NCBI RefSeq assembly: GCF_027579695.1
Contig: NC_083587.1
Coordinates: 38,540,732-38,604,731, forward strand
Direction: 5' to 3'
Origin: Neoarius graeffei
Lineage: Eukaryota; Chordata; Actinopteri; Siluriformes; Ariidae
Length of the DNA: 64,000 nt
The notes below the pieces were generated by a model, which had not been told where the DNA came from, did no database searches, and saw only the letters and a program-made list of their open reading frames with translations. Within the stretch, counting starts at the first letter, position 1, and the number at the start of each line of letters is the position of its first letter. A program made the position numbers and the translations under genes. Positions 1 to 64,000 of this stretch are shown here, one piece after another.

Positions 1-258
1 GATCGGGTAAATGCGTAAGTACATTCTCCCTTCTACATGTTCCAGAACAGAAGTATAGGATGAGAGAAAGCTTCATGATCAATCACAAGTCACAGAAAAT
101 GGTCCTTCGACGTGGCCCCAGTCATATATAGCTTGTTTAATGTCCGAAAAATCCTGAATAAAATTTGGTATGGTAAATTCATGGAGTAGCCTACTTAAGC
201 TGATATGTGCACAGAGTCACATGAATTAGGATGACTGACTGTTCAGTCCCTTTGGTGT

Positions 259-346
259 ATGTCCTGTGAACATTTCAGAGGCAACAGCAGTGCCAAACGC
301 ACCTGGCAACAGGTGAAAATGAAATATAAAAACATCATTCATAATG
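259..346 (+). pseudogene. Myb/SANT-like exon remnant (Harbinger-associated DNA-binding protein)
   Basis: The reading frame contains KRTWQQVKMKYKNII, the third-helix signature of Myb/SANT-like proteins that many fish Harbinger-type elements carry beside their nuclease. A splice donor (G|GTAAGTG) follows at 347, and a possible acceptor (ACATTTCAG) ends at 278, so an exon of 279-346 is plausible. No convincing upstream exon is visible in the first 250 bases. A polypyrimidine tract with AG at about 905-916 could start the next exon, but the frame there closes quickly. The piece lies 0.9 kb from a Harbinger transposase start and terminus on the other strand, which fits a two-gene Harbinger unit. 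It is probably decayed. Confidence 0.45.
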
Positions 347-1100
347 GTAAGTGTGTGTGCGTGCAAACAAGCATTCATTTGCCTTTTATTTATTCAAGTT
401 TTATCTGTTTGCCTAATAGTTCAAATTGTTTTGTATATAGTTTATAATGTTGTTGTGTGATATTAATGATAATATTGTGGGAAAACTACTTTGCACGGAC
501 GTTCATTTAATTTATTCTATCGTCATTTTGTTTGTTCTATTTTGGTGTATTTTATTTATTTATCTGTTTGTCTAGTTGTATCTATTTTTCTAATAATAAT
601 ATATTTTTTGCATTAATAGTTTGTTTTTTCCTATTAAAATAATCTTGTGTTCTTGTTATAACTTTATCTATTTATCTGACTGTTTAGTTGTATCTATTTT
701 TGTTACAATTTCAATATTTTTAATATAGAAAGTTTATTTTTTTCTATTAAAATGTTCTTGTGTGATAACTAGTTCTTGTGTTATATTTATTGTAGTTGTA
801 TCTATTTTGTATCTCAGACTTAAATATTTTTGTAAAACAAGTGTTTTTCTATAAAATATTCTTGCGTTCTTGGTAACTATGTTCTTGAGTGGGTTCTTTT
901 TTCTTTTTTTTTACAGAAAAGCCGTTCTGCATGGACATTCATTGAAGCCCTCATTGTTTTTTAATGGTTATTTATGAGCGTTTAGGGGTTACAATAATGT
1001 AAGTCTAGGTTGCTTTATATAAAAGGTATGTCCAGAAATATTGATGTCACTGTCTAAGCAGAGGGATCTGGCTTCTTTAGACGCTGTCTTCTTAAAACTG
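347..1100. other. AT-rich stretch without recognisable gene
   Basis: The sequence is dominated by TTTATTTAT-type low-complexity DNA with short internal similarities, such as repeated TTGTATCTATTTTT motifs. It would be the intron or 3' part of the Myb/SANT-like unit if that unit is real. Nothing coding could be supported. Confidence 0.4.
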
Positions 1101-1162
1101 AATAAATATTTAAAAAGAGCCAAATGAGCCAGTCTTTTGAATGGCTCTTTTCAAAGAATGGA

Positions 1163-1508
1163 TCACAAAGATGCGGATCCCATCAACGAGCCATAAATCC
1201 CATCTCTAATCTGCGCTCCGATATCGCACGGGTCATCCAGGTACGCTGGCATTGTCTCTAGAGGAAATATCGGTGGAGAGGTGGTGTTTAAAAAGGGTGT
1301 GGTTAATCGGAAACCTCGGGTTAACCAAGAACATAACCTAAGATGAGCAGGTTTGAGATGCAGCGTAAGTTGCCATGGCAGCATACCTCGGTTTGAACAT
1401 AGCCAACTTTCGTAGTATGGGTTAATCGGGAAGTTACGCTGCACGTGATCAAGTTACTCTCGAAGTTACCCTGGTAAGCCAGAAAACCCGCTTCGTAGTA
1501 CAGGGCCC
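1163..1508 (-). mobile_element. PIF/Harbinger element: transposase start and terminal inverted repeat
   Basis: On the - strand a short frame reads MPAYLDDPCDIGAQI. This resembles the N-terminus of fish HARBI1-type DDE nucleases, but similarity is lost after about 16 residues and a stop follows. The outer end (1456-1508, read inward from 1508) starts GGGCCCTGTACTACGAAGCG, a typical fish Harbinger terminal inverted repeat. The opposite terminus was not found. This is a decayed or MITE-like copy. Family assignment rests on the TIR and the DPCDIGAQI motif from memory. Confidence 0.5.
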
Positions 1509-1788
1509 TGGTCTTTCAGGAGCAAAGATGGGCTGAGGATCTCCAGTTTGTCAATGTGTGAGAAAATAATTGAAATGTTTTTAAAACAATGTTCCTCAAA
1601 GAAAGATATGAAGGGATTTGAATATTTCACCCTCTACGGTGCATATTATCATTAAATAATTCAAGGAATCTGGAGGAATTTAGGTACATAAGGGGCAAGA
1701 GCACAAGCCTAAGCTGAATATCTGTGATGTCTCATTCATCAGACGGTATGGCATCAAGAACTGTCCATCATTCATCTACTGAGGTTTT

Positions 1789-2230
1789 TCACCCACGTGA
1801 CCAAGTCATGTGATGCTGCCATTTTGGACGTCACGGCTTGAATCAGTTTGAATGCGAGGAAGGCGACAAACGAAAAACATAAAAGAAAAAGGAGTGGGAT
1901 GCAGAAAACACCTTCACTATCCAGCGACATAGGGCATTTACAGGGCGAGCAGAGGGAGAGGTATTTGCAAAAATTGAGGTTAGCAGGCTTAGAGAACGAC
2001 ATTTACCTGCTTCCACCAGGATTATTCACTGACATACGGAAGTACACGAAGCCCTCGTCTTTACCTGACTTCTGTATACCTATGTCGTTTAAAACCCATC
2101 GCCATACACAGGTATTGATCTGAAAGCGTACAAGAGTTTGGATGCCTACAAATATTTTGTGTCAGGCTGGGTAACATGCCTACATCAGCGGGTCGTCCCT
2201 GGAGCTGGTGGTTGCCATCTTATTACAGCT
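1789..2230 (+). pseudogene. SWIM zinc-finger/YqaJ-type transposon gene, first exon, broken
   Basis: Two frames together give the N-terminal exon of the fish SWIM/YqaJ-recombinase transposon family. The first frame (about 1899-2075) carries EQRERYLQKLRLAG. The second (about 2075-2230) carries [16 protein letters not shown] followed by YKYFVSGWV and HLITAK. The join needs one frameshift near 2070 and the second frame has an in-frame TAA just before NPSPYT, so the copy is inactive. A plausible splice donor (CTAAG|GTTTGT) lies at about 2232. The downstream SWIM and nuclease exons are absent. The sequence just upstream (ACCCACGTGACC, 1789) may be the element's end. Confidence 0.55.
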
Positions 2231-2232
2231 AA

Positions 2233-2770
2233 GGTTTGTTCACATTTTCATTTACTTTCGGTCCTCAGGATAAACAAAATGTTATTAAATGTCATTGAAA
2301 TAACTTCTTAGTCTGTTGAGACATGGCCCATTATAAATTTGCTGTTACCAGGCATTGACCAAGAGCTGTATTATTAGGGTCGGTGTCTGTGTTGTAGCAG
2401 TGTACTAGCAGCTAGCTGTTAGCACTAGCTAATGTCAACAACAGTAGCTAGTATGTTACTGTAGCAATGTTTACGTTCAGTCATTTGGATGACTGTTAAA
2501 ACCTTTCAGTCTCAAATTTTTCCTTTACTGTATTTACTAGTTTACTGTAATTATGATCCGGCAGCTATTTACACCGGATCCGGATGGACCATCACATGGT
2601 GGAAATGTGCATTGTGGTCAGACAATACAAGTGGAAGAAATGTGTTGCAAGAATAAAGATTGAAATAAGTGTTTATTTTGGGGGGGGGGAATAAAATTCA
2701 TGAGGTAAAACATAAATCATATGCTGTTGTACTGTTTTGAGTGCAATAAAGGTCAAAGATTATTTACAAA
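2233..2770. other. no gene seen
   Basis: Moderately AT-rich sequence follows the YqaJ-type exon. It contains an inverted CCGGATCC-rich motif near 2570-2580 and a G9 homopolymer near 2681. No reading frame, RNA gene or repeat family was recognised. Confidence 0.3.
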
Positions 2771-2888
2771 GATGACCTGGCGACTTGTCCAGGGTGTACC
2801 CCACCTCTTGCCCATAGTCAGTTGCGATAGGCTCCAGCTTGCCTGCAACCCTGTACAGGATAAGCAGCTACAGATAATGGATGGATTA
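2771..2888 (+). repeat. V-SINE 3' fragment
   Basis: Only the 3' part of the V-SINE found throughout the window is present, starting at GATGACCTGGCGACTTGTCC and ending in a GATAATGGATGG tail. The tRNA-like head and the conserved central domain are missing, consistent with 5' truncation at insertion. Confidence 0.8.
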
Positions 2889-3156
2889 TTTAGAAATAAT
2901 TGTTTTCAGTTTCAACATACTGTCCCAGTTTTTTTTTCCTGATTTGGGGTTGTAGATGAAAGAGGTTTAATGTAAAAAGCTTAACTCTCCTGTTAATTTC
3001 CTTATAAAATAAATCTTGGACACCATTGACCATACATTTCATTGAATGATTTATTTAATTTATCTTCAGTAACTAGCTTATCCCACTCAGAGTCACAATG
3101 GATCCTGGGGACACTGGGCATGGCATCAGGCAGGAATACACATATACCATACATAT

Positions 3157-3158
<2 letters not shown>

Positions 3159-3188
<30 letters not shown>

Positions 3189-3190
3189 TA
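3159..3190. repeat. (GACA)n microsatellite
   Basis: About eight uninterrupted GACA units, ending in GATAGATG. Confidence 0.9.
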
Positions 3191-4105
3191 GATGCAAGGC
3201 ATTCAAGGTGGGTTTTTTCTTTAACTCCAAGGTTCTCAACTCCACTCTGGGGACCAACTACTTACATGAATAATTTAACTGATGTTAATCATGAAGTTCT
3301 TCATGAGTTGGATCATGTGTTAGGAGTTTGAAAAATGGTGTTGAGAGTGATCTCTCAGGAATGTAAATGAACTCTATTGTTCTAAATGACTTTTAAATGC
3401 ACAATGTGTATATTTTTTACAGGTAAAACATACACAAAACCTTTACAAAAAAAACACCCATGAACATTGGCATAAATTGCTCTGGGGATGTGTCCTCATT
3501 ACTTTTTGATATAGCCAAGTTTGTTCTCACCATTTTTTGAAGGGTTAGTCTTTAAAATTTTCATACAGTATTATATCTCACAACAGATACTGATCCAGAT
3601 GTATTCTAAAAATATCACTTAACCTGTATTCATTTTGTTCATTTCTCAGGATGGCACCTATAATGAATGTCTCTGATAAAAGCCGCATTCAGATAGCTAT
3701 AAATTAATACAGCTCAAGCCAGGTTCTAGAAGGTTTCCTTTCCCGAGAACCATGTGTTTACACACATGCTAATATGATCACAGCAATGTAGCATGAATTT
3801 GTTTAGAAACCTATAACCATATTGTGGCATATGTGAATATAAAGTGGGGCTTTATATTGACTAACTGTCATTATAATGGTCAATTTAATTAGTCTGCAGG
3901 AACAGGCTCTTTGCTGTCATTTTTATTCAAATGGACCCAGTGAAAATATATCACCTTAATTAAACACTGGTTAAAATGGAAGCATATGCTTTCTGAAAGA
4001 TGTGTATGATGGAGATGATGAAAAACCTTTAGAAATGCTTTTGGTGTAAATTACCAGAGGTCACAAAAGTTCTTTACTGGCACATTCTTTACACACATAA
4101 CACAT
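3191..4105. other. no gene seen
   Basis: No coding or RNA feature is supported. At about 3225-3260 a short piece resembles the ends of a common fish MITE (GGTTCTCAACTCCACTCTGG), but its other end was not located. Confidence 0.3.
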
Positions 4106-4374
4106 TGTAACACTTCTGTATGCGGGGGTGGAGCACAGAGGATGGCAGGACAGAGATCAGGTTCAAAATAGGCTTTATTGCCACACTTTTCAGTGAACAA
4201 TTTCAATACCAAACAACACACACAACTGGCATCTAGTTCAGGGATGAGCTCCTCTGCTCTCGCTCTCCCTCCTTAAGTAGGGTGCGGTCACTGGGAAGAC
4301 ACACAAACAGGTTAATTGCTCTCAGGTGTAGTGATTCTGCCACTTACCTTCCCTGACTCCGCCCTCCTGTCACA
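4106..4374 (-). repeat. 3' LTR of the Gypsy element
   Basis: Read on the - strand, the segment begins TGTGACAGG and ends GTGTTACA, giving the expected TG...CA ends within a near-palindromic TGT(G/T)ACA. It is 269 bp. An AATAAA signal lies at 4174-4179 (- strand), followed by a GA/CT-rich stretch that could form R/U5. The pol reading frame runs into it and stops at 4312. No second LTR is in the window, so the boundary rests on these termini only. Confidence 0.6.
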
Positions 4375-7190
4375 GACCGGCGCTTGACCACGCCCCCGCT
4401 GCCACATACCCCTACCACCCGACTCAGGCCGGGTGGCCATCCGGCCTGCAGCCGACTGCCCCCCCCCCCCCCCCCCTTGACGGGAGAGGAAGTCTGCCAC
4501 GACCATCTGCGCCCCCAGCCTGTGGACCACCTTGAAATTAAAGGGTTGGAGTGCCAGATACCAACGGGTGATCCGCGCGTTGGCATCCTTCATGCGGTGG
4601 AGCCACTGGAGGGGCGCATGGTCCGAACAGAGGGTGAAAGGGCGCCCCAGCAGGTAGTACCGGAGGGCCAGGACCGCCCACTTGATGGCCAGACATTCTT
4701 TCTCTATGGTGCTGTAGCGCCCCTCACGCACCGACAGCTTCCTGCTGATGTACAGGACGGGGCGGTCCTCCCACTCCACCTCCTGGGACAAAACAGCCCC
4801 CAGCCCTCTGTCCGACGCATCGGTCTGCAACATAAAGGGGAGAGAAAAGTCAGGGGAGTGTAAAAGTGGCCCCCCACACAGTGCAGCCTTTACCTCAGAA
4901 AAAGCCCGCTGGCATTGCTCCGTCCACTGGACCGGATCTGGTGCCCCCTTTTTAGTGAAGTCAGTCAGCGGGCTGGTGACGTCTGAATAATTAGGTATAA
5001 ACCTATGGTAAAAGCCAGCCAGCCCCAGGAACTGTCTCACCCCCTTTTTGGTCTTGGGCCTCGGGCAGGCCGCAATTGCTGCCGTCTTATTAATTTGGGG
5101 ACGCACCTGCCCGTTGCCCAAGTGGAAGCCCAGATACCATACTTCCACCCGCCCAATCGCACACTTCTTTGGGTTGGCTGTGAGCCCCGCTCGCCTCAGC
5201 GACCTAAGGACGGCCCTCAGATGTTCGAGGTGCCGCTGCCAGTCATTACTATAGATGATGATGTCCGCATAAGTGGCGTGAGGGCAGAGGATTCTGTCCA
5301 TCAGCCGCTGAAACGTAGCGGGTGCCCCAAACAGCCCAAATGGAAGGGTGACGAATTGGTGTAAACCAAACGGTGTGGAAAAGGCCGTTTTTTCTCGGGA
5401 TAGTGGAGTCAAGGGGATCTGCCAATATCCCTTCGTCAAATCCAGCGTCGAATAAAAGCGAGCAGTGCCGAGTCGATCGAGCAACTCATCAATACGAGGC
5501 ATTGGGTATGCGTCGAATTTAGACAGCGCATTGACTTTTCTGTAGTCCACACAGAACTGGACCGACCCGTCGGCCTTGGGTACTAAGACCACCGGGCTGC
5601 TCCAGTCACTGTGGGACTCCTCGACGATGCCCATTTCGAGCATGGTCTCAAGTTCTTCCCGAACCACCTTTTTTTTGTGCTCGGGTAGTCTGTAAGGGCG
5701 GCTACGCACTACTACCCCCGGGGGCATCTCTATGTGGTGCTCTATGAGGTTAGTGCGACCGGGCAGGGGCGAGAACACATCCGAAAACTCGGCCTGCAAC
5801 TGGGCGACCTCTGTGAGCTGGGTCAGGGAGAGGTGGTCTCCACAGGGGACCGGAGGGGTACGTGATGTCAATGCCCCTTTTTGAACCTCCGGCCCCAGCT
5901 CCGCCTTCTCCGGAACCACCGACACCAACGCCACGGGGACCTCCTCCTTCCAGAGTTTAAGGAGATTGAGGTGGTAAATTTGTAGCGCCCCACCCCTGTC
6001 CGTTCGCCTCACTTCGTAGTCGACGTCCCCGACTCACCGTGTGACCTCAAAGGGACCTTGCCACTTGGTGATCAATTTGGAGCTCGAAGTGGGCAACAGT
6101 ACGAGTACTTTATCTCCCTGGGTGAACTCCCTAAGGCGCGTACCCTTGTTGTACAGGCGGGCTTGCCATTCCTGGGCCTGCCGCAAATTCTCCTGGGTTA
6201 GGTGGGTGAGCGTGTGGAGTTTTGCGTGCAGGTCCATAACGTATTGAATTTCATTCTTGCTTTGTGAAGGTCCCTCCTCCCAATTTTCCCACAGCACGTC
6301 TAAGATGCCGCGTGGCTTACGCCCATATAATAATTCGAACGGGGAGAACCCCGTGGAGGCTTGGGGAACCTCTCGCACTGAGAACAACAAGGGTTCGAGC
6401 CACTTATCTCAATTACGTGCGTCCTCACTGACGAATTTTTTAATGATATTTTTGAGGGTGCGGTTGAACCATTCCACTAAACCGTCCGTTTGTGGGTGAT
6501 ACACACTGGTGCGGATCGGCTTAATCCCCAATAACCCATACAGTTCGTGTAGTGTTTGTAACATAAATGTAGTGCCTTGATCAGTCAGAATCTCTTTCGG
6601 GATTCCGACTCGGGAGATGACGCGGAAGAGTGCCTCTGCAATACTGCGTGCTGAGATATTGCGCAGAGGCACTGCTTCCGGGTATCGCGTTGCATAGTCC
6701 ACCAGAACTAATATAAAGCTGTACCCTCGTGCTGATCGATCTAATGGCCCGACGAGATCCATCCCAATTCTCTTAAACGGGGTCTCGATCAACGGAAGAG
6801 GGCGCAAAGGCGCTTTTGGAATGGCCACTGGATTTACTAACTGGCATTCGCGGCATGCCGTACACCACCTACGAACATCACCGCGAATCCCCAGCCAATA
6901 GAATCGGGCCATTATTCGGGCTAGTGTTTTATCCTGCCCTAAGTGTCCAGCCATGGGATTAAAGTGAGCTGCCTGTAATACCAATTCCCGGCGGCTCTTT
7001 GGAATCAAAAGCTGCGTGACTCGCTCTTTAGTTTGAGTGTCCTGTGTCACTCGGTATAATCTATCCTTCATAATCGCGAAGTACGGGAAGGACGGGGTGG
7101 CGTTCGGCTGGAGCGTTTGACCATCGATTACTCTCACTTGGTCAAACGCATGCCGCAGTCTCGTCTCGCGATTGTTCTAATGGGAAATCC
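4312..7190 (-). pseudogene. pol: Gypsy pol: integrase then RT-RNase H, interrupted
   Basis: From the 5' side of the - strand: an HHCC zinc finger (H..H, CTACRECQ) and a DDE integrase core (GMDLVGP, LTDQGTTF, GLVEWFNRTLK). A C-terminal GPFEVTR region follows. Then come RT motifs (CVDYRKVNA, TLDLTKGYWQIPL, LPFGLFGAPATFQ) and RNase H residues (QTDASDRG, EKECLAIKW, SDHAPLQWL). The three long segments share one frame and are split only by TGA codons at 6409-6411 and 6034-6036. A small deletion near 7160 breaks the frame upstream. The RT box at 5263-5271 reads Y-A-D followed by III, so the usual YxDD has lost an aspartate. A glycine run from a C/G homopolymer lies near 4461-4479. Confidence 0.85.
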
Positions 7191-7215
7191 GTGAGGGATT
7201 CCCCAATAGAATCTG

Positions 7216-7811
7216 TATCTGTTATTTATCTGTATCTGTTGCCAGATACTGCTGAAGTTTAGGCACGACCGAAACGTTGTGAGCAAAGTTCCTGTGGAAA
7301 GGAATGCGCGGGATGCATATTTTATTTAACATTTATTTTCGTAACAATCTATTATAGCGGGAATCAAGACTCCCGCGCCAAAGTCGTTCTATATGTCCCC
7401 GCTCCACACAGGCTGAGGCAGCCTCGGAGAGGGAGAGAGCGCTTTTGCACACACCTCTGTAGCTTGTCATATGGGGTAAGATGATGTCACTTTTGCACGG
7501 GTGAACAGGTCTTCTTTTTGAGACCTAAATTATGTCTGACACATTTCTCTATCCTTTGTTTTTTTTTTTACTGGCGCAAACATACATCGAAGTCACTTCA
7601 GGTTTCTCCACGTGTATCTTATTAATAATAATCATCTCATCTGACGTGATTAGAGATTGGAGGAGCTCATGCCCCTGTTAACCCAAGGTGTCGTCCTACC
7701 CTCTTTTAACTACGCACATAACAGAATGCCAATTCTCTGCATGAGTAGGCTACCATAATGGGGTGTTTTTTTCACTAATTTTTGCATTTACTATTTATAT
7801 GTATTTATTTA
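7216..7811. other. no gene seen; possible hAT interior
   Basis: This stretch lies between the truncated Gypsy element and a V-SINE. Because the V-SINE target site rejoins to sequence ending in a hAT-like terminus at 8361, part of this region (from about 7330) may be the interior of a decayed hAT. No transposase frame was found. Confidence 0.3.
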
Positions 7812-8174
7812 GGCGGCACGGTGGTGTAGTGGTTAGCGCTGTCGCCTCACAGCAAGAAGGTCCTGGGTTCGAGCCCCGGGGCCGGCAAGGGCCTTTCTGT
7901 GTGGAGTTTGCATGTTGTCTGCGTGGGTTTCCTCCGGGTGCTCCGGTTTCCCCCACAGTCCAAAGACATGCAGGTTAGGTTAACTGGTGACTCTAAATTG
8001 ACCGTAGGTGTGAATGTGAGTGCGAATGGTTGTCTGTGTCTATGTGTCAGCCCTGTGATGACCTGGCGACTTGTCCAGGGTGTACCCCGCCTTTCACCCG
8101 TAGTCAGCTGGGATAGGCTCCAGCTTGCCTGCGACCCTGTAGAAGGATAAAGCGGCTAGAGATAATGAGATGAG
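7812..8174 (+). repeat. V-SINE, full length, with target-site duplication
   Basis: A tRNA-derived head carries an A-box-like GTGTAGTGGTTAGC and a B box GGGTTCGAGCCC. The conserved V-SINE core follows (GTGTGGAGTTTGCATG, then CAAAGACATGCAGG), and the tail ends GATAATGAGATG. A 13-bp direct repeat (ATGTATTTATTTA) flanks it at 7799-7811 and 8175-8187, which fixes the ends. The core has a small internal deletion (GTTGTCTGCG in place of the longer CTCCCCGTGTCCGCG form). Confidence 0.92.
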
Positions 8175-8187
8175 ATGTATTTATTTA

Positions 8188-8361
8188 TATATTGTTTAGT
8201 TTTATTTTATTGTGAAAAATGAGACAGACAGCTCCCTGAATTTTTCAACTTCCTTTGCTGTTCTTAAACTTCAGGGTGTACAATTACATTAAACATAGTG
8301 TGTACGGCATTAGACACGGTGTTCGACTTCGGCCCCAAAATTTCATTTCGGTGCATCCCTA
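8188..8361. mobile_element. hAT-type terminus
   Basis: The segment ends in TTTCATTTCGGTGCATCCCTA, whose reverse complement starts TAGGGATGCACCGAAATG, a familiar terminal inverted repeat of fish hAT elements. The other end was not identified upstream, so this is a partial or heavily mutated copy. Confidence 0.45.
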
Positions 8362-9037
8362 ATAATTTATTAGATGGCCTGTTACTGGATCAAGTAAAGG
8401 TGTTAGTAGCGGCTGCTCTTATTCCCATCACTGATCAGAAATAAATAAAATATAAAAATTAATGAATGAGGCAGTAGTGTGTAGACCTGCAATTTGTGAT
8501 GCAAGGCATCATGGAATCTGTTGTGCAGGCGAGAGTGAACTATGAAACATAATACTTATAACAAGTTAAAGCAGTAAAAAAAAGCAAAAAAAAAAAAAGC
8601 GGGAAGGTCAATCAACTAGGCTTAAGTTGTGAATAGGAATACATGGTAGAGTGTTTACACTATGGACCTGGCATCGATACCTCTGACTTTATCAAAGCAA
8701 GCCAAGAATTTCAAAATACATTACTCCTTCAAAATGACTTCTATCGTAATATGTTTTTATAACACTTTGTCTGTTTATTTTTCTTGTTGGCTGATGACAA
8801 TGTGAGAAACTTAGTTGGCTTTCAATCTTGCAATCAATTTTGCCATCAATAAATAACTTTGTGACAGTATTACTGTTTTGTTTTATTCCATGATGTATTT
8901 TACAGAACATGAGTATTTAAAATGCAAATATTTAACAGGTTGGGCACATGTGCCAGGGATGTTTACTGACATTTACTTATGTATTGCCTTTTCAATGTAT
9001 TAAATTCATATTCTGCTGCTAAAATTACACCAATACG
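8362..9037. other. no gene seen
   Basis: AT-rich intergenic DNA with one A-rich run near 8590. No feature is supported. Confidence 0.3.
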
Positions 9038-9218
9038 CCTAAGGTGACTTGACTTGGACTTGACTTGACTTATTATAGGACTTGACTTGACTTGACATAG
9101 CCTGTGACTTGACTTGACTTGCCCAAGACAAAAAAGACTTGGGACTTACTTGGGACTTGAAGGTTAAGACTTGAGACTTACTTGAGACTTACACATGTGT
9201 GACTTGGTCCCATCTCTG
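9038..9218. repeat. GACTT-rich repeat with transposon-like terminus
   Basis: Many irregular copies of GACTTGACTT and GACTTGGG occur, finishing in CACACATGTGTGACTTGGTC and then CCATCTCTG. In fish genomes this structure marks one end of a non-autonomous DNA transposon family (terminus CAGAGATGGGACC on the other strand). The matching terminus was not seen. Confidence 0.4.
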
Positions 9219-9289
9219 CTATATAGTGACGATCAAATATGAAACTTGATATGGCAAACAGTTGTCTGGTTACATCTCTAACATCCATG

Positions 9290-9600
9290 TGCTTTGGAGC
9301 TCGGAGCACAGCCAGATTGCAAAGCATGCACACGCCATTAGGACTAATTACCATGCACCTGTTACTGATTACAGCACAATCACAGCGTATACATATAAAG
9401 ACTCTCAGTAACACACAGACTTTTCAAAAGCCTTGCATTTTGTATCACTTTTCTGCCTTTGACCATGTTTGTGTTTTTGGATTGTGAGTATTGCATGACC
9501 TCTGATGTCCCGTCTGTGCCTCGCTTGACCACTGCCTGTTTTTTTGACTCTGCCTTTGTCTCCGTTTTGGATCTGTTTACTAGCGTGTTTGCTGATATGT
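9290..9600 (+). repeat. possible solo LTR fragment
   Basis: The stretch has promoter-like ACATATAAAGACTC near 9392 followed by pyrimidine-rich sequence with GTTTTTGGATTGTG and TCTCCGTTTTGG. I associate this arrangement with fish LTR retrotransposon LTRs. No matching LTR, primer-binding site or pol sequence lies nearby. It abuts a Tc1 end at about 9605. Confidence 0.3.
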
Positions 9601-9604
9601 AATA

Positions 9605-9775
9605 CTGACTTATTTTCCTCAATAAATAAATGACCAAGTATTATATATTTGTCTCTTTTGTTTGACTGGGTTCGCTTTATCTACTTTTAGGATTTGTGTG
9701 AAAATCTGATGTTTTAACTCATATTTATGCAGAAATATAGAAAATTCTACAGGGCTCACAAACTTCTAAGCACTA
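9605..9775. mobile_element. Tc1-like terminal repeat fragment (same family as 53421-55177)
   Basis: The sequence from TTTTCCTCAATAAATAAATG through AGAAAATTCTACAGGG to AAGCACTACTG matches the right terminal repeat of the Tc1-like element at 55010-55177, with scattered substitutions. No transposase portion is present, so this is a solo or truncated end. Confidence 0.7.
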
Positions 9776-9779
9776 CTGC

Positions 9780-11332
9780 GTATATACTGTATGCTGGATA
9801 CTTTAAAATCCATTAGAGCATTGAGAAGGCTTGAGCCAATGTGACACGGACTGTTAAGTAGTGATCAGAATATGGAGGTTTGTTTGAGTGGTGGGCTCCA
9901 CTATCTCCCTGACTGAGGCAACACTACAGAAAGGAAACCTCTGGGTGGGCATGATTGCAGCCTCCATACTTCTGCCTACTGACAATACAATGCCTTTCTG
10001 TGCCAATTAGATTACAGGCCATGGACTTAATAGTTTTGATGCAGTAACAGTTTTGTTCTTACATTATTTCCCAGAACAAACAGTGAAAGGGGCCAGAGAG
10101 GGGTGAAACAACCCAACAGGCATAAACTCGCTGGTGGACCAAAGAGTGGCATGTTTTTACACCTCAGCTAAATTGGAGTGGCATATATCAGCACACACTT
10201 GTATGAGAAAGCTGACAGAGTGTTTTGTGATGACAGTTGGTGTGAAAGAAAACTGAAAGGTCATGCATAGTTGGACAGAAGCTTGAAGGTGATCACTCTT
10301 TCCATGACCATGAAACAAATGTTGCATGTAAATACAGGATCAGGTAGAGGTAGGCGATGAAGAAGGTTTGATGATTTGGGCAGGAAAAAAAACATGTTAA
10401 TCTCTAAAATAATGAAAAGTCTACAACAATAATCCATTTACTGAGGCAATTCAGTGGCATCAGATGTCTGAGTCTCCTCCATCATTACCTGGTGTAACTT
10501 CCCAAGCAAAATAGGAACATTTCCATATGAAATACTGGCATCTATGGACACACACAAAGCCCAAAAAAGCCCATTCACTTGAATGGAAGAGGAGCCAGAA
10601 TGCAAAAAAAAAAAAAAAGGCATTTACTTGCTGATGGTTGTTAATTTTACATTTTCCACCTCCTCAAATTTCAACCTGTGCCGTTAATCTAGGTGAACTT
10701 TGACCCTGCAACTCTGCCAATCACGGAAGCATGGGCCAATAGAAAACAACAGCCTGAGGCTGGCATTACATCTTTCTTGATCACTTGACATGGATGAACT
10801 GCTTATTATTACCATTTCAAGCTTTTGCTGCTCCTCAGTCAAGATAATGTCTCTTCTTAATCACAAAGAATAAATGAGCTAACTAGCTAAGGTTAGCTGT
10901 TTAACGAACACCTACTACACAAAATTATTGTGCCATTTTCTTTGAAAAACATTGTTTAGATTATAATATACAATCCATGAAAAACAAACCACCATTGTTA
11001 TAACAATCATTAGCGAGCTTACCCTTGGAACAGCAGTTTCCAACCTTTTTGTCAGCTAAAACTAAATTGTTTTCCTTAAGTAGCCCTTGCAATTTTAATC
11101 AGACAAACATTAAAACTTTTGATGGCAAAACTTTTTAGGATGGTACTTTTCACTTGCACTATATTTCCATTTTTTAATTACAATTTTAACTTGTAAAAAA
11201 AAATGTCTTGTCAAAGTTATGGGATGTTAACATTTCCATCAGTCTCCTGAACCCCCTGCAATACCATTCTTGGAGGAGACCATGCCAATTAGAGGAAATC
11301 ATCAGAGGAAGTGTATCAGTATGTGTGGTGTT

Positions 11333-11363
<31 letters not shown>

Positions 11364-11828
11364 TGTTGACTCAAGAAATACGTTGTCATTCTTAGAAGAG
11401 AAAACCCTGGAGAGGTGGGGTTGCAATCTAGTTGGGAGGTTGTAGTTTGGCTGTCAAGCTCGACTCTTATCCCCATTGTAACCAACTTTCTCTGTCTCAC
11501 TGTTTAAAAAAAAAACAGCCACAGTTAACTCCTTTATTGATAGTGCACGTGTGACACTTTTGGGTCTTTCTTTGAAAAGTCTGTTATGAAGTAGTGAAGC
11601 AGTTTTATATCAGCATCCACCAGACACATGGAAAACGTCCCATATTTTTCAAAGGAGGGCATCAGGATGTCCAGATAATTCACATTGTGAGGTTGTTTTG
11701 CCAAAGCAACCATGCAGTCATATTCAAACACTAAGCAGTTTAGTCTTCATCAATAAAAAAGCAACAATAAAGTATCGCCAAGTTCATTAATATATACATT
11801 CATTTTCTTTCCCACTTATCCATTGTAG
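9780..11828. other. about 2 kb without a recognisable gene
   Basis: I see no coding sequence, RNA gene or known repeat. Minor features are an A14 run near 10605, and a GT-repeat joined to a G-run at about 11331-11363. The poly-C/poly-G context is prone to assembly error. Confidence 0.35.
11331..11363. repeat. (GT)n followed by poly-G
   Basis: GTGTGTGTGTGTGTG runs directly into about seventeen G residues. Confidence 0.85.
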
Positions 11829-12182
11829 GGCGGCACGGTGGTGTAGTGGTTAGCAATGTTGCCTCACAGCAAAAAGGTTCTGGGTTCGAGCCCAGTAGCC
11901 AACAGGGACCTTTCTGTGTGGAGTTTGTATGTTCTCGCCGTGTCTGTGTGGGTTTCCTCTGGGTGCTCCGGTTTCCTCCACTGTCCAAAGACATGCAGGT
12001 TAGGCTAATTGGTGGCTCTAAATTGACCATAGGTGTGAATGTGAGTGTGAATGGTTGCTTGTCTCTGTGTGTCAGCCCTGCGATGATCTGTGTACCCCAC
12101 CTCTCGCCCATAGTCAGCTGGGACAGGCTCCAGCTTGCCCAAGATCCTGCACAGGATAAGCGGTTATGGATAATGGATGGAT
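11829..12182 (+). repeat. V-SINE
   Basis: The copy has a tRNA-like head (GGCGGCACGGTGGTGTAGTGG), a B box with GGTTCGAGCCC, the core domain and a 3' tail ending in GGATAATGGATGGATGG. It is more diverged than the copies at 14519 or 47223, and about 20 bases are missing from the CTGGCGACTTGTCC segment. A second, older V-SINE lies immediately downstream in the opposite orientation. Confidence 0.85.
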
Positions 12183-12185
12183 GGG

Positions 12186-12420
12186 ATGGATGGGGAAGCT
12201 TGAGCCAATCCCTGCTGACTTCAAGTGAGAGGCAGGGTACATTCTGGACAGGTTGCCAATCTATTGGAGGGGCAACACAGAGAGACAGACAGCAATTCAC
12301 ACATATGGGCAATTTAGAGTAGCCAATTGAATTAATCTGCATGTGTTTGGACTATGGGAGAAAACCCATGCAGGCACGAGGAGAACACACAAGCCCCACC
12401 CAGAAAGCACCAGTTGACCG
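12186..12420 (-). repeat. older V-SINE-related fragment, inverted
   Basis: Read on the - strand, the piece shows the core (TGTGTTCTCCTCGTGC, AGTCCAAACACATGCAG) and the 3' part (CAACCTGTCCAGAATG, CTCTCACTTGAAGTC) of a V-SINE, heavily diverged. It is tail-to-tail with the preceding + strand copy, giving a 590-bp imperfect palindrome. Confidence 0.65.
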
Positions 12421-12499
12421 TGGTGTGTTTGTGTGTGTGTATATATATATATATGAACACAAGTATTTTTCATACAAGCTTCATCCGGGACATGGAGAA

Positions 12500-12669
12500 C
12501 CAAAATCATGAAATAAATCTCTTTCTGTCACTCATGAGGATATCTGTGAATTGTTTTGATAAATTTGGGTACTTTGTGTTTGTGAATGTGTCTGTATAAT
12601 AAAAAGAACATTACACAGTGGTGCAAAGATATGAAGTATATCTTCTTGTGTTGAAAATATTTTCGCTTG
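12500..12669. mobile_element. fold-back MITE, left part (interrupted by L1)
   Basis: The segment contains AATTGTTTTGATAAATTTGG and TGTGTCTGTATAATAAAAAG, then ATATGAAGTATATCTTC and TGTTGAAAATATTTTCGCTT. These motifs recur at 58690-59230 and, inverted, at 59990-60150. After the L1 insertion the element resumes at 25803 and reads back as its own inverted repeat (ATAAACTTCATATCTTC, 25856-25872), so the target of the L1 was a palindromic MITE. Confidence 0.6.
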
Positions 12670-12792
12670 GAGGGTGGACATGCAAGCGTGAGGTCCACAG
12701 GCATACCTCAACAGTTGCTTTTATTTTCCGTTAAACTTTTCAAAACCATGATACTAAAACCCTAGAAAGTAACTGACTCTTTGTCGTGGCGC

Positions 12793-13655
12793 ATGGCACA
12801 GTACAACTTAAGGAGTCTTAAGGATATTACACCGCTGTCTAAGCGAACAGCCAGACCCGCACACACAACCAGAATGGCGACCGGCTCTCCTAAAGGTGAA
12901 AGCCCTACTCTTGATGCAGTGATGGCAGCCATTCAGGAAAGTAAGGAAGGGATATCAAGACAGATTGATGCTAAAACAACTTCCATCCAGTCCTCACTCT
13001 CTAAGACTGAAACGGCGATGTCAACACTAGCAGACCAAGTCGAAGAAATGGAGGGATGCACATCAGCAAATGAGGATAACATTAAAGATGCCATCACACA
13101 TATTGGGAAACTGGAGAAGGAGGTACAGTCCCTCAAAGATAAAGTGGATGACTTAGAGAACAGGAGCCGGTGTAACAACATCCGCATACTCGGGCTCCCC
13201 GAGGAGGCTGAATGCCGCGATGCTGCGGGGTTTTTGGAGCGAGTCATACCGGAAATCCTCGGTATCGAAAACTTTCCTAGCCCCATTACCTGCGAAAGAG
13301 CTCACCGCCTGGGGAAAACCCCCCCGCCGGCAGAGGGGACACGCCGAGACCGAGACCCATGATCACAAAACTTCTCAACTTTAAGAACAAGGAGAAAATA
13401 ATGCACCTCGCCAGACAAAAGGGAGAGATTCATTACGATAACAGCAGGGTTTACATCTTCCCAGACTGCAGCCCCAGTCTGCAACGCCTTAAAGATGCCT
13501 TTAAGGATGTTAAAAAGAGCCTTCGGGCAAGAGGAATTGCTTATTCCCTGCATCATCCAGCCAAACTACGGATTACGCATGAGGGCAACATCAGGTGGTT
13601 TGCATCACCTTCCGCAGCGGCGGACTTTTTGAAAACTATTGAAAATAACAACTGA
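12793..13655 (+). pseudogene. L1 ORF1p (coiled coil, RRM, C-terminal domain), one frameshift
   Basis: The frame starts at ATG 12793 and encodes a basic N-terminus, a long heptad-rich coiled coil (residues about 45-125), the RRM motif NNIRILGLPE and the following CERAHRLG. Around 13330-13358 the frame shifts by one base. The second frame (from MITKLLNFKNKEKI) continues through the C-terminal domain to a stop at 13653-13655. Domain order and total length, about 286 residues, match L1 ORF1 RNA chaperones that coat the L1 RNA. The single frameshift makes this copy inactive, but the protein is otherwise well preserved. Confidence 0.85.
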
Positions 13656-14420
13656 TCGAGCAGCTGAGATGTCACAACGGTATATGCACCAGGGGACTCC
13701 CACCTGGCTGCTCCACCTGCATTGCTGTGACGCGGAGGGGAGGATACATGCAAGTTAACATGCGGTCTACAAAGAGGGCTCATACGTACATAACTTTTGA
13801 GATATCTGTCTACTACTGAGCAGGATAGAAATCATTGTCTTAAGAGCCCCGCTCAATTTCCACGCTGTTTACAATGACTTTGCCCAAACGCGGTGACTAG
13901 TGGACCGTCTGAACTCGCGTGAAGCTGTCTGTCGTAACGCAAAGTGACTCTGGCTAGATATGTGTTTAAACCCTGCATTACATCTATTCTGTTCCTGGTC
14001 CCACTTCAGACATGTGGAAAAGATGGTCCCACTCCCGGGTGGACATTTAGACTTTTGTTTAATACGGTAATAACAAAAATAGTGGCTGTATTCAGCTGAC
14101 CTTTTGAAACATATGTTCACTTTATTTTGAGTAGCAGGAAAATTATTATTATAACAGTAATTATTATTATTATTATTTATTTGTTTATTTTTTTACTTAT
14201 TTATCTATCACTTTCTTCTTCGCTCCCCTTATTTCTTATATCTACCAATATGTACTTACTTTGACCACCCTTCTTAGTTATTTATTGGCTGCTGCTGATG
14301 TTGCTAATATTAATATATAGATTTAGGCACTGCCTACAAGCGGAGCCCCCATCTGTTTCTGGGTTGTAGAATTTTCTTATATCATAACCAGTCTCTTTTG
14401 CTTTATTTCTTTACTGGCTA

Positions 14421-17010
14421 GCACTGGCCACTAGGCGGTCTGTATGACTGGTAATTACTAACACTGGCCACTAGGCGGTGTGTATGACTGGTAATTACTA
14501 ACACTGGCCACTAGGCGGGCGGCACGGTGGTGTAGTGGTTAGCGCTGTCGCCTCACAGCAAGAAGGTCCTGGGTTCGAGCCCCGGGGCCGGCGAGGGCCT
14601 TTCTGTGTGGAGTTTGCATGTTCTCCCCGTGTCCGCGTGGGTTTCCTCCGGGTGCTCCGGTTTCCCCCACAGTCCAAAGACATGCAGGTTAGGTTAACTG
14701 GTGAATCTAAATTGACCGTAGGTGTGAATGTGAGTGTGAATGGTTGTCTGTGTCTATGTGTCAGCCCTGTGATGACCTGGCGACTTGTCCAGGGTGTACC
14801 CCGCCTTTCGCCCGTAGTCAGCTGGGATAGGCTCCAGCTTGCCTGCGACCCTGTAGAAGGATAAAGCGGCTAGAGATAATGAATGAATGGCCACTAGGCG
14901 GTGTGTATGACCGGTGGTACATGTACACGGACAAACCACAAAAAATCGACTCGATGGGTTTACCATTTTTTCTTAGGTATGGTGTTCTGCTCGGAGCTCC
15001 ACTTAAATAAAATAAAAATATATAGATTTAGGCACTGCCTAAAAGCAGAGCTCCCATCTGTTTCTGGGTTGTAGAATTTTCTTATATCATAGCCAGTCTC
15101 TTTTGCTTTATTTCTTTACTGGCTAGCACTGGCCACGAGGCGGTGTGTATGACTGGTAATTACTAACACTGACCACTAGGCGGTGTGTATGACTGGCAAT
15201 TACTAACACTGGCCACTAGGCGGTGTGTATGACTGGTAATTACTAACACTGGCCACTAGGCGGTGTGTATGACTGGTAATTACCAACACTGACCACTAGG
15301 CGGTGTGTATGACCGGTAATTACCAACACTGGCCACTAGGCGGTGTGTATGACCGGTAATTACTAACACTAGCCACGAGGCGGTCTGTATGACCGGTGAT
15401 TACTAACACTGACCACTAGGCGGTGTGTATGACTGGTAATTACTAACACTAGCCACTAGGCGGTGTGTATGACTGGTAATTACTAACACTGGCCACTAGG
15501 CGGTGTGTATGACTGGTAATTACTAACACTGGCCACTAGGCGGTGTGTATGACTGGTAATTACCAACACTGACCACTAGGCGGTGTGTATGACCGGTAAT
15601 TACCAACACTGGCCACTAGGCGGTGTGTATGACCGGTAATTACTAACACTAGCCACGAGGCGGTCTGTATGACCGGTGATTACTAACACTGACCACTAGG
15701 CGGTGTGTATGACTGGTAATTACTAACACTAGCCACTAGGCGGTGTGTATGACTGGTAATTACTAACACTGGCCACTAGGCGGTGTGTATGACTGGTAAT
15801 TACTAACACTGGCCACTAGGCGGTGTGTATGACTGGTAATTACTAACACTGGCCACTAGGCGGTGTGTATGACCGGTAATTACTAACACTAGCCACTAGG
15901 CGGTGTGTATGACCGGTAATTACTAACACTGACCACGAGGCGGTGTGTATGACCGGTAATTACTAACACTGGCCACTAGGCGGTGTGTATGACCGGTAAT
16001 TACTAACACTGGCCACTAGCCGGTGTGTATGACCGGTAATTACTAACACTGGCCACTAGGCGGTGTGTATGACCGGTAATTACCAATACTGGTCACTAGG
16101 CGGTGTGTGTATGACGTAATTACTAACACTGGCCACTAGGCGGTGTGTATGACTGGTAATTACTAACACTGGCCACTAGGCGGTGTGTATGACGTAATTA
16201 CTAACACTGGCCTCTAGGCGGTGTGTGTATGACTGGTAATTACCAACACTGGCCACTAGGCAGTGTGTGTATGACTGGTAATTACCAACACTGACCACTA
16301 GGCGGTGTGTATGACCGGTAATTACCAACACTGGCCACTAGGCGGTGTGTATGACCGGTAATTACCAACACTGGCCACTAGGCGGTGTGTATGACGTAAT
16401 TACTAACACTGGCCACTAGGCGGTGTGTATGACCGGTGGTACACGGACAAACCACAAAAAATCGACTCGATGGGTTTACCATTTTTACTTAGGATCTGGT
16501 GCTCTGCTTGGAGCTCTGCTTAAATAAAATAAAAATATATAGATTTAGGCACTGCCTAAAAGCGGAGCTCCCATCTGTTTCTGGGTTGTATAATTTTCTT
16601 ATATCATAGCCAGTCTCTTTTGCTTTATTTCTTTACTGGCTAGCACTGGCCATGAGGCAGCGTGTATGACTGGTAATTACTAACACTGGCCACTAGGCGG
16701 TGTGTATGACTGGTAATTACTAACACTGGCCACTAGGCGGTGTGTATGACCGGTAATTACTAACACTAGCCACTAGGCGGTGTGTATGACCGGTAATTAC
16801 TAACACTGACCACGAGGCGGTGTGTATGACCGGTAATTACTAACACTGGCCACTAGGCGGTGTGTATGACCGGTAATTACTAACACTGGCCACTAGGCGG
16901 TGTGTATGACCGGTAATTACCAATACTGGTCACTAGGCGGTGTGTATGACCGGTAATTACTAACACTGACCACTAGGCGGTGTGTATGACCGGTAATTAC
17001 TAACACGTTC
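14421..17010. repeat. 40-bp minisatellite (three arrays)
   Basis: The monomer is 40 bp; its core reads CACTGGCCACTAGGCGGTGT followed by GTATGACTGGTAATTACTAA. There are about 3 copies at 14421-14518 plus 14888-14915, about 33 at 15127-16435 and about 9 at 16646-17005. Variant positions (T/C in GACTGG/GACCGG, GGCC/GACC/AGCC, CTAGG/CGAGG) make individual units traceable. A seven-monomer, 280-bp block starting at 15281 repeats at 15561, which shows higher-order duplication. Confidence 0.95.
14519..14887 (+). repeat. V-SINE, full length, inserted in a minisatellite monomer
   Basis: The copy is intact, with B box GGGTTCGAGCCCC, the core domain and a GATAATGAATGAA tail. The 14-bp target duplication TGGCCACTAGGCGG (14505-14518 and 14888-14901) is itself part of the 40-bp monomer. 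The insertion therefore post-dates array formation in unit 1. Confidence 0.95.
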
Positions 17011-18141
17011 TAAAAGTTAAAATTTACTCACAAAGTTGTCACCGTCATTATCAAATTAAAACAAAACTCATTTGCATATCAGACCTTGATTGGTTGAAAT
17101 CATTGGGGCTATTTTGTGATGTCACAAACCAAGTTCATATGTAGCCCCGCCCCAAATAAGTTTTACTCAGAAATCATCTGTTTTTTTAAGCAGGTGTGAA
17201 ATTAACAAGTGATAAGAATTTAATGACTAAATAGTTTTTAACTGTTGATTTTACACTATAAAGGTTAATTAATCACCACAACATTTTAATTCTTTCAAAT
17301 TTTATTCACGTTTAATGCCTTGCCGTGCCTATGACCGGTGGTACACGTACACACCACAAAAAATCGACTCGATGGGTTTACCATTTTTTCTTCGGTATGG
17401 TGCTCTGCTCGGAGCTCCGCTATAATTATTATTTCATTTATTTATCTTTTTACTTGTGTACCTTAGTGGTATTATTTACTTATTTGTTTTCTTTAATTCA
17501 GTAAAATATATTTGGGGAACCAGGGAGCATAGATCACCAACATGGGTCAGATAATCATTTAACTCTGTTCCCCTTCTACATGGCATTCCCCTTATAAACC
17601 ACTGGATCATGCTATACCGGTACTTCTAGTCTGCTTCAAGGTGAACTACCAAATCTCGTGTTTATGCTTTAAATTCTAGTAATATTTTTTTTCCTTTCTT
17701 TTTGATATGTAACTGCTTCTTGGAATTTGCACCATGGTTTGATGCTTAATATATATAATTTTTTCTAACTGTTGAGAGGTCGTGTAGAGAGAGTGGAGAT
17801 TTACCTACCCAGTGGGGTTGTTTAGTACTAAGGGTATTCATGGGTGGGTCGCATAGGGGGTTTGGTACGGGTTTCACTTAAAAGCATTGTTACTCACCTA
17901 ACTTTCATTTTATATGTAAGCACTGAGGCTCCCAATATACTTAAGTTGCATCTGTTACTAAGATATGACTCGCCAACTAAACTTAATTTCTTTGAATGTC
18001 AGGGGAATCAATTCTCCAATTAAGAGGAGGAAAATTTTGACGTACTTAAAGAGACAGTCCATTGATGTTTCATTTATTCAAGAAACTCACCTTTCCAATG
18101 CAGAGCATATCAAACTAAGGAGAGATTGGGTGGGAAACGTC

Positions 18142-19875
18142 CAGGGGCGTATCAAGCTTTCCAAAAGTAGGGGTGTTCTGACTGTCAATGACCGATATGG
18201 AACTTTTTCATACCCATGGTCCATGGATGCAAATGAAAGGGAGGACAGCAGAAAGCCTATAAATCCAGTTGACTCCAACCAAGTTCTGCATTTCATGCAG
18301 AGAGCTATCATGTTGGGTTTTGGTGTTGTTACTGCCAGGGCTATGTAATTATTCAGTAAGTGAAGGCAAAAAGTATTGAGTGATAATTCTAGGTAACAGG
18401 ATACTGTTCTATAACAGAGATGTCAGTATTGCTGCCTATAGGCAGCACTGGTATATACTGATACACTGGTATACACTGATATAAATAAAACCAAAAACTT
18501 CACATAGCCCAAGAAGTCATACACAGTGTATAGATCATACACCATCATGCATAACAGTTTGGACTCGGATCGCTTTGTGTGAGCAGGAGGCATGGCTAAT
18601 CAGTTCATGTTGGAGAAGCGCAGCATCCTGGAAGGACCTCTTTAGTATAGCATTCAAATAAGACGGGGCAGTTCCTGCTTTTAATGTTTTTAATGCTTTT
18701 AATTCAAACTCGCGTACAAAACTTGTTTGCATCATGCATTACATCAGGTTTAATGCATAAAATTTGAAAATGATGCAATAGACTACACATACAACAAACA
18801 CTTAATGGCCAAGTAACATTACTGTACAACAATTATTGAAGATTCATTCGATTTGAAATGCCTTTAAATCTCAATTGAAAAACTCTTCTAATATAATAAA
18901 TAACAAATAATAATAAACTCATAATAAAAAACTTGCCTCAACTGACTTTACAACTAGTAACTACTACTATTTAACATCATTGTCAACAAATCCTGACAAC
19001 CTTACTTCACCCTGACACACTATTTGTGTTTGAAACAACCAAATGTGTTTTTTCTTTGCTCCTTATAAGAAACAAATTGTTGAGCAATCATTTGTCTGTC
19101 CAACAGGTCAAGTTTGTTCTTCTGAACATGATACACAGCTACACTATTAAGACGTGTTTGTGTCATGCTACTTCGCAGCCATGTTTTCAGCCTTCTTAGA
19201 ACAGATCATTCATACATTACTCACTTTTTAATATTATACAGACATTTAAGTGCACATGTCAAGCAAACCTATCCAAGTTGCTTTGGATAAAAGTGTCTGC
19301 TGCTACTAAGTATAATGTAATGGAACTTAACATTTTTGGATGACATAATCAAGAGCAGTAATATAATCAATGTAGGTTCATATAATCAATCAAGGTTTTG
19401 GAGGTTGTTGATACTTCCTTTGCTATTAGACATTCATCATTAAAATGGTGTACCCCTACTTCAAAAACAAAAAGTTAGCCACTCAGAGATTGAGGAGGAC
19501 TCAATATGGTTCTACAAAATAGCTTAATTATCCCCAACGTGATCACACAAAAGCCTAAAAACATGTTCTACTTCTCCACGTACTCGATTGGAATACTAAA
19601 TACTGGCTTCTCGTGGTGACACAAACAAGACAGTTTTGGTGACTGAGCGAGTCAGCCAAGTTCGGGTGAGAAAAATTGTTTTGAGTCCGTTGCGTGGCTG
19701 TTTTTTGTCTAACGTTTTGGCAAGAGTTTACTTCCTTGTTACACATTTTATAGTAGCTGTATAATTTTCATAATGATGTCATTTTAATCTGACAAAAGTA
19801 CGGGGGATGAAATTGTGTTTCAACAAAAGTGGGGGGGATGAAACGTACGCATCCCCCGTGGGTGATACACCCCTG
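18142..19875 (-). mobile_element. hAT transposon, internally deleted, with 8-bp TSD
   Basis: The termini are CAGGGGCGTATCA (18142-18154) and, inverted, TGATACACCCCTG (19863-19875), with one mismatch. The flanks GAAACGTC (18134-18141) and GACACGTC (19876-19883) form an 8-bp target duplication with one mismatch. Removing the element restores the L1 endonuclease frame (WVGNV joined to YHSS). Only the transposase C-terminus remains inside, on the - strand, so the element is non-autonomous. No second large frame is present. Confidence 0.88.
19020..19200 (-). pseudogene. hAT transposase C-terminal dimerisation segment
   Basis: On the - strand the frame reads RLKTWLRSSMTQTRLNSVAV and continues about 35 residues to a TAG at 19020-19022. 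The pattern K-x-W-L-R-S-S-M....RLN-x-x-A is the hAT C-terminal dimerisation motif found in ZMYM1-like and related fish transposases. The catalytic core is missing, so this is a relic inside the deleted hAT. Confidence 0.7.
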
Positions 19876-21641
19876 GACACGTCTACCACTCCTCATTCAA
19901 CACACAAGCTAGGGGGGTTGCCATCCTTATTAATTAAAAAATTGAACTTCAAATTAACATCAATAGAAAAAGATAGTAATGGAAGATTTGTCTTAGTTAA
20001 GGGTGAATTGAACTCTAATAGGGTTACACTTGTTAATATATATATATGGCCCCAACCACGACGATCCTGCTTTTTTTAATGACCTTGTATTAAAACTTGC
20101 AACTGCTGAGGGGCACTGTTTGGTTGGTGGTGACTTCAATTTGGTATTGGACCCCAATTTAGATCGATCCACGCCAAGATCTCTGAATCGCTCTAAGGCT
20201 GCTTCAGTTCTGCTCAGGGGGATGAGGGATTTGGGACTGTGTGATGTTTGGCGGCAACTTAACCCAAAAGCTAAAGACTTTTCATTCTTTTCAAATGTTC
20301 ACAAGTCGTATTCCAGAATTGACATGTTTTTAATACCCTACAATATGGCTGCCAGGGTCACCGATTGCTCTTATCTATCAGCTATATTGTCCAATCATAA
20401 TCCTATAAAAATAACCTGGGAGTTTGATGCTACACAATCGAAACCCTTTACCCTGGAGGTTTAAATCTGAAGGACCCTGAATTTATTAGATTTATGAGTG
20501 CTCACATTGATGTATTTATGGAAACGAATATTAATTCCTCATCTCATGCTTTTATATGGGAGGCCTCAAAAGCATATATGAGAGGCCAGATCCTATTGTA
20601 TAGCTCTTAGAAGATCAGAGAAAAAAAGAAAACTCTTGCAAATTTGGAAAACGAAATAAGAGACCTGGAGCGTGATCATGCTCACACTAAAAGTGAAGTG
20701 GTGCTCAATACCTTGTCTTTAAAACGGATTCAATATAATAACTTATGTACTAATAAGGCTGAAGCTGATTTAGCTAGGACCAGCTATCATTACTACGAAT
20801 TTGGCAACAAAACCAGCAAGCTACTAGCTTGGCAAATTAAAAGGGCAGAAAACAAAAAAAAAATATACATTCTATTATCACAGACAATGGAAGATCCATT
20901 TTTAATCCACATTATATCAATCGTGAATTTCAATTATTCTATGAGACACTATATAAGACAGAACATGGGATTGAGAACACCAAAGGAACAACATTTTTAA
21001 GTTCATTAACCCTGCCTAAATTAGACCCTGTTGATAAAAACTGCCTGGATGCTAATATATCTGAAAAGGAGGTTCTTGATGCTATGAAATCCCTACAAAA
21101 TAATAATAAAGCCCCTAGGCCAGATGGTTTTCCAATTGAATTCATTAAAACCTTTTCTGATAAGCTTATAACCCCTTTAACAAACATGATCAACGAAGCA
21201 CTGACTAATAAAACTCTCCCTAACTCTTTGAAATTGGCTACGATAATTTTGCTACCAAAATCTGGAAAGGATCGCCAAAAATGTACTTCTTATCATCCTC
21301 TCAGTCTTCTGAACTTGGACTATAAAATTTTATCAAAGTTAATTTCATTTAGATTGGAATGTATAATCCCAAAAATTGTTAATGCTGATCAGACAGGCTT
21401 TGTTAAAAATCGATATGGATCGGACAATGTGCGTAGACTTTTTCATATAACTGAAGCAGCCCACTCACAAAAGGACCCCATGCTAATACTGTCAATGGAC
21501 GCGGAAAAGGCGTTCAACAGGATCGAACCCAGCTTTCTCTTTCAAACTCTTGAAGCAATTAATTTTGGAACTAAATTTATTTACTACATTAAAACACTGT
21601 TCAACGGCCCTAAAGCAAACATTTTAACAAATGGGGTCTTA

Positions 21642-22126
21642 GGGCCTCTGCATGCTCTTGCGACAAGGCTTTCGCAGATAGCTTTTCGCAGACAGTTGTA
21701 ATTTATCGTTGAGCGGGGAGTAATAGGCGTGCGCGATGTTATTCACCGCCACAATGCAAGGGGGCGCGAAGTCGCGAAATCGTTAGGAGTAGTTGGTGGG
21801 TGTGGTTAGTGTAGTGTTTATCCTCCGGTTACTTATAATGACTAGAACTGGAGTCGTATAGATGTACGTACTTCCTCACTTCCTCGATCAACCGCTCTTC
21901 GGGCTGCTCGTGTTTTTAAAAATGGCGGTAGTGAAAACAAACCAAACCGGGAAAGTAGGGAAGCGGAAGTGTGTGTACAGCGGATGTAGAGTGGACCAAT
22001 CGGAGCCCTCTTGTCTGCGAGACTTCTGCGGTGTTCACAATTTTTGAGAGGTGTGCACAGAGTGTCTGCGAAGGGGGGGGGCTACGCAGACGCCATCTGC
22101 GACGCCATCTGCGAGGACTGCGTTGT
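21642..22126. mobile_element. PIF/Harbinger-like MITE in the L1 RT domain
   Basis: The block starts GGGCCTCTGCATGCTC after a TTA and is exactly bounded by L1 codons: the frame reads GTCTTA | AGCATA when it is removed. A GGGC start next to TTA suits Harbinger-type elements. However, the right end (GCGTTGTC) is not the inverted copy of the left end and no second TTA is seen, so a right-end deletion is likely. Several TTCGCAGA and CATCTGCGA motifs occur near both ends. A 41-residue frame begins at about 21922 (MAVVKTNQ). Confidence 0.5.
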
Positions 22127-22940
22127 CAGCATAAATTGGCCTTTATCGGATATCTTCTCACTATCCAGGGGGGTCCGTCAGGGCTGACCCTGCTCTCCAT
22201 TGTTGTTCTTGATAGCCATAGAACCTCTGGTTATTGCTATTTGCTCTGACAACACAATTACTGGTATTAGATTTGGGACAAGTGAGCATAAACTGGCTTT
22301 GTATGCAGATGACCTATTAGCCTTTGTGGCTGACCCTGCAAACTCCCCCCTTACAATATTTCCAACAGTACAGTGCAGCTTCTGGCTGTAAACTAAACCT
22401 TACGAAAAGTGAGGTCCTGCCCTTAAACATACAGGACAACTATATCAAGAACTTAACCAAACCTTTGCAATGGTGCCCCAGTGGACTTAAATACTTGGGG
22501 ATAGAAATTCAAACTTCTGTAGATAAAACCTTTAAAGAAAATTATATCAGTCTCTTAGACCAGGTTAAAATAGATTTATAAAACTGGAGGGACCTTCTGT
22601 TATCACTAATTGGCAGAGTTAATCTAATTAAGATGTGCATCCTCCCCAAATTCTTATATCTTTTCCAATGCATCCCATTTAAAGTACCCAAATTTTTCTT
22701 TGATGACCTAAATAAATCTTTATGTAGTTTTCGTTGGAAAGGTAAATCCCCCAGAGTCAAACTATCAACTCTTCAGGCTCCATACTCTAAAGGAGGGTTA
22801 AATCTTCCCAATTTTAGATGCTATTACCTTGCAGCTCAGTTTTGCTCAGTATGGTGCTGGCTACATGGGGACAAATGTGTGGCAAGATGGCTCCCTATTG
22901 AACAATGCCAATCAAAACATGTTCCGTTGAAGTCTCTTCC

Positions 22941-23082
22941 TTTCCTAACCTCTAAGAAAATACTCCTAAACATTACTAAGAAGTTCTTAGTAATGTTTAA
23001 GAGTATTTTCTTAGAGGTTAGGAAACCTAACCTCTATTTAGTAATGTTTAGGAGTATTTTCTTAGAGGACCTCTAAGTCCTC
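22941..23082. repeat. multi-fold palindrome at a hAT insertion junction
   Basis: L1 sequence 22941-22982 is followed, after one base, by its own reverse complement (22984-23025) with a single mismatch. The sequence then folds back again: CCTAACCTCTA (direct), then 31 bases of the inverted copy (about 23038-23068), then CCTCTAAG (direct). The hAT begins right after this, at about 23083. The 15-bp centre CTAAGAAGTTCTTAG is built from the 8-bp target site CTAAGAAC. Confidence 0.9.
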
Positions 23083-24438
23083 TACGAGATGCACCGATTG
23101 ACCGGCTGCCGATCGGAATCGGCCGATTTTCACGTGATCGGCCATGACCGGCGACCGGACGGTCAAAATTAAAATATGCCGATTTTCTGCCGATCAAAGC
23201 TTGTGTATCACATAGAGATGAAATTGGAAATACTCGTAATTCGCAACTAAAAAGACTGCAGCTACACTGGCAGCTTGAACATGCTTTCATGCCCTTTTAT
23301 TTAAGTTTCACCTATTTATTTTTATTTATTTGTTAATTGTATATCCTTATATGGCAAGTGTATCACCTGTTTTCATTGAAAAAGACCATACAAATACATA
23401 TTTGTCAAATATGATATAATGGCATATGGCAGTATGACTGAATTATTTTTGTATTTTTTGTTACTGAATGTGGGAAGAAGAAAAGGGCTGTTCCATAAGG
23501 GTTAAGTTTTCAGACCCAGGGGCATCATGGCTTAGGTGGCTAAGGCGCCATACCATAAATCCGGGGACCCGGGTTTGATTCCAGCCCGAGGTAATTTTCT
23601 GATCCGTCCCTGTCTCTCTTTCCCACTCATTTCCTGTCTCTACACTGTCCTATCCAATAATAAAGGTAAAAAAAATCTTTAAAAAAAAAAAAGTTTTCAG
23701 ACCTAAATATGAAAGTGTTCCAAAGCAATATATCCAAATATAGTGAATTTTTTTTTTTTTTGTGCCAGATATTGGATGTGAAAAGAAGAAAATGTTTGTG
23801 GTTGTGTGAATTTCCCATTACAGGAATTAATACGTTAGCCTATTACCAAATATCTAGTTAGATTTGTACAAAGAGAGAGAAAAAAAATATATGTCTTTGT
23901 TTTACGACTTTGGTTGCACTTGATTCCATTGGAAATTACTCTACAAATACACATTTGACAAAGATGATAGAATGGCTATGGTATAAGCATGACTGGAAGT
24001 TATATTTGTATTTTGATACTGAATGAAGAAATGGGTTGTTCTATAAGGCATACGTTTTCAGATCTAAATAGGCTTATGAAAGTGTGTTCCATAGCAGTAG
24101 GCAAATAATATATGAGGGGGAAGTTGTTTTTGTGCCAGATATTGGATGGGAAAAGAAAAAATGTTTGTGTGAACTTCCTATTTCAGGAATTAATATGTTA
24201 ATACCAAACATGAAGAATGTTCTTTGTAAATCTATGTCTTTTTGTTTGTTTTCAACCTTTGAGGTGTTAAATTTATTACTGAAAATCTGGCAGAATGTTC
24301 TATTAAAGAAAAGATAAAAAAGAAAATAGTCTTTGTGTGTGCTGTGAAGTGGTTTGAAAAAAATGAAATCAGAATCGGCAGGTCACACTCCATGGAAAAT
24401 CGGAATTGGCCCAAAAAATTGCAATCGGTGCATCTCTA
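23083..24438. mobile_element. hAT-like non-autonomous element in L1
   Basis: The ends are GAGATGCACCGATTG (23086-23100) and CAATCGGTGCATCTCTA (24422-24438), a 15-bp inverted repeat typical of fish hAT elements. L1 resumes at 24439 with CTAAGAAC, the presumed 8-bp target copy, and the protein frame is restored (NITK joined to NPIIL). The other target copy is represented only by the palindromic filler on the left. Internally there are GATCGG-rich subterminal repeats and a SINE. No transposase frame is present. Confidence 0.8.
23517..23690 (+). repeat. tRNA-derived SINE inside the hAT
   Basis: The head has an A box (TGGCTTAGGTGGCTAAGG) and a B box (GGGTTTGATTCC) of RNA polymerase III. A CCCGTCTCTC-type body (ACTCATTTCCTGTCTC) and a poly-A end follow. 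A 13-bp target duplication AAGTTTTCAGACC flanks it (23504-23516 and 23691-23703). It is a different family from the V-SINEs and is the innermost layer of the L1-hAT-SINE nest. Confidence 0.9.
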
Positions 24439-25582
24439 CTAAGAACCCTATCATTTTGAACTCTTTCTCTGCATGGCGTGAAGCTCATGCTGTCATTGGT
24501 CTGAACATCTCTCTGTTTCATAAAACTCCTCTATGTGATAATCCCAACATTTCCCATCAGATTACAGATGGAATATTGAGCAATTGGGTTAGTAAGGGCA
24601 TAAAAGCAGTTGAAGATCTGTATATCCAAGGTGAATTTTCAAACTTTCAACAACTGATAGAGAAATTCAAACTACCCAAACATAACTTATTTAAATATTT
24701 TCAAATTAGACACTGGATCTGCAATAACTGTTCAGACTTCCCTCATATCCCCCCGGAATCCCCGTTTGAAGAACATTTAATGTGTGAAACATTAAACACT
24801 AGTAAGGGGTTGATATCTTCTATTTGTTATTTTAAATAACCTTACAATATATAAGATTAATACAAAGAAGAAATGGGAATCAGATCTTAACATAAGATAT
24901 GACGATAATGACTGGTGTAATATCCTTGAAATCTCTCAATCAGTACTAATCTCAAAACACAGACAAATACAGTTTAATATATTTAATAGAACTTATTATA
25001 CTCCATATAGACTGCACAAAATACACCACAACTCCTCTCCAAATTGTCAGAGATGTAGAACCTGTGAGGGGGACTTGCTTCATATGCACTGGAAATGTCC
25101 TAGCTTGGAAACCTATTGGAAATACATCATTAATATAGCTTCAAAAACTACAAATATCAAGATTCCCCCTGACCCGAGGATATGGATTCTGGGAGATATA
25201 CAATCTCTAGATGTAAGCTTTACTAAAAAATATTTAATATTACTTATGGGTACAGCTGGTAAAAAATTTATTTTGCAGAATTGGAAATCAGAGTTTTCTC
25301 CATCACAGAGACAATCGTTAAATGGTATTAACATCCTACAGCACACCTGAAAAAATCTTATTGAGTGTGAGGAGGAACCCAGAGAAGTATGAAAAGATAT
25401 GGGGCTCGCTCTTGGCCTTACTACCATCATTACATTACTTTAATTAGTACATCAGTATATAACTTGCTGCCCTTTACTATTTTGTCACCATGATTTTATG
25501 ATTATTTGGGACCTCATACATCATTTGATTGTATTTTATTTTGATTTTCAGATGTAACCAAAGGTGAACTCATGCAATTGTT

Positions 25583-25590
<8 letters not shown>

Positions 25591-25681
<91 letters not shown>

Positions 25682-25688
25682 TTTTTTT
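25591..25688. repeat. (AT)n microsatellite plus poly-T in the L1 3' UTR
   Basis: About 37 AT units are followed by 24 T residues. Length is probably unstable. Confidence 0.9.
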
Positions 25689-25819
25689 ACTGTACCAGGG
25701 CTGACGGTGGGGGTTGGTGAGGGGCTCTGATTTTGTATATCTGTTCCTTTGTTTGTCTTGTGAAATTATACATAGACTTCAATAAAAATATCTTTAAAAA
25801 AAGAAAATATTTTCGCTTG

Positions 25820-25890
25820 TTCACTTCGCTCACTTGTGAATGTTCACCACTCAAAAATAAACTTCATATCTTCACACAACTATATAATAT
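25820..25890. mobile_element. fold-back MITE, right part
   Basis: This is the continuation of the palindromic element split by the L1. CGCTCACTTGTGAATGTTCA is followed by ATAAACTTCATATCTTCAC, which is the reverse complement of the motif left of the L1 at about 12630-12645. Confidence 0.6.
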
Positions 25891-25892
25891 CC

Positions 25893-25895
25893 TCT

Positions 25896-25941
<46 letters not shown>
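25893..25941. repeat. (GT)n(GA)n compound microsatellite
   Basis: CTGTGTGTGTGTGTGTGTG runs into AGAGAGAGAGAGAG. Confidence 0.9.
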
Positions 25942-25943
<2 letters not shown>

Positions 25944-26580
25944 TGTTGAATAATAAAAATAAGGAGTTAAAGAGTTTGACTTATGATCATATCATCCAGT
26001 TTCAGTCATGTGGTTTTGTCTTTTGTGGTCACTGTATTTGGGACCAAATTTCAGGATTTCCTGCACAATATGAATGTAAGTAGAGTTGAAAAATAGCAGT
26101 GCATATTTCATATACAACCCCTTAACCTATTCTTAAGACGACAAAAAGCTACCATCTCTTTATTTCCAGATGGATAAAGGATACCAGGGTGTCTCATCAG
26201 TAGGAGAAAAATCTCTGACATTACATGAAGGGCAAGTTGATGTCAGCTACCTAACTTTTACTAATGTTCATTATACTTGCTGCTGAGATAAACTCCCCAA
26301 GTTGCCCTATAATGTAGCTAAGTAGCTCACGTAGTTAAGTGGCAGTATGACAGGGAGGATCCACTGCACTGTTGCTTGTTGAAGATGTACTGTCTGCTGT
26401 CGCATATTAGGGCAACTCAATTATCAGTATAAATTTAAAAAAAAAATCTTAATAAAGCACACAGCAACATTGGTGCTGTTAGTTCCCTTTCTGTCAGTTC
26501 CCTCAAAATGGCAGCAAATATACAGTGTGATGTTACATGAAATGCAAGAATGGAGGTCTCACACTAACAGTTTGTCTGAA
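25942..26580. other. no gene seen
   Basis: No reading frame, repeat family or RNA gene could be supported between the compound microsatellite and the Tc1-like fragment. Confidence 0.3.
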
Positions 26581-26589
26581 TATACCTTA

Positions 26590-27096
26590 TATGAACAAAG
26601 GTTTTTTGACCATATAGATGCATTTTAACACCCCATTCCAGATTTAGTCCTTCATCTACTGTTATAATATCCTCCACTCTTCTGGCAAGGCTTTGTATTA
26701 GATATTGTAGTGTGGCTGTGGAGATTTGTGCTCATTCAGCCACATTAGTGAGGTCAGGCACTGATATCAGGTGAGGAGGCCGAGGGTGCAGTCGTCATTC
26801 CATTTCATGCCAGAGACGTTCAGTGGCTGACGTCAAGGCTCTGTGCAGGCCACTAGAGTTCTTCCATTCCAACCTTGGCAAACCATGTCTTCATGAAGCT
26901 CACTTTGTGCACAGGAGCATTGTCATGCTGGACCATGTTTGGGCCTCCTAGTTATAGTCAAGGAAATTGTAATGCTACAGTATACAATGACCTATATAAT
27001 CAGGCACTTCTAACGTTGCAAAAAAAAAGCGTAAGGAAGTCCCAAATGCAGGTGGGATGGTCAGGTTTCCACATACATTTGGTCAGATAGTGCATG
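26590..27096 (-). mobile_element. Tc1-like transposon, C-terminal transposase fragment
   Basis: The - strand carries the second catalytic aspartate region (QHDNAPVHK, at about 26903-26930), followed by KTWFAKVG and, further on, VPDLTN and LARRVEDI. These are from the fish Tc1 family ending in a TGTCCACATACTTTTGG-type terminal repeat; here the right end reads AGGTTTCCACATACATTTGG at about 27062. Frames are broken and the N-terminal half is absent or scrambled beyond 26950. Confidence 0.7.
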
Positions 27097-27670
27097 CGCT
27101 ATCTTTGTGAGAGAACCTGATTGATAGCTTTTGAAAGACATGGACATGAGTGTAGGGTTGTGGAAATGTAGTACTAAACATAGCCTTGTAGTTGTGGGGG
27201 TGTAAACTGCACAAGGACCACATGCTGACTGAGCAGACACTTCGTGAGGGGCCCTGGCTCCCACCACATCCTCCACAACCCTCACTGTCTCCTCTCACTT
27301 TCAGCCTGAGAACTGTCCAACATGCTATTACCTGGAAAAGAGTGCTCTCATTCATTGCCAAGAGGAAGTGAGCATTGTGTATGAGCATCACATTTAAAAC
27401 CTCAATTATATAAAATGCTGCAGAGTATGTCTTGAAGATGTGATCTTGGTAGTAGAAAAGTTGTGATATTCCACCATAAAACTAATATAACAATATCAAA
27501 TCTAATTAACTGGAGAAAACAGGATTGCGGAAATGATTAACATTAAATGAATCAATGTGTAAAATGCATCCAGAAGAAAACATTTATTTACATAACATAC
27601 TGAATAGCAATCAGAAAAGAATGGTCAGTAGGTTGGTACAGCACTGAAGTGGTTCGGGAGGGGGACAAAT
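27097..27670. other. no gene seen
   Basis: Weak reading frames occur on the - strand (27083-27391) but have no recognisable domain, codon pattern or homology. Nothing else is supported. Confidence 0.3.
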
Positions 27671-27672
27671 TA

Positions 27673-29275
27673 CAACCCCGATTCCAAAAAAGTTGGGACA
27701 AAGTACAAATTGTAAATAAAAACGGAATGCAATGATGTGGAAGTTTCAAAATTCCATATTTTATTCAGAATAGAACATAGATGGCATATCAAATGTTTAA
27801 ACTGAGAAAATGTATCATTTAAAGAGAAAAATTAGATGATTTTAAATTTCATGACAACACATCTCAAAAAAGTTGGGACAAGGCCATGTTTACCACTGTG
27901 AGACATCCCCTTTTCTCTTTACAACAGTCTGTAAACGTCTGGGGACCGAGGAGACAAGTTGCTCAAGTTTAGGGATAGGAATGTTAACCTGTTCTTGTCT
28001 AATGTAGGATTCTAGTTGCTCAACTGTCTTAGGTCTTTTTTGTCGTATCTTCCGTTTTATGATGCGCCAAATGTTTTCTATGGGTGAAAGATCTGGACTG
28101 CAGGGTGGCCAGTTCAGTACCCGGACCCTTCTTCTACGCAGCCATGATGCTGTAATTGATGCAGTATGTGGTTTGGCATTGTCATGTTGGAAAATGCAAG
28201 GTCTTCCCTGAAAGAGACGTCATCTGGATGGGAGCATACGTTGCTCTAGAACCTGGATATACCTTTCAGCATTGATGGTGTCTTTCCAGATGTGTAAGCT
28301 GCCTATGCCACACACACTAATGCAACCCCATACCATCAGAGATGCAGGCTTCTGAACTGAGCGCTGGTAACAACTTGGGTCGTCCTTCTCCTCTTTAGTC
28401 CGAATGACACGGCGTCCCTGATTTCCATAAAGAACTTCAAATTTTGATTCGTCTGACCACAGAACAGTTTTCCACTTTGCCATAGTCCATTTTAAATTAG
28501 CCTTGGCCCAGGGAAGACGTCTTGCACTTCTGGATCATGTTTAGATACGGCTTCTTCTTTGAACTATAGAGTTTTAGCTGGCAACGGTGGATGACACGGC
28601 GAATTGTGTTCACAGATAATGTTCTCTGGAAATATTCCTGAGCCCATTTTGTGATTTCCAATACAGAAGCATGCCTGTATGTGATGCAGTGCCGTCTAAG
28701 GGCCCGAAGATCACGGGCACCCAGTATGGTTTTCTGGCCTTGACCCTTACGCACAGAGATTCTTCCAGATTCTCTGAATCTTTTGATGATATTATGCACT
28801 GTAGATGATGATATGTTCAAACTCTTTGCAATTTTACACTGTCGAACTCCTTTCTGATATTGCTCCGCTATTTGTTGGTGCAGAATTAGGGAGATTGGTG
28901 ATCCTCTTCCCATCTTTACTTCTGAGAGCCGCTGCCACTCCAAGATGCTCTTTTTATACCCAGTCATGTTAATGACCTATAGCCAATTGGCCTAATGAGT
29001 TGCAATTTGGTCCTCCAGCTGTTCCTTTTTTGTACCTTTAACTTTTCCAGCCTCTTATTGCCCCTGTCCCAACTCTTTTGAGATGTGTTGCTATCATGAA
29101 ATTTCAAATGAGCCAATATTTGGCATGAAATTTCAAAATGTCTCACTTTCGACATTTGATATGTTGTCTATGTTCTATTGTGAATACAATATCAGTTTTT
29201 GAGATTTGTAAATCATTGCATTCCGTTTTTATTTACAATTTGTACTTTGTCCCAACTTTTTGGGAATCGGGGTTG
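27673..29275 (-). mobile_element. Tc1-like transposon, near complete, TA-flanked
   Basis: Both ends carry a long (about 200 bp) inverted repeat. The outer sequence CAACCCCGATTCCAAAAAAG at 27673 is mirrored by CTTTTTGGGAATCGGGGTTG ending at 29275. Flanking TA dinucleotides stand at 27671-27672 and 29276-29277. The AGTTGGGACAAAG motif repeats inside each arm. It holds a nearly full-length transposase gene on the - strand. This is the best preserved DNA transposon in the window. Confidence 0.93.
27890..28913 (-). pseudogene. Tc1-like transposase (DD34E), frameshift and nonsense
   Basis: It starts at ATG 28911-28913 (MGRGSPISL). It has paired helix-turn-helix domains (CKIAKSLNISSSTVHNIIKR) and a catalytic WSDES, FQHDNAKPHT and SPDLSPIENIW triad, and ends at TAA 27890-27892. 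A one-base insertion near 28517 shifts the frame, and a CGA-to-TGA change at about 28221 adds a stop. Length, about 340 codons, is normal for Tc1 cut-and-paste transposases, which insert at TA. Apart from these two lesions the protein looks intact. Confidence 0.9.
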
Positions 29276-29277
29276 TA

Positions 29278-30110
29278 GTAGCAGATTGCTTGTCCAGGCT
29301 TTTCTTTGATGCATAGTTGTCCAGCAGAGATGTAGCTAAAAAGACAGCTCTTTATGATCTGCCATCAGTAGAACAGTTTTTACTAGAAGGATTAATTAAC
29401 GTGCACAGAGGAGAGACAATCTTTTCTGAACTGGAGCACATACATATGTGGACATACCCTGACAAAACTGAGCAAAAAGTCCAGTGCATAGCTGTCATGC
29501 TAGCACAAACCAGAGTCACCTTGTGATTAAAGAATATCAAGAGAAAAAAAATGAAATTAGTCAGACATGAATAATCTCTTTCAGGTGCGATTTGCAGAGA
29601 GAATAGCACATCTCTTAGCCAAAATATTGCACAGCAACTTGCTCATTTATTCTCAAGAACACAAAAAGCACACTGTGCTACGTTAAAAACTTTGTCACAA
29701 GGATAATAATCATATACTCTGTATAATGCATTTAACTACTCAACTAGCTTGTTATACATTACTAGTTTAAATTACTGAAGATATCAGTTTTATCCGAGTC
29801 AATTTCACTTCTTTGGAACTTCCACTTGCCTGCTGGAATGCATTTATGATTTGCCAAACTCTGTTAAAACCATACTTGTTTGGGGTTCTTTCTGAACACA
29901 CTTCCCAAGCAGAAGGTCAGAAGACAAAAATGCAGGAGGTTTCAAACCACCGACCTTGAAAACATTTATCCAATACTACCATGTATCAACAGAAATTCTG
30001 ACCACTTCTGAAGAGAGATTGCCTGTGATAATGTATGATGTGCATGGTGAGTGAAGGCTAGCCCATCTGCTCTGATCCCACAGAACAACTGTAGCAATAA
30101 ATAAATAAAT
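29278..30110. other. no gene seen
   Basis: No coding or RNA feature is supported in this 0.8 kb. It ends in a short AAT/CATC-rich junction with a V-SINE piece. Confidence 0.3.
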
Positions 30111-30338
30111 CATCCATCCATCCATCCATTATTCATAACCGCTTATCCTGTGTAGGGTCATGGTCAAGCTGGAGTCTATCCCAGCTGACTATGGGCAAGA
30201 GGCCGGGTACACCCTGGACAAGTCACCAGATCATCGCAGGGCTGACACACAGAGACAAACAACTAGTCACACTCACATTTCACACCTATGGTCAATTTAG
30301 AGGTGATCGTGCTAACTATGACACCACCATGCCACCCA
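30111..30338 (-). repeat. V-SINE, internally deleted
   Basis: On the - strand, the tRNA-like head (GGTGGTGTCATAGTTAGC, 30320-30337) joins directly to the 3' half (GACCATAGGTGTGAAATG, then GGTGTACCCGGCC) and an ATGGATGGATG tail. The B box and central core are deleted. The copy is diverged. Confidence 0.7.
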
Positions 30339-30369
30339 ATCAATAAAGTTAATGCTGGCTATGGTAGAA

Positions 30370-31078
30370 AGGTGATGGAACTCAGTGCATCGCAGCTTGC
30401 TGCACTTAGGGCTGTCTAGTTGCAGACCAGTCAGTCAGAGTGCCCATGCTGACCCCTGTCCACCACTGAAAGCACCTACAATGGGCACGCAAGCATTAGA
30501 ATTAGACCATGGAGCAATGGAAGAAAGTGGCCTTGTCTAATGACTCAAGCTTTCTTTTACATCTTGTGGATGGACAAGTGTGTGCATTGCTTCCCTGGGG
30601 ATGAGATGACACCAAGATGTACTATGAGAAGAAGGCAAGTCAATGGAGGTGGTGTGATACTCTGTGCAATGTTCTGTTGGGAAATGTTGGGTCCTGGTAT
30701 TTATGTGAATGTTACTTTGACACATACAACCTACCTAAACACTGTTGCAGACCAAGTACACCCCATCATGACAAAAGTAGTCCCTAATAGGAGTGGCCGC
30801 TTTCAGCAGGATAATGTGCCCTGCCACACTGCAAAAAACTGTTCAGAAATGGTTTGAAATATCTTTCAACATAAAAAAACATAAACCAAATTCCTGAGAT
30901 CTCAATCCAATCAAGCATCTGTGGGACATGTTGGACAAACAAGTTCAATCCATTGAGACCCCACCTCACAACTTACAGGACTTAAAACATCTGCTGTTAA
31001 CATCTTGGTGCCAGAAACCACAGAACACCTTCAGAGGTCTTGTGGAGTTCATAGAGACATGTCATGTCTTACAGTAAT
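30370..31078 (+). mobile_element. Tc1-like transposase remnant
   Basis: The + strand has the order of a Tc1-like catalytic domain. GGTGTGATACTCTGTGCAATG occurs near 30650, then GACCAAGTACACCCC, then FQQDNVPCHTAK (catalytic D) near 30803-30840. After that come sequences corresponding to LNPIKHLWDMLDKQV. Multiple frameshifts and stops separate these blocks and no terminal repeats were identified. It belongs to another Tc1 subfamily than the element at 27673. Confidence 0.7.
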
Positions 31079-31373
31079 GATGGATGTCATTTCTCTTTAC
31101 TTAGTTGTTCGGTTATTGACATAATATGGATTACTATAGTTGTGGAAAAGGGCTATTTACTGTATTTTTATTATTTACTATTTGATCTCAAACACATTAG
31201 AAAGGCAAGAAATTCCACTAATTAACTTTTGACAAGGCATACCTGTTAATTGAAAAGCTCTGATGTCGTCAGTATTGTTCCAAAATGTAGAAAAACCTAT
31301 CAATGCATATGTGTTTCAAAATTTTTGACTTAGTTTTTTGTACACACACCATATTTGTATTTTATACATACAC

Positions 31374-31375
<2 letters not shown>

Positions 31376-31426
<51 letters not shown>
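31376..31426. repeat. (TA)n microsatellite
   Basis: About 25 TA units abut a V-SINE that lacks the first bases of its head. Confidence 0.9.
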
Positions 31427-31429
<3 letters not shown>

Positions 31430-31430
31430 T

Positions 31431-31795
31431 GTAGTAGTGGTTAGCGCTGTCACCTCACAGCAAGAAGGTCCGGGTTTGAGCCCCGCGCCCGGTGAGGGCC
31501 TTTCTGTGCAGAGTTTGCATGTTCTCCCCGTGTCCACGTGGGTTTCCTCCGGGTGCTCCGGTTTCCCCCACAGTCCAAAGACATGCAGGTTAGGTTAACT
31601 GGTGACTCTAAATTGACTGTAGGTGTGAATGTGAGTGTGAATGGTTGTCTGTGTCTATGTGTCAGCCCTGTGATGTCCTGGCGACTTGTCCAGGGTGTAC
31701 CCCGCCTTTCACCTGTAGTCAGCTGGGATAGGCTTCAGCTTGCCTGAGACCCTGTAGAAGGATAAAGCGGCTACAGATAATGAGATGAGATGAGA
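31431..31795 (+). repeat. V-SINE, slightly 5' truncated
   Basis: It starts within the tRNA-like head (GTAGTGGTTAGCGCTGTC) and includes the core and the full 3' region to GATAATGAGATGAGATGA. It abuts a TA microsatellite on the left. Confidence 0.9.
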
Positions 31796-32112
31796 AGAGA
31801 TAATGATCTTTATTCATTTAATGAATGCACTACAATACAGATCTTAAAACTGACACACATTCTGGCTTAACCACATTGTAATATCTAATATTATCTGCAA
31901 AGCCATTACACTGCCCAGGTTCACACTGTGGTCTATTGAGAATGAGAATAGAACAATGTGACAGACAGGTCACTTTTGCCAACAAGTCATTTTTGATCTG
32001 CATAAGTGATGTCCATTGAGAAGAAGAATTATAGTCAATAATTCCTATTAGTATATGAAGACTTCCAGGAATTTTAGCTCACACACACTTTACATGCTTT
32101 GAACTGTAATTA

Positions 32113-32174
<62 letters not shown>

Positions 32175-33080
32175 ACAAGATGAGAATACTGATGTTCCCC
32201 CAGTTAGTAAATAAAAATCAACTGTGCTGCCTAACAGTAAGTTCAGACTGGAACAGTAACAGCTTGTTTACTGTAGTTACCGTTATGTTGCTATCGAAGT
32301 AGGCTTTGTGTGGATCTGCTTGAGCAGAGGATTGTTAAAGCAGCACATCTGTAAAGTTGCCCATGCCTTCTCAACAAGCTGAAGCTCACTCACACGCTGC
32401 TTCATTCACTGGAGCTGCCTCGCCTTATGAACCCTTAAACCCAGTTCAATGCCACTGTTTATCCAAACCACACCACAAACAACGACCCTGTGACCGAAAT
32501 GAAGGATCACATTTGTAAATAAAACCTACCTATAAACGGAGTAGAAATGTTTAGAAGTCCACTTCTGACGCCTGGGATCCGGGAAGAGTGATTTACTTCT
32601 CTCTCTGTCTCTGTCTCTCTCTCTCTTAGCTGTCTAACTGCTATTTCCAGGTTGGTGAAACGTCATCGCACTGTCCTCGAACAGGTTCAAAAGCAACAAG
32701 GCATTGAACAATCATAACAATAAAATGTCTCTCTGTTATCATGCACTGACTACAACTGTTTACAGTAAATAAGGTCTTGAGCTGAATATCTGTTCAGATG
32801 TCCTTTCATAGCAAAGATCCACATGACTGTCTACTACCCCCTGTGGTTTAAAGGAGCAATTGCCCGAACGCCACACCTGATTCGTCCCGTTATTTCGGGC
32901 ACTGTGGTTCCCAAGCGTGCCCCTGAAGTGCGCATGCGCCGCACATGGTCCTTATCTCCAACTCTAACAGGCACATTTGGACTTCATGAAGGCTTGTTAA
33001 TGAGCCAGATCTTTCATGGTAGGTATACAAGCAATAACATGGATGTAACGTCCAGGATGACATATTGCAGTAGTTAAACC
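31796..33080. other. no gene seen; one tetranucleotide repeat
   Basis: Apart from the (TTGA)n tract at 32107-32174 and a CT-rich stretch near 32598-32627, no feature was recognised. Confidence 0.3.
32107..32174. repeat. (TTGA)n microsatellite
   Basis: About 16 units of ATTG/TTGA without interruption. Confidence 0.95.
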
Positions 33081-33084
33081 AGAT

Positions 33085-33265
33085 CACAGGTTCCGAGCCC
33101 TGGTCCTGCATCCTGTCCAACACATTTTAATGTTTTTCTTGCTCTTATTTGCCCACATGAGAAGAACTCTTTATGAGCTCATGAACGACATCGGGTGTGT
33201 TAGGAGCAGGGTGAAACACTGCACACACAAACAGTGGGTGTTCCAGGACCAGGAGTGGGAGTCTA
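33085..33265. repeat. possible MITE with CCAGGACCAG ends
   Basis: GAGCCCTGGTCCTGCATCC near 33097 is mirrored by TTCCAGGACCAGGAGTGGG at 33240-33258, with about 130 bp between. This inverted CTGGTCCTG/CAGGACCAG pattern is common at the ends of short fish DNA transposons. No TSD was fixed. Confidence 0.4.
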
Positions 33266-33671
33266 TATTTAAACTAGCAGGTTACCCAGGCATGGATGTA
33301 ATTATTATTATTATTTTTATAAGTATGTGATATACAATACGTTAACCCAAGACAAACAAACATCCAAACATTTACCACCCAGGGGCCCAGATATGGAATT
33401 TATGAGTTCTGCCAAATTGTGGCCATCTCCTGTATTTATGTGCCAAGTTTAGTGAAGATCTGTCAAGAGTTTGTGCTGATAAATGTAACGTGACAGGCAT
33501 TGAGGGAGGGGAGTGGTGGGTGGATGGATGTTGTGTCCTCTAGGGACCTCCCTGGGGCCTGTTCATGAATTTTGTTTATATTTGCAAAATTCCAGGTCAT
33601 CCCCTGACCTACTTGCCAAATTTGGTGAAAATCTGTCGAGAAATGGTGGCGTTCAGTCAAGACCAACAAAC

Positions 33672-33973
33672 AGTTTTGCACTCAATTTCCATCAATGAAG
33701 AGTTTATAACATCAACGAAACTGACTTCATGTTCAAAACTGTTAATGTTATAGTCATGTTGTCTGTCATTGCCCAAATGAGGATGGGTTCCCTTTTGAGT
33801 CTGGTTCCTCTCGAGGTTTCTTCCTCATGTCATCTGAGGGAGTTTTTCCTTGCCACCGGCTTGCTCATTGGGGATAGATTAGGGATAAAATTAGCTCATG
33901 TTTTAAGTCATTCAAATTCTGTAAAGCTGCTTTGCGACAATGTCTATTGTTAAAAGCGCTATACAAATAAACT
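33672..33973 (+). repeat. fish-wide interspersed repeat (AAGCTGCTTTGCGACAATG tail)
   Basis: It runs from CAGTTTTGCACTCAATTTCC to ATTGTTAAAAGCGCTATACA and AATAAAC. The same sequence is found at 62344-62637 with few differences, and more diverged at 53087-53262. A short AGGATGGGTTCCCTTTTGAG-like piece occurs near 49490. It is not coding. At its 3' end it joins directly to a truncated V-SINE. Confidence 0.8.
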
Positions 33974-34240
33974 TCCCCCGTGTCCGCGTGGGTTTCCTCC
34001 GGGTGCTCCGGTTTCCCCCACAGTCCAAAGACATGCAGGTTAGGTTAACTGGTGACTCTAAATTGACCGAAGGTGTGAGTGTGAATGGTTGTCTGTGTCT
34101 ATGTGTCAGCCCTGTGATGACCTGGCGACTTGTCCAGGGCGTACCCCGCCTTTCGCCCGTAGTCAGCTGGGATAGGCTCCAGCTTGCCTGTGACCCTGTA
34201 GAACAGGATAAAGCGGCTAGAGATAATGAGATGAGATGAG
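33974..34240 (+). repeat. V-SINE, 5' truncated, fused to the preceding repeat
   Basis: It begins within the core (CCCCCGTGTCCGCGTGGG) directly after AATAAACTT of the preceding repeat and ends GATAATGAGATGAGATGAG. The junction without spacer suggests insertion into the A-rich 3' end of that repeat. Confidence 0.85.
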
Positions 34241-34578
34241 ACTTTCACAGGTTCCCATCTGAAACACCCACTTCAAGCCAGCAAGAGCTTTATCTGATTG
34301 GATCAGTTGTTTTGGGAGAGAAAGAACTAATATATGTAGGATATGGTGTTGGGAACCTGTGCACTATTAATACATGTTCAGTGATGGTTAATTGGACAGC
34401 TTGAATGATATTATTAGGGCACGCAATGAAGCAGATGGGCAGGTCTTTTTTTTTTTTTTAAATGCACCTGAGCTGCATTACAGCACTCTATTTAACTGAA
34501 GCATTGGGTTTTTTTCCCCTTCCTGTTTAAAACGTTTGGTGTACTTCATAGCTTAATTTGTTCTAGGTAAAGTCTAGT
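34241..34578. other. region upstream of the eEF1A-like start codon
   Basis: It should contain the 5' UTR of the downstream gene. A possible acceptor (TTGTTCTAG, ending about 34565) lies 13 bases before the ATG, suggesting an upstream non-coding exon as in other eEF1A genes. No TATA box or other promoter element could be assigned. A T13 run is at about 34447-34459. Confidence 0.3.
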
Positions 34579-36773
34579 ATGGGCAAAGAGAAAATACATA
34601 TCAACCTTGTCATCATTGGTCATGTTGACAGTGGGAAATCAACCACCACAGGCCATCTTGTTTATAAATGTGGTGGTGTTGACCCAAGAACCCTGGAGAA
34701 GTATGAGAAGGCTGCAGCCCAGGCAGGTGTATGTTGGTTATTTGTTCAGTCATGATTTGCCTTTTTAAACTAACTCTTCTTTCAAGGTGACCCAGGAAAT
34801 TATTTTCCCAGATTGGGAAGGGTTCCTTCAAGTATGCATGGGTTCTTGACAAACTTAAGGCAGAAAGAGAGCGTGGCATCACCATTGACATTTCCTTGTT
34901 GAAATTCAACACTCAGAAATATGTATTCACGATAATTGATGCACCTGGTCACCGTGACTTCATTAAGAACATGCTTACAGGAACTTCATAGGTAATGAGT
35001 GTTCCTCATCTCCAGAATATTTCAGGGTGCAGACATTCTCTTACAGACTTGGTGTTAAGTTGTTAATTCATCTGCAGGCTGATGCTGGTCTGCTGGTAGT
35101 CTCTGCAGCAAAAGGAGAGTTTGAGGCTGGCATATCCCGCAATGGTCAGACAAGGGAGCATGTCTTGCTGGCCTACACCCTGGGAGTCAAGCAGCTTGTA
35201 GTTTGTGTCAACAAAATGGACCTTACTGAGCCACCCTTCAGCCAGAAACGTTATGAGGAGGTAGTGAAAAATGTAATTGTTTTTATCAAGAAGGTTGGTT
35301 ATGACCCAACTGCTGTGCCTTTTGTTCCCCTATCTGGTTGGGGTGGTGACATGCTTGTACCATCACAGAAGGTAAGCCATTTATTTTCTTTTTAAAGGCC
35401 ATGTTCTTAAACATGGTCCTTGGTGCCTCAGTGGAAGAGCTATAGGTAATTCTATACTGAACCCTTTTTTTGTTAGATGTCTTGGTTTAAAGGATGGAAG
35501 CTCAAGAGGAAGGATGGCTTTTCAAGTGGCAAGACACTGTTAGAAGTGCTAGACTCCTTGTATCCACCAGTGCGCACTGCCAATAAACCACTTCGTTTAC
35601 CACTTCAGGATGTCTATAAAATTGGAGGTTGTGCTGATCACTGTGCAATGATCTAATCACTCATTCCTTGCAATAAATGACTTTTGGACCTAGTTTTGGT
35701 AGGGGAGTAAGGTTTGTGGTTTATTGGCTTTTTTTTTTTTTTGACTAGGAGTTGGCACAGTTCCTGTGGGCAAAATTGAAACTGGAATTCTGAAGCCTGG
35801 GATGGTTCTGACCTTCTCACCAGCTAAGCTGAGTGCAGAGGTTAAATCCATTGAAATGCATCATGAGGGACTGCAGACAGCCCTGCCTGGCCACAATGTG
35901 GGCTTCAACATCAAGAATGTGGCAGTCAAAAACTTGAGACGTGGAGATGTAGCTGGTAATGCCCAGCAAGACCCCCCATCTGATGTCGATAGCTTCATTG
36001 CTCGGGTGATGTTGAGATACAAAGATGGCCAGATGTTACCAATAAGCACTGGCTCGGTAAAATCACTTGAACTGAATCAGACTAGACCTTTTTTGTTGTG
36101 GTTGGTCCGTGTTCTGTTTTGAAAGCAAAGGTCCTCACTCCCAGACTTGAGCACATCCTCTAGTTCTTATTTGAATGCTTTGGAATTTGGAGAGGGTGTA
36201 TGTGGTCCATTATTGGACACTACTGTGTTGTCTTACAGGTTATTATCCTCAATCATCCTGGCAAAATCAAAAGGGGCTATTCTCCAGTGCTGGACTGCCA
36301 TACCACCCATGTTACATGTAGCTTTGCAGAACTACAGGAGAAACTTGATCGTTGCACAGGGAAGAAACTGGAAGACTTGCCACCTTTTCTGGTCTCTGGA
36401 GATGCTGCCACAGTTAAATTTGTTCCCATCAAACCTCTTTGTGTAGAAAGCTTCTTCAGCTATCCACCTTTAGGTAAGTTTTGGTAACTTTGCACTAGCT
36501 TGCCACCTGTAGATGTAACTTCTGGATCCAATGCACCAGGTGTGTTGGTCCTCAGGTTTGCAGTAAGGTAACTTAAGGAGGGTTGGTAATTCCATTTTAT
36601 TTCATGAAATGGATTCTGCTGGGGTGTGAGCATTGCATGTTACTATTCTATTCCTTTCAGGACAGTTTGCTGCAAGGGACCTGAAGCAGACTGTTGCTAT
36701 TGGGGTGATCAAGTCTGTGGAGAAGGTGGATCAAGCAAGGAGAACTGCACAAAGAGTGAAAGTATTAAAATAG
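34579..36773 (+). CDS. eef1a: divergent eEF1A-family elongation factor gene, 7 coding exons, one in-frame TAG
   Basis: The product is a GTP-binding factor that delivers aminoacyl-tRNA to the ribosome. Exons are 34579-34722, 34812-34991, 35078-35371, 35477-35627, 35749-36005, 36239-36473 and 36661-36773. Sizes 144, 180, 294, 151, 257, 235 and 113 nt give one open frame of 457 codons plus stop, apart from the lesion below. Visible motifs are GHVDSGKST (G1), ERGITID (switch I), DAPGHRD (G3), NKMD (G4) and SGW (G5); the beta-barrel domains and LQDVYKIGG follow. Oddities: codon 108, the last of exon 2, is TAG where eEF1A has glutamine (TGTSQ). Intron 1 starts GC rather than GT. Residue 49 is Ile instead of Met. 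One residue is missing in GWGGDML. Substitutions such as [14 protein letters not shown] and a short C-terminus suggest a specialised, perhaps oocyte 42Sp50-like, paralogue. It may be a young pseudogene or hold a sequence error. Confidence 0.88.
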
Positions 36774-36950
36774 TTCTCATTTAGATTTTTATTGCAACCC
36801 TTTATTTACCAGCAGTCTAAACTTTGAGGTTGAATGAGTTTGTGTTTTGTTTGAGCAAGTGAAGCTTCTGCATTTAGTTGAAGGTCAAGGTGGAATGATG
36901 TAGTGAATAACTGGAGACCTTGACTTAACAATTTTGTTACTAGACTGCAA

Positions 36951-36956
36951 AATAAA
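36951..36956 (+). terminator. poly(A) signal of the eEF1A-like gene
   Basis: AATAAA stands 178 bases after the stop codon in the gene's 3' UTR. It is the first such hexamer on this strand after the stop. Confidence 0.55.
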
Positions 36957-38336
36957 CTTGTGCACATTTCTGGCTTTGCTTTTGTATAGGTACGTAACAC
37001 TTTGGTATCAAGCCTAAAATTCATTTAGTACATCTTGATATACTTGATTTAAAGTCTTCCTGTAACTGGAGTCTCTTGTATCAAGCATGACTAGTGGACG
37101 TTGAGGGTGTGGTTTTTTTTTTTTTTTTGGGGGGGGGGGATGATATTAAAATTATGATGCTACTTGCACATAATGACTTAATTCTGGTTCTGAACTGAGA
37201 CTGTGACCTAGTATGATAAATTAACATACCAACATGCTTTGGTTTTAGCTGTCCACCTGAAATGGCATTTTATTTAGTCTTTTACAGCTGTTAGCATGAC
37301 AACTTCTCAGTGGGTAGAGCTTGAATAAAGGGCAAGTACCTCTGCTCTAGGCTTAAGATTAATTCATTTGCAGTAACCTGAGTGGCCTAGTAACGACTCT
37401 CCCTTCAGCCTGACACTTGGCATATTACTCAAGATGAACAAGGCACCCAATTATCCATAATGGTGCATCATAAACTTATGGACAATGGCTATAAAAGTTT
37501 AAGCCAGTACCTTACTTCATTGAAGTGGACCAATTTTCCTATGCACAGAACACTTCCAATATCCCCCATCTTAATACCTTCACTGTGGAGGGTGAAATAG
37601 ATGATGAACCACAGTTGTTCTCCAAAAGGGGAAAAGAGATCTATCAATGCTTGAAAAGATTGTGTATGAAGGGTGAGATCAGGCTCAGTAGATGTGATTG
37701 GTAATACATAGGACAAAGCCAGACTAAGCAGGTGCACAGCTTAGAGGTTCATGTCGCACAAGCAAAACAGTGAATAACTTGAACTCATAACTCCTGATAA
37801 CTTTAATCACTGGATATACTGGAGTGGTCTGTCAAGAGGTGGGGGGGAATAAGCCTGAACAATTACAGCCCATCACCATGCCATTTGAGATACAATACCA
37901 ACACCGCTCCATGCGCATTAGTGCAGTACTGGCCCTGGTATGGACTGGTGTCAGGCAGAATACAAGTGTACACATTTTACTTTCTGCCACATTGACACAG
38001 GTTTGCATATTTACACAACACTAACTCCTGTGTATATATGTACAGTTACCCTATACAAAAGCATTGGAGAAACAGCTGAACTGAAGGATGTGGCTAACTG
38101 CTGGGTGCAGTTTCAGCTGTGCTGAACAGGAATGGAAGCACTGGTGAAACTAGATACTCATCATTCACACTGCACCTCTGTTGGGGAAGAAGTTAATAAG
38201 AGGTTTCAGTTTTTGCATCTTTTCATGGTTCTTGTTTTAAAGTCCCAGGGAGGTTCCAACAGCTATTTACAGGTTTCTCTTTAGAGGAGTTGAGCAAGGT
38301 GGGAAGGTTGTGGGCCTCAGGTCAGTAATTGATGTG
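36957..38336. other. convergent intergenic region and ASAP1 3' UTR
   Basis: This lies between the 3' ends of two convergent genes. On the - strand the first clear AATAAA after the ASAP1 stop is at 37269-37274, which would give a 3' UTR of about 1.06 kb and leave about 310 bp between the two poly(A) signals. A T14-G10 run is near 37112-37139. No other gene is supported. Confidence 0.4.
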
Positions 38337-39376
38337 TCAGTCAGACAAGATATGAACAAAGGACATGGGGAAAACTCCTTTTCTCTCTGGTTGTCCTTCT
38401 ATATGTCCAATCTGAGGAGGATAAAAAAAATACATAAGAAAACTTAAGGGGGGGAATCTTCAACACACCACATCACAGTTGAAGTCTGAACAGACTAGCA
38501 AGGGGCTGGTTCTTTAAAACGCTGTGTATAGTTCCAGAGAGATAGCAAATACTGCAGAATTGACTCTGGTCTTAAATTGAATCGCACTGAAATTAATTGA
38601 ATGCATTTTAATGACTTTTTTTAAGACCAAAAAGATATTGATAATTTAAGACATTCTACTCACCCACCACTCTTGATCCTCCTCCCCTGTTACCACAATG
38701 ACCTCGCCCTCTACAAATGTGAGCTCATCATCATCTGCCTGACAGTCATAGATGGTCTTTACTCGCCGCAGTTTAATCTTACCCTACATTCAAATAAAGA
38801 AGGAAAAAAAATTATGCATGCCATACTTCCTACACAGGTCTGGCTCTATGTACAACATTAGCTGCCTGTTTCACGAACTCACTGTACTGATTTTCCTCGG
38901 AAGTGGTATTGGAGTTTCTGGGCCAGATTTCAGGCTCCCGTTGGTGTCTTTGGTGGAGTGGGTGAACTGAGTGGGTGATGGTTCAGCTTGTTGATTAGTC
39001 ACTGGCATATCACAGGGCTCAGATTTGTGAGCCACCTCTCCAGGAGGGGGCTTGTGTGCAGGTTCAGGGACTCCATGTTTGAGGATGGAGAGATCAGAAA
39101 GTAGTGGTTTGGGTGGGAGGTCTTTGAGTTGAGGTTTGGGTGGGAGGTCTCCCAGCTGAGGTTTTGGAGGCAGGTCAAAGAGCTGTGGTTTTGGGGGTAG
39201 TTCTCCAGGTTTAGGTGGTAATTCTGAGACCTGGGGTTTAGGATGGAGGTCCCCTGGCTGGGGTTTATCAGATAAAGGGACTTTCTGTGGTGTGTCTGAC
39301 CCTGGAGGAGACTTCTGGAACAGCACTGGCTCTGGAGGCTGGCTGGGTTTGTCCACTGGGGGGTGGTGAATTGTTT
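38337..39376 (-). CDS. asap1: ASAP1 (Arf-GAP with SH3, ANK and PH domains 1), last three coding exons
   Basis: ASAP1 is an Arf GTPase-activating scaffold at focal adhesions and membranes. On the - strand, exon A (39376-38883, 494 nt) encodes the proline-rich region with SELPPKPGELPPKP and three further DLPPKP units, ending PIPLPRKIST before a GTGAGT donor. Exon B (38783-38664, 120 nt) encodes the first part of the SH3 domain (KTIYDCQADDDELTF, GEEDQEWW). Exon C (38411-38337) encodes GHIEGQPERKGVFPMSFVHI and ends LSD-stop. Acceptors are GTGCCCCAG, GAATGTAG and CTCCTCAG; phases agree. Mammalian ASAP1 has about eight E/DLPPKP repeats, whereas here I count five clean and one altered unit (GDLHPKP). 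Upstream GAP, PH and BAR exons were not found in the window. Confidence 0.92.
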
Positions 39377-39610
39377 CTGGGGCACAAGCAGGAAGCATCA
39401 GGGTTTTTTTTACCAAATATAACTGCAAAACACCATGATCCTTGGCTTGAAATCTTCCAAGTTACAGAAGAAGTAACTTACACTTTTGAGGTAGTGTGGG
39501 AAGGACCCTAGGGCCCAGTGTAGCTTTAGTGGTACTTGACGCTGTGCTGAGGAACAGTTAAAACAACCCAGCTGAGAGACTGATACAAAATAATTTACAA
39601 CCAAATGAAT
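39377..39610. other. ASAP1 intron start
   Basis: Sequence upstream of the proline-rich exon, presumably intronic. Nothing further is recognised before the V-SINE. Confidence 0.4.
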
Positions 39611-39981
39611 GGCACGGTGGTGTAGTGGTTAGCGCTGTCGCCTCACAGCAAGAAGGTCCGGGTTCGAGCCCTGTGGCTGGCAAGGGCCTTTCTGTGCGGA
39701 GTTTGCATGTTCTCCCCGTGTCCGCGTGGGTTTCCTCCGGGTGCTCCGGTTTCCCCCACAGTCCAAAGACATGCAGGTTAGGTTAACTGGTGACTGGTAA
39801 AATTGACCGTAGGTGTGAATGTGAGTGTGAATGGTTGTCTGTGTCTATGTGTCAGCCCTGTGATGACCTGGCGACTTGTCCAGGATGTACCCCGCCTTTC
39901 GCCCGTAGTCAGCTGGGATAGGCTCCAGCTTGCCTGCGACCCTGTAGAAGGATAAAGCGGCTAGAGATGATGAGATGAGAT
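39611..39981 (+). repeat. V-SINE, full length
   Basis: It has an intact head, a B box (GGGTTCGAGCCC), the core and a tail (GATGATGAGATGAGATG). The short flanking repeat ATGAATGG is seen at 39605-39612 and again just after the tail. It lies in the presumed ASAP1 intron, antisense to that gene. Confidence 0.92.
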
Positions 39982-41087
39982 GAATGGCTTGTTCCTTATT
40001 TAATTCTACAAGAAATTTTTAAATTGAGTCACTTACCTGACATGAAATAAACAGTAGTAAATATTTATTCTTGTAGAAGCTTATATATGATGTCTAAGAG
40101 CTGGTTCTGTTACAGTTCTAATCTTGGAATCAAGGATATGCCTGCTGATCAAAGCCAGTAGCAGGTATTACCAATTATAACTACATAGTATAGCATTTTC
40201 ATTATATTTAAAATTACGTGTGTGTTGTGATAAACCTAAAATTACTGCTTTGCTAAGAAAGCAAATTTGAAATGCTAGGAAAAGTCACTCTGTGTAACCA
40301 TGTTTCCACCTGTCCACATGGCCATATCTGCTTTGTATGTCTAAACAAATCTGGCGACAGGAAGTTACTTCAAAACATTTGACCTAAAACAAACATCTTT
40401 ATTGTCTTGTGTGACCTTTCTAATGCAAAGTAACTGTGCTCAGCAGCATGAATGGTTTCATAGGAGCGTAGAGCGAAACGGAGCCCAGGAATGATAAGCT
40501 TAAAACTTCAGTTAAAATTCCTGTTTCTTTAGACAGATTGTTGGAGGATGTTATGGCATCAATGATTGTAATTCTAACCAGATTGCAGCAAAAATGTCAT
40601 AGATTTGAACTTAAGGGTAGTTCTATTTTATTAAAGGTAGACTGCCTTTCAGATTTTTCAAGTGTAGGTCATAAAAAGAATTTTCCCTGACACCCAGTCA
40701 TTTTTATTTAGTGGACCAAAATCTTCCAGTTTTTTTTTTAAATAGAACAATTAATGAATTTAGGGCCATGTGGCCCTAAATTCTCTGCTATTTTTTCCTG
40801 CTTCACCATGACCCAATTCATGATACTACATCATACATCACATGGTGGGATTTCCCCATTTGCTCAAGGCATTGTGGGATACAAATTTGAAACAGGACAG
40901 AAAAATGGAAGACATGAGTGTATGAATGAAACGTGAAAGACCGACTACAGTAACGGAAAGCGAGAAGAAAAGACGTTATGTTGTGTTGCGAAGGAAAGGA
41001 AATGCAGGACCAAGCTAATAAATATCGGCAGTCAGCGAGCACCTCAGTGTGATCAGCTGTTCATTTAGCAACAGAATGATGTAACCG
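39982..41087. other. no gene seen; one perfect hairpin
   Basis: This is presumed ASAP1 intron. The only structure noted is a 13-bp perfect inverted repeat with a 2-base loop at 40756-40783 (GAATTTAGGGCCA and its complement). Confidence 0.35.
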
Positions 41088-41217
41088 GGCCCTGTGATGA
41101 CCTGGCGACTTGTCCAGGGTGTACCCTGCCTTTCGCCCGTAGTCAGCTGGGATAGGCTCCAGCTTGCCTGCGACCCTGTAGAACAGGATAAAGTGGCTAC
41201 AGATAATGAGATGAGAT
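41088..41217 (+). repeat. V-SINE 3' fragment with target-site duplication
   Basis: Only the 3' part is present, from CCCTGTGATGACCTGG to GATAATGAGATGA. It is flanked by a 10-bp direct repeat GATGTAACCG (41078-41087 and 41218-41227). This is a genuine 5'-truncated retrotransposition event, not a later deletion. Confidence 0.9.
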
Positions 41218-41227
41218 GATGTAACCG

Positions 41228-41747
41228 TCAGTGTACTGTCAAAGGTAAACCTGTAGATGGCAGTGATGCAACACTGTGGATGTCAGCTGCTGTAAAACGC
41301 TAAAGATGAAAACGACGATGACGACTCAGGTATGCATGCGTATGCGCTCACGGACTTCCTCTGTCTGCTCAACTGCGCAAAGTGAGCGCTTTCATGCACG
41401 TTATTTGCTCGGGAATCCCCCCAAATTAAATAATTTCCCAGCCACAGAATGGCCTGATATTTTGTGAGATATTACAGGAATAAACATACATCACAATGAC
41501 CAAATTTCAGAGGGAACTAAATTTCACCAATTTTATGAAATCGAAAGGCTGTCTAGCTTTAACGTACATTAATGTAACTTGAACTAAATGGCATAATTCA
41601 ACTCAGAAACACTCTGACTGAGGCCTTAAATCACTTGTATAGTTTATTTACCTCTGTTGTTGGAGTATGCCTTCAAACCGGTTTGTTATGGGAGACATTT
41701 TATTGATTGGAGGTGGTGTGGAGTCACTTCCTAAAAGTACAAGGTAC

Positions 41748-41786
<39 letters not shown>

Positions 41787-42258
41787 ATGCTTTAGTTTCA
41801 CTCATCTCAAACTTCTGCCACTCAAGCAAACACAACAGAACATCACAAAGTTAGGTTTATACTTCTGCAGTGACGCGCAGTTGCACATTTGTATCACAAG
41901 GCGCAGACATACACGGACACTCCAGCTTGCTTTCCTCTAGAAAGCTAACTGTATATACGGTGTTCTGTGTCAACTGGCCTCCAGGTGAATGATGACTGGT
42001 GGGTGGTGCTGCCTGTCTGTCTGTGTACTCAAATGTCCCAGTTCCTTCAGGTTTAAAGGTTTCAGACTCTTTCAAATCCATATGAAAAGTAAACAATAAC
42101 ATTTGCCCCCCATTTCATCTCTCTTATGTAAACTGAAGACGCTTTTTTTTTTTGAAAGTCTACAAATTTTATATAGAACCGACTGAGACAAACGGTTGAA
42201 ATACACCTTGTAAAAAGTTTAGACTGACTCTCACTATTAGTTTCTCAGGCCTGTGTTT
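41228..42258. other. no gene seen
   Basis: Apart from the AAT repeat at 41749-41785, no gene or repeat family is recognised. It may be ASAP1 intron. Confidence 0.3.
41749..41785. repeat. (AAT)n microsatellite
   Basis: About twelve ATA/AAT units. Confidence 0.9.
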
Positions 42259-42260
42259 TA

Positions 42261-43806
42261 CAACGCCAATTCCAAAAAAGTTGGGACGCTTGTGTAAACT
42301 GTAAATAAAAACAATGCAATAATTTGCAAATCATGGAAACCCTATATCTCTTTGAAGATCGTACAAGAGACAACATATCAAATGTTGAAAGTGAGAAATT
42401 TTATTGCTTTTTGAAAAACATATGCTCATTTTGAGTCTGATATCAGCAACATGTTTGAAAAAAGTTGGGACGGGTATGTTTACCACTGCGTTGCATCACC
42501 TCTACTTTTAATAACACTCTGTAAACGTTTAGGAACTGAGGAGACCAATTGCTGTAGTTTTGTTGTTCCATTCTTGCCTGATATACAGTTTCAGTTGCTC
42601 AACAGTTTGGGGTCTCCTTTGTCGTATTCTGCGCTTCATAATCCGCCAAATGTTTTAAATGTGAGACAGGTCTGGACTGCAGGCAAGCCAGTTTAGCACC
42701 CAGACTCTCTTCCTACAGAGATATGCAGTTTTAATACGTCCAGAAAGCGGTTTGGCGTCGTCTTGCTGAAGGAAGGACGGCCTTTCCTGAAAAAGATTTT
42801 GTCTGGACGGCAGCATATTGCTCTGAAACGTGTAACAATCATTCGGCATTAATGATGCCTTCCCAGATGTACAAATTACCCATGTCGTGTGCACTAATGC
42901 AGATGCTGGCTTTTGAACTGTGCACTGATAACAAGCCGGATGGTCCGTCTCCTCTTTAGCCTGGAGGACGTGGTGTCCATGATTTCCAAAAAGAATTTCT
43001 AATTTGATGCATCAGACCTCAGGATAGTTTTCCACTTTGCCTCAGTCCATCATAAAAGAGCTCGGGCCCAGAGAAGGTGGCAGTATTTCGGGATATTATT
43101 TATATATGATTTTAACTTACATTTGTGGATGCAGTAAGGAACTGCTTTCACAGACGATGGTTTTCTAAAGTGTCCCTGAGCCCATACAGCGATTTCCATT
43201 ACAGACACGTGTCTACTTTTAATGCAGTGTCAACTGAGGGCCTGAAGATCACAGGCATCCAATGTCAATTTTCGTCCTTGTCTCTTGCATACAGAGATTT
43301 CTCCAGATTCTCTGAATCTTTTAATGACATTATGTACCATAGATGATCCCCAAATTCTTTGCAATTGTATATTGAGGAACGTTATTCTTAAATTGTTGCA
43401 CTGTTTGCCCACGTAGTCTTTCACAGAGCGGTGAACCCCTCCCCATCTTTACTCCTGAGAGATTCCACCTCTCTGGGATGCTCTTTTTATACCCAGTCAT
43501 GTTACTGATCTGTTGCCAAGTAACCTAATTCAGGTTTTTTTTTTCTTTGCGCATTACACATTTTTGTTTTTAGTCTTTTGCTGCCCTGTCCCAACTTTTC
43601 TGAACCATGTTGCTGACATCAAATTCAAAATGAGCCTATTTTTTCAAAACAAAAAAATTTCTCAGTTTCAACATTTGATAGGTTGTCTTTGTACTATTTT
43701 CAATGAAATAATAGGGTTTCCATGATTTGCAAATCTTCACATTCTGGGTTTTTTTGTTTGTTTGTTTTTTTACACAGTGTCCCAACTTTTTTTGGAATCG
43801 GGGTTG
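42261..43806 (-). mobile_element. Tc1-like transposon, decayed, second subfamily
   Basis: The ends CAACGCCAATTCCAAAAAAG (42261) and TTTTTGGAATCGGGGTTG (ending 43806) are inverted and flanked by TA (42259-42260, 43807-43808). The - strand carries helix-turn-helix remnants (SSMVHNVIKRFRESGEIS, about 43315) and catalytic-domain remnants (FLQQDDAKPLSG, SPDLSHI), with many frameshifts. It is related to the element at 27673 but clearly older and a separate subfamily, with inverted arms of about 200 bp. Confidence 0.88.
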
Positions 43807-43808
43807 TA

Positions 43809-46164
43809 TGTCAGTCATACACCGATATGATCACATCATTTTCTAAATGGATTAATTTTCAGAAAACTGCGATCATGATATTGTGCCATGTGCAGGGGTT
43901 TAAATGGACCTTAAAAGGTGATGTTACTCTGGCATAAATCAGGGAGAAGGCTGCAGATTTAATTTGATATCCACACACACAAAATATATTACAAAATTGT
44001 TAAAAATTAAAAATCTCAGAGCAGCAGTGTGACAGAGCGCAATGCGTCTGTCACTAAACAGCGGTTCCTCCCGCTGGTCATGTTTCAATGGTCAAGTGCA
44101 ATGGACTAAACCACAGTTGCAAAGACATTCCAAATACAATCTGTGTTGTATGTTTGTTGTGGGTTTGGTAATGGGGGCTTTACAAGTATGTTTTGTTACG
44201 GGTACATTTGTTACAACTTTTAGATATGTAAACCTGAAATGTTTGGTACATGTGTTCATAGTAAAAGACGCGACACAGGTTTAAACAGTGCAAGCATTTA
44301 TTAGTTTTCACTGTAAACAATAGCGTGTAAAGATTCATTAAGTGTGCACGTTTAACCGCTGAATCGTTTTCTGCTAGAATTTATCTAACAGCAGTCAGAA
44401 ATGTTTGTAGCCATTTACCTGCTGTAGTCTTCCGGGTGCGGGACCAAACCAGAATGCAGGTCTGAAAGCGCTTTTCAAGGTTTCTTCTGCGATGCACGGG
44501 AAAGCAGCTCATTAGAGCGGAGAGAAATGGTCTAAAAATCTTACGTAAGTGTTTGTTGTAATATTTAAGGTCTGCACATTGTTGTAGGAGTGTAATGCAT
44601 GCAGTGAAAATGTTTAGAACTGTTAAAATCTGTCTAGATGTGTTGATTGATTTTAATTGTGTTAAGACTGTGCCGTAGTCTTTTAAATATGCGCTGCACT
44701 GTTCATTCGGGAGATGGCCTCGGCAGGGAGAGGACGCATGACTTGAGCTCTGTGTGAGTAATGCCAGAGTAGCCTAGCTTGCGTGGGCATTTTGTCCCAG
44801 AATTTTTTTTTTGGTTGGTTTTGTCATCAGTGTTTTTTTTTTGTTTCTCCTGTTTGTGTTAACTGCCGGCTTAAGAATAAAAAGAAAACTATTTTTGTAC
44901 AAGAATTTTCCTTGTTTTGCTCATCATTCTGACTGACTACTCCATCCACTCGGCACACTCTATTACAAGCAGGACAAGCTCAATATCTGTGACTGAGGAG
45001 AGTCGGGTCAGGGGTCCTGCTGTAAATCAACTGGGACACGTCAATTGGAATAGCATGGAAGGCAAATTTAGCACCGAGATACAGGTTTTATATTTAAATT
45101 AATTCACTTGGCTAGCACTTTTTTGTACCTCTAGCATAAAATCTGTGGTTTACGAGATCAGATTATGGACTATGGAAGGTAGTTAGCAAACCTAATCACT
45201 AGGCCACAAAACAACAAATTTGGACATGGTGTCTCAATTAAGATAAAACTGATCAATAAAAATGCTCATGTATACTCCTCGTTAGAATAGCAGGCAATTC
45301 GAATTAAATTTCTATCTAATTGACAGTTGACTGGATAATGATGGTGGATAATGATTTTAATAATCTTTTAAATAGAACAGCAGCCATGGAAATATTGTGT
45401 TTGACTGCATTTCATATCTGCATGTACATTTTGCACAGGTATGCTTGAGTCACAATGCAGTCCTTGTGGAATCAAAGACTATGAATTATGGTTTCAGATC
45501 TGAACATGTTTAAAATAACTTTGAGGTTGAATTGGCCTCAAATTAATATTTTGAAGCAGATGCAACATTTGGTGAAGACAGAGAACTTGCACATGGGGGG
45601 GGGGAGGAAAAACATGGATTAAACAATTATTTCTTGTGCAGTTTAACCCCTAGATGTGTGAACAATAAAGTGCAAGGCTTTATGCTGGCTGCTATCATTA
45701 CAACGGTCAACTTAATCTTGAACACTACTAAATTTGAACACTTTTGAAGTGCATCTGTACATGAACCACCTGATACTGCTTTAATACAGACAAGTAAAAA
45801 TGCTTCAGTAATGTCTTCAGTGAGAACTGATTTGGTTTATATTTGACTGTGCAAGGCCCCCCCTCAAGCATTTTTCAAAATAAAGTTACACCCATGTTGT
45901 CATTTTTATTAATCCGAGAGTGAAAACACAGAACTCTCCTTTATGATTATTTTTGAAATTTTTGTCAATCCTCACGTGGTTCCTGTGACACCGCCCCAGC
46001 GGACATGTTCACATTATGTGCAAGCGTCACCGCATGATGCATGACGTGCTCAGATACGCAACTGCAGAAGTATAATTCAGTCCTAAAGCTTCAGGAATTT
46101 CAGAACCAGGCAATGCCCAATGATCCAAGACACATCATCTCCTCATTTTCCAAATTAAGCTTTA
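43809..46164. other. about 2.4 kb without a recognisable gene
   Basis: No coding sequence is supported. Homopolymers occur near 44798 and 44833 (T runs) and 45596 (G run). It may be intron of ASAP1 or intergenic. Confidence 0.3.
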
Positions 46165-46166
46165 TA

Positions 46167-47628
46167 CAGCGGATATAAAAATAGCAGGTTTTTGTGATGT
46201 TAAAAAAAAATTCAAAGATAAAATGAAAGATAAATCATGTCAGATCTTTTTCCACCATTAACGCAATATAGCAACCAAGAAAACTCAAGTGAAAAACAAG
46301 CGGAATTTTTATTTTGACTTATTCATTTAGGGGGTGTTGGACTGAATAAAATAAAATAAGCTGGCTGCATGTGTGCAGACCCTTTTATAACGGGGCATGT
46401 CACTGTGCTCAGAATTAACCAAAATCATATTCAAACCCATGTTCAAATCTAATGATCATACTGTCATCACTGAAATAATCCTGACTAACGGAAAATAAAG
46501 ATCAGCTGTGAAGATTTTCTTGAAATCATGCTTTTCATCCAACTGCTGATGCCATGGTCCATAAAGAGCTCACAAAGCACATGCAGTATCTCACTGTTGT
46601 AAAGTATCGATCAGGAGAGAAGTTCCACATCATCAGATGTACCATGGAACAATCATTATCTAATAAAGAAAATGGGGCACCACAGTGACATTGCATCCCT
46701 CCAAAACTGACAAAAGGACAAGACAAAAACCTTTCAGGGAGGCTGCCAAAAGACCACCAGCACCATTAAAGGAATATCTGGTTGCAGCAGTATATGGCAA
46801 GTACTGCTCACTTCCTGCATGTCACAACAATATCTCATTCTTCACATCTCTGGGTTTTGGTTTAGGGTGGCTAGGCCCACCTCAACAAATAAGTAAGTAA
46901 GTAAATAAATAAATAATATCCAAGTCTACCTAAATCACTTCAAGCCATGCGACGGAAAATGTTATTCTATTCTAAAATTTAAAAGAAAGCCAATAATACC
47001 ATACCCATGGTGAATCATGGTGGTGGCAGCATGCTGTGGGGCTGCTCCTACACATTCTATGCATAAATATCAGGAAATGAATGCTGAAATTTTGATCAAT
47101 CATCTCGTATCTATCATTTGATCTCAAACTCCAGTGTCTTCAGTGCAAAAATAATTCTGGACAATTTATCTTGGCTTAATTGTTTTTTTATACATCACAA
47201 CAACCTGCAATTTTAATAGGGGTCTCATTATCTCATTATCTCTAGCCGCTTTATCCTTCTACAGGGTCGCAGGCAAGCTGGAGCCTATCCCAGCTGACTA
47301 CGGGCGAAAGGCGGGGTACACCCTGGACAAGTCGCCAGGTCATCACAGGGCTGACACATAGACACAGACAACCATTCACACTCACATTCACACCTACGGT
47401 CAATTTAGAGTCTCCAGTTAACCTAACCTGCATGTCTTTGGACTGTGGGGGAAACCGGAGCACCCGGAGGAAACCCACGCGGACACGGGGAGAACATGCA
47501 AACTCCACACAGAAAGGCCCTCGCCGGCCACGGGGCTCGAACCCAGGACCTTCTTGCTGTGAGGCGACAGCGCTAACCACTACACCACCGTGCCGCCCCT
47601 TTAATAGGGGTATATAGACTTATTTCTT
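46167..47628 (+). mobile_element. Tc1-like transposon, decayed, third subfamily, with V-SINE inside
   Basis: It starts after a TA with CAGCGGATATAAAAATAGC, matching a known fish Tc1 terminal repeat. Transposase remnants are on the + strand: AAGAAAATGGGGCACCACAG at 46666, and GGTGAATCATGGTGGTGGCA at 47009 (the HGGGS region). The right end (GCAATTTTAATAGGGG then TATATAGACTT) is split by a V-SINE at 47223-47599. The middle of the gene is missing after about 46900. Confidence 0.75.
47223..47599 (-). repeat. V-SINE, full length, inside a Tc1-like terminal repeat
   Basis: An intact head and B box (- strand), core and tail are present. The 11-bp target duplication TTTAATAGGGG stands at 47212-47222 and 47600-47610. 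It is one of the least mutated copies and nearly identical to the one at 14519. Confidence 0.95.
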
Positions 47629-48253
47629 TTCCAATTTAAAGTCCATATTTTATGTTTTGTTTTTTAAACCTAAAGACTATGACCAGGCTTGCCTTTGGCA
47701 GTTACATAAAAATCATCATGCAAAGTGCTGAAAGTGGGATCAGCAGAGGGGTCAGGTGAAAACTAGGATTGTTAGTCTGAGCTTTCCATTAGCAGTGTTG
47801 GGCCTTGAAAGAGTTAGTCATTCAAATAACACTCCAGTTACATGAGTATGTGAACCTTCCAATTAACACTTGCTATCTTTTGTGTCTAATGTTTACTGAC
47901 ACACAGTACTATATGTAGCTGAGACCTGTGCTCAAGTATTATAACCATATATAACTTAAAAACCAAACATTACATTACTAAACACACACACAATATATAT
48001 TATATATCTCCATCTACTGTGCATTCACTGGATATGAGCAATCGCATGCTCTAATTGGCGACCCTATACTCTTCTACTAAGTGATCAGCTTATACACAGT
48101 GAGTAGAGAAAAACAAACTGGAGGAGTATGGTGTTATTTTTGCCTCATTAATATTTGTAAATGCACAGAAAGTGATCTACAAATAGTCAGGGGTTTGTAC
48201 ATGTGTTTTGATATCCACAAATGTAAATTTAATATTTGTAACTTGTATTTTGG
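47629..48253. other. no gene seen
   Basis: At 48021-48120 the sequence GCATTCACTGGATATGAGCA and the following GTGAGTAGAGAAAAACAAA recur at 60155-60240, so this is part of the same transposon family as the fold-back complex near 60 kb. No coding feature is supported. Confidence 0.4.
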
Positions 48254-48696
48254 TCTTTGCAAATAAATGTGTACTTGTAAATATACTGTTTTTCATTTGC
48301 AAATCAAAAATACATTTGTAAAACTGACAATTCTGTTTGTGAAATGTGAGTCGCATTTGTGGATCAGCAATGACACGCATTTACCGCTTTTTTCCTCTGT
48401 GGCGTATTTTTGAGACACTCTGCAAAATCCACAAATGCAGACTAGATCCACAAATAGCCTCACATGCACATTCACGTCCACTAGATGGCAGTGTGGTAAG
48501 ACAACGGATCTGACAAGTGCTAAGACAAAGGAAAACGTTGAAATTGCTGAAATTGAAGTGTGCTGAAATGGAAACGTCTGATGGATGGGTATGTTACATT
48601 GATGAATTGTCAATAAGGTGTTGTTACTATGTGTTGTTACGAAATTATGTTAGCATACCTCATAGTCTCTTGCTAATGTAACGTCAGGTAATGTAA
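48254..48696. repeat. 443-bp direct repeat, copy 1
   Basis: This segment recurs at 52040-52480 with about three substitutions and one 2-bp indel. It contains several ATTTGT/ATTTGC words and the sequence CCACTAGATGGCAGTG at 48478, a match to the CTCF core consensus. No LTR features (TG...CA ends, primer site) are present. Confidence 0.95.
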
Positions 48697-48963
48697 GGTA
48701 GGCTAAAGTTTACCCTTAACAATAGTCTCATCAGCTTAATGCTACATTGGCATAAAATATCCAACATTTGCTTTTTTACTGTTTGTCTGTGTAGTTTAAA
48801 GCTAGTTTTAGGCTAGAATTATAGATTTAGGCTACAGTGGCTCGCAAAATTTAGTAGACCAACACCCCTGACATATTTTACAGACATTTCACTATAACTT
48901 GGTGTTATAATTTAAATTATAATTATAAATTATAATTATATATTGATAATTATATATTATATG

Positions 48964-49012
<49 letters not shown>

Positions 49013-49022
49013 TATATATTAT

Positions 49023-49061
<39 letters not shown>

Positions 49062-49765
49062 TTATAAATTATATATATAGATAGATAGATATATAGATAT
49101 ATATTATAAATTAAATTAAATATATATATAGATATAAATTAAATTATAATTTATAATTATAATTTAGTTAATTTATAATTAGTTAAATTATAATTTGGTG
49201 TCTGCATTTAACAATTGTGAATTAGTGAAATATACACAGCACACAGTGAAGTAAAGTACACACTTGGAGCAATGGGCTGCATTCTATGGCAGAGCCCGGA
49301 GAGCAGGGAGGGGGCACTACAGCCATGGTCCACTAGTAGGGATTTAACACTAACCAGTAGGTTAAAGTCAATTAAATAATTGAGTACATGTAACATTTTA
49401 GATAATGTACTTGAAAGCGGCAGACAACAACCGGTCCAACACCAACCTTGCCTTCTTCAGTCAGGCTGTACAGGAGTTTGGCTATCCACTAGGGGACGGA
49501 TTCCCTTTTGACTCGGGTTCTTCTTAATGTTTCTTCCTCATGTGTCAGGGAGACGCATTCCATAACTGTTTTTAATAAATGTTTCCGTTCAGAATAATTC
49601 AACACATCAGCGATTTTATGCTTAGTTAAATAACATTTGTTTTGATCTGTTTATTAGTAACCATGCACGTGTATTATGTAGATTGCCTGTCGTACATGTC
49701 TCTGTAAATTAACTGTTACTATAGAAACAATAACACATTAGAATGAGCGCATCGGTGATTTTACC
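48697..49765. other. no gene; TA and TAGA microsatellites
   Basis: It holds (TA)n at 48967-49008, (TAGA)n at 49025-49062 and other AT palindromes to 49200. A short piece of the fish-wide repeat (GGATTCCCTTTTGACTCGGG) lies near 49498. No gene is supported. Confidence 0.5.
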
Positions 49766-52037
49766 TTACATACATACATACATACATAAACTTTATTTCA
49801 GACACCAAAAGTCTATATGTCATTTAATTAAAAAAAAACAGTATAAATGATAAATTAAGACAAAAAATAAAAGCAAAGAAATAAGAACAAGCACATACAT
49901 AAAAACAATTATAAAAAATATAAACTCTTGCACCAATGCCTCCTAAGCCTAGACGTAAAATGGTAACAACTTTTTAGCGGACTAGCCAAGGCCTCAATTA
50001 TAGCATTCTCAGACCTATCTATACGACACATAAAACTATACATTAAATGTCTTAAAAGTGCCTCAAAAGTTGGCACTGCAGAGGACACAAATAATTCACT
50101 GGCACTATGCCATCTAGGGACCCTGAGTAGCAGCCTCATTGCATCATTATATGCTACCATGAGTTGCTGCATACTACCCTTTTTAAAGCAGGACCACAAT
50201 TGAGAAGTGTATAAAGGTGTGATGTACGTTCTGAACAAGGAGCATTTCACATCATTGGAGCACATAGAAAACTTACGTATAAGCATATTAGCTTGGGAAT
50301 AAATTTTACATCTCTGTCGATAGATGTCCTTGTCATCTGACCAGTCATCGGATATGACATGTCCAAGATATTTTATTTCATCACACACAGCAAGAGGACC
50401 GCCTGCCAAGGAAAACGTGGGAAAATTTGATTTCCTGTCCCCAACGCTTCTAACTATCATTATTTGGCTCTTCTTAGCATTATACTGTATATCATGATCC
50501 AGGCCATACTGAGAGCACACCTTTAACATCTGCTGTAGCCCAGCACTATAAGGACACAGCAGGACCAAGTCATCTGTATATATCAAATGGTTAACAATAG
50601 TGTTGCCCACAAGGCAGCCAGTTTTTAATCCATTTAACTGATCAGAGAGATAATCCATATACACATTAAATAAAATAGGAGACAAAATCCCACCTTGACG
50701 CACTCCATTACTGACAGAAAATGGAGCCGACACAACATTATCCCATTTAACCTGAAACATTTGATGAGCATACCAAAACACTAATATTCTCACTAAAGGC
50801 TTAGGGACACCTCGATCTAACAACTTTAAAAATAATTTTTCATGATTGATTCTATCAAATGCTTTAGATGCGTCAATGAAGCACAGGAAAACGGTTGAGT
50901 TCAGGCTAGTGTATCTTGCTACACTCTCTTTGAGAGCATATATTCATAGGTCAGTCCCATGCTTTCTTTTAAAACCAAACTGATTATCATGAGTATACAC
51001 ATACATTTCTATCTTAACTAGCAGTATTCTCTCCAAGACTTTGGACAAGATACTGGCTAGTGCGATAGGTCTGTAATTGCTAATACCGTTAAGCTTACCA
51101 GCTTTATCCTTAAGTACAGGCACTAACATTACGGCCATAATAGATTTGGGTAGGACTCCATGAACTATACAGCCAGTAAAGCACATAGACAATAAGTGAC
51201 AGAGCTTATAACTGGCAAATTTTAAATGCTCTGCCGTAATACAGTCCATACCACAGGCCTTATTATTATCCAGCATGTTAATGGCATCAGTGACATCAGC
51301 TGCCCTTACTACCATATCAGCAGAGATGCCATGTTCAAGACGGATATGAACAGAGTTACTTTTCACACAGTTAAAAAGGTTACAATAATGCTCACGCCAA
51401 AGATCAGCTATTTTTTCTGGGCCACTGACACCTTCAATGTCTGAGGGCAGGGGAGTTTTACTATTGTTCATGACTTTTACTTCTTTCCAGAATTCAGTAG
51501 GGTTACTACTCTGTAGCTTTCTAGCAAGTGAGTCTGCTCTCATTGTGTCCTCATTTTCCTTAATAAAACGGAGGGCATATTTAAATCTAGCATTAGTACG
51601 TTTTTTCAACTCTAACAAATTTCCCTGTCTAGGTCTACCAGCCTCAACCCAATTTCTAAATGCCTTTCTTGCCACAGCATGCTGTTCAGCCACAAACTCA
51701 TTCCACCCAGGTCGAATGTTTGGAACTTTACACTTACTATTAAACAAAGATACACTGGAGGTATTAAGACATTTAACAATATCATCATACATGACACACA
51801 ATTCATCAGTATGTTGTACATTCTTACAGTTGATATCTGTGCACATTAAAGCTTCTTTGGGCAAGACAATATTATTTAGACAACTATCTGTAAGGTTTAA
51901 ATACCCAGCCATATCCTCATCACACAGTTTTGACCAGTCCAGTTTACTTGAGGGAGCAGTGTTATTATTGCTGGCCAGCAGGGGGACATTCTCAACATTT
52001 AACAGTGCAACTAAAAGTATGTGATCAGTTATGGTGT
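49766..52037 (-). mobile_element. Rex1/Babar-like non-LTR retrotransposon, 5' truncated
   Basis: Read on the - strand, the element starts in the linker after the endonuclease (near 52037), runs through reverse transcriptase and ends with AATAAAG and a (TATG)n tail at 49788-49766, a tail type usual for Rex1/Babar and CR1-group LINEs. The 5' end abuts the 441-bp repeat copy 2 (starting 52040). No target-site duplication was recognised. Confidence 0.8.
49909..51912 (-). pseudogene. Rex1-like reverse transcriptase, single nonsense codon
   Basis: Upstream part (51912-50944): linker, PTEFWKEVKVMNNSKTPLP, NNKACGMDCITAEHLKFA, VPVLKDKAG and NYRPIALASILSKVLERI. After a TGA at 50944-50946 the same frame continues with FIDASKAFDRINHEKL and FSVSNGVRQGGILSPILFN. 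The active site reads HLIYTDDLVLL (YTDD, usual form YADD). Then KYLGHVISD and a C-terminal region with YNDAMRLLLRVPRW. The frame also stays open upstream to about 52030. A single stop makes this a young inactive copy. Confidence 0.85.
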
Positions 52038-52039
52038 TA

Positions 52040-52480
52040 TCTTTGCAAATAAATGTGTACTTGTAAATATACTGTTTTTCATTTGCAAATCAAAAATACA
52101 TTTGTAAAACTGACAATTCTGTTTGTGAAATGTGAGTCGCATTTGTGGATCAGCAATGACACGCATTCACCGCTTTTTTCCTCTGTGGCGTATTTTTGAG
52201 ACACTGTAAAATCCACAAATGCAGACTAGATCCACAAATAGCCTCACATGCACATTCACGTCCACTAGATGGCAGTGTGGTAAGACAACGGATCTGACAA
52301 GTGCTAAGACAAAGGAAAACGTTGAAATTGCTGAAATTGAAGTGTGCTGAAATGGAAACATCTGATGGATGGGTATGTTACATTGATGAATTGTCAATAA
52401 GGTGTTGTTACTATGTGTTGTTACGAAATTATGTTAGCATACCTCATAGTCTCTTGCTAATGTAACGTCAGGTAATGTAA
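52040..52480. repeat. 441-bp direct repeat, copy 2
   Basis: It is nearly identical to 48254-48696, including the CTCF-like CCACTAGATGGCAG at 52262-52275. After TAATGTAA it continues AATATCCAA, which matches 48753-48763 downstream of copy 1. The original duplicated segment was therefore longer and copy 2 lost about 57 bp there. Confidence 0.95.
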
Positions 52481-52484
52481 AATA

Positions 52485-53086
52485 TCCAAACTCAAGTTTT
52501 ACAAGCTTCTGGGTTACACCGGGTAGTGCAATTATGGGTCATTACTTTTTTAGTATCAGGGTCGTTTGTGATTTCAGAAAAATGATTTTAGCTACTTAGA
52601 ATAATTTGTGTTGTTTAAGAAAGAAAAATGTATTAAAATGATTGTTTACGGCTACTATATTTGATAACTTGCTGGAAAGGTTGCACAACATTAAACAAAA
52701 CTATAAAATGTGTGGAAAGCATGTCATTCATTAATAAATGAAAAAAACGAAATCATTCACAAACTGCAGTGGTATAAGAGGAATAAAATCGAACATGCTG
52801 TAACAGGTTTACACATACATCGTACCACCTTACTGTTCTTTACATATACATTGTTTTCACAATGGCTGTTTTACAGACACCTTAAAAATGGCTGTAATGT
52901 TCTTCCTTGATTAGCCTGGACAGCAAATGTTAAGAACAGCTGATAACTTCAGTTTGATACAAGACCTTTAAAATTAAAAACGCTCATACTCGAGTTAATA
53001 CACTCCGGATGACTTGACTTAATAGTCAATAACACAATTACAGAACAGAAATTATTTATAATTGAACTTTCTGGTGTCACCCAGAT
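52485..53086. other. no gene seen
   Basis: AT-rich sequence without recognisable features. Confidence 0.3.
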
Positions 53087-53262
53087 GAGGGGTTCCTCTC
53101 AAGGTGTCTTCCTCTCGTCGCCTCATGGATTTTTTTTCCTTGCTACCGTCACCGCTGACTTTCTCATTATGGATAAATTTAAATTGGATAACCAGTTTTT
53201 GTAAAGCTGCTTTGTGACAATGTCCATTGTTAAAAATACTATATAAATACAACTGAACTGAA
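53087..53262 (+). repeat. fish-wide interspersed repeat, diverged copy
   Basis: GGTTCCTCTCAAGGTGTCTT through AAAGCTGCTTTGTGACAATG and CTATATAAATA matches the 3' part of the repeats at 33672 and 62344. Confidence 0.75.
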
Positions 53263-53639
53263 TTAAATCACGAGCCATTATCTAGCAACCCTAAGCTCAG
53301 CAGAATGCTCCATCTTGCAGATCATAGGTTGAGATGCAGTATACTGAAAAAAGACATTTTTCCATAATTTCTCTATAGGTTATGATTTAGACTATCTACA
53401 TTTTTTTAAGTCCTCATCTACAGTGGTGCTTGAAAGTTTGTGAACCCTTTAGAATTTTCTATATTTCTGCATAAATATGACCTTAAACAACATCAGATTT
53501 TCACACAAGTCCTAAAAGTAGATAAAGAGAACCCAGTTAAAGAAATGAGATCCAATATTACATATCTGTGAGTGGCAAAAGTATGTGAACTTTTGCTTTC
53601 AGTATCTGGTGTGACCCCCCTTGTGCAGCAATAACTGCA

Positions 53640-54800
53640 ACTGAACGTTTCTGGTAACTGTTCTGCACACCGGCTTGGAGGAATTTTAGCCCATTCCTCC
53701 GTACAGAACAGCTTCAACTCTGGGATGTTGGCTTGGCCATTCTAAAACATTAACTTCATTCTTCTTGAACCATTCTTTGGTAGAACGACTTGTGTGCTTA
53801 GGGTCGTTGTCTTGCTGCATGACCCACTTTCTCTTGAGATTCAGTTCATGGACAGATGTCCTGGCATTTTCCTTTAGAGTTTGCTGGTATAATTCAAAAT
53901 TCATTGTTCCATCAATGATGGCAAGCCGTCCTGGCCCAGATGCAGCAAAACAGGCTCAAACCATGATACCATCATGTTTCACAGATGGGATAAGGTTCTT
54001 ATGCTGGAATGCAGTGTTTTCCTTTCTCCAAACATAACGCTTCTCATTTAAACCAAAAAGTTCTATTTTGGTCTCGTCCGTCCACAAAACATTTTTCTAA
54101 TAGCCTTCTGGCTTGTCCGCGTGATCTTTAGCAAACTGCAGATGAGCAGCAATGTTCTTTTTGGAGAGCAGTGGCTTTCTCCTTGCAACCCTGCCATGCA
54201 CACCATTGTTGTTCAGTGTTCTCCTGATGGTGGACTCATGAACAGTAGCCAATGTGAGAGAGGCCTTCAGTTGCTTAGCAGTTACCCTGGGGTCCTTTGT
54301 GGCCTCGCTGACTATTACAGGCCTTGCTCTTGGGTGGCACGGTGGTGTAGTGGTTAGCGCTGTCGCCTAACAGCAAGAAGGTTCTGGGTTCGAACCTCAT
54401 GGCCGACAGGGGCCTTTCTGTGTGGAGTTTGCATGTTCTCCCCGTGTCCGCGTGGGTTTCCTCTGGGTGCTCTGGTTTCCCCCACAGTTTAAAGACATGC
54501 AGATTCAGTACAATGGGGCCACTGTAATTGGCGCAAGCTGTTGTGGTTTCCCATGCCATGATGTATGTCCATATATATATATATATATATCTTCCTATGG
54601 CAAAAAAGCTAAATAAATGATCTTTGTTGGTCGACCACTTCTGGGGAGGGTAACGGTGGTCTTGAATTTCCTCCATTTGTACACAATCTGTCTAACTGTG
54701 GATTGGTGGAGTCCAAACTCTTTAGAGATGGTTTGGTAACCTTTTCCAGCCTGATGAGCATCAACAACGCTTTTTCTGAGGTCCTCAGAAATCTCCTTTG
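53640..54800 (-). pseudogene. Tc1-like transposase remnant lacking the third catalytic residue
   Basis: The - strand shows MNFELYQQTLKENARTSVHE (53904 and down), then MQQDNDPKHTSRSTKEW with the second catalytic aspartate, then VLEWPSQ. There the frame jumps into sequence for LKLFCTEEWAKIPPSR (about 53700-53650). The segment that normally carries SPDLNPIE is deleted, so the third acidic residue is lost. The N-terminal helix-turn-helix part lies at 54620-54800 beyond the inserted SINE block. Confidence 0.75.
54332..54512 (+). repeat. V-SINE, 3' truncated, nested in Tc1-like element
   Basis: The head (GTGGCACGGTGGTGTAGTGG), B box (GGTTCGAACCTC) and core to GACATGCAG are present; the 3' tail is replaced by about 100 bp of unrelated sequence with an (AT)n tract (54570-54590) before the Tc1 sequence resumes at about 54619 (TCTTTGTTGG). 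Confidence 0.85.
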
Positions 54801-55179
54801 TTCATGCCATGATACACTTCCACAAACATGTGTTATAAAGATCAGACTTTGATAGATCCCTGTTCTTTAAATAAAACAGGGTGCCCACTCACACCTGATT
54901 GTCATCCCATTGATTGAAAACACCTGACTCTAATATCACCTTCAAATTAACTGCTTACCCTAGAGGTTCACATACTTTTGCCACTCACAGATATGCAATA
55001 TTGGATCATTTTCCTCAATAAATAAATAACCAAGTATAATATTTTTGTCTCATTTGTTTAACTGGGTTCTCTTTATCAACTTTTATGACTTGTGTGAAAA
55101 TCTGATGATGTTTTAGGTCATATTTATGCAGAAATATAGAAAATTCTAAAGGGTTCACAAACTTTCAAGCATCACTGTA

Positions 55180-55965
55180 TGATGTTTACATTACACCAGC
55201 TTTGAGGGAACATTTTTATACTGAACATGACCCAGAATGAAAAAGTGGTGATTAATATGGTGACAAAAATAAATATTAAAGAACAAAGCTGAAACCAGAC
55301 TAAACCACAGAGGGGTTTCAGAAAAGGGCAGAGTTCAGGTTTATGTTAGAAGAAAATGAGTGACTCCAGAACCAGAGACACTGGCGGCAGCAGGGAAGTG
55401 CAAATATGAACGAAATGCATTAATAGAAATCGCTGGACAAACAACTCAACACAGACCGCATGGAAGATTACGACAGAGAGGTTTTCTAAAACTAAAAATG
55501 ATATTTTTGAAGGAATGTTAGTCATTTATGCTAAAGCCAACAGTGAGATCATTTCTGTACTTTAGCAGCCAATGAAAAGCTCAGTCCACGATCATCAAGA
55601 AAAGATAAGCGACAGCTCGGGCAAAGCTACGATGAGACATTCCTTCAGCAACAGATCATGCAGTTAAACTGCAATGGAAAGGGACATCGAGCAAAACCTA
55701 AAGGTTCAGGTCAGTATTAGTGTCGGCGTCATGTTAAGTAGCAAACAATGACAATGGTCAGTCGGTGTATACTAAGGGGAAATAAGTATTTGTAGACATT
55801 TTTCTTCTTATTTATTATACCTCCAGTGCATATATCCACATCAAATTTACACACAATGTCTTTTGATTTTGTACCAGGGAATATGAACAAAATGTACCGG
55901 AAATATGTATTCATTAAGCATAAAAGCCGAAAGCATAGAAACCCACTTCATGAAGCTTGCAATGA
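55180..55965. other. no gene seen
   Basis: No feature supported. Confidence 0.3.
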
Positions 55966-56154
55966 ACAATTCTTGTGGTGACATTGGTTCCAGAGGCAGT
56001 TGGAACAGCAGCTATGGAAATTGTACACATTATGCACTGTGCTTTAACAGGAGCTGAGCTATTGATGCTCCTAGACACTTCCATTTCATAGTAATAGCAC
56101 TTACAGTGGACCAGGGCTGATCTAGCAAGGCAGAAATTTTACAAACTGGCAAAC
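55966..56154. mobile_element. Tc1-like 3' fragment (another subfamily)
   Basis: CAGCTATGGAAATTGTACAC, TAACAGGAGCTGAGCTATTG and GCTGATCTAGCAAGGCAG occur in the order seen in a widespread fish Tc1-like element. The fragment is short, has no intact end, and abuts the next element. Confidence 0.5.
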
Positions 56155-56366
56155 AGACACACACTTATATATGAGTTAAAGTGCAGCCACCTTTCATTTG
56201 AGGGTATTGACTGCTTGGCTGTTATATGGCCTGATGTGTGCTAATCCCTCATTATTTCACTTAAAAGTAAGCAGCTAGAGTTGCTTCCAAGTACAGCACT
56301 GCAGATTTGGAATCTGCTGCTGTTAAAAGGAAAGAACACCACTGGTGAGCTAAGGAGCACCAAAAG

Positions 56367-56397
<31 letters not shown>

Positions 56398-57511
56398 AAC
56401 CTCTGGAAGAAGAATTCTTCCCGTGATGAAGTAAAAACCATTCACAACATGACCCTCCATGATGTCGGTATATCCATGTCGAAGTCAGCAATCAAGAGAA
56501 CTTTTCATGAGACTAAATCAAGGTTCACCAGATAAGTAAAATCACTGGTAAGCTTCAAAAACAGGAAGACTAGATTGGAGCATACCAAAGACATATCAGA
56601 AAGCCTGTACAGTTCCGGAACAAAATCCGATGGACAGATGAAACAAAGATCAGTGTCTACTAAAATGATGGGAAGAGAAGAGTACAGAGAAAAGAAGGAA
56701 CTCACCAAATGCTTCAAAAGCAACCGAAGACTTTTTTAGGCAAAGTTGCAAGAACGTTCTGCAATGCCAAGTTACTCATCTGACCTGAAGTCAATTCAGC
56801 ATGCATTTCATGCTGAAGGCAAAAAGCCCCAAGAACAAGCAGGAATGGAAGACAACCTCAGTAAAGGCCTGGCAGAGCATCACCAGGGAACAAACCCAGA
56901 GTATAGTGATGTCTCTAGGTTCACTGACTGCAAAGGACTTGCAACTAAGTACTGAAAACGAGAGCTTTATTTTTAAACGATTGTGTTTGGCTGTCCAATC
57001 ACTTTTGGTCCTTTTAAAAGGGACCACATACAAAAAGTGCTGTATTTCCTACACTGTTCAGGTACAGCTTTAAATTAAAGCTGAAAGTCTGCATTTCAAT
57101 CTCATATTCATTATTAGTGGCACGGTGGTGTAGTGGTTAGCACTGGTGCCTCACAGCAAGAAGGTTCTGGGTTTGAACCCAGTGGCCGACAAGGGCCTTT
57201 CTATGTGGAGTTTGCATGTTGTCTGCGTGGGTTTCCTCCCACAGTCCAAAGACATGCAGGTTAGGTTAATTGGTGGCTCTAAATTGATCATGAGTGTGAA
57301 TGGTTGTTTGTGTCTTTATGTGTGTGTCAGCCCTGCAATGAGCTGGCGACTTTTCCAGGGTGTACCCTGCCTCTCGCCCATGCTCGGCTGGGATAGGCTC
57401 CAGCTCGCCCCCCACGGGATAAGCAGTTACAGATAAAACAAACATTCATTATTAGGTTTCAACACCGATAACAACAATAATGTAATGTCCAAATAATTAT
57501 GGACCTGACTG
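56155..57511 (+). mobile_element. Tc1-like transposon, fifth subfamily, V-SINE in the right arm
   Basis: The left arm (AGTTAAAGTGCAGCCACC, about 56175) and right arm (TTTAAATTAAAGCTGAAAGT, about 57069) are inverted. The right end AATGTCCAAATAATTATGG (57485-57503) lies beyond the V-SINE at 57118. Transposase remnants on the + strand include GCATGCATTTCATGCTGAAG (56799), GGCCTGGCAGAGCATCACCA and CATTCACAACATGACCC. A C/A homopolymer (56367-56397) interrupts the frame. It is strongly decayed. Confidence 0.7.
57118..57443 (+). repeat. V-SINE with target-site duplication in a Tc1-like arm
   Basis: Head, B box (GGTTTGAACCC), shortened core and 3' part are present. The 12-bp duplication ATTCATTATTAG stands at 57106-57117 and 57444-57455. 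Confidence 0.92.
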
Positions 57512-58125
57512 TCAATGTCGGGTTTATATAAAACTAAATTCAAATAATTTATAAATCAAGTTCTAGATTTAACTGCTGCTTCTGCAAAAAATAAAAATAA
57601 AAATCACAAATTGCACCTGGTGTAAAAGATGTTCAAAAGCTTTCACACAACTGGTAGCAATCAAGTTGAAGTTCAAGACCTTCCTCAAGGTCTCAGGGCA
57701 AACAACACTCAAAAGCATAAGCTACAAAAGTCGAAGCAAAAAGCATCCCATAAACATCCCTGTCAATCGAAGCGATTCAGTAATATGCAGGTGAAAAGTT
57801 TACAGCACCACAACTAATCGTACGCAAGATTTCACAGCATGCTCTCCAATTCATGATAAGGAAGGCAGAAGCCAGCTGTCGAAAAGGATGACCTGAAAAC
57901 AGGAACACAAGTTACACACAGAAGTTCATCAAAGAGACCTCTGTAACCTTGGGGAGCTGCTGCTGCTGATGACTGGTCAAGAGAAATGAGCTAAAACTGA
58001 ACCACAATTTTGCAAACGCCGAATTACTCTTCCCCTAGATGTCTCAAAGCTGTAACTGCCAACAACAGCTTTGCAACAAAGTCCTAATGTTGTTCATTTG
58101 TGAGGTCTGAACGCCCCCCCCCACT

Positions 58126-58179
<54 letters not shown>

Positions 58180-58600
58180 GTTTTAAACATCACTTAGTTT
58201 ATGCTTATGAATACATACTTTTGTTCATAAGGCAAAAGATATATGTGTAAATCTGAAGCGGATGTGTCTCTGCACATACTTATTTCCCCTCACTGTAAAC
58301 TACAAACAGCTCTGATTCTAATCACAATGCAGTGTCAGTGGGTTAAATTCCACTAGAGGCTCAGAATGAGGTCATATCAGGATTAAAAAGGAGAGCAAGG
58401 ATGCAAAAAAGGCAGATAGTCACTGATGTATGGCCGAGTGCTAGTCACAGTAGCATAGTGTGAATGAGAACCAAGGAATGCCAGAGGAGGTGCTGTGAGA
58501 GAGAGAGAGAGAGAGAGAGATGGAATTTTTCATAGAGGGTGTCATTTAGCCAAAAAAAGGTCAAAGAAAAAGAAGGCTTATATTATATACTGTACATGTG
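57512..58600. other. no gene; tetranucleotide and GA repeats
   Basis: It contains (AATC)n at 58124-58177 and (GA)n at 58497-58521. No coding or RNA feature is supported. Confidence 0.4.
58124..58177. repeat. (AATC)n microsatellite
   Basis: About thirteen units, the complement type of the TTGA tract at 32107. Confidence 0.95.
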
Positions 58601-58766
58601 AGGACAAGTGTTTTACTGGGAAATAGGCCACTCATATTTTTCCATATGAACAACATCTGGGACATTGAGCAACATTATTCAATATGTCACTCATCACTCG
58701 TGAGGAAATCAATGAATTGTTTTGATAAATTTGGGTACTTTTTTTTTTTGGAAATGTGTCTATATA

Positions 58767-59127
58767 GGGCGGCACGGTGGTGTAGTGGTTAGCACGGTCG
58801 CCTCACAGCAAGAAGCCTCCGGGTTCAAACCCAGCGGCCTTTCTGTGTGGAGTTTACATGTTCTCCCCGTGTCTGCGTGGGTTTCCTCCGGGTGCTCCGG
58901 TTTCTCCCACAGTCCAAAGACGTGCAGTTAGGTTGACGTGGGGCGGCCTTGGGCTGAGGTGCCCTTGAGCAAGGTACCTAACCTCTGACTGCTCCCCAGG
59001 CGCTGTAGTGTGGCTGCCCACTGCTCCGAGTGTGCATGTGTTCACTGCTTCAGATGGGTTAAATGCAGAGGATGAATTTCACTGTGCTTGAAGTGTGCAT
59101 GTGACGAATAAAGGTTTCTTCTTCTTC
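58767..59127 (+). repeat. chimeric V-SINE with a different 3' tail
   Basis: The head and core match the other V-SINEs to GTCCAAAGACGTGCAG. The 3' part is then GGGCTGAGGTGCCCTTGAGC, GCGCTGTAGTGTGGCTGCCC and GGTTAAATGCAGAGGATG, ending in AATAAAGG and TTCTTCTTCTTC. This LINE-like tail differs from the GATAATGAGATG tail of all other copies. Confidence 0.85.
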
Positions 59128-59273
59128 ATATAATAAAAAGAAAAATCACACGTCGGCTTGAAGATGTGAAATTTATCTTCTCGTGTTGAAAAACTCACAT
59201 TTTTCATACGAAATACGTCGCAGATCTGAACGACATTTAAATAATACCGGCTGGCTTTTTTATCATTTTATCA

Positions 59274-59367
59274 TATATCAGGTATGTTCCATTCAGCCAG
59301 CATGATACTGAACGAGTCAAAGACTAGTTCAATATCATGCTAGCTGAATGGAATATATCTGATATAC
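59274..59367. repeat. imperfect inverted repeat, 40-bp arms
   Basis: TATATCAGGTATGTTCCATT-CAGCCAGCATGATACTGAAC (59274-59313) pairs with its inverted counterpart at 59328-59367, with a 14-base loop. Pairing can extend outward (CTGGCTTTTTTAT against AAAAAAAGCCACCAG). Confidence 0.85.
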
Positions 59368-60154
59368 CACAAAAAAAGCCACCAGTATTATTATTATTCT
59401 ACTACATACACACACACTTCCAGTTTTTCGATGTCCGTTGGTATGTTTTTCTCTTGTAAATATGTGTGAAGAATATCTAATAAAGTTTTGGCAGCCTTTC
59501 GGGTGTTCAGCACGTCTTTCTCTTTCCCGGTGAACAAAGAAATGCTTCTGTGCATCCACAGCAGAAAACTCTCATATTGAATATTTGCATCAGCTCCGAC
59601 GTGTGACATGTCTTGACAACCATACAATATCGTAAAGCATATTCAACGCTCATTCTCCATTTAGTAGAGTGACATAATACACGTAGGATAAGCGATGTAC
59701 TAACTGCATGCTATCAAATCAAATGAATGAAACATGCTAGAATGGAACAGAATATGTTTTTTTTTTATTCCATAAAAAAAGTGTCCTGTATAATAATTCC
59801 CGATATTTCACTCTGATGACGTCACTCCCAATGTTTTCCTGCTGACGTGATATACATTAAAATGGCAAACTGGTTCAAAATTATTATTTTTTTGTGGATG
59901 TGTCTGTATAATAAAAAAATATAACATGGTGGCGTGATAATATGGAGCTTGTCTTCGTGTGGTGAGCATGCTGAACATATGAAGTGAACAAGTGATAAAT
60001 TTTTCAACACGAGAAGATAAACTTCATATCTCCAAGTCAAGGTGTGACGCTCTTTTTATGATATAAACACCTTTGCAAACAAAAAGTACCCAAATGTATC
60101 ACAACGATTCATCGATATCCTCAAGCGTGACATAGTGAGAAATATTCTTTCCGC

Positions 60155-60850
60155 ATTCACTGGATATGAGCAATCCCACGCTCTGATTGGCTACTCCACT
60201 ATTAGGCTATCAGCTTGTATACCGTGAGTAGAGAAAAACAAAATGGTGGCATGTGTTACTGAACCAACCGATGACGAAATAAAAGCTCTACTCGAGAACA
60301 ACACCCCAAAAATTTTTAAAGTATTTAAAAGAAACAGAAGTAGCTAAAAGAATATAGTTGTCCCCCCCCCCCCCAAAAAAAAAATCTCCTCTTCCACACT
60401 CCAGCCTAGTCGGTAGGTTTTCACCAACCGCCAAAAACCCGAAGAAAGAAGAAATCATTCCTTCCCCCCTCCCAAAAAAAAGCAACAAAATATGGAATAA
60501 AAGTATTTGATGGTAAGAATACGTCTTTTTTTATTTTTAAAGAATTATTATTATTGCATTTTTCACAAATTGCTGCTGTCATTTTGCCAGTTTGTTTAGA
60601 TTCTAAGTGGAAATGATTGTCGGACGTTTTGTATAAAGTTTTTATTTATCGAATTTGCAAAAAATAAAAATGCTCTGTTTCTCAAAATCCAGTGAATGTG
60701 GATAGAATAAAACAGTCATTCCACTAAATCTCATCATACATGGTTTATAGCCGACTCCGTGCCACGTGCCTTGTCGGCTATCAGCTTATGTACGACCCGA
60801 TTTTGTGGAATAACTCATAATAGAATGCATCATATGTACTTAAGTGACAG
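60155..60850. other. transposon-like sequence with a short ATG frame
   Basis: GCATTCACTGGATATGAGCA through GAGTAGAGAAAAACAAAATG matches 48021-48115. The frame starting at 60242 (MVACVTEPTDDEIKALLENN) continues about 35 residues to a stop. It resembles the start of transposon-encoded recombinase-like proteins only weakly, so I do not name it. A C-run/A-run lies near 60362-60382. Confidence 0.3.
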
Positions 60851-62337
60851 AAAAACATCTTTGCCCACTTTTTTTTATTCCATATCCTCTTCTACCCCCA
60901 TACTGCTGTTCCAGTCTTCAACATTTAACCTGACACTGCTTTGTTGTTCTCTGACTATTCTCCTCCCTGATGATGCTTTAGCTATTTATTTTCACTTCAC
61001 TCAGAATGAAACGTGCTGAAAATGTGTATAATAAGCAGCGTTTACTCTGACTGAATCTCTCCATTTTCCTGTCTTTCCTCCACTCTCACTGTCTTTCATC
61101 TCCTCCCACTTCAAGCCCTCCTTCTCTCTCACTCTCTCCTTGCTTCTGCTCTGTATCGACTACAGCTACGGTTTTCTTGGGAGAAACATCTGCCTGTTTC
61201 TGTATGAATATCAGATGATGGAAATTATGAAACCCAAATTCAAGCATCGAAGTTTTCAGTATATGTGGTTACTAAAAACAGATGCTTCTTGATACTTCCT
61301 GTCCAGACCTGTAGTGGCAAACAAATAATAAATGAAAAGTGGATTTAACTTGACATCAAATATCTGATCATTTAAAGCTGCCTTCAGAAGATAAAGATTT
61401 TGTTCACGGAGGTTGCAGAAGTGTTCCATGAAGACGTGCTCACTGTACCTTAGCTTTTAAACCAGTCACTAGTGATGGCACTTATTCGTGATCTGTGATA
61501 CAGTTCTATTGCCCGTCACGTGCAGTGCCCTCAACAAGTTTTAGAACAGCAACGCCAATTCTTTTGGCTTTCCTATACACTGAAGACGTACTGTATGGTC
61601 CGAGATCAAAAGATGAACGAGATGACAGATCAGGATTTCAGCTTTCATTTCCTGATCTTTATATCCAAGTATGTTTGAACATGGCACATTTGGTGGCAGG
61701 CCATGCAATTTTTATGTGAGCAAAACTATAGGAACAGCTAGTCTGAAAGTAAATAACACTTAAAGTTGCAGTAGGTCACCCGAATAAAAAGAGTCATGTT
61801 TGCTAAAACTGTTACTATGCCCCACCAGCAGTAGATGTGCGAGAGATAGGCTCCTCTGGCTCCACCTAGTGCTCGTAATGCCATTTGCAAGAATCCACTA
61901 GACCCGAATCAAAACAATCCATCCTGGATATCGTATTATTACATCCCCTCCATTATTTATGGGTCTAACAGCGGAGCACATTCAGCAACAGACTCCTCCA
62001 ACTCTGCTGTAGCAAGGAATGGTATTGGTCTGTTTTTTTTTTTGTTTGTTTTGCCAACAGTTCTTCGCTGTGCCAGGACATTGTGCATTGTCACACTAGT
62101 TTATTTAGTGTCTTCCTTTCTATGAACACATCAGAACTGTCAATGGAGTATCCCAGGACAGAGCCAGTCTTCTAAAGTTTATTGAGCTTCCTTGCTCGAA
62201 TGCTGCCTCCCTGCAAAGATAACAGCACTTGCATCGCTCCTGTGGAGGACGGCCCCATGAGGACAGTTGAAAGTCACACCTGGAGGACGCTCTGGACTCT
62301 TACAGTAATGCTTTAATGGCTGAGGACTGCAGTTGTC
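60851..62337. other. no gene; possible Tc1 end piece
   Basis: Around 61615-61735 the sequence ATGACAGATCAGGATTTCAG, GGCATGCAATTTT-like words and GAGCAAAACTATAGGAACAG resemble the arm of a fish Tc1-like family, but no transposase or second arm was seen. The rest has no recognisable feature. Confidence 0.3.
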
Positions 62338-62646
62338 ATGAACAGTTTTGCACTCAAGTTTCCATCAATGAAGAGTTTATAACATCAACGAAACTGACTT
62401 CATGTTAAAACTGTTATAGTCATGTTGTCTGTTGTTGCCCAAATGAGGATGGGTTCCCTTTTGAGTCTGGTTCCTCTCGAGGTTTCTTCCTCATGTCGTC
62501 TGAGGGAGTTTTTCCTTGCCACCGGCTTGCTCATTGGGGATAGATTAGGGATAAAATTAGCTCATGTTTAAAGTCGTTCAAATTCTGTAAAGCTGCTTTG
62601 CGACAATGTTTATTGTTAAAAGCGCTATACAAACAAACTTGACTTG
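62338..62646 (+). repeat. fish-wide interspersed repeat (AAGCTGCTTTGCGACAATG tail)
   Basis: It is nearly identical to 33672-33973 from CAGTTTTGCACTCAAG to GCGCTATACAAACAAACTTG. Related sequence may extend upstream to about 62220. It directly abuts the truncated end of an L2-type LINE. Confidence 0.8.
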
Positions 62647-63860
62647 CAACAAAAGACTGGTAAAAGAGCTCCAACATCTTTCTGGAAACATTAAAAGACC
62701 TGAGCTTCCTCATAAAGTCTGTAGTCATTTAGGAATGACCGAACTTTCTTTGGGACAGGGGCCAGATATTACGTTTTCCACAACACCAACACCCTGCTCT
62801 GATGAAGGCTCAGGCTGAAGAGATTCTGAAAGATTCCACATAGCTGGTTTGAACAAACCTAATCTGTTCTTTGTCTTTATACCTGAAGGTATGCTTCGTA
62901 TTGCTCAGCGGTTCCTTCAGATATTTGGTAAGCCCGAGAATATTTTTGGGAAAACATTCGACCCTGCTGACCGGAACAATGGTGTCTGTGCAGAACGGGA
63001 TTGAGCCTTCTGCAGTAAACAAGTTATTGCCTTGTCCATGCCTACCTGTGGCTGATAAGGAAACTACGGTATGTCTGTGATGAAGTCTGTCATACTGTTA
63101 ATGTCTTCTCCAGCTGGCTCAAACACCACCTCCCAGTCTGTGGTCTCCAAACTGACGGGCAGAGCTTCCTCCGTTTCCCATGAACGATGCTCTTTATGAC
63201 AGACTGCCTTTGGAAAACAGGCAGGAACATTGGTGCCGGCAGAATCAGGTTGTGGTCAGAATATTCAATGGGAGGGAAGAGCAGATGATCTGTATGCATC
63301 CTTTAAATTTGCATACAGGAGGTCCAGTATTCTGTTCTCTTTGGGTGCACAGTCAACACACTGATTAAAACTTTGGCAACCTGGTAGAGAATGATGCAGG
63401 GTTGAAATCAAAAGAAAAACCTTCGGGTGCAGAGTCTGAAGTCTCATGACAGCAGAGTGGATGACGTCACATGACTTCCACATCAGTTGCCAGTGGAATG
63501 TACACACTGACAACCGTGAATTCCCTTGATGGATAAGATGGACTTAGACCAAAAGCCAACATTTAAACAGTGCAACAGTGACAATCTTTAACCACAGCAT
63601 GTTCACAAATGGTGCAATCCCTTCACCTTTCCTGTTACTGCTCAGTCTTGTGTCTCTGTGTACCCTTATTGTCTGAAAGCTGCTGACGGAGGCATTTGGG
63701 TCTGGAATACCCTCATACAGCCTCAGGTCTGTAAAACAAACAAAACTGCATTCCTGATGCTCCTTTTGGGTCTCGATCAGCACCTTGAACTTGTCCATCT
63801 TATTAGCAAGGGACCTCACATTCCTCATAATGATCATGGGAACAAAGGATTTGTATCATC
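62647..63860 (-). pseudogene. L2/CR1-type LINE: endonuclease and RT C-terminus with internal deletion
   Basis: On the - strand the endonuclease starts near 63840 (NVRSLANKMDKFKVLIETQ, FVCFTDLRLYEGIPD). It continues in other frames with DVIHSAVMRLQTLHPKVF and LDLLYANLKDAYRSSALPS (about 63270-63460) and a linker (VECFPKN, 62950). Then at about 62650-62740 comes FMRKLRSFNVSRKMLELFYQ, which is the C-terminal part of the reverse transcriptase. The central RT, including the active site, is deleted. Several frameshifts and stops are present. Confidence 0.65.
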
Positions 63861-64000
63861 TCTGTTTTTCTTTCTTTTTTTATTTTGAGTCCAGCTTTAC
63901 TTGCTCTGTATAGTATGGTTTCTCACATCTCTGATACTTTCACATGGTTTAACACATCTGGCTGTAAATATTAGGGAAATTACATTCTAGATGGAAAAAA
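63861..64000. other. no gene seen at window end
   Basis: Short AT-rich stretch; it may be the 5' continuation of the L2-type LINE on the - strand. Confidence 0.3.

Follow-up and report, generated by a model that had tools for sequence, protein, structure and literature searches.

How did a transposable element that still occupies its insertion site come to be bordered, on one side only, by a long palindrome of the DNA that it interrupted? The locus lies in a window of 64 kb, by which we mean the whole stretch of DNA that was analyzed. A retrotransposon flank runs to position 22982 and is followed by 103 bases of filler (22983–23085), a hAT-type element (23086–24438), a target site (24439–24446), and the retrotransposon again.

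The interrupted retrotransposon and the inserted element

The insertion target consists of the remains of ORF2 of a non-LTR retrotransposon (17965–22982, plus strand), recognized by Pfam matches and by an open frame over the joined site. The upstream part contains an RVT_1 match at 21084–21698 (E value of 6.4e-17), and two Exo_endo_phos pieces (17965–18345 and 20030–20461) score under the curated cut-off of Pfam. No Pfam family was found in the pieces of the retrotransposon that touch the insertion (22633–22983 and 24441–24836). The retrotransposon was named L1 in the initial annotation, and this label presumably fits. A search for a second L1-type copy in the 64-kb window gave none, the matches being the query itself and the filler. 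The comparison with an empty L1 site that had been suggested was made by joining the flanks. When they are joined at the 8-bp target site, a single open frame of 224 codons is obtained, which continues across the join through 24447–24839 (plus strand) up to a stop, and the other two frames are rich in stops. The inverted sequence is absent from this frame, and its origin as a native part of the retrotransposon is unlikely, since the 224 codons do without the inverted copy. The filler was most likely added to the retrotransposon, because the frame of the joined flanks runs on without it. By chance, the left-flank frame also remains open within the filler up to 23076, so that the argument for an addition rests on the frame resuming to the right of the element as well. 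Other retroelement pieces lie at 4312–7137 on the minus strand, where matches to families of reverse transcriptase and of RNase H, and to integrase families, were found in two ORFs; these pieces are presumably of the Ty3 type.

The inserted element (23086–24438) begins with GAGATGCACCGATTG on the left and is complete to CTCTA on the right. Its inverted ends are perfect over 15 bp, and their terminal motif is presumably of the hAT type. Non-autonomous hAT copies lack a transposase gene, and no ORF of at least 120 amino acids lies wholly inside this element. Seen from outside, the right end reads TAGAG; the left end is imperfect and reads TACGAGATG, as against TAGAGATG predicted from the right end. 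Either the terminal TA (two bases) has been lost, in which case the element starts at 23086, or one C has been gained, in which case TACGAGATG is the terminus with an extra C and the start is 23083. The right target-site copy, CTAAGAAC (24439–24446, plus strand), forms a clean junction and fits the 8-bp hAT target-site consensus nTnnnnAn, which is given for Hermes (PMC2803484, PMC6900584). The assignment to hAT made in the initial annotation is thus supported by the 15-bp ends and by this site.

Two features were observed inside the element. Its segment 23364–24200 contains an internal duplication, with parts that are 76% and 85% identical and lie 553 and 370 bases apart. At 23504–23703 there is an insertion with a tRNA-like head and an A-rich tail, called SINE-like by eye and flanked by a 13-base direct repeat, AAGTTTTCAGACC. 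An ARAGORN tRNA search and an Rfam search at gathering thresholds gave no match in the window, this insertion included. No other copy of the element was found in the window by blastn, which matched only the element itself and the repeats inside it. With up to three errors allowed, further occurrences of the 17-base element end lie at 8344 and 49270 (minus strand), neither with a partner end; the former is a lone hAT-like end, TAGGGATGCACCGAAATG, at 8344–8361. The exact 17-base end occurs at 7 loci in viral_contigs and 10 loci in genome_contigs. No second inverted end with three or fewer mismatches was found near these 17 loci in the DNA examined, and they are therefore read as chance matches.

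The palindrome and the origin of the filler

The arms 22941–22982 and 22984–23025 pair at 41 of 42 positions around a single G at 22983. The inverted repeat had been described in the initial annotation as 42 bp long with a one-base spacer and one mismatch, and its position, spacer, and number of mismatches all proved exact. With a match scored as +1 and a mismatch as −2, the palindrome reaches 39, whereas the maximum among 60 sequences of 2 kb, simulated from the local sequence with a first-order Markov model, is 12. It also tops the list of short-spacer inverted repeats in the window, in which plain TA repeats reach 38. A search for perfect inverted repeats (arms of at least 10, loops of 0–8, simple-sequence filter) gave 16 matches in the whole window; the 15 of these 16 that were listed represent about five places, two of which (22967 and 23012) are at this site. 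A near-palindromic, MITE-like stretch was observed at 59241–59400, with arms at 59274–59318 and 59322–59366, a 3-base loop, and the outer ends AATACCGGCTGGC and GCCACCAGTATT.

The center of the palindrome is CTAAGAA-G-TTCTTAG. The left target-site copy is represented by seven of its eight bases, CTAAGAA (22976–22982, plus strand); the G at 22983 replaces the expected final C, and the filler separates this copy from the element. The view that the center was made from the 8-bp target site and its complement therefore holds for the seven bases in the left arm, whereas the full CTAAGAAC is found only at 24439–24446.

The filler can be parsed almost entirely into copies of the end of the retrotransposon flank, that is, of its last 42 bases (22941–22982, plus strand). 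The first fold-back (22983–23025, minus strand) comprises the central G and the inverted copy of 22941–22982, with its mismatch at 23000. It is followed at 23026–23036 (plus strand) by a direct copy of 22944–22954, which forms a stem of 11 bp with 23012–23022 (11/11) across the loop AAA. After a single T at 23037 that has no template in register, 23038–23068 (minus strand) is an inverted copy of 22949–22979 (31/31). At the position that corresponds to the changed base 23000, this 31-base copy retains the original one, and so it was templated either by the flank or by the inverted copy before the change. At 23069–23077 (plus strand) there is a direct copy of 22948–22956, and an 8-bp stem is formed by 23061–23068 and 23070–23077 (8/8), with a single A at axis 23069 as its center. 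The last segment (23078–23085, minus strand) is TCCTCTA with one extra C; its seven bases are the inverse of 23063–23069, a part of the filler and not of the flank, and the stem 23063–23069/23078–23084 (7/7) has a spacer of 8. The statement that at least two shorter fold-backs follow the long one was borne out by this base-by-base check. No clear priming homology is visible by eye at the turns at 22983 and 23026, and the switch at 23037/23038 has the one unmatched T.

Of the 103 filler bases, 93 fall in exact matches, at least seven bases long and on either strand, to the terminal 43 bp of the flank. For the second part of the filler (23026–23085), 51 of 60 bases are covered by exact 7-mers of the same 43 bp, compared with at most 24 of 60 when the filler was shuffled (2000 shuffles). 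Other 43-bp pieces, taken in 20-base steps from the left and right flanks, cover at most 15 bases (left flank from 22000) and at most 21 bases (right flank to ~25400). Derivation of the filler from the right flank or the element was rejected; exact matches there are of 7–8 bases and 7–9 bases, respectively. A chance origin of the palindrome and the filler was likewise rejected by the Markov score and the shuffle controls. The filler is self-derived from the neighboring flank; as in templated insertions, it is copied from near the break in both orientations.

Proposed mechanism and alternatives

With Hermes, the nick falls in the flank, one base away from the element. The non-transferred strand is the first to be cut by Hermes, whose hairpin is formed on the flank (PMC6900584). 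Kat1 also forms flank hairpins, with product sizes of 29 and 22 nt (PMC4763223), and these sizes would fit a hairpin that is flush and lies one base in from the end. Blunt cuts are also described for hAT enzymes in a review (PMC8151067). The blunt cuts and the Kat1 sizes indicate that a one-base offset is not general for hAT enzymes.

The best explanation of the site, to which we give an even chance of being correct, is that a hAT transposase cut the left end, and that a hairpin formed on the flank, was opened ~42 nt away, and underwent self-templated synthesis and rejoining. A non-autonomous hAT-type element would have entered the retrotransposon copy with an 8-bp duplication, and the left junction alone would have been broken, during the insertion or later. 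A left-only break is the simplest account because the right side is clean and the left side is damaged. The hAT transposase most likely made its nick in the flank, one base away from the element, and linked the resulting 3′ end to the other strand, which would give a closed hairpin on the flank. If this hairpin was opened ~42 nt from its tip and not at the tip, the flank would have been left with a self-complementary 3′ tail. Repeated synthesis on the last ~40 flank bases may then have extended the tail; the copied segments are present in the filler, and polymerase theta or delta are candidate enzymes. The tail would finally have been joined to the left end of the element, at which the loss of two terminal bases or the gain of one is observed. 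The outcome would be a scar on one side of an element that stays in place and has probably become immobile.

If the hairpin had a one-base offset, the left arm should lack the last base of the target site and be followed by the complement of that base, and this matches the sequence. When 0–4 bases were trimmed from each strand, only 1 of 25 combinations gave the observed center: one base off the top strand and none off the bottom strand. The hairpin proposed in the initial annotation gains from this fit, but the same geometry recurs in the fold-back around axis 23069. The single base at its center complements the next base that was skipped, at a place where a transposase would not be expected to cut. 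The one-base geometry is thus not specific to a hAT cut, and the repair process itself may generate such centers. The distance also counts against the best explanation, 42 nt being a long way from the tip for a hairpin to be opened. Repeated template switching, which the initial annotation had offered as the alternative, accounts well for the later copies, with their alternating segments of 9–31 bases, and less well for the first turn, at which no priming homology is visible. The hairpin and template switching may be successive steps rather than alternatives.

The main competitor, which we consider unlikely although it carries substantial weight, is a double-strand break of any cause at the left junction that was mended, with no covalent hairpin, through repeated rounds of folding back and templated copying by polymerase theta or delta before the ends were joined. 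It is favored by the copies of 9–31 bases in alternating orientation that follow the 42-base copy and derive from within 42 bp of the break, and by the one-base center common to two folds. Yeast breaks show fold-back inversions of 2 to ~150 bp, most of them <14 bp (PMC11724301), and two terminal base pairs are enough for polymerase theta to start stem-loop synthesis (PMC11292364). The difficulty lies in the first turn: there, the central G complements a base that is missing from the left arm, and no priming homology is seen. One would not expect a strand to turn back on itself through a loop of a single base. A flank hairpin is favored as the origin of the first fold-back on the grounds that such a loop should not form in a simple fold-back and that the templating base is missing, as far as can be judged from the sequence.

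Abortive gap repair after full excision is rather improbable. Copying of the sister chromatid from the right would have halted when two bases of the left end were still missing, and the product would have been joined to the folded-back left flank. The damage would then be one-sided, as observed, and rice excision sites carry filler of 1–123 bp (PMC4423477), but it would be a coincidence if the copying had stopped no more than two or three bases from the left end. Fusion of the left flanks of sister chromatids head to head after cutting, with a second breakage 42 bp away, would likewise yield a head-to-head copy, and inverted duplications of flanking DNA can result from sister-chromatid transposition of Ac/Ds (PMC3744419). 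This course is very unlikely, as the second break would have to fall merely 42 bp from the fusion, and the further short turns are left unexplained. Equally slight is the chance of a sequencing or assembly artefact, against which stand several turns within 103 bases, after which the sequence resumes into the element, and the base change in one copy (23000) that is absent from the 31-base copy.

The preferred course, a hairpin after a cut at the left end alone, would be an error of the transposition system. Synapsis before catalysis is described as a guard against one-ended reactions (PMC6182136), and the single-end products in that paper came from an engineered Tn5 transposase. In the sections of the literature consulted, no statement on one-end cutting by a hAT transposase was found.

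Relation to known repair scars, and other features of the window

Footprints left by excision of Ac/Ds contain P-nucleotide-like bases. Such bases are also attributed to Tol2 excision footprints in a review (PMC8151067), and TcBuster footprints contain inserts of a few bases complementary to the flank, which were ascribed to hairpins (PMC3499496). The present site resembles the TcBuster and Tol2 footprints in having an inverted flank copy that starts from the transposase cut, here with the one-base offset shared by axis 23069; in those systems, the copy is ascribed to hairpin opening. The hAT footprints described in these papers consist of a few bases at an empty site, whereas here 42 bp and further copies, 103 bases of filler in all, stand beside a retained element. 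An inverted duplication of ~200 bp of flank is said to occur at an excision site of Tam3, a hAT element, in the nivea gene of snapdragon; it would be alike as an inverted flank copy at a hAT site, and would differ in lying at an excision site and in its length of ~200 bp. Tam3 is cited for flanking rearrangements (PMC3744419).

Templated insertions and fold-back inversions at break sites also contain short inverted copies of break-adjacent sequence (PMC11724301, PMC11292364). The fold-back inversions of yeast are primed by microhomology as well as mostly short, whereas the first turn here has a one-base center and shows no clear microhomology by eye. The filler of rice excision sites (mean of 13 bp; PMC4423477) is alike in lying at a transposon junction, but there the element is gone and the filler is called foreign, whereas here the element is retained and the filler is self-derived. 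Arms of 42 bases are long for either known process, hairpin footprint or fold-back inversion. It is the arm length together with the retained element that is unusual; hAT hairpin footprints and templated insertions are already known. In the listed titles and abstract openings from the open-licence literature searched, no long palindrome of the flank beside a still-present hAT element is mentioned.

We offer as a tentative reading, which we would not yet call probable, that the locus is the germline fossil of a hAT flank hairpin cut at one end and opened ~42 bases from its tip, and that long palindromic tails may stand beside elements that never left. So far, hAT flank hairpins have been documented by biochemical work and by the small footprints left at empty sites, and a single unreplicated case is a curiosity. 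If such scars recur at retained elements, failed one-ended transposition could be counted from genome sequences, and the scars would reveal the distance from the tip at which flank hairpins can be opened in a germline. They would also point to an origin for new short palindromes and for elements immobilized at one end.

Elsewhere in the window, a tandem array of a 40-bp unit extends over 14418–17006, with 2.5 copies at 14418–14518 and 47 copies from 15123 to 17006. A dispersed repeat of ~370 bp at 14517–14886 recurs in other parts of the window. The segment 35027–35395 matches the GTP-binding domain of elongation factor Tu and is possibly a gene exon or a retrocopy.
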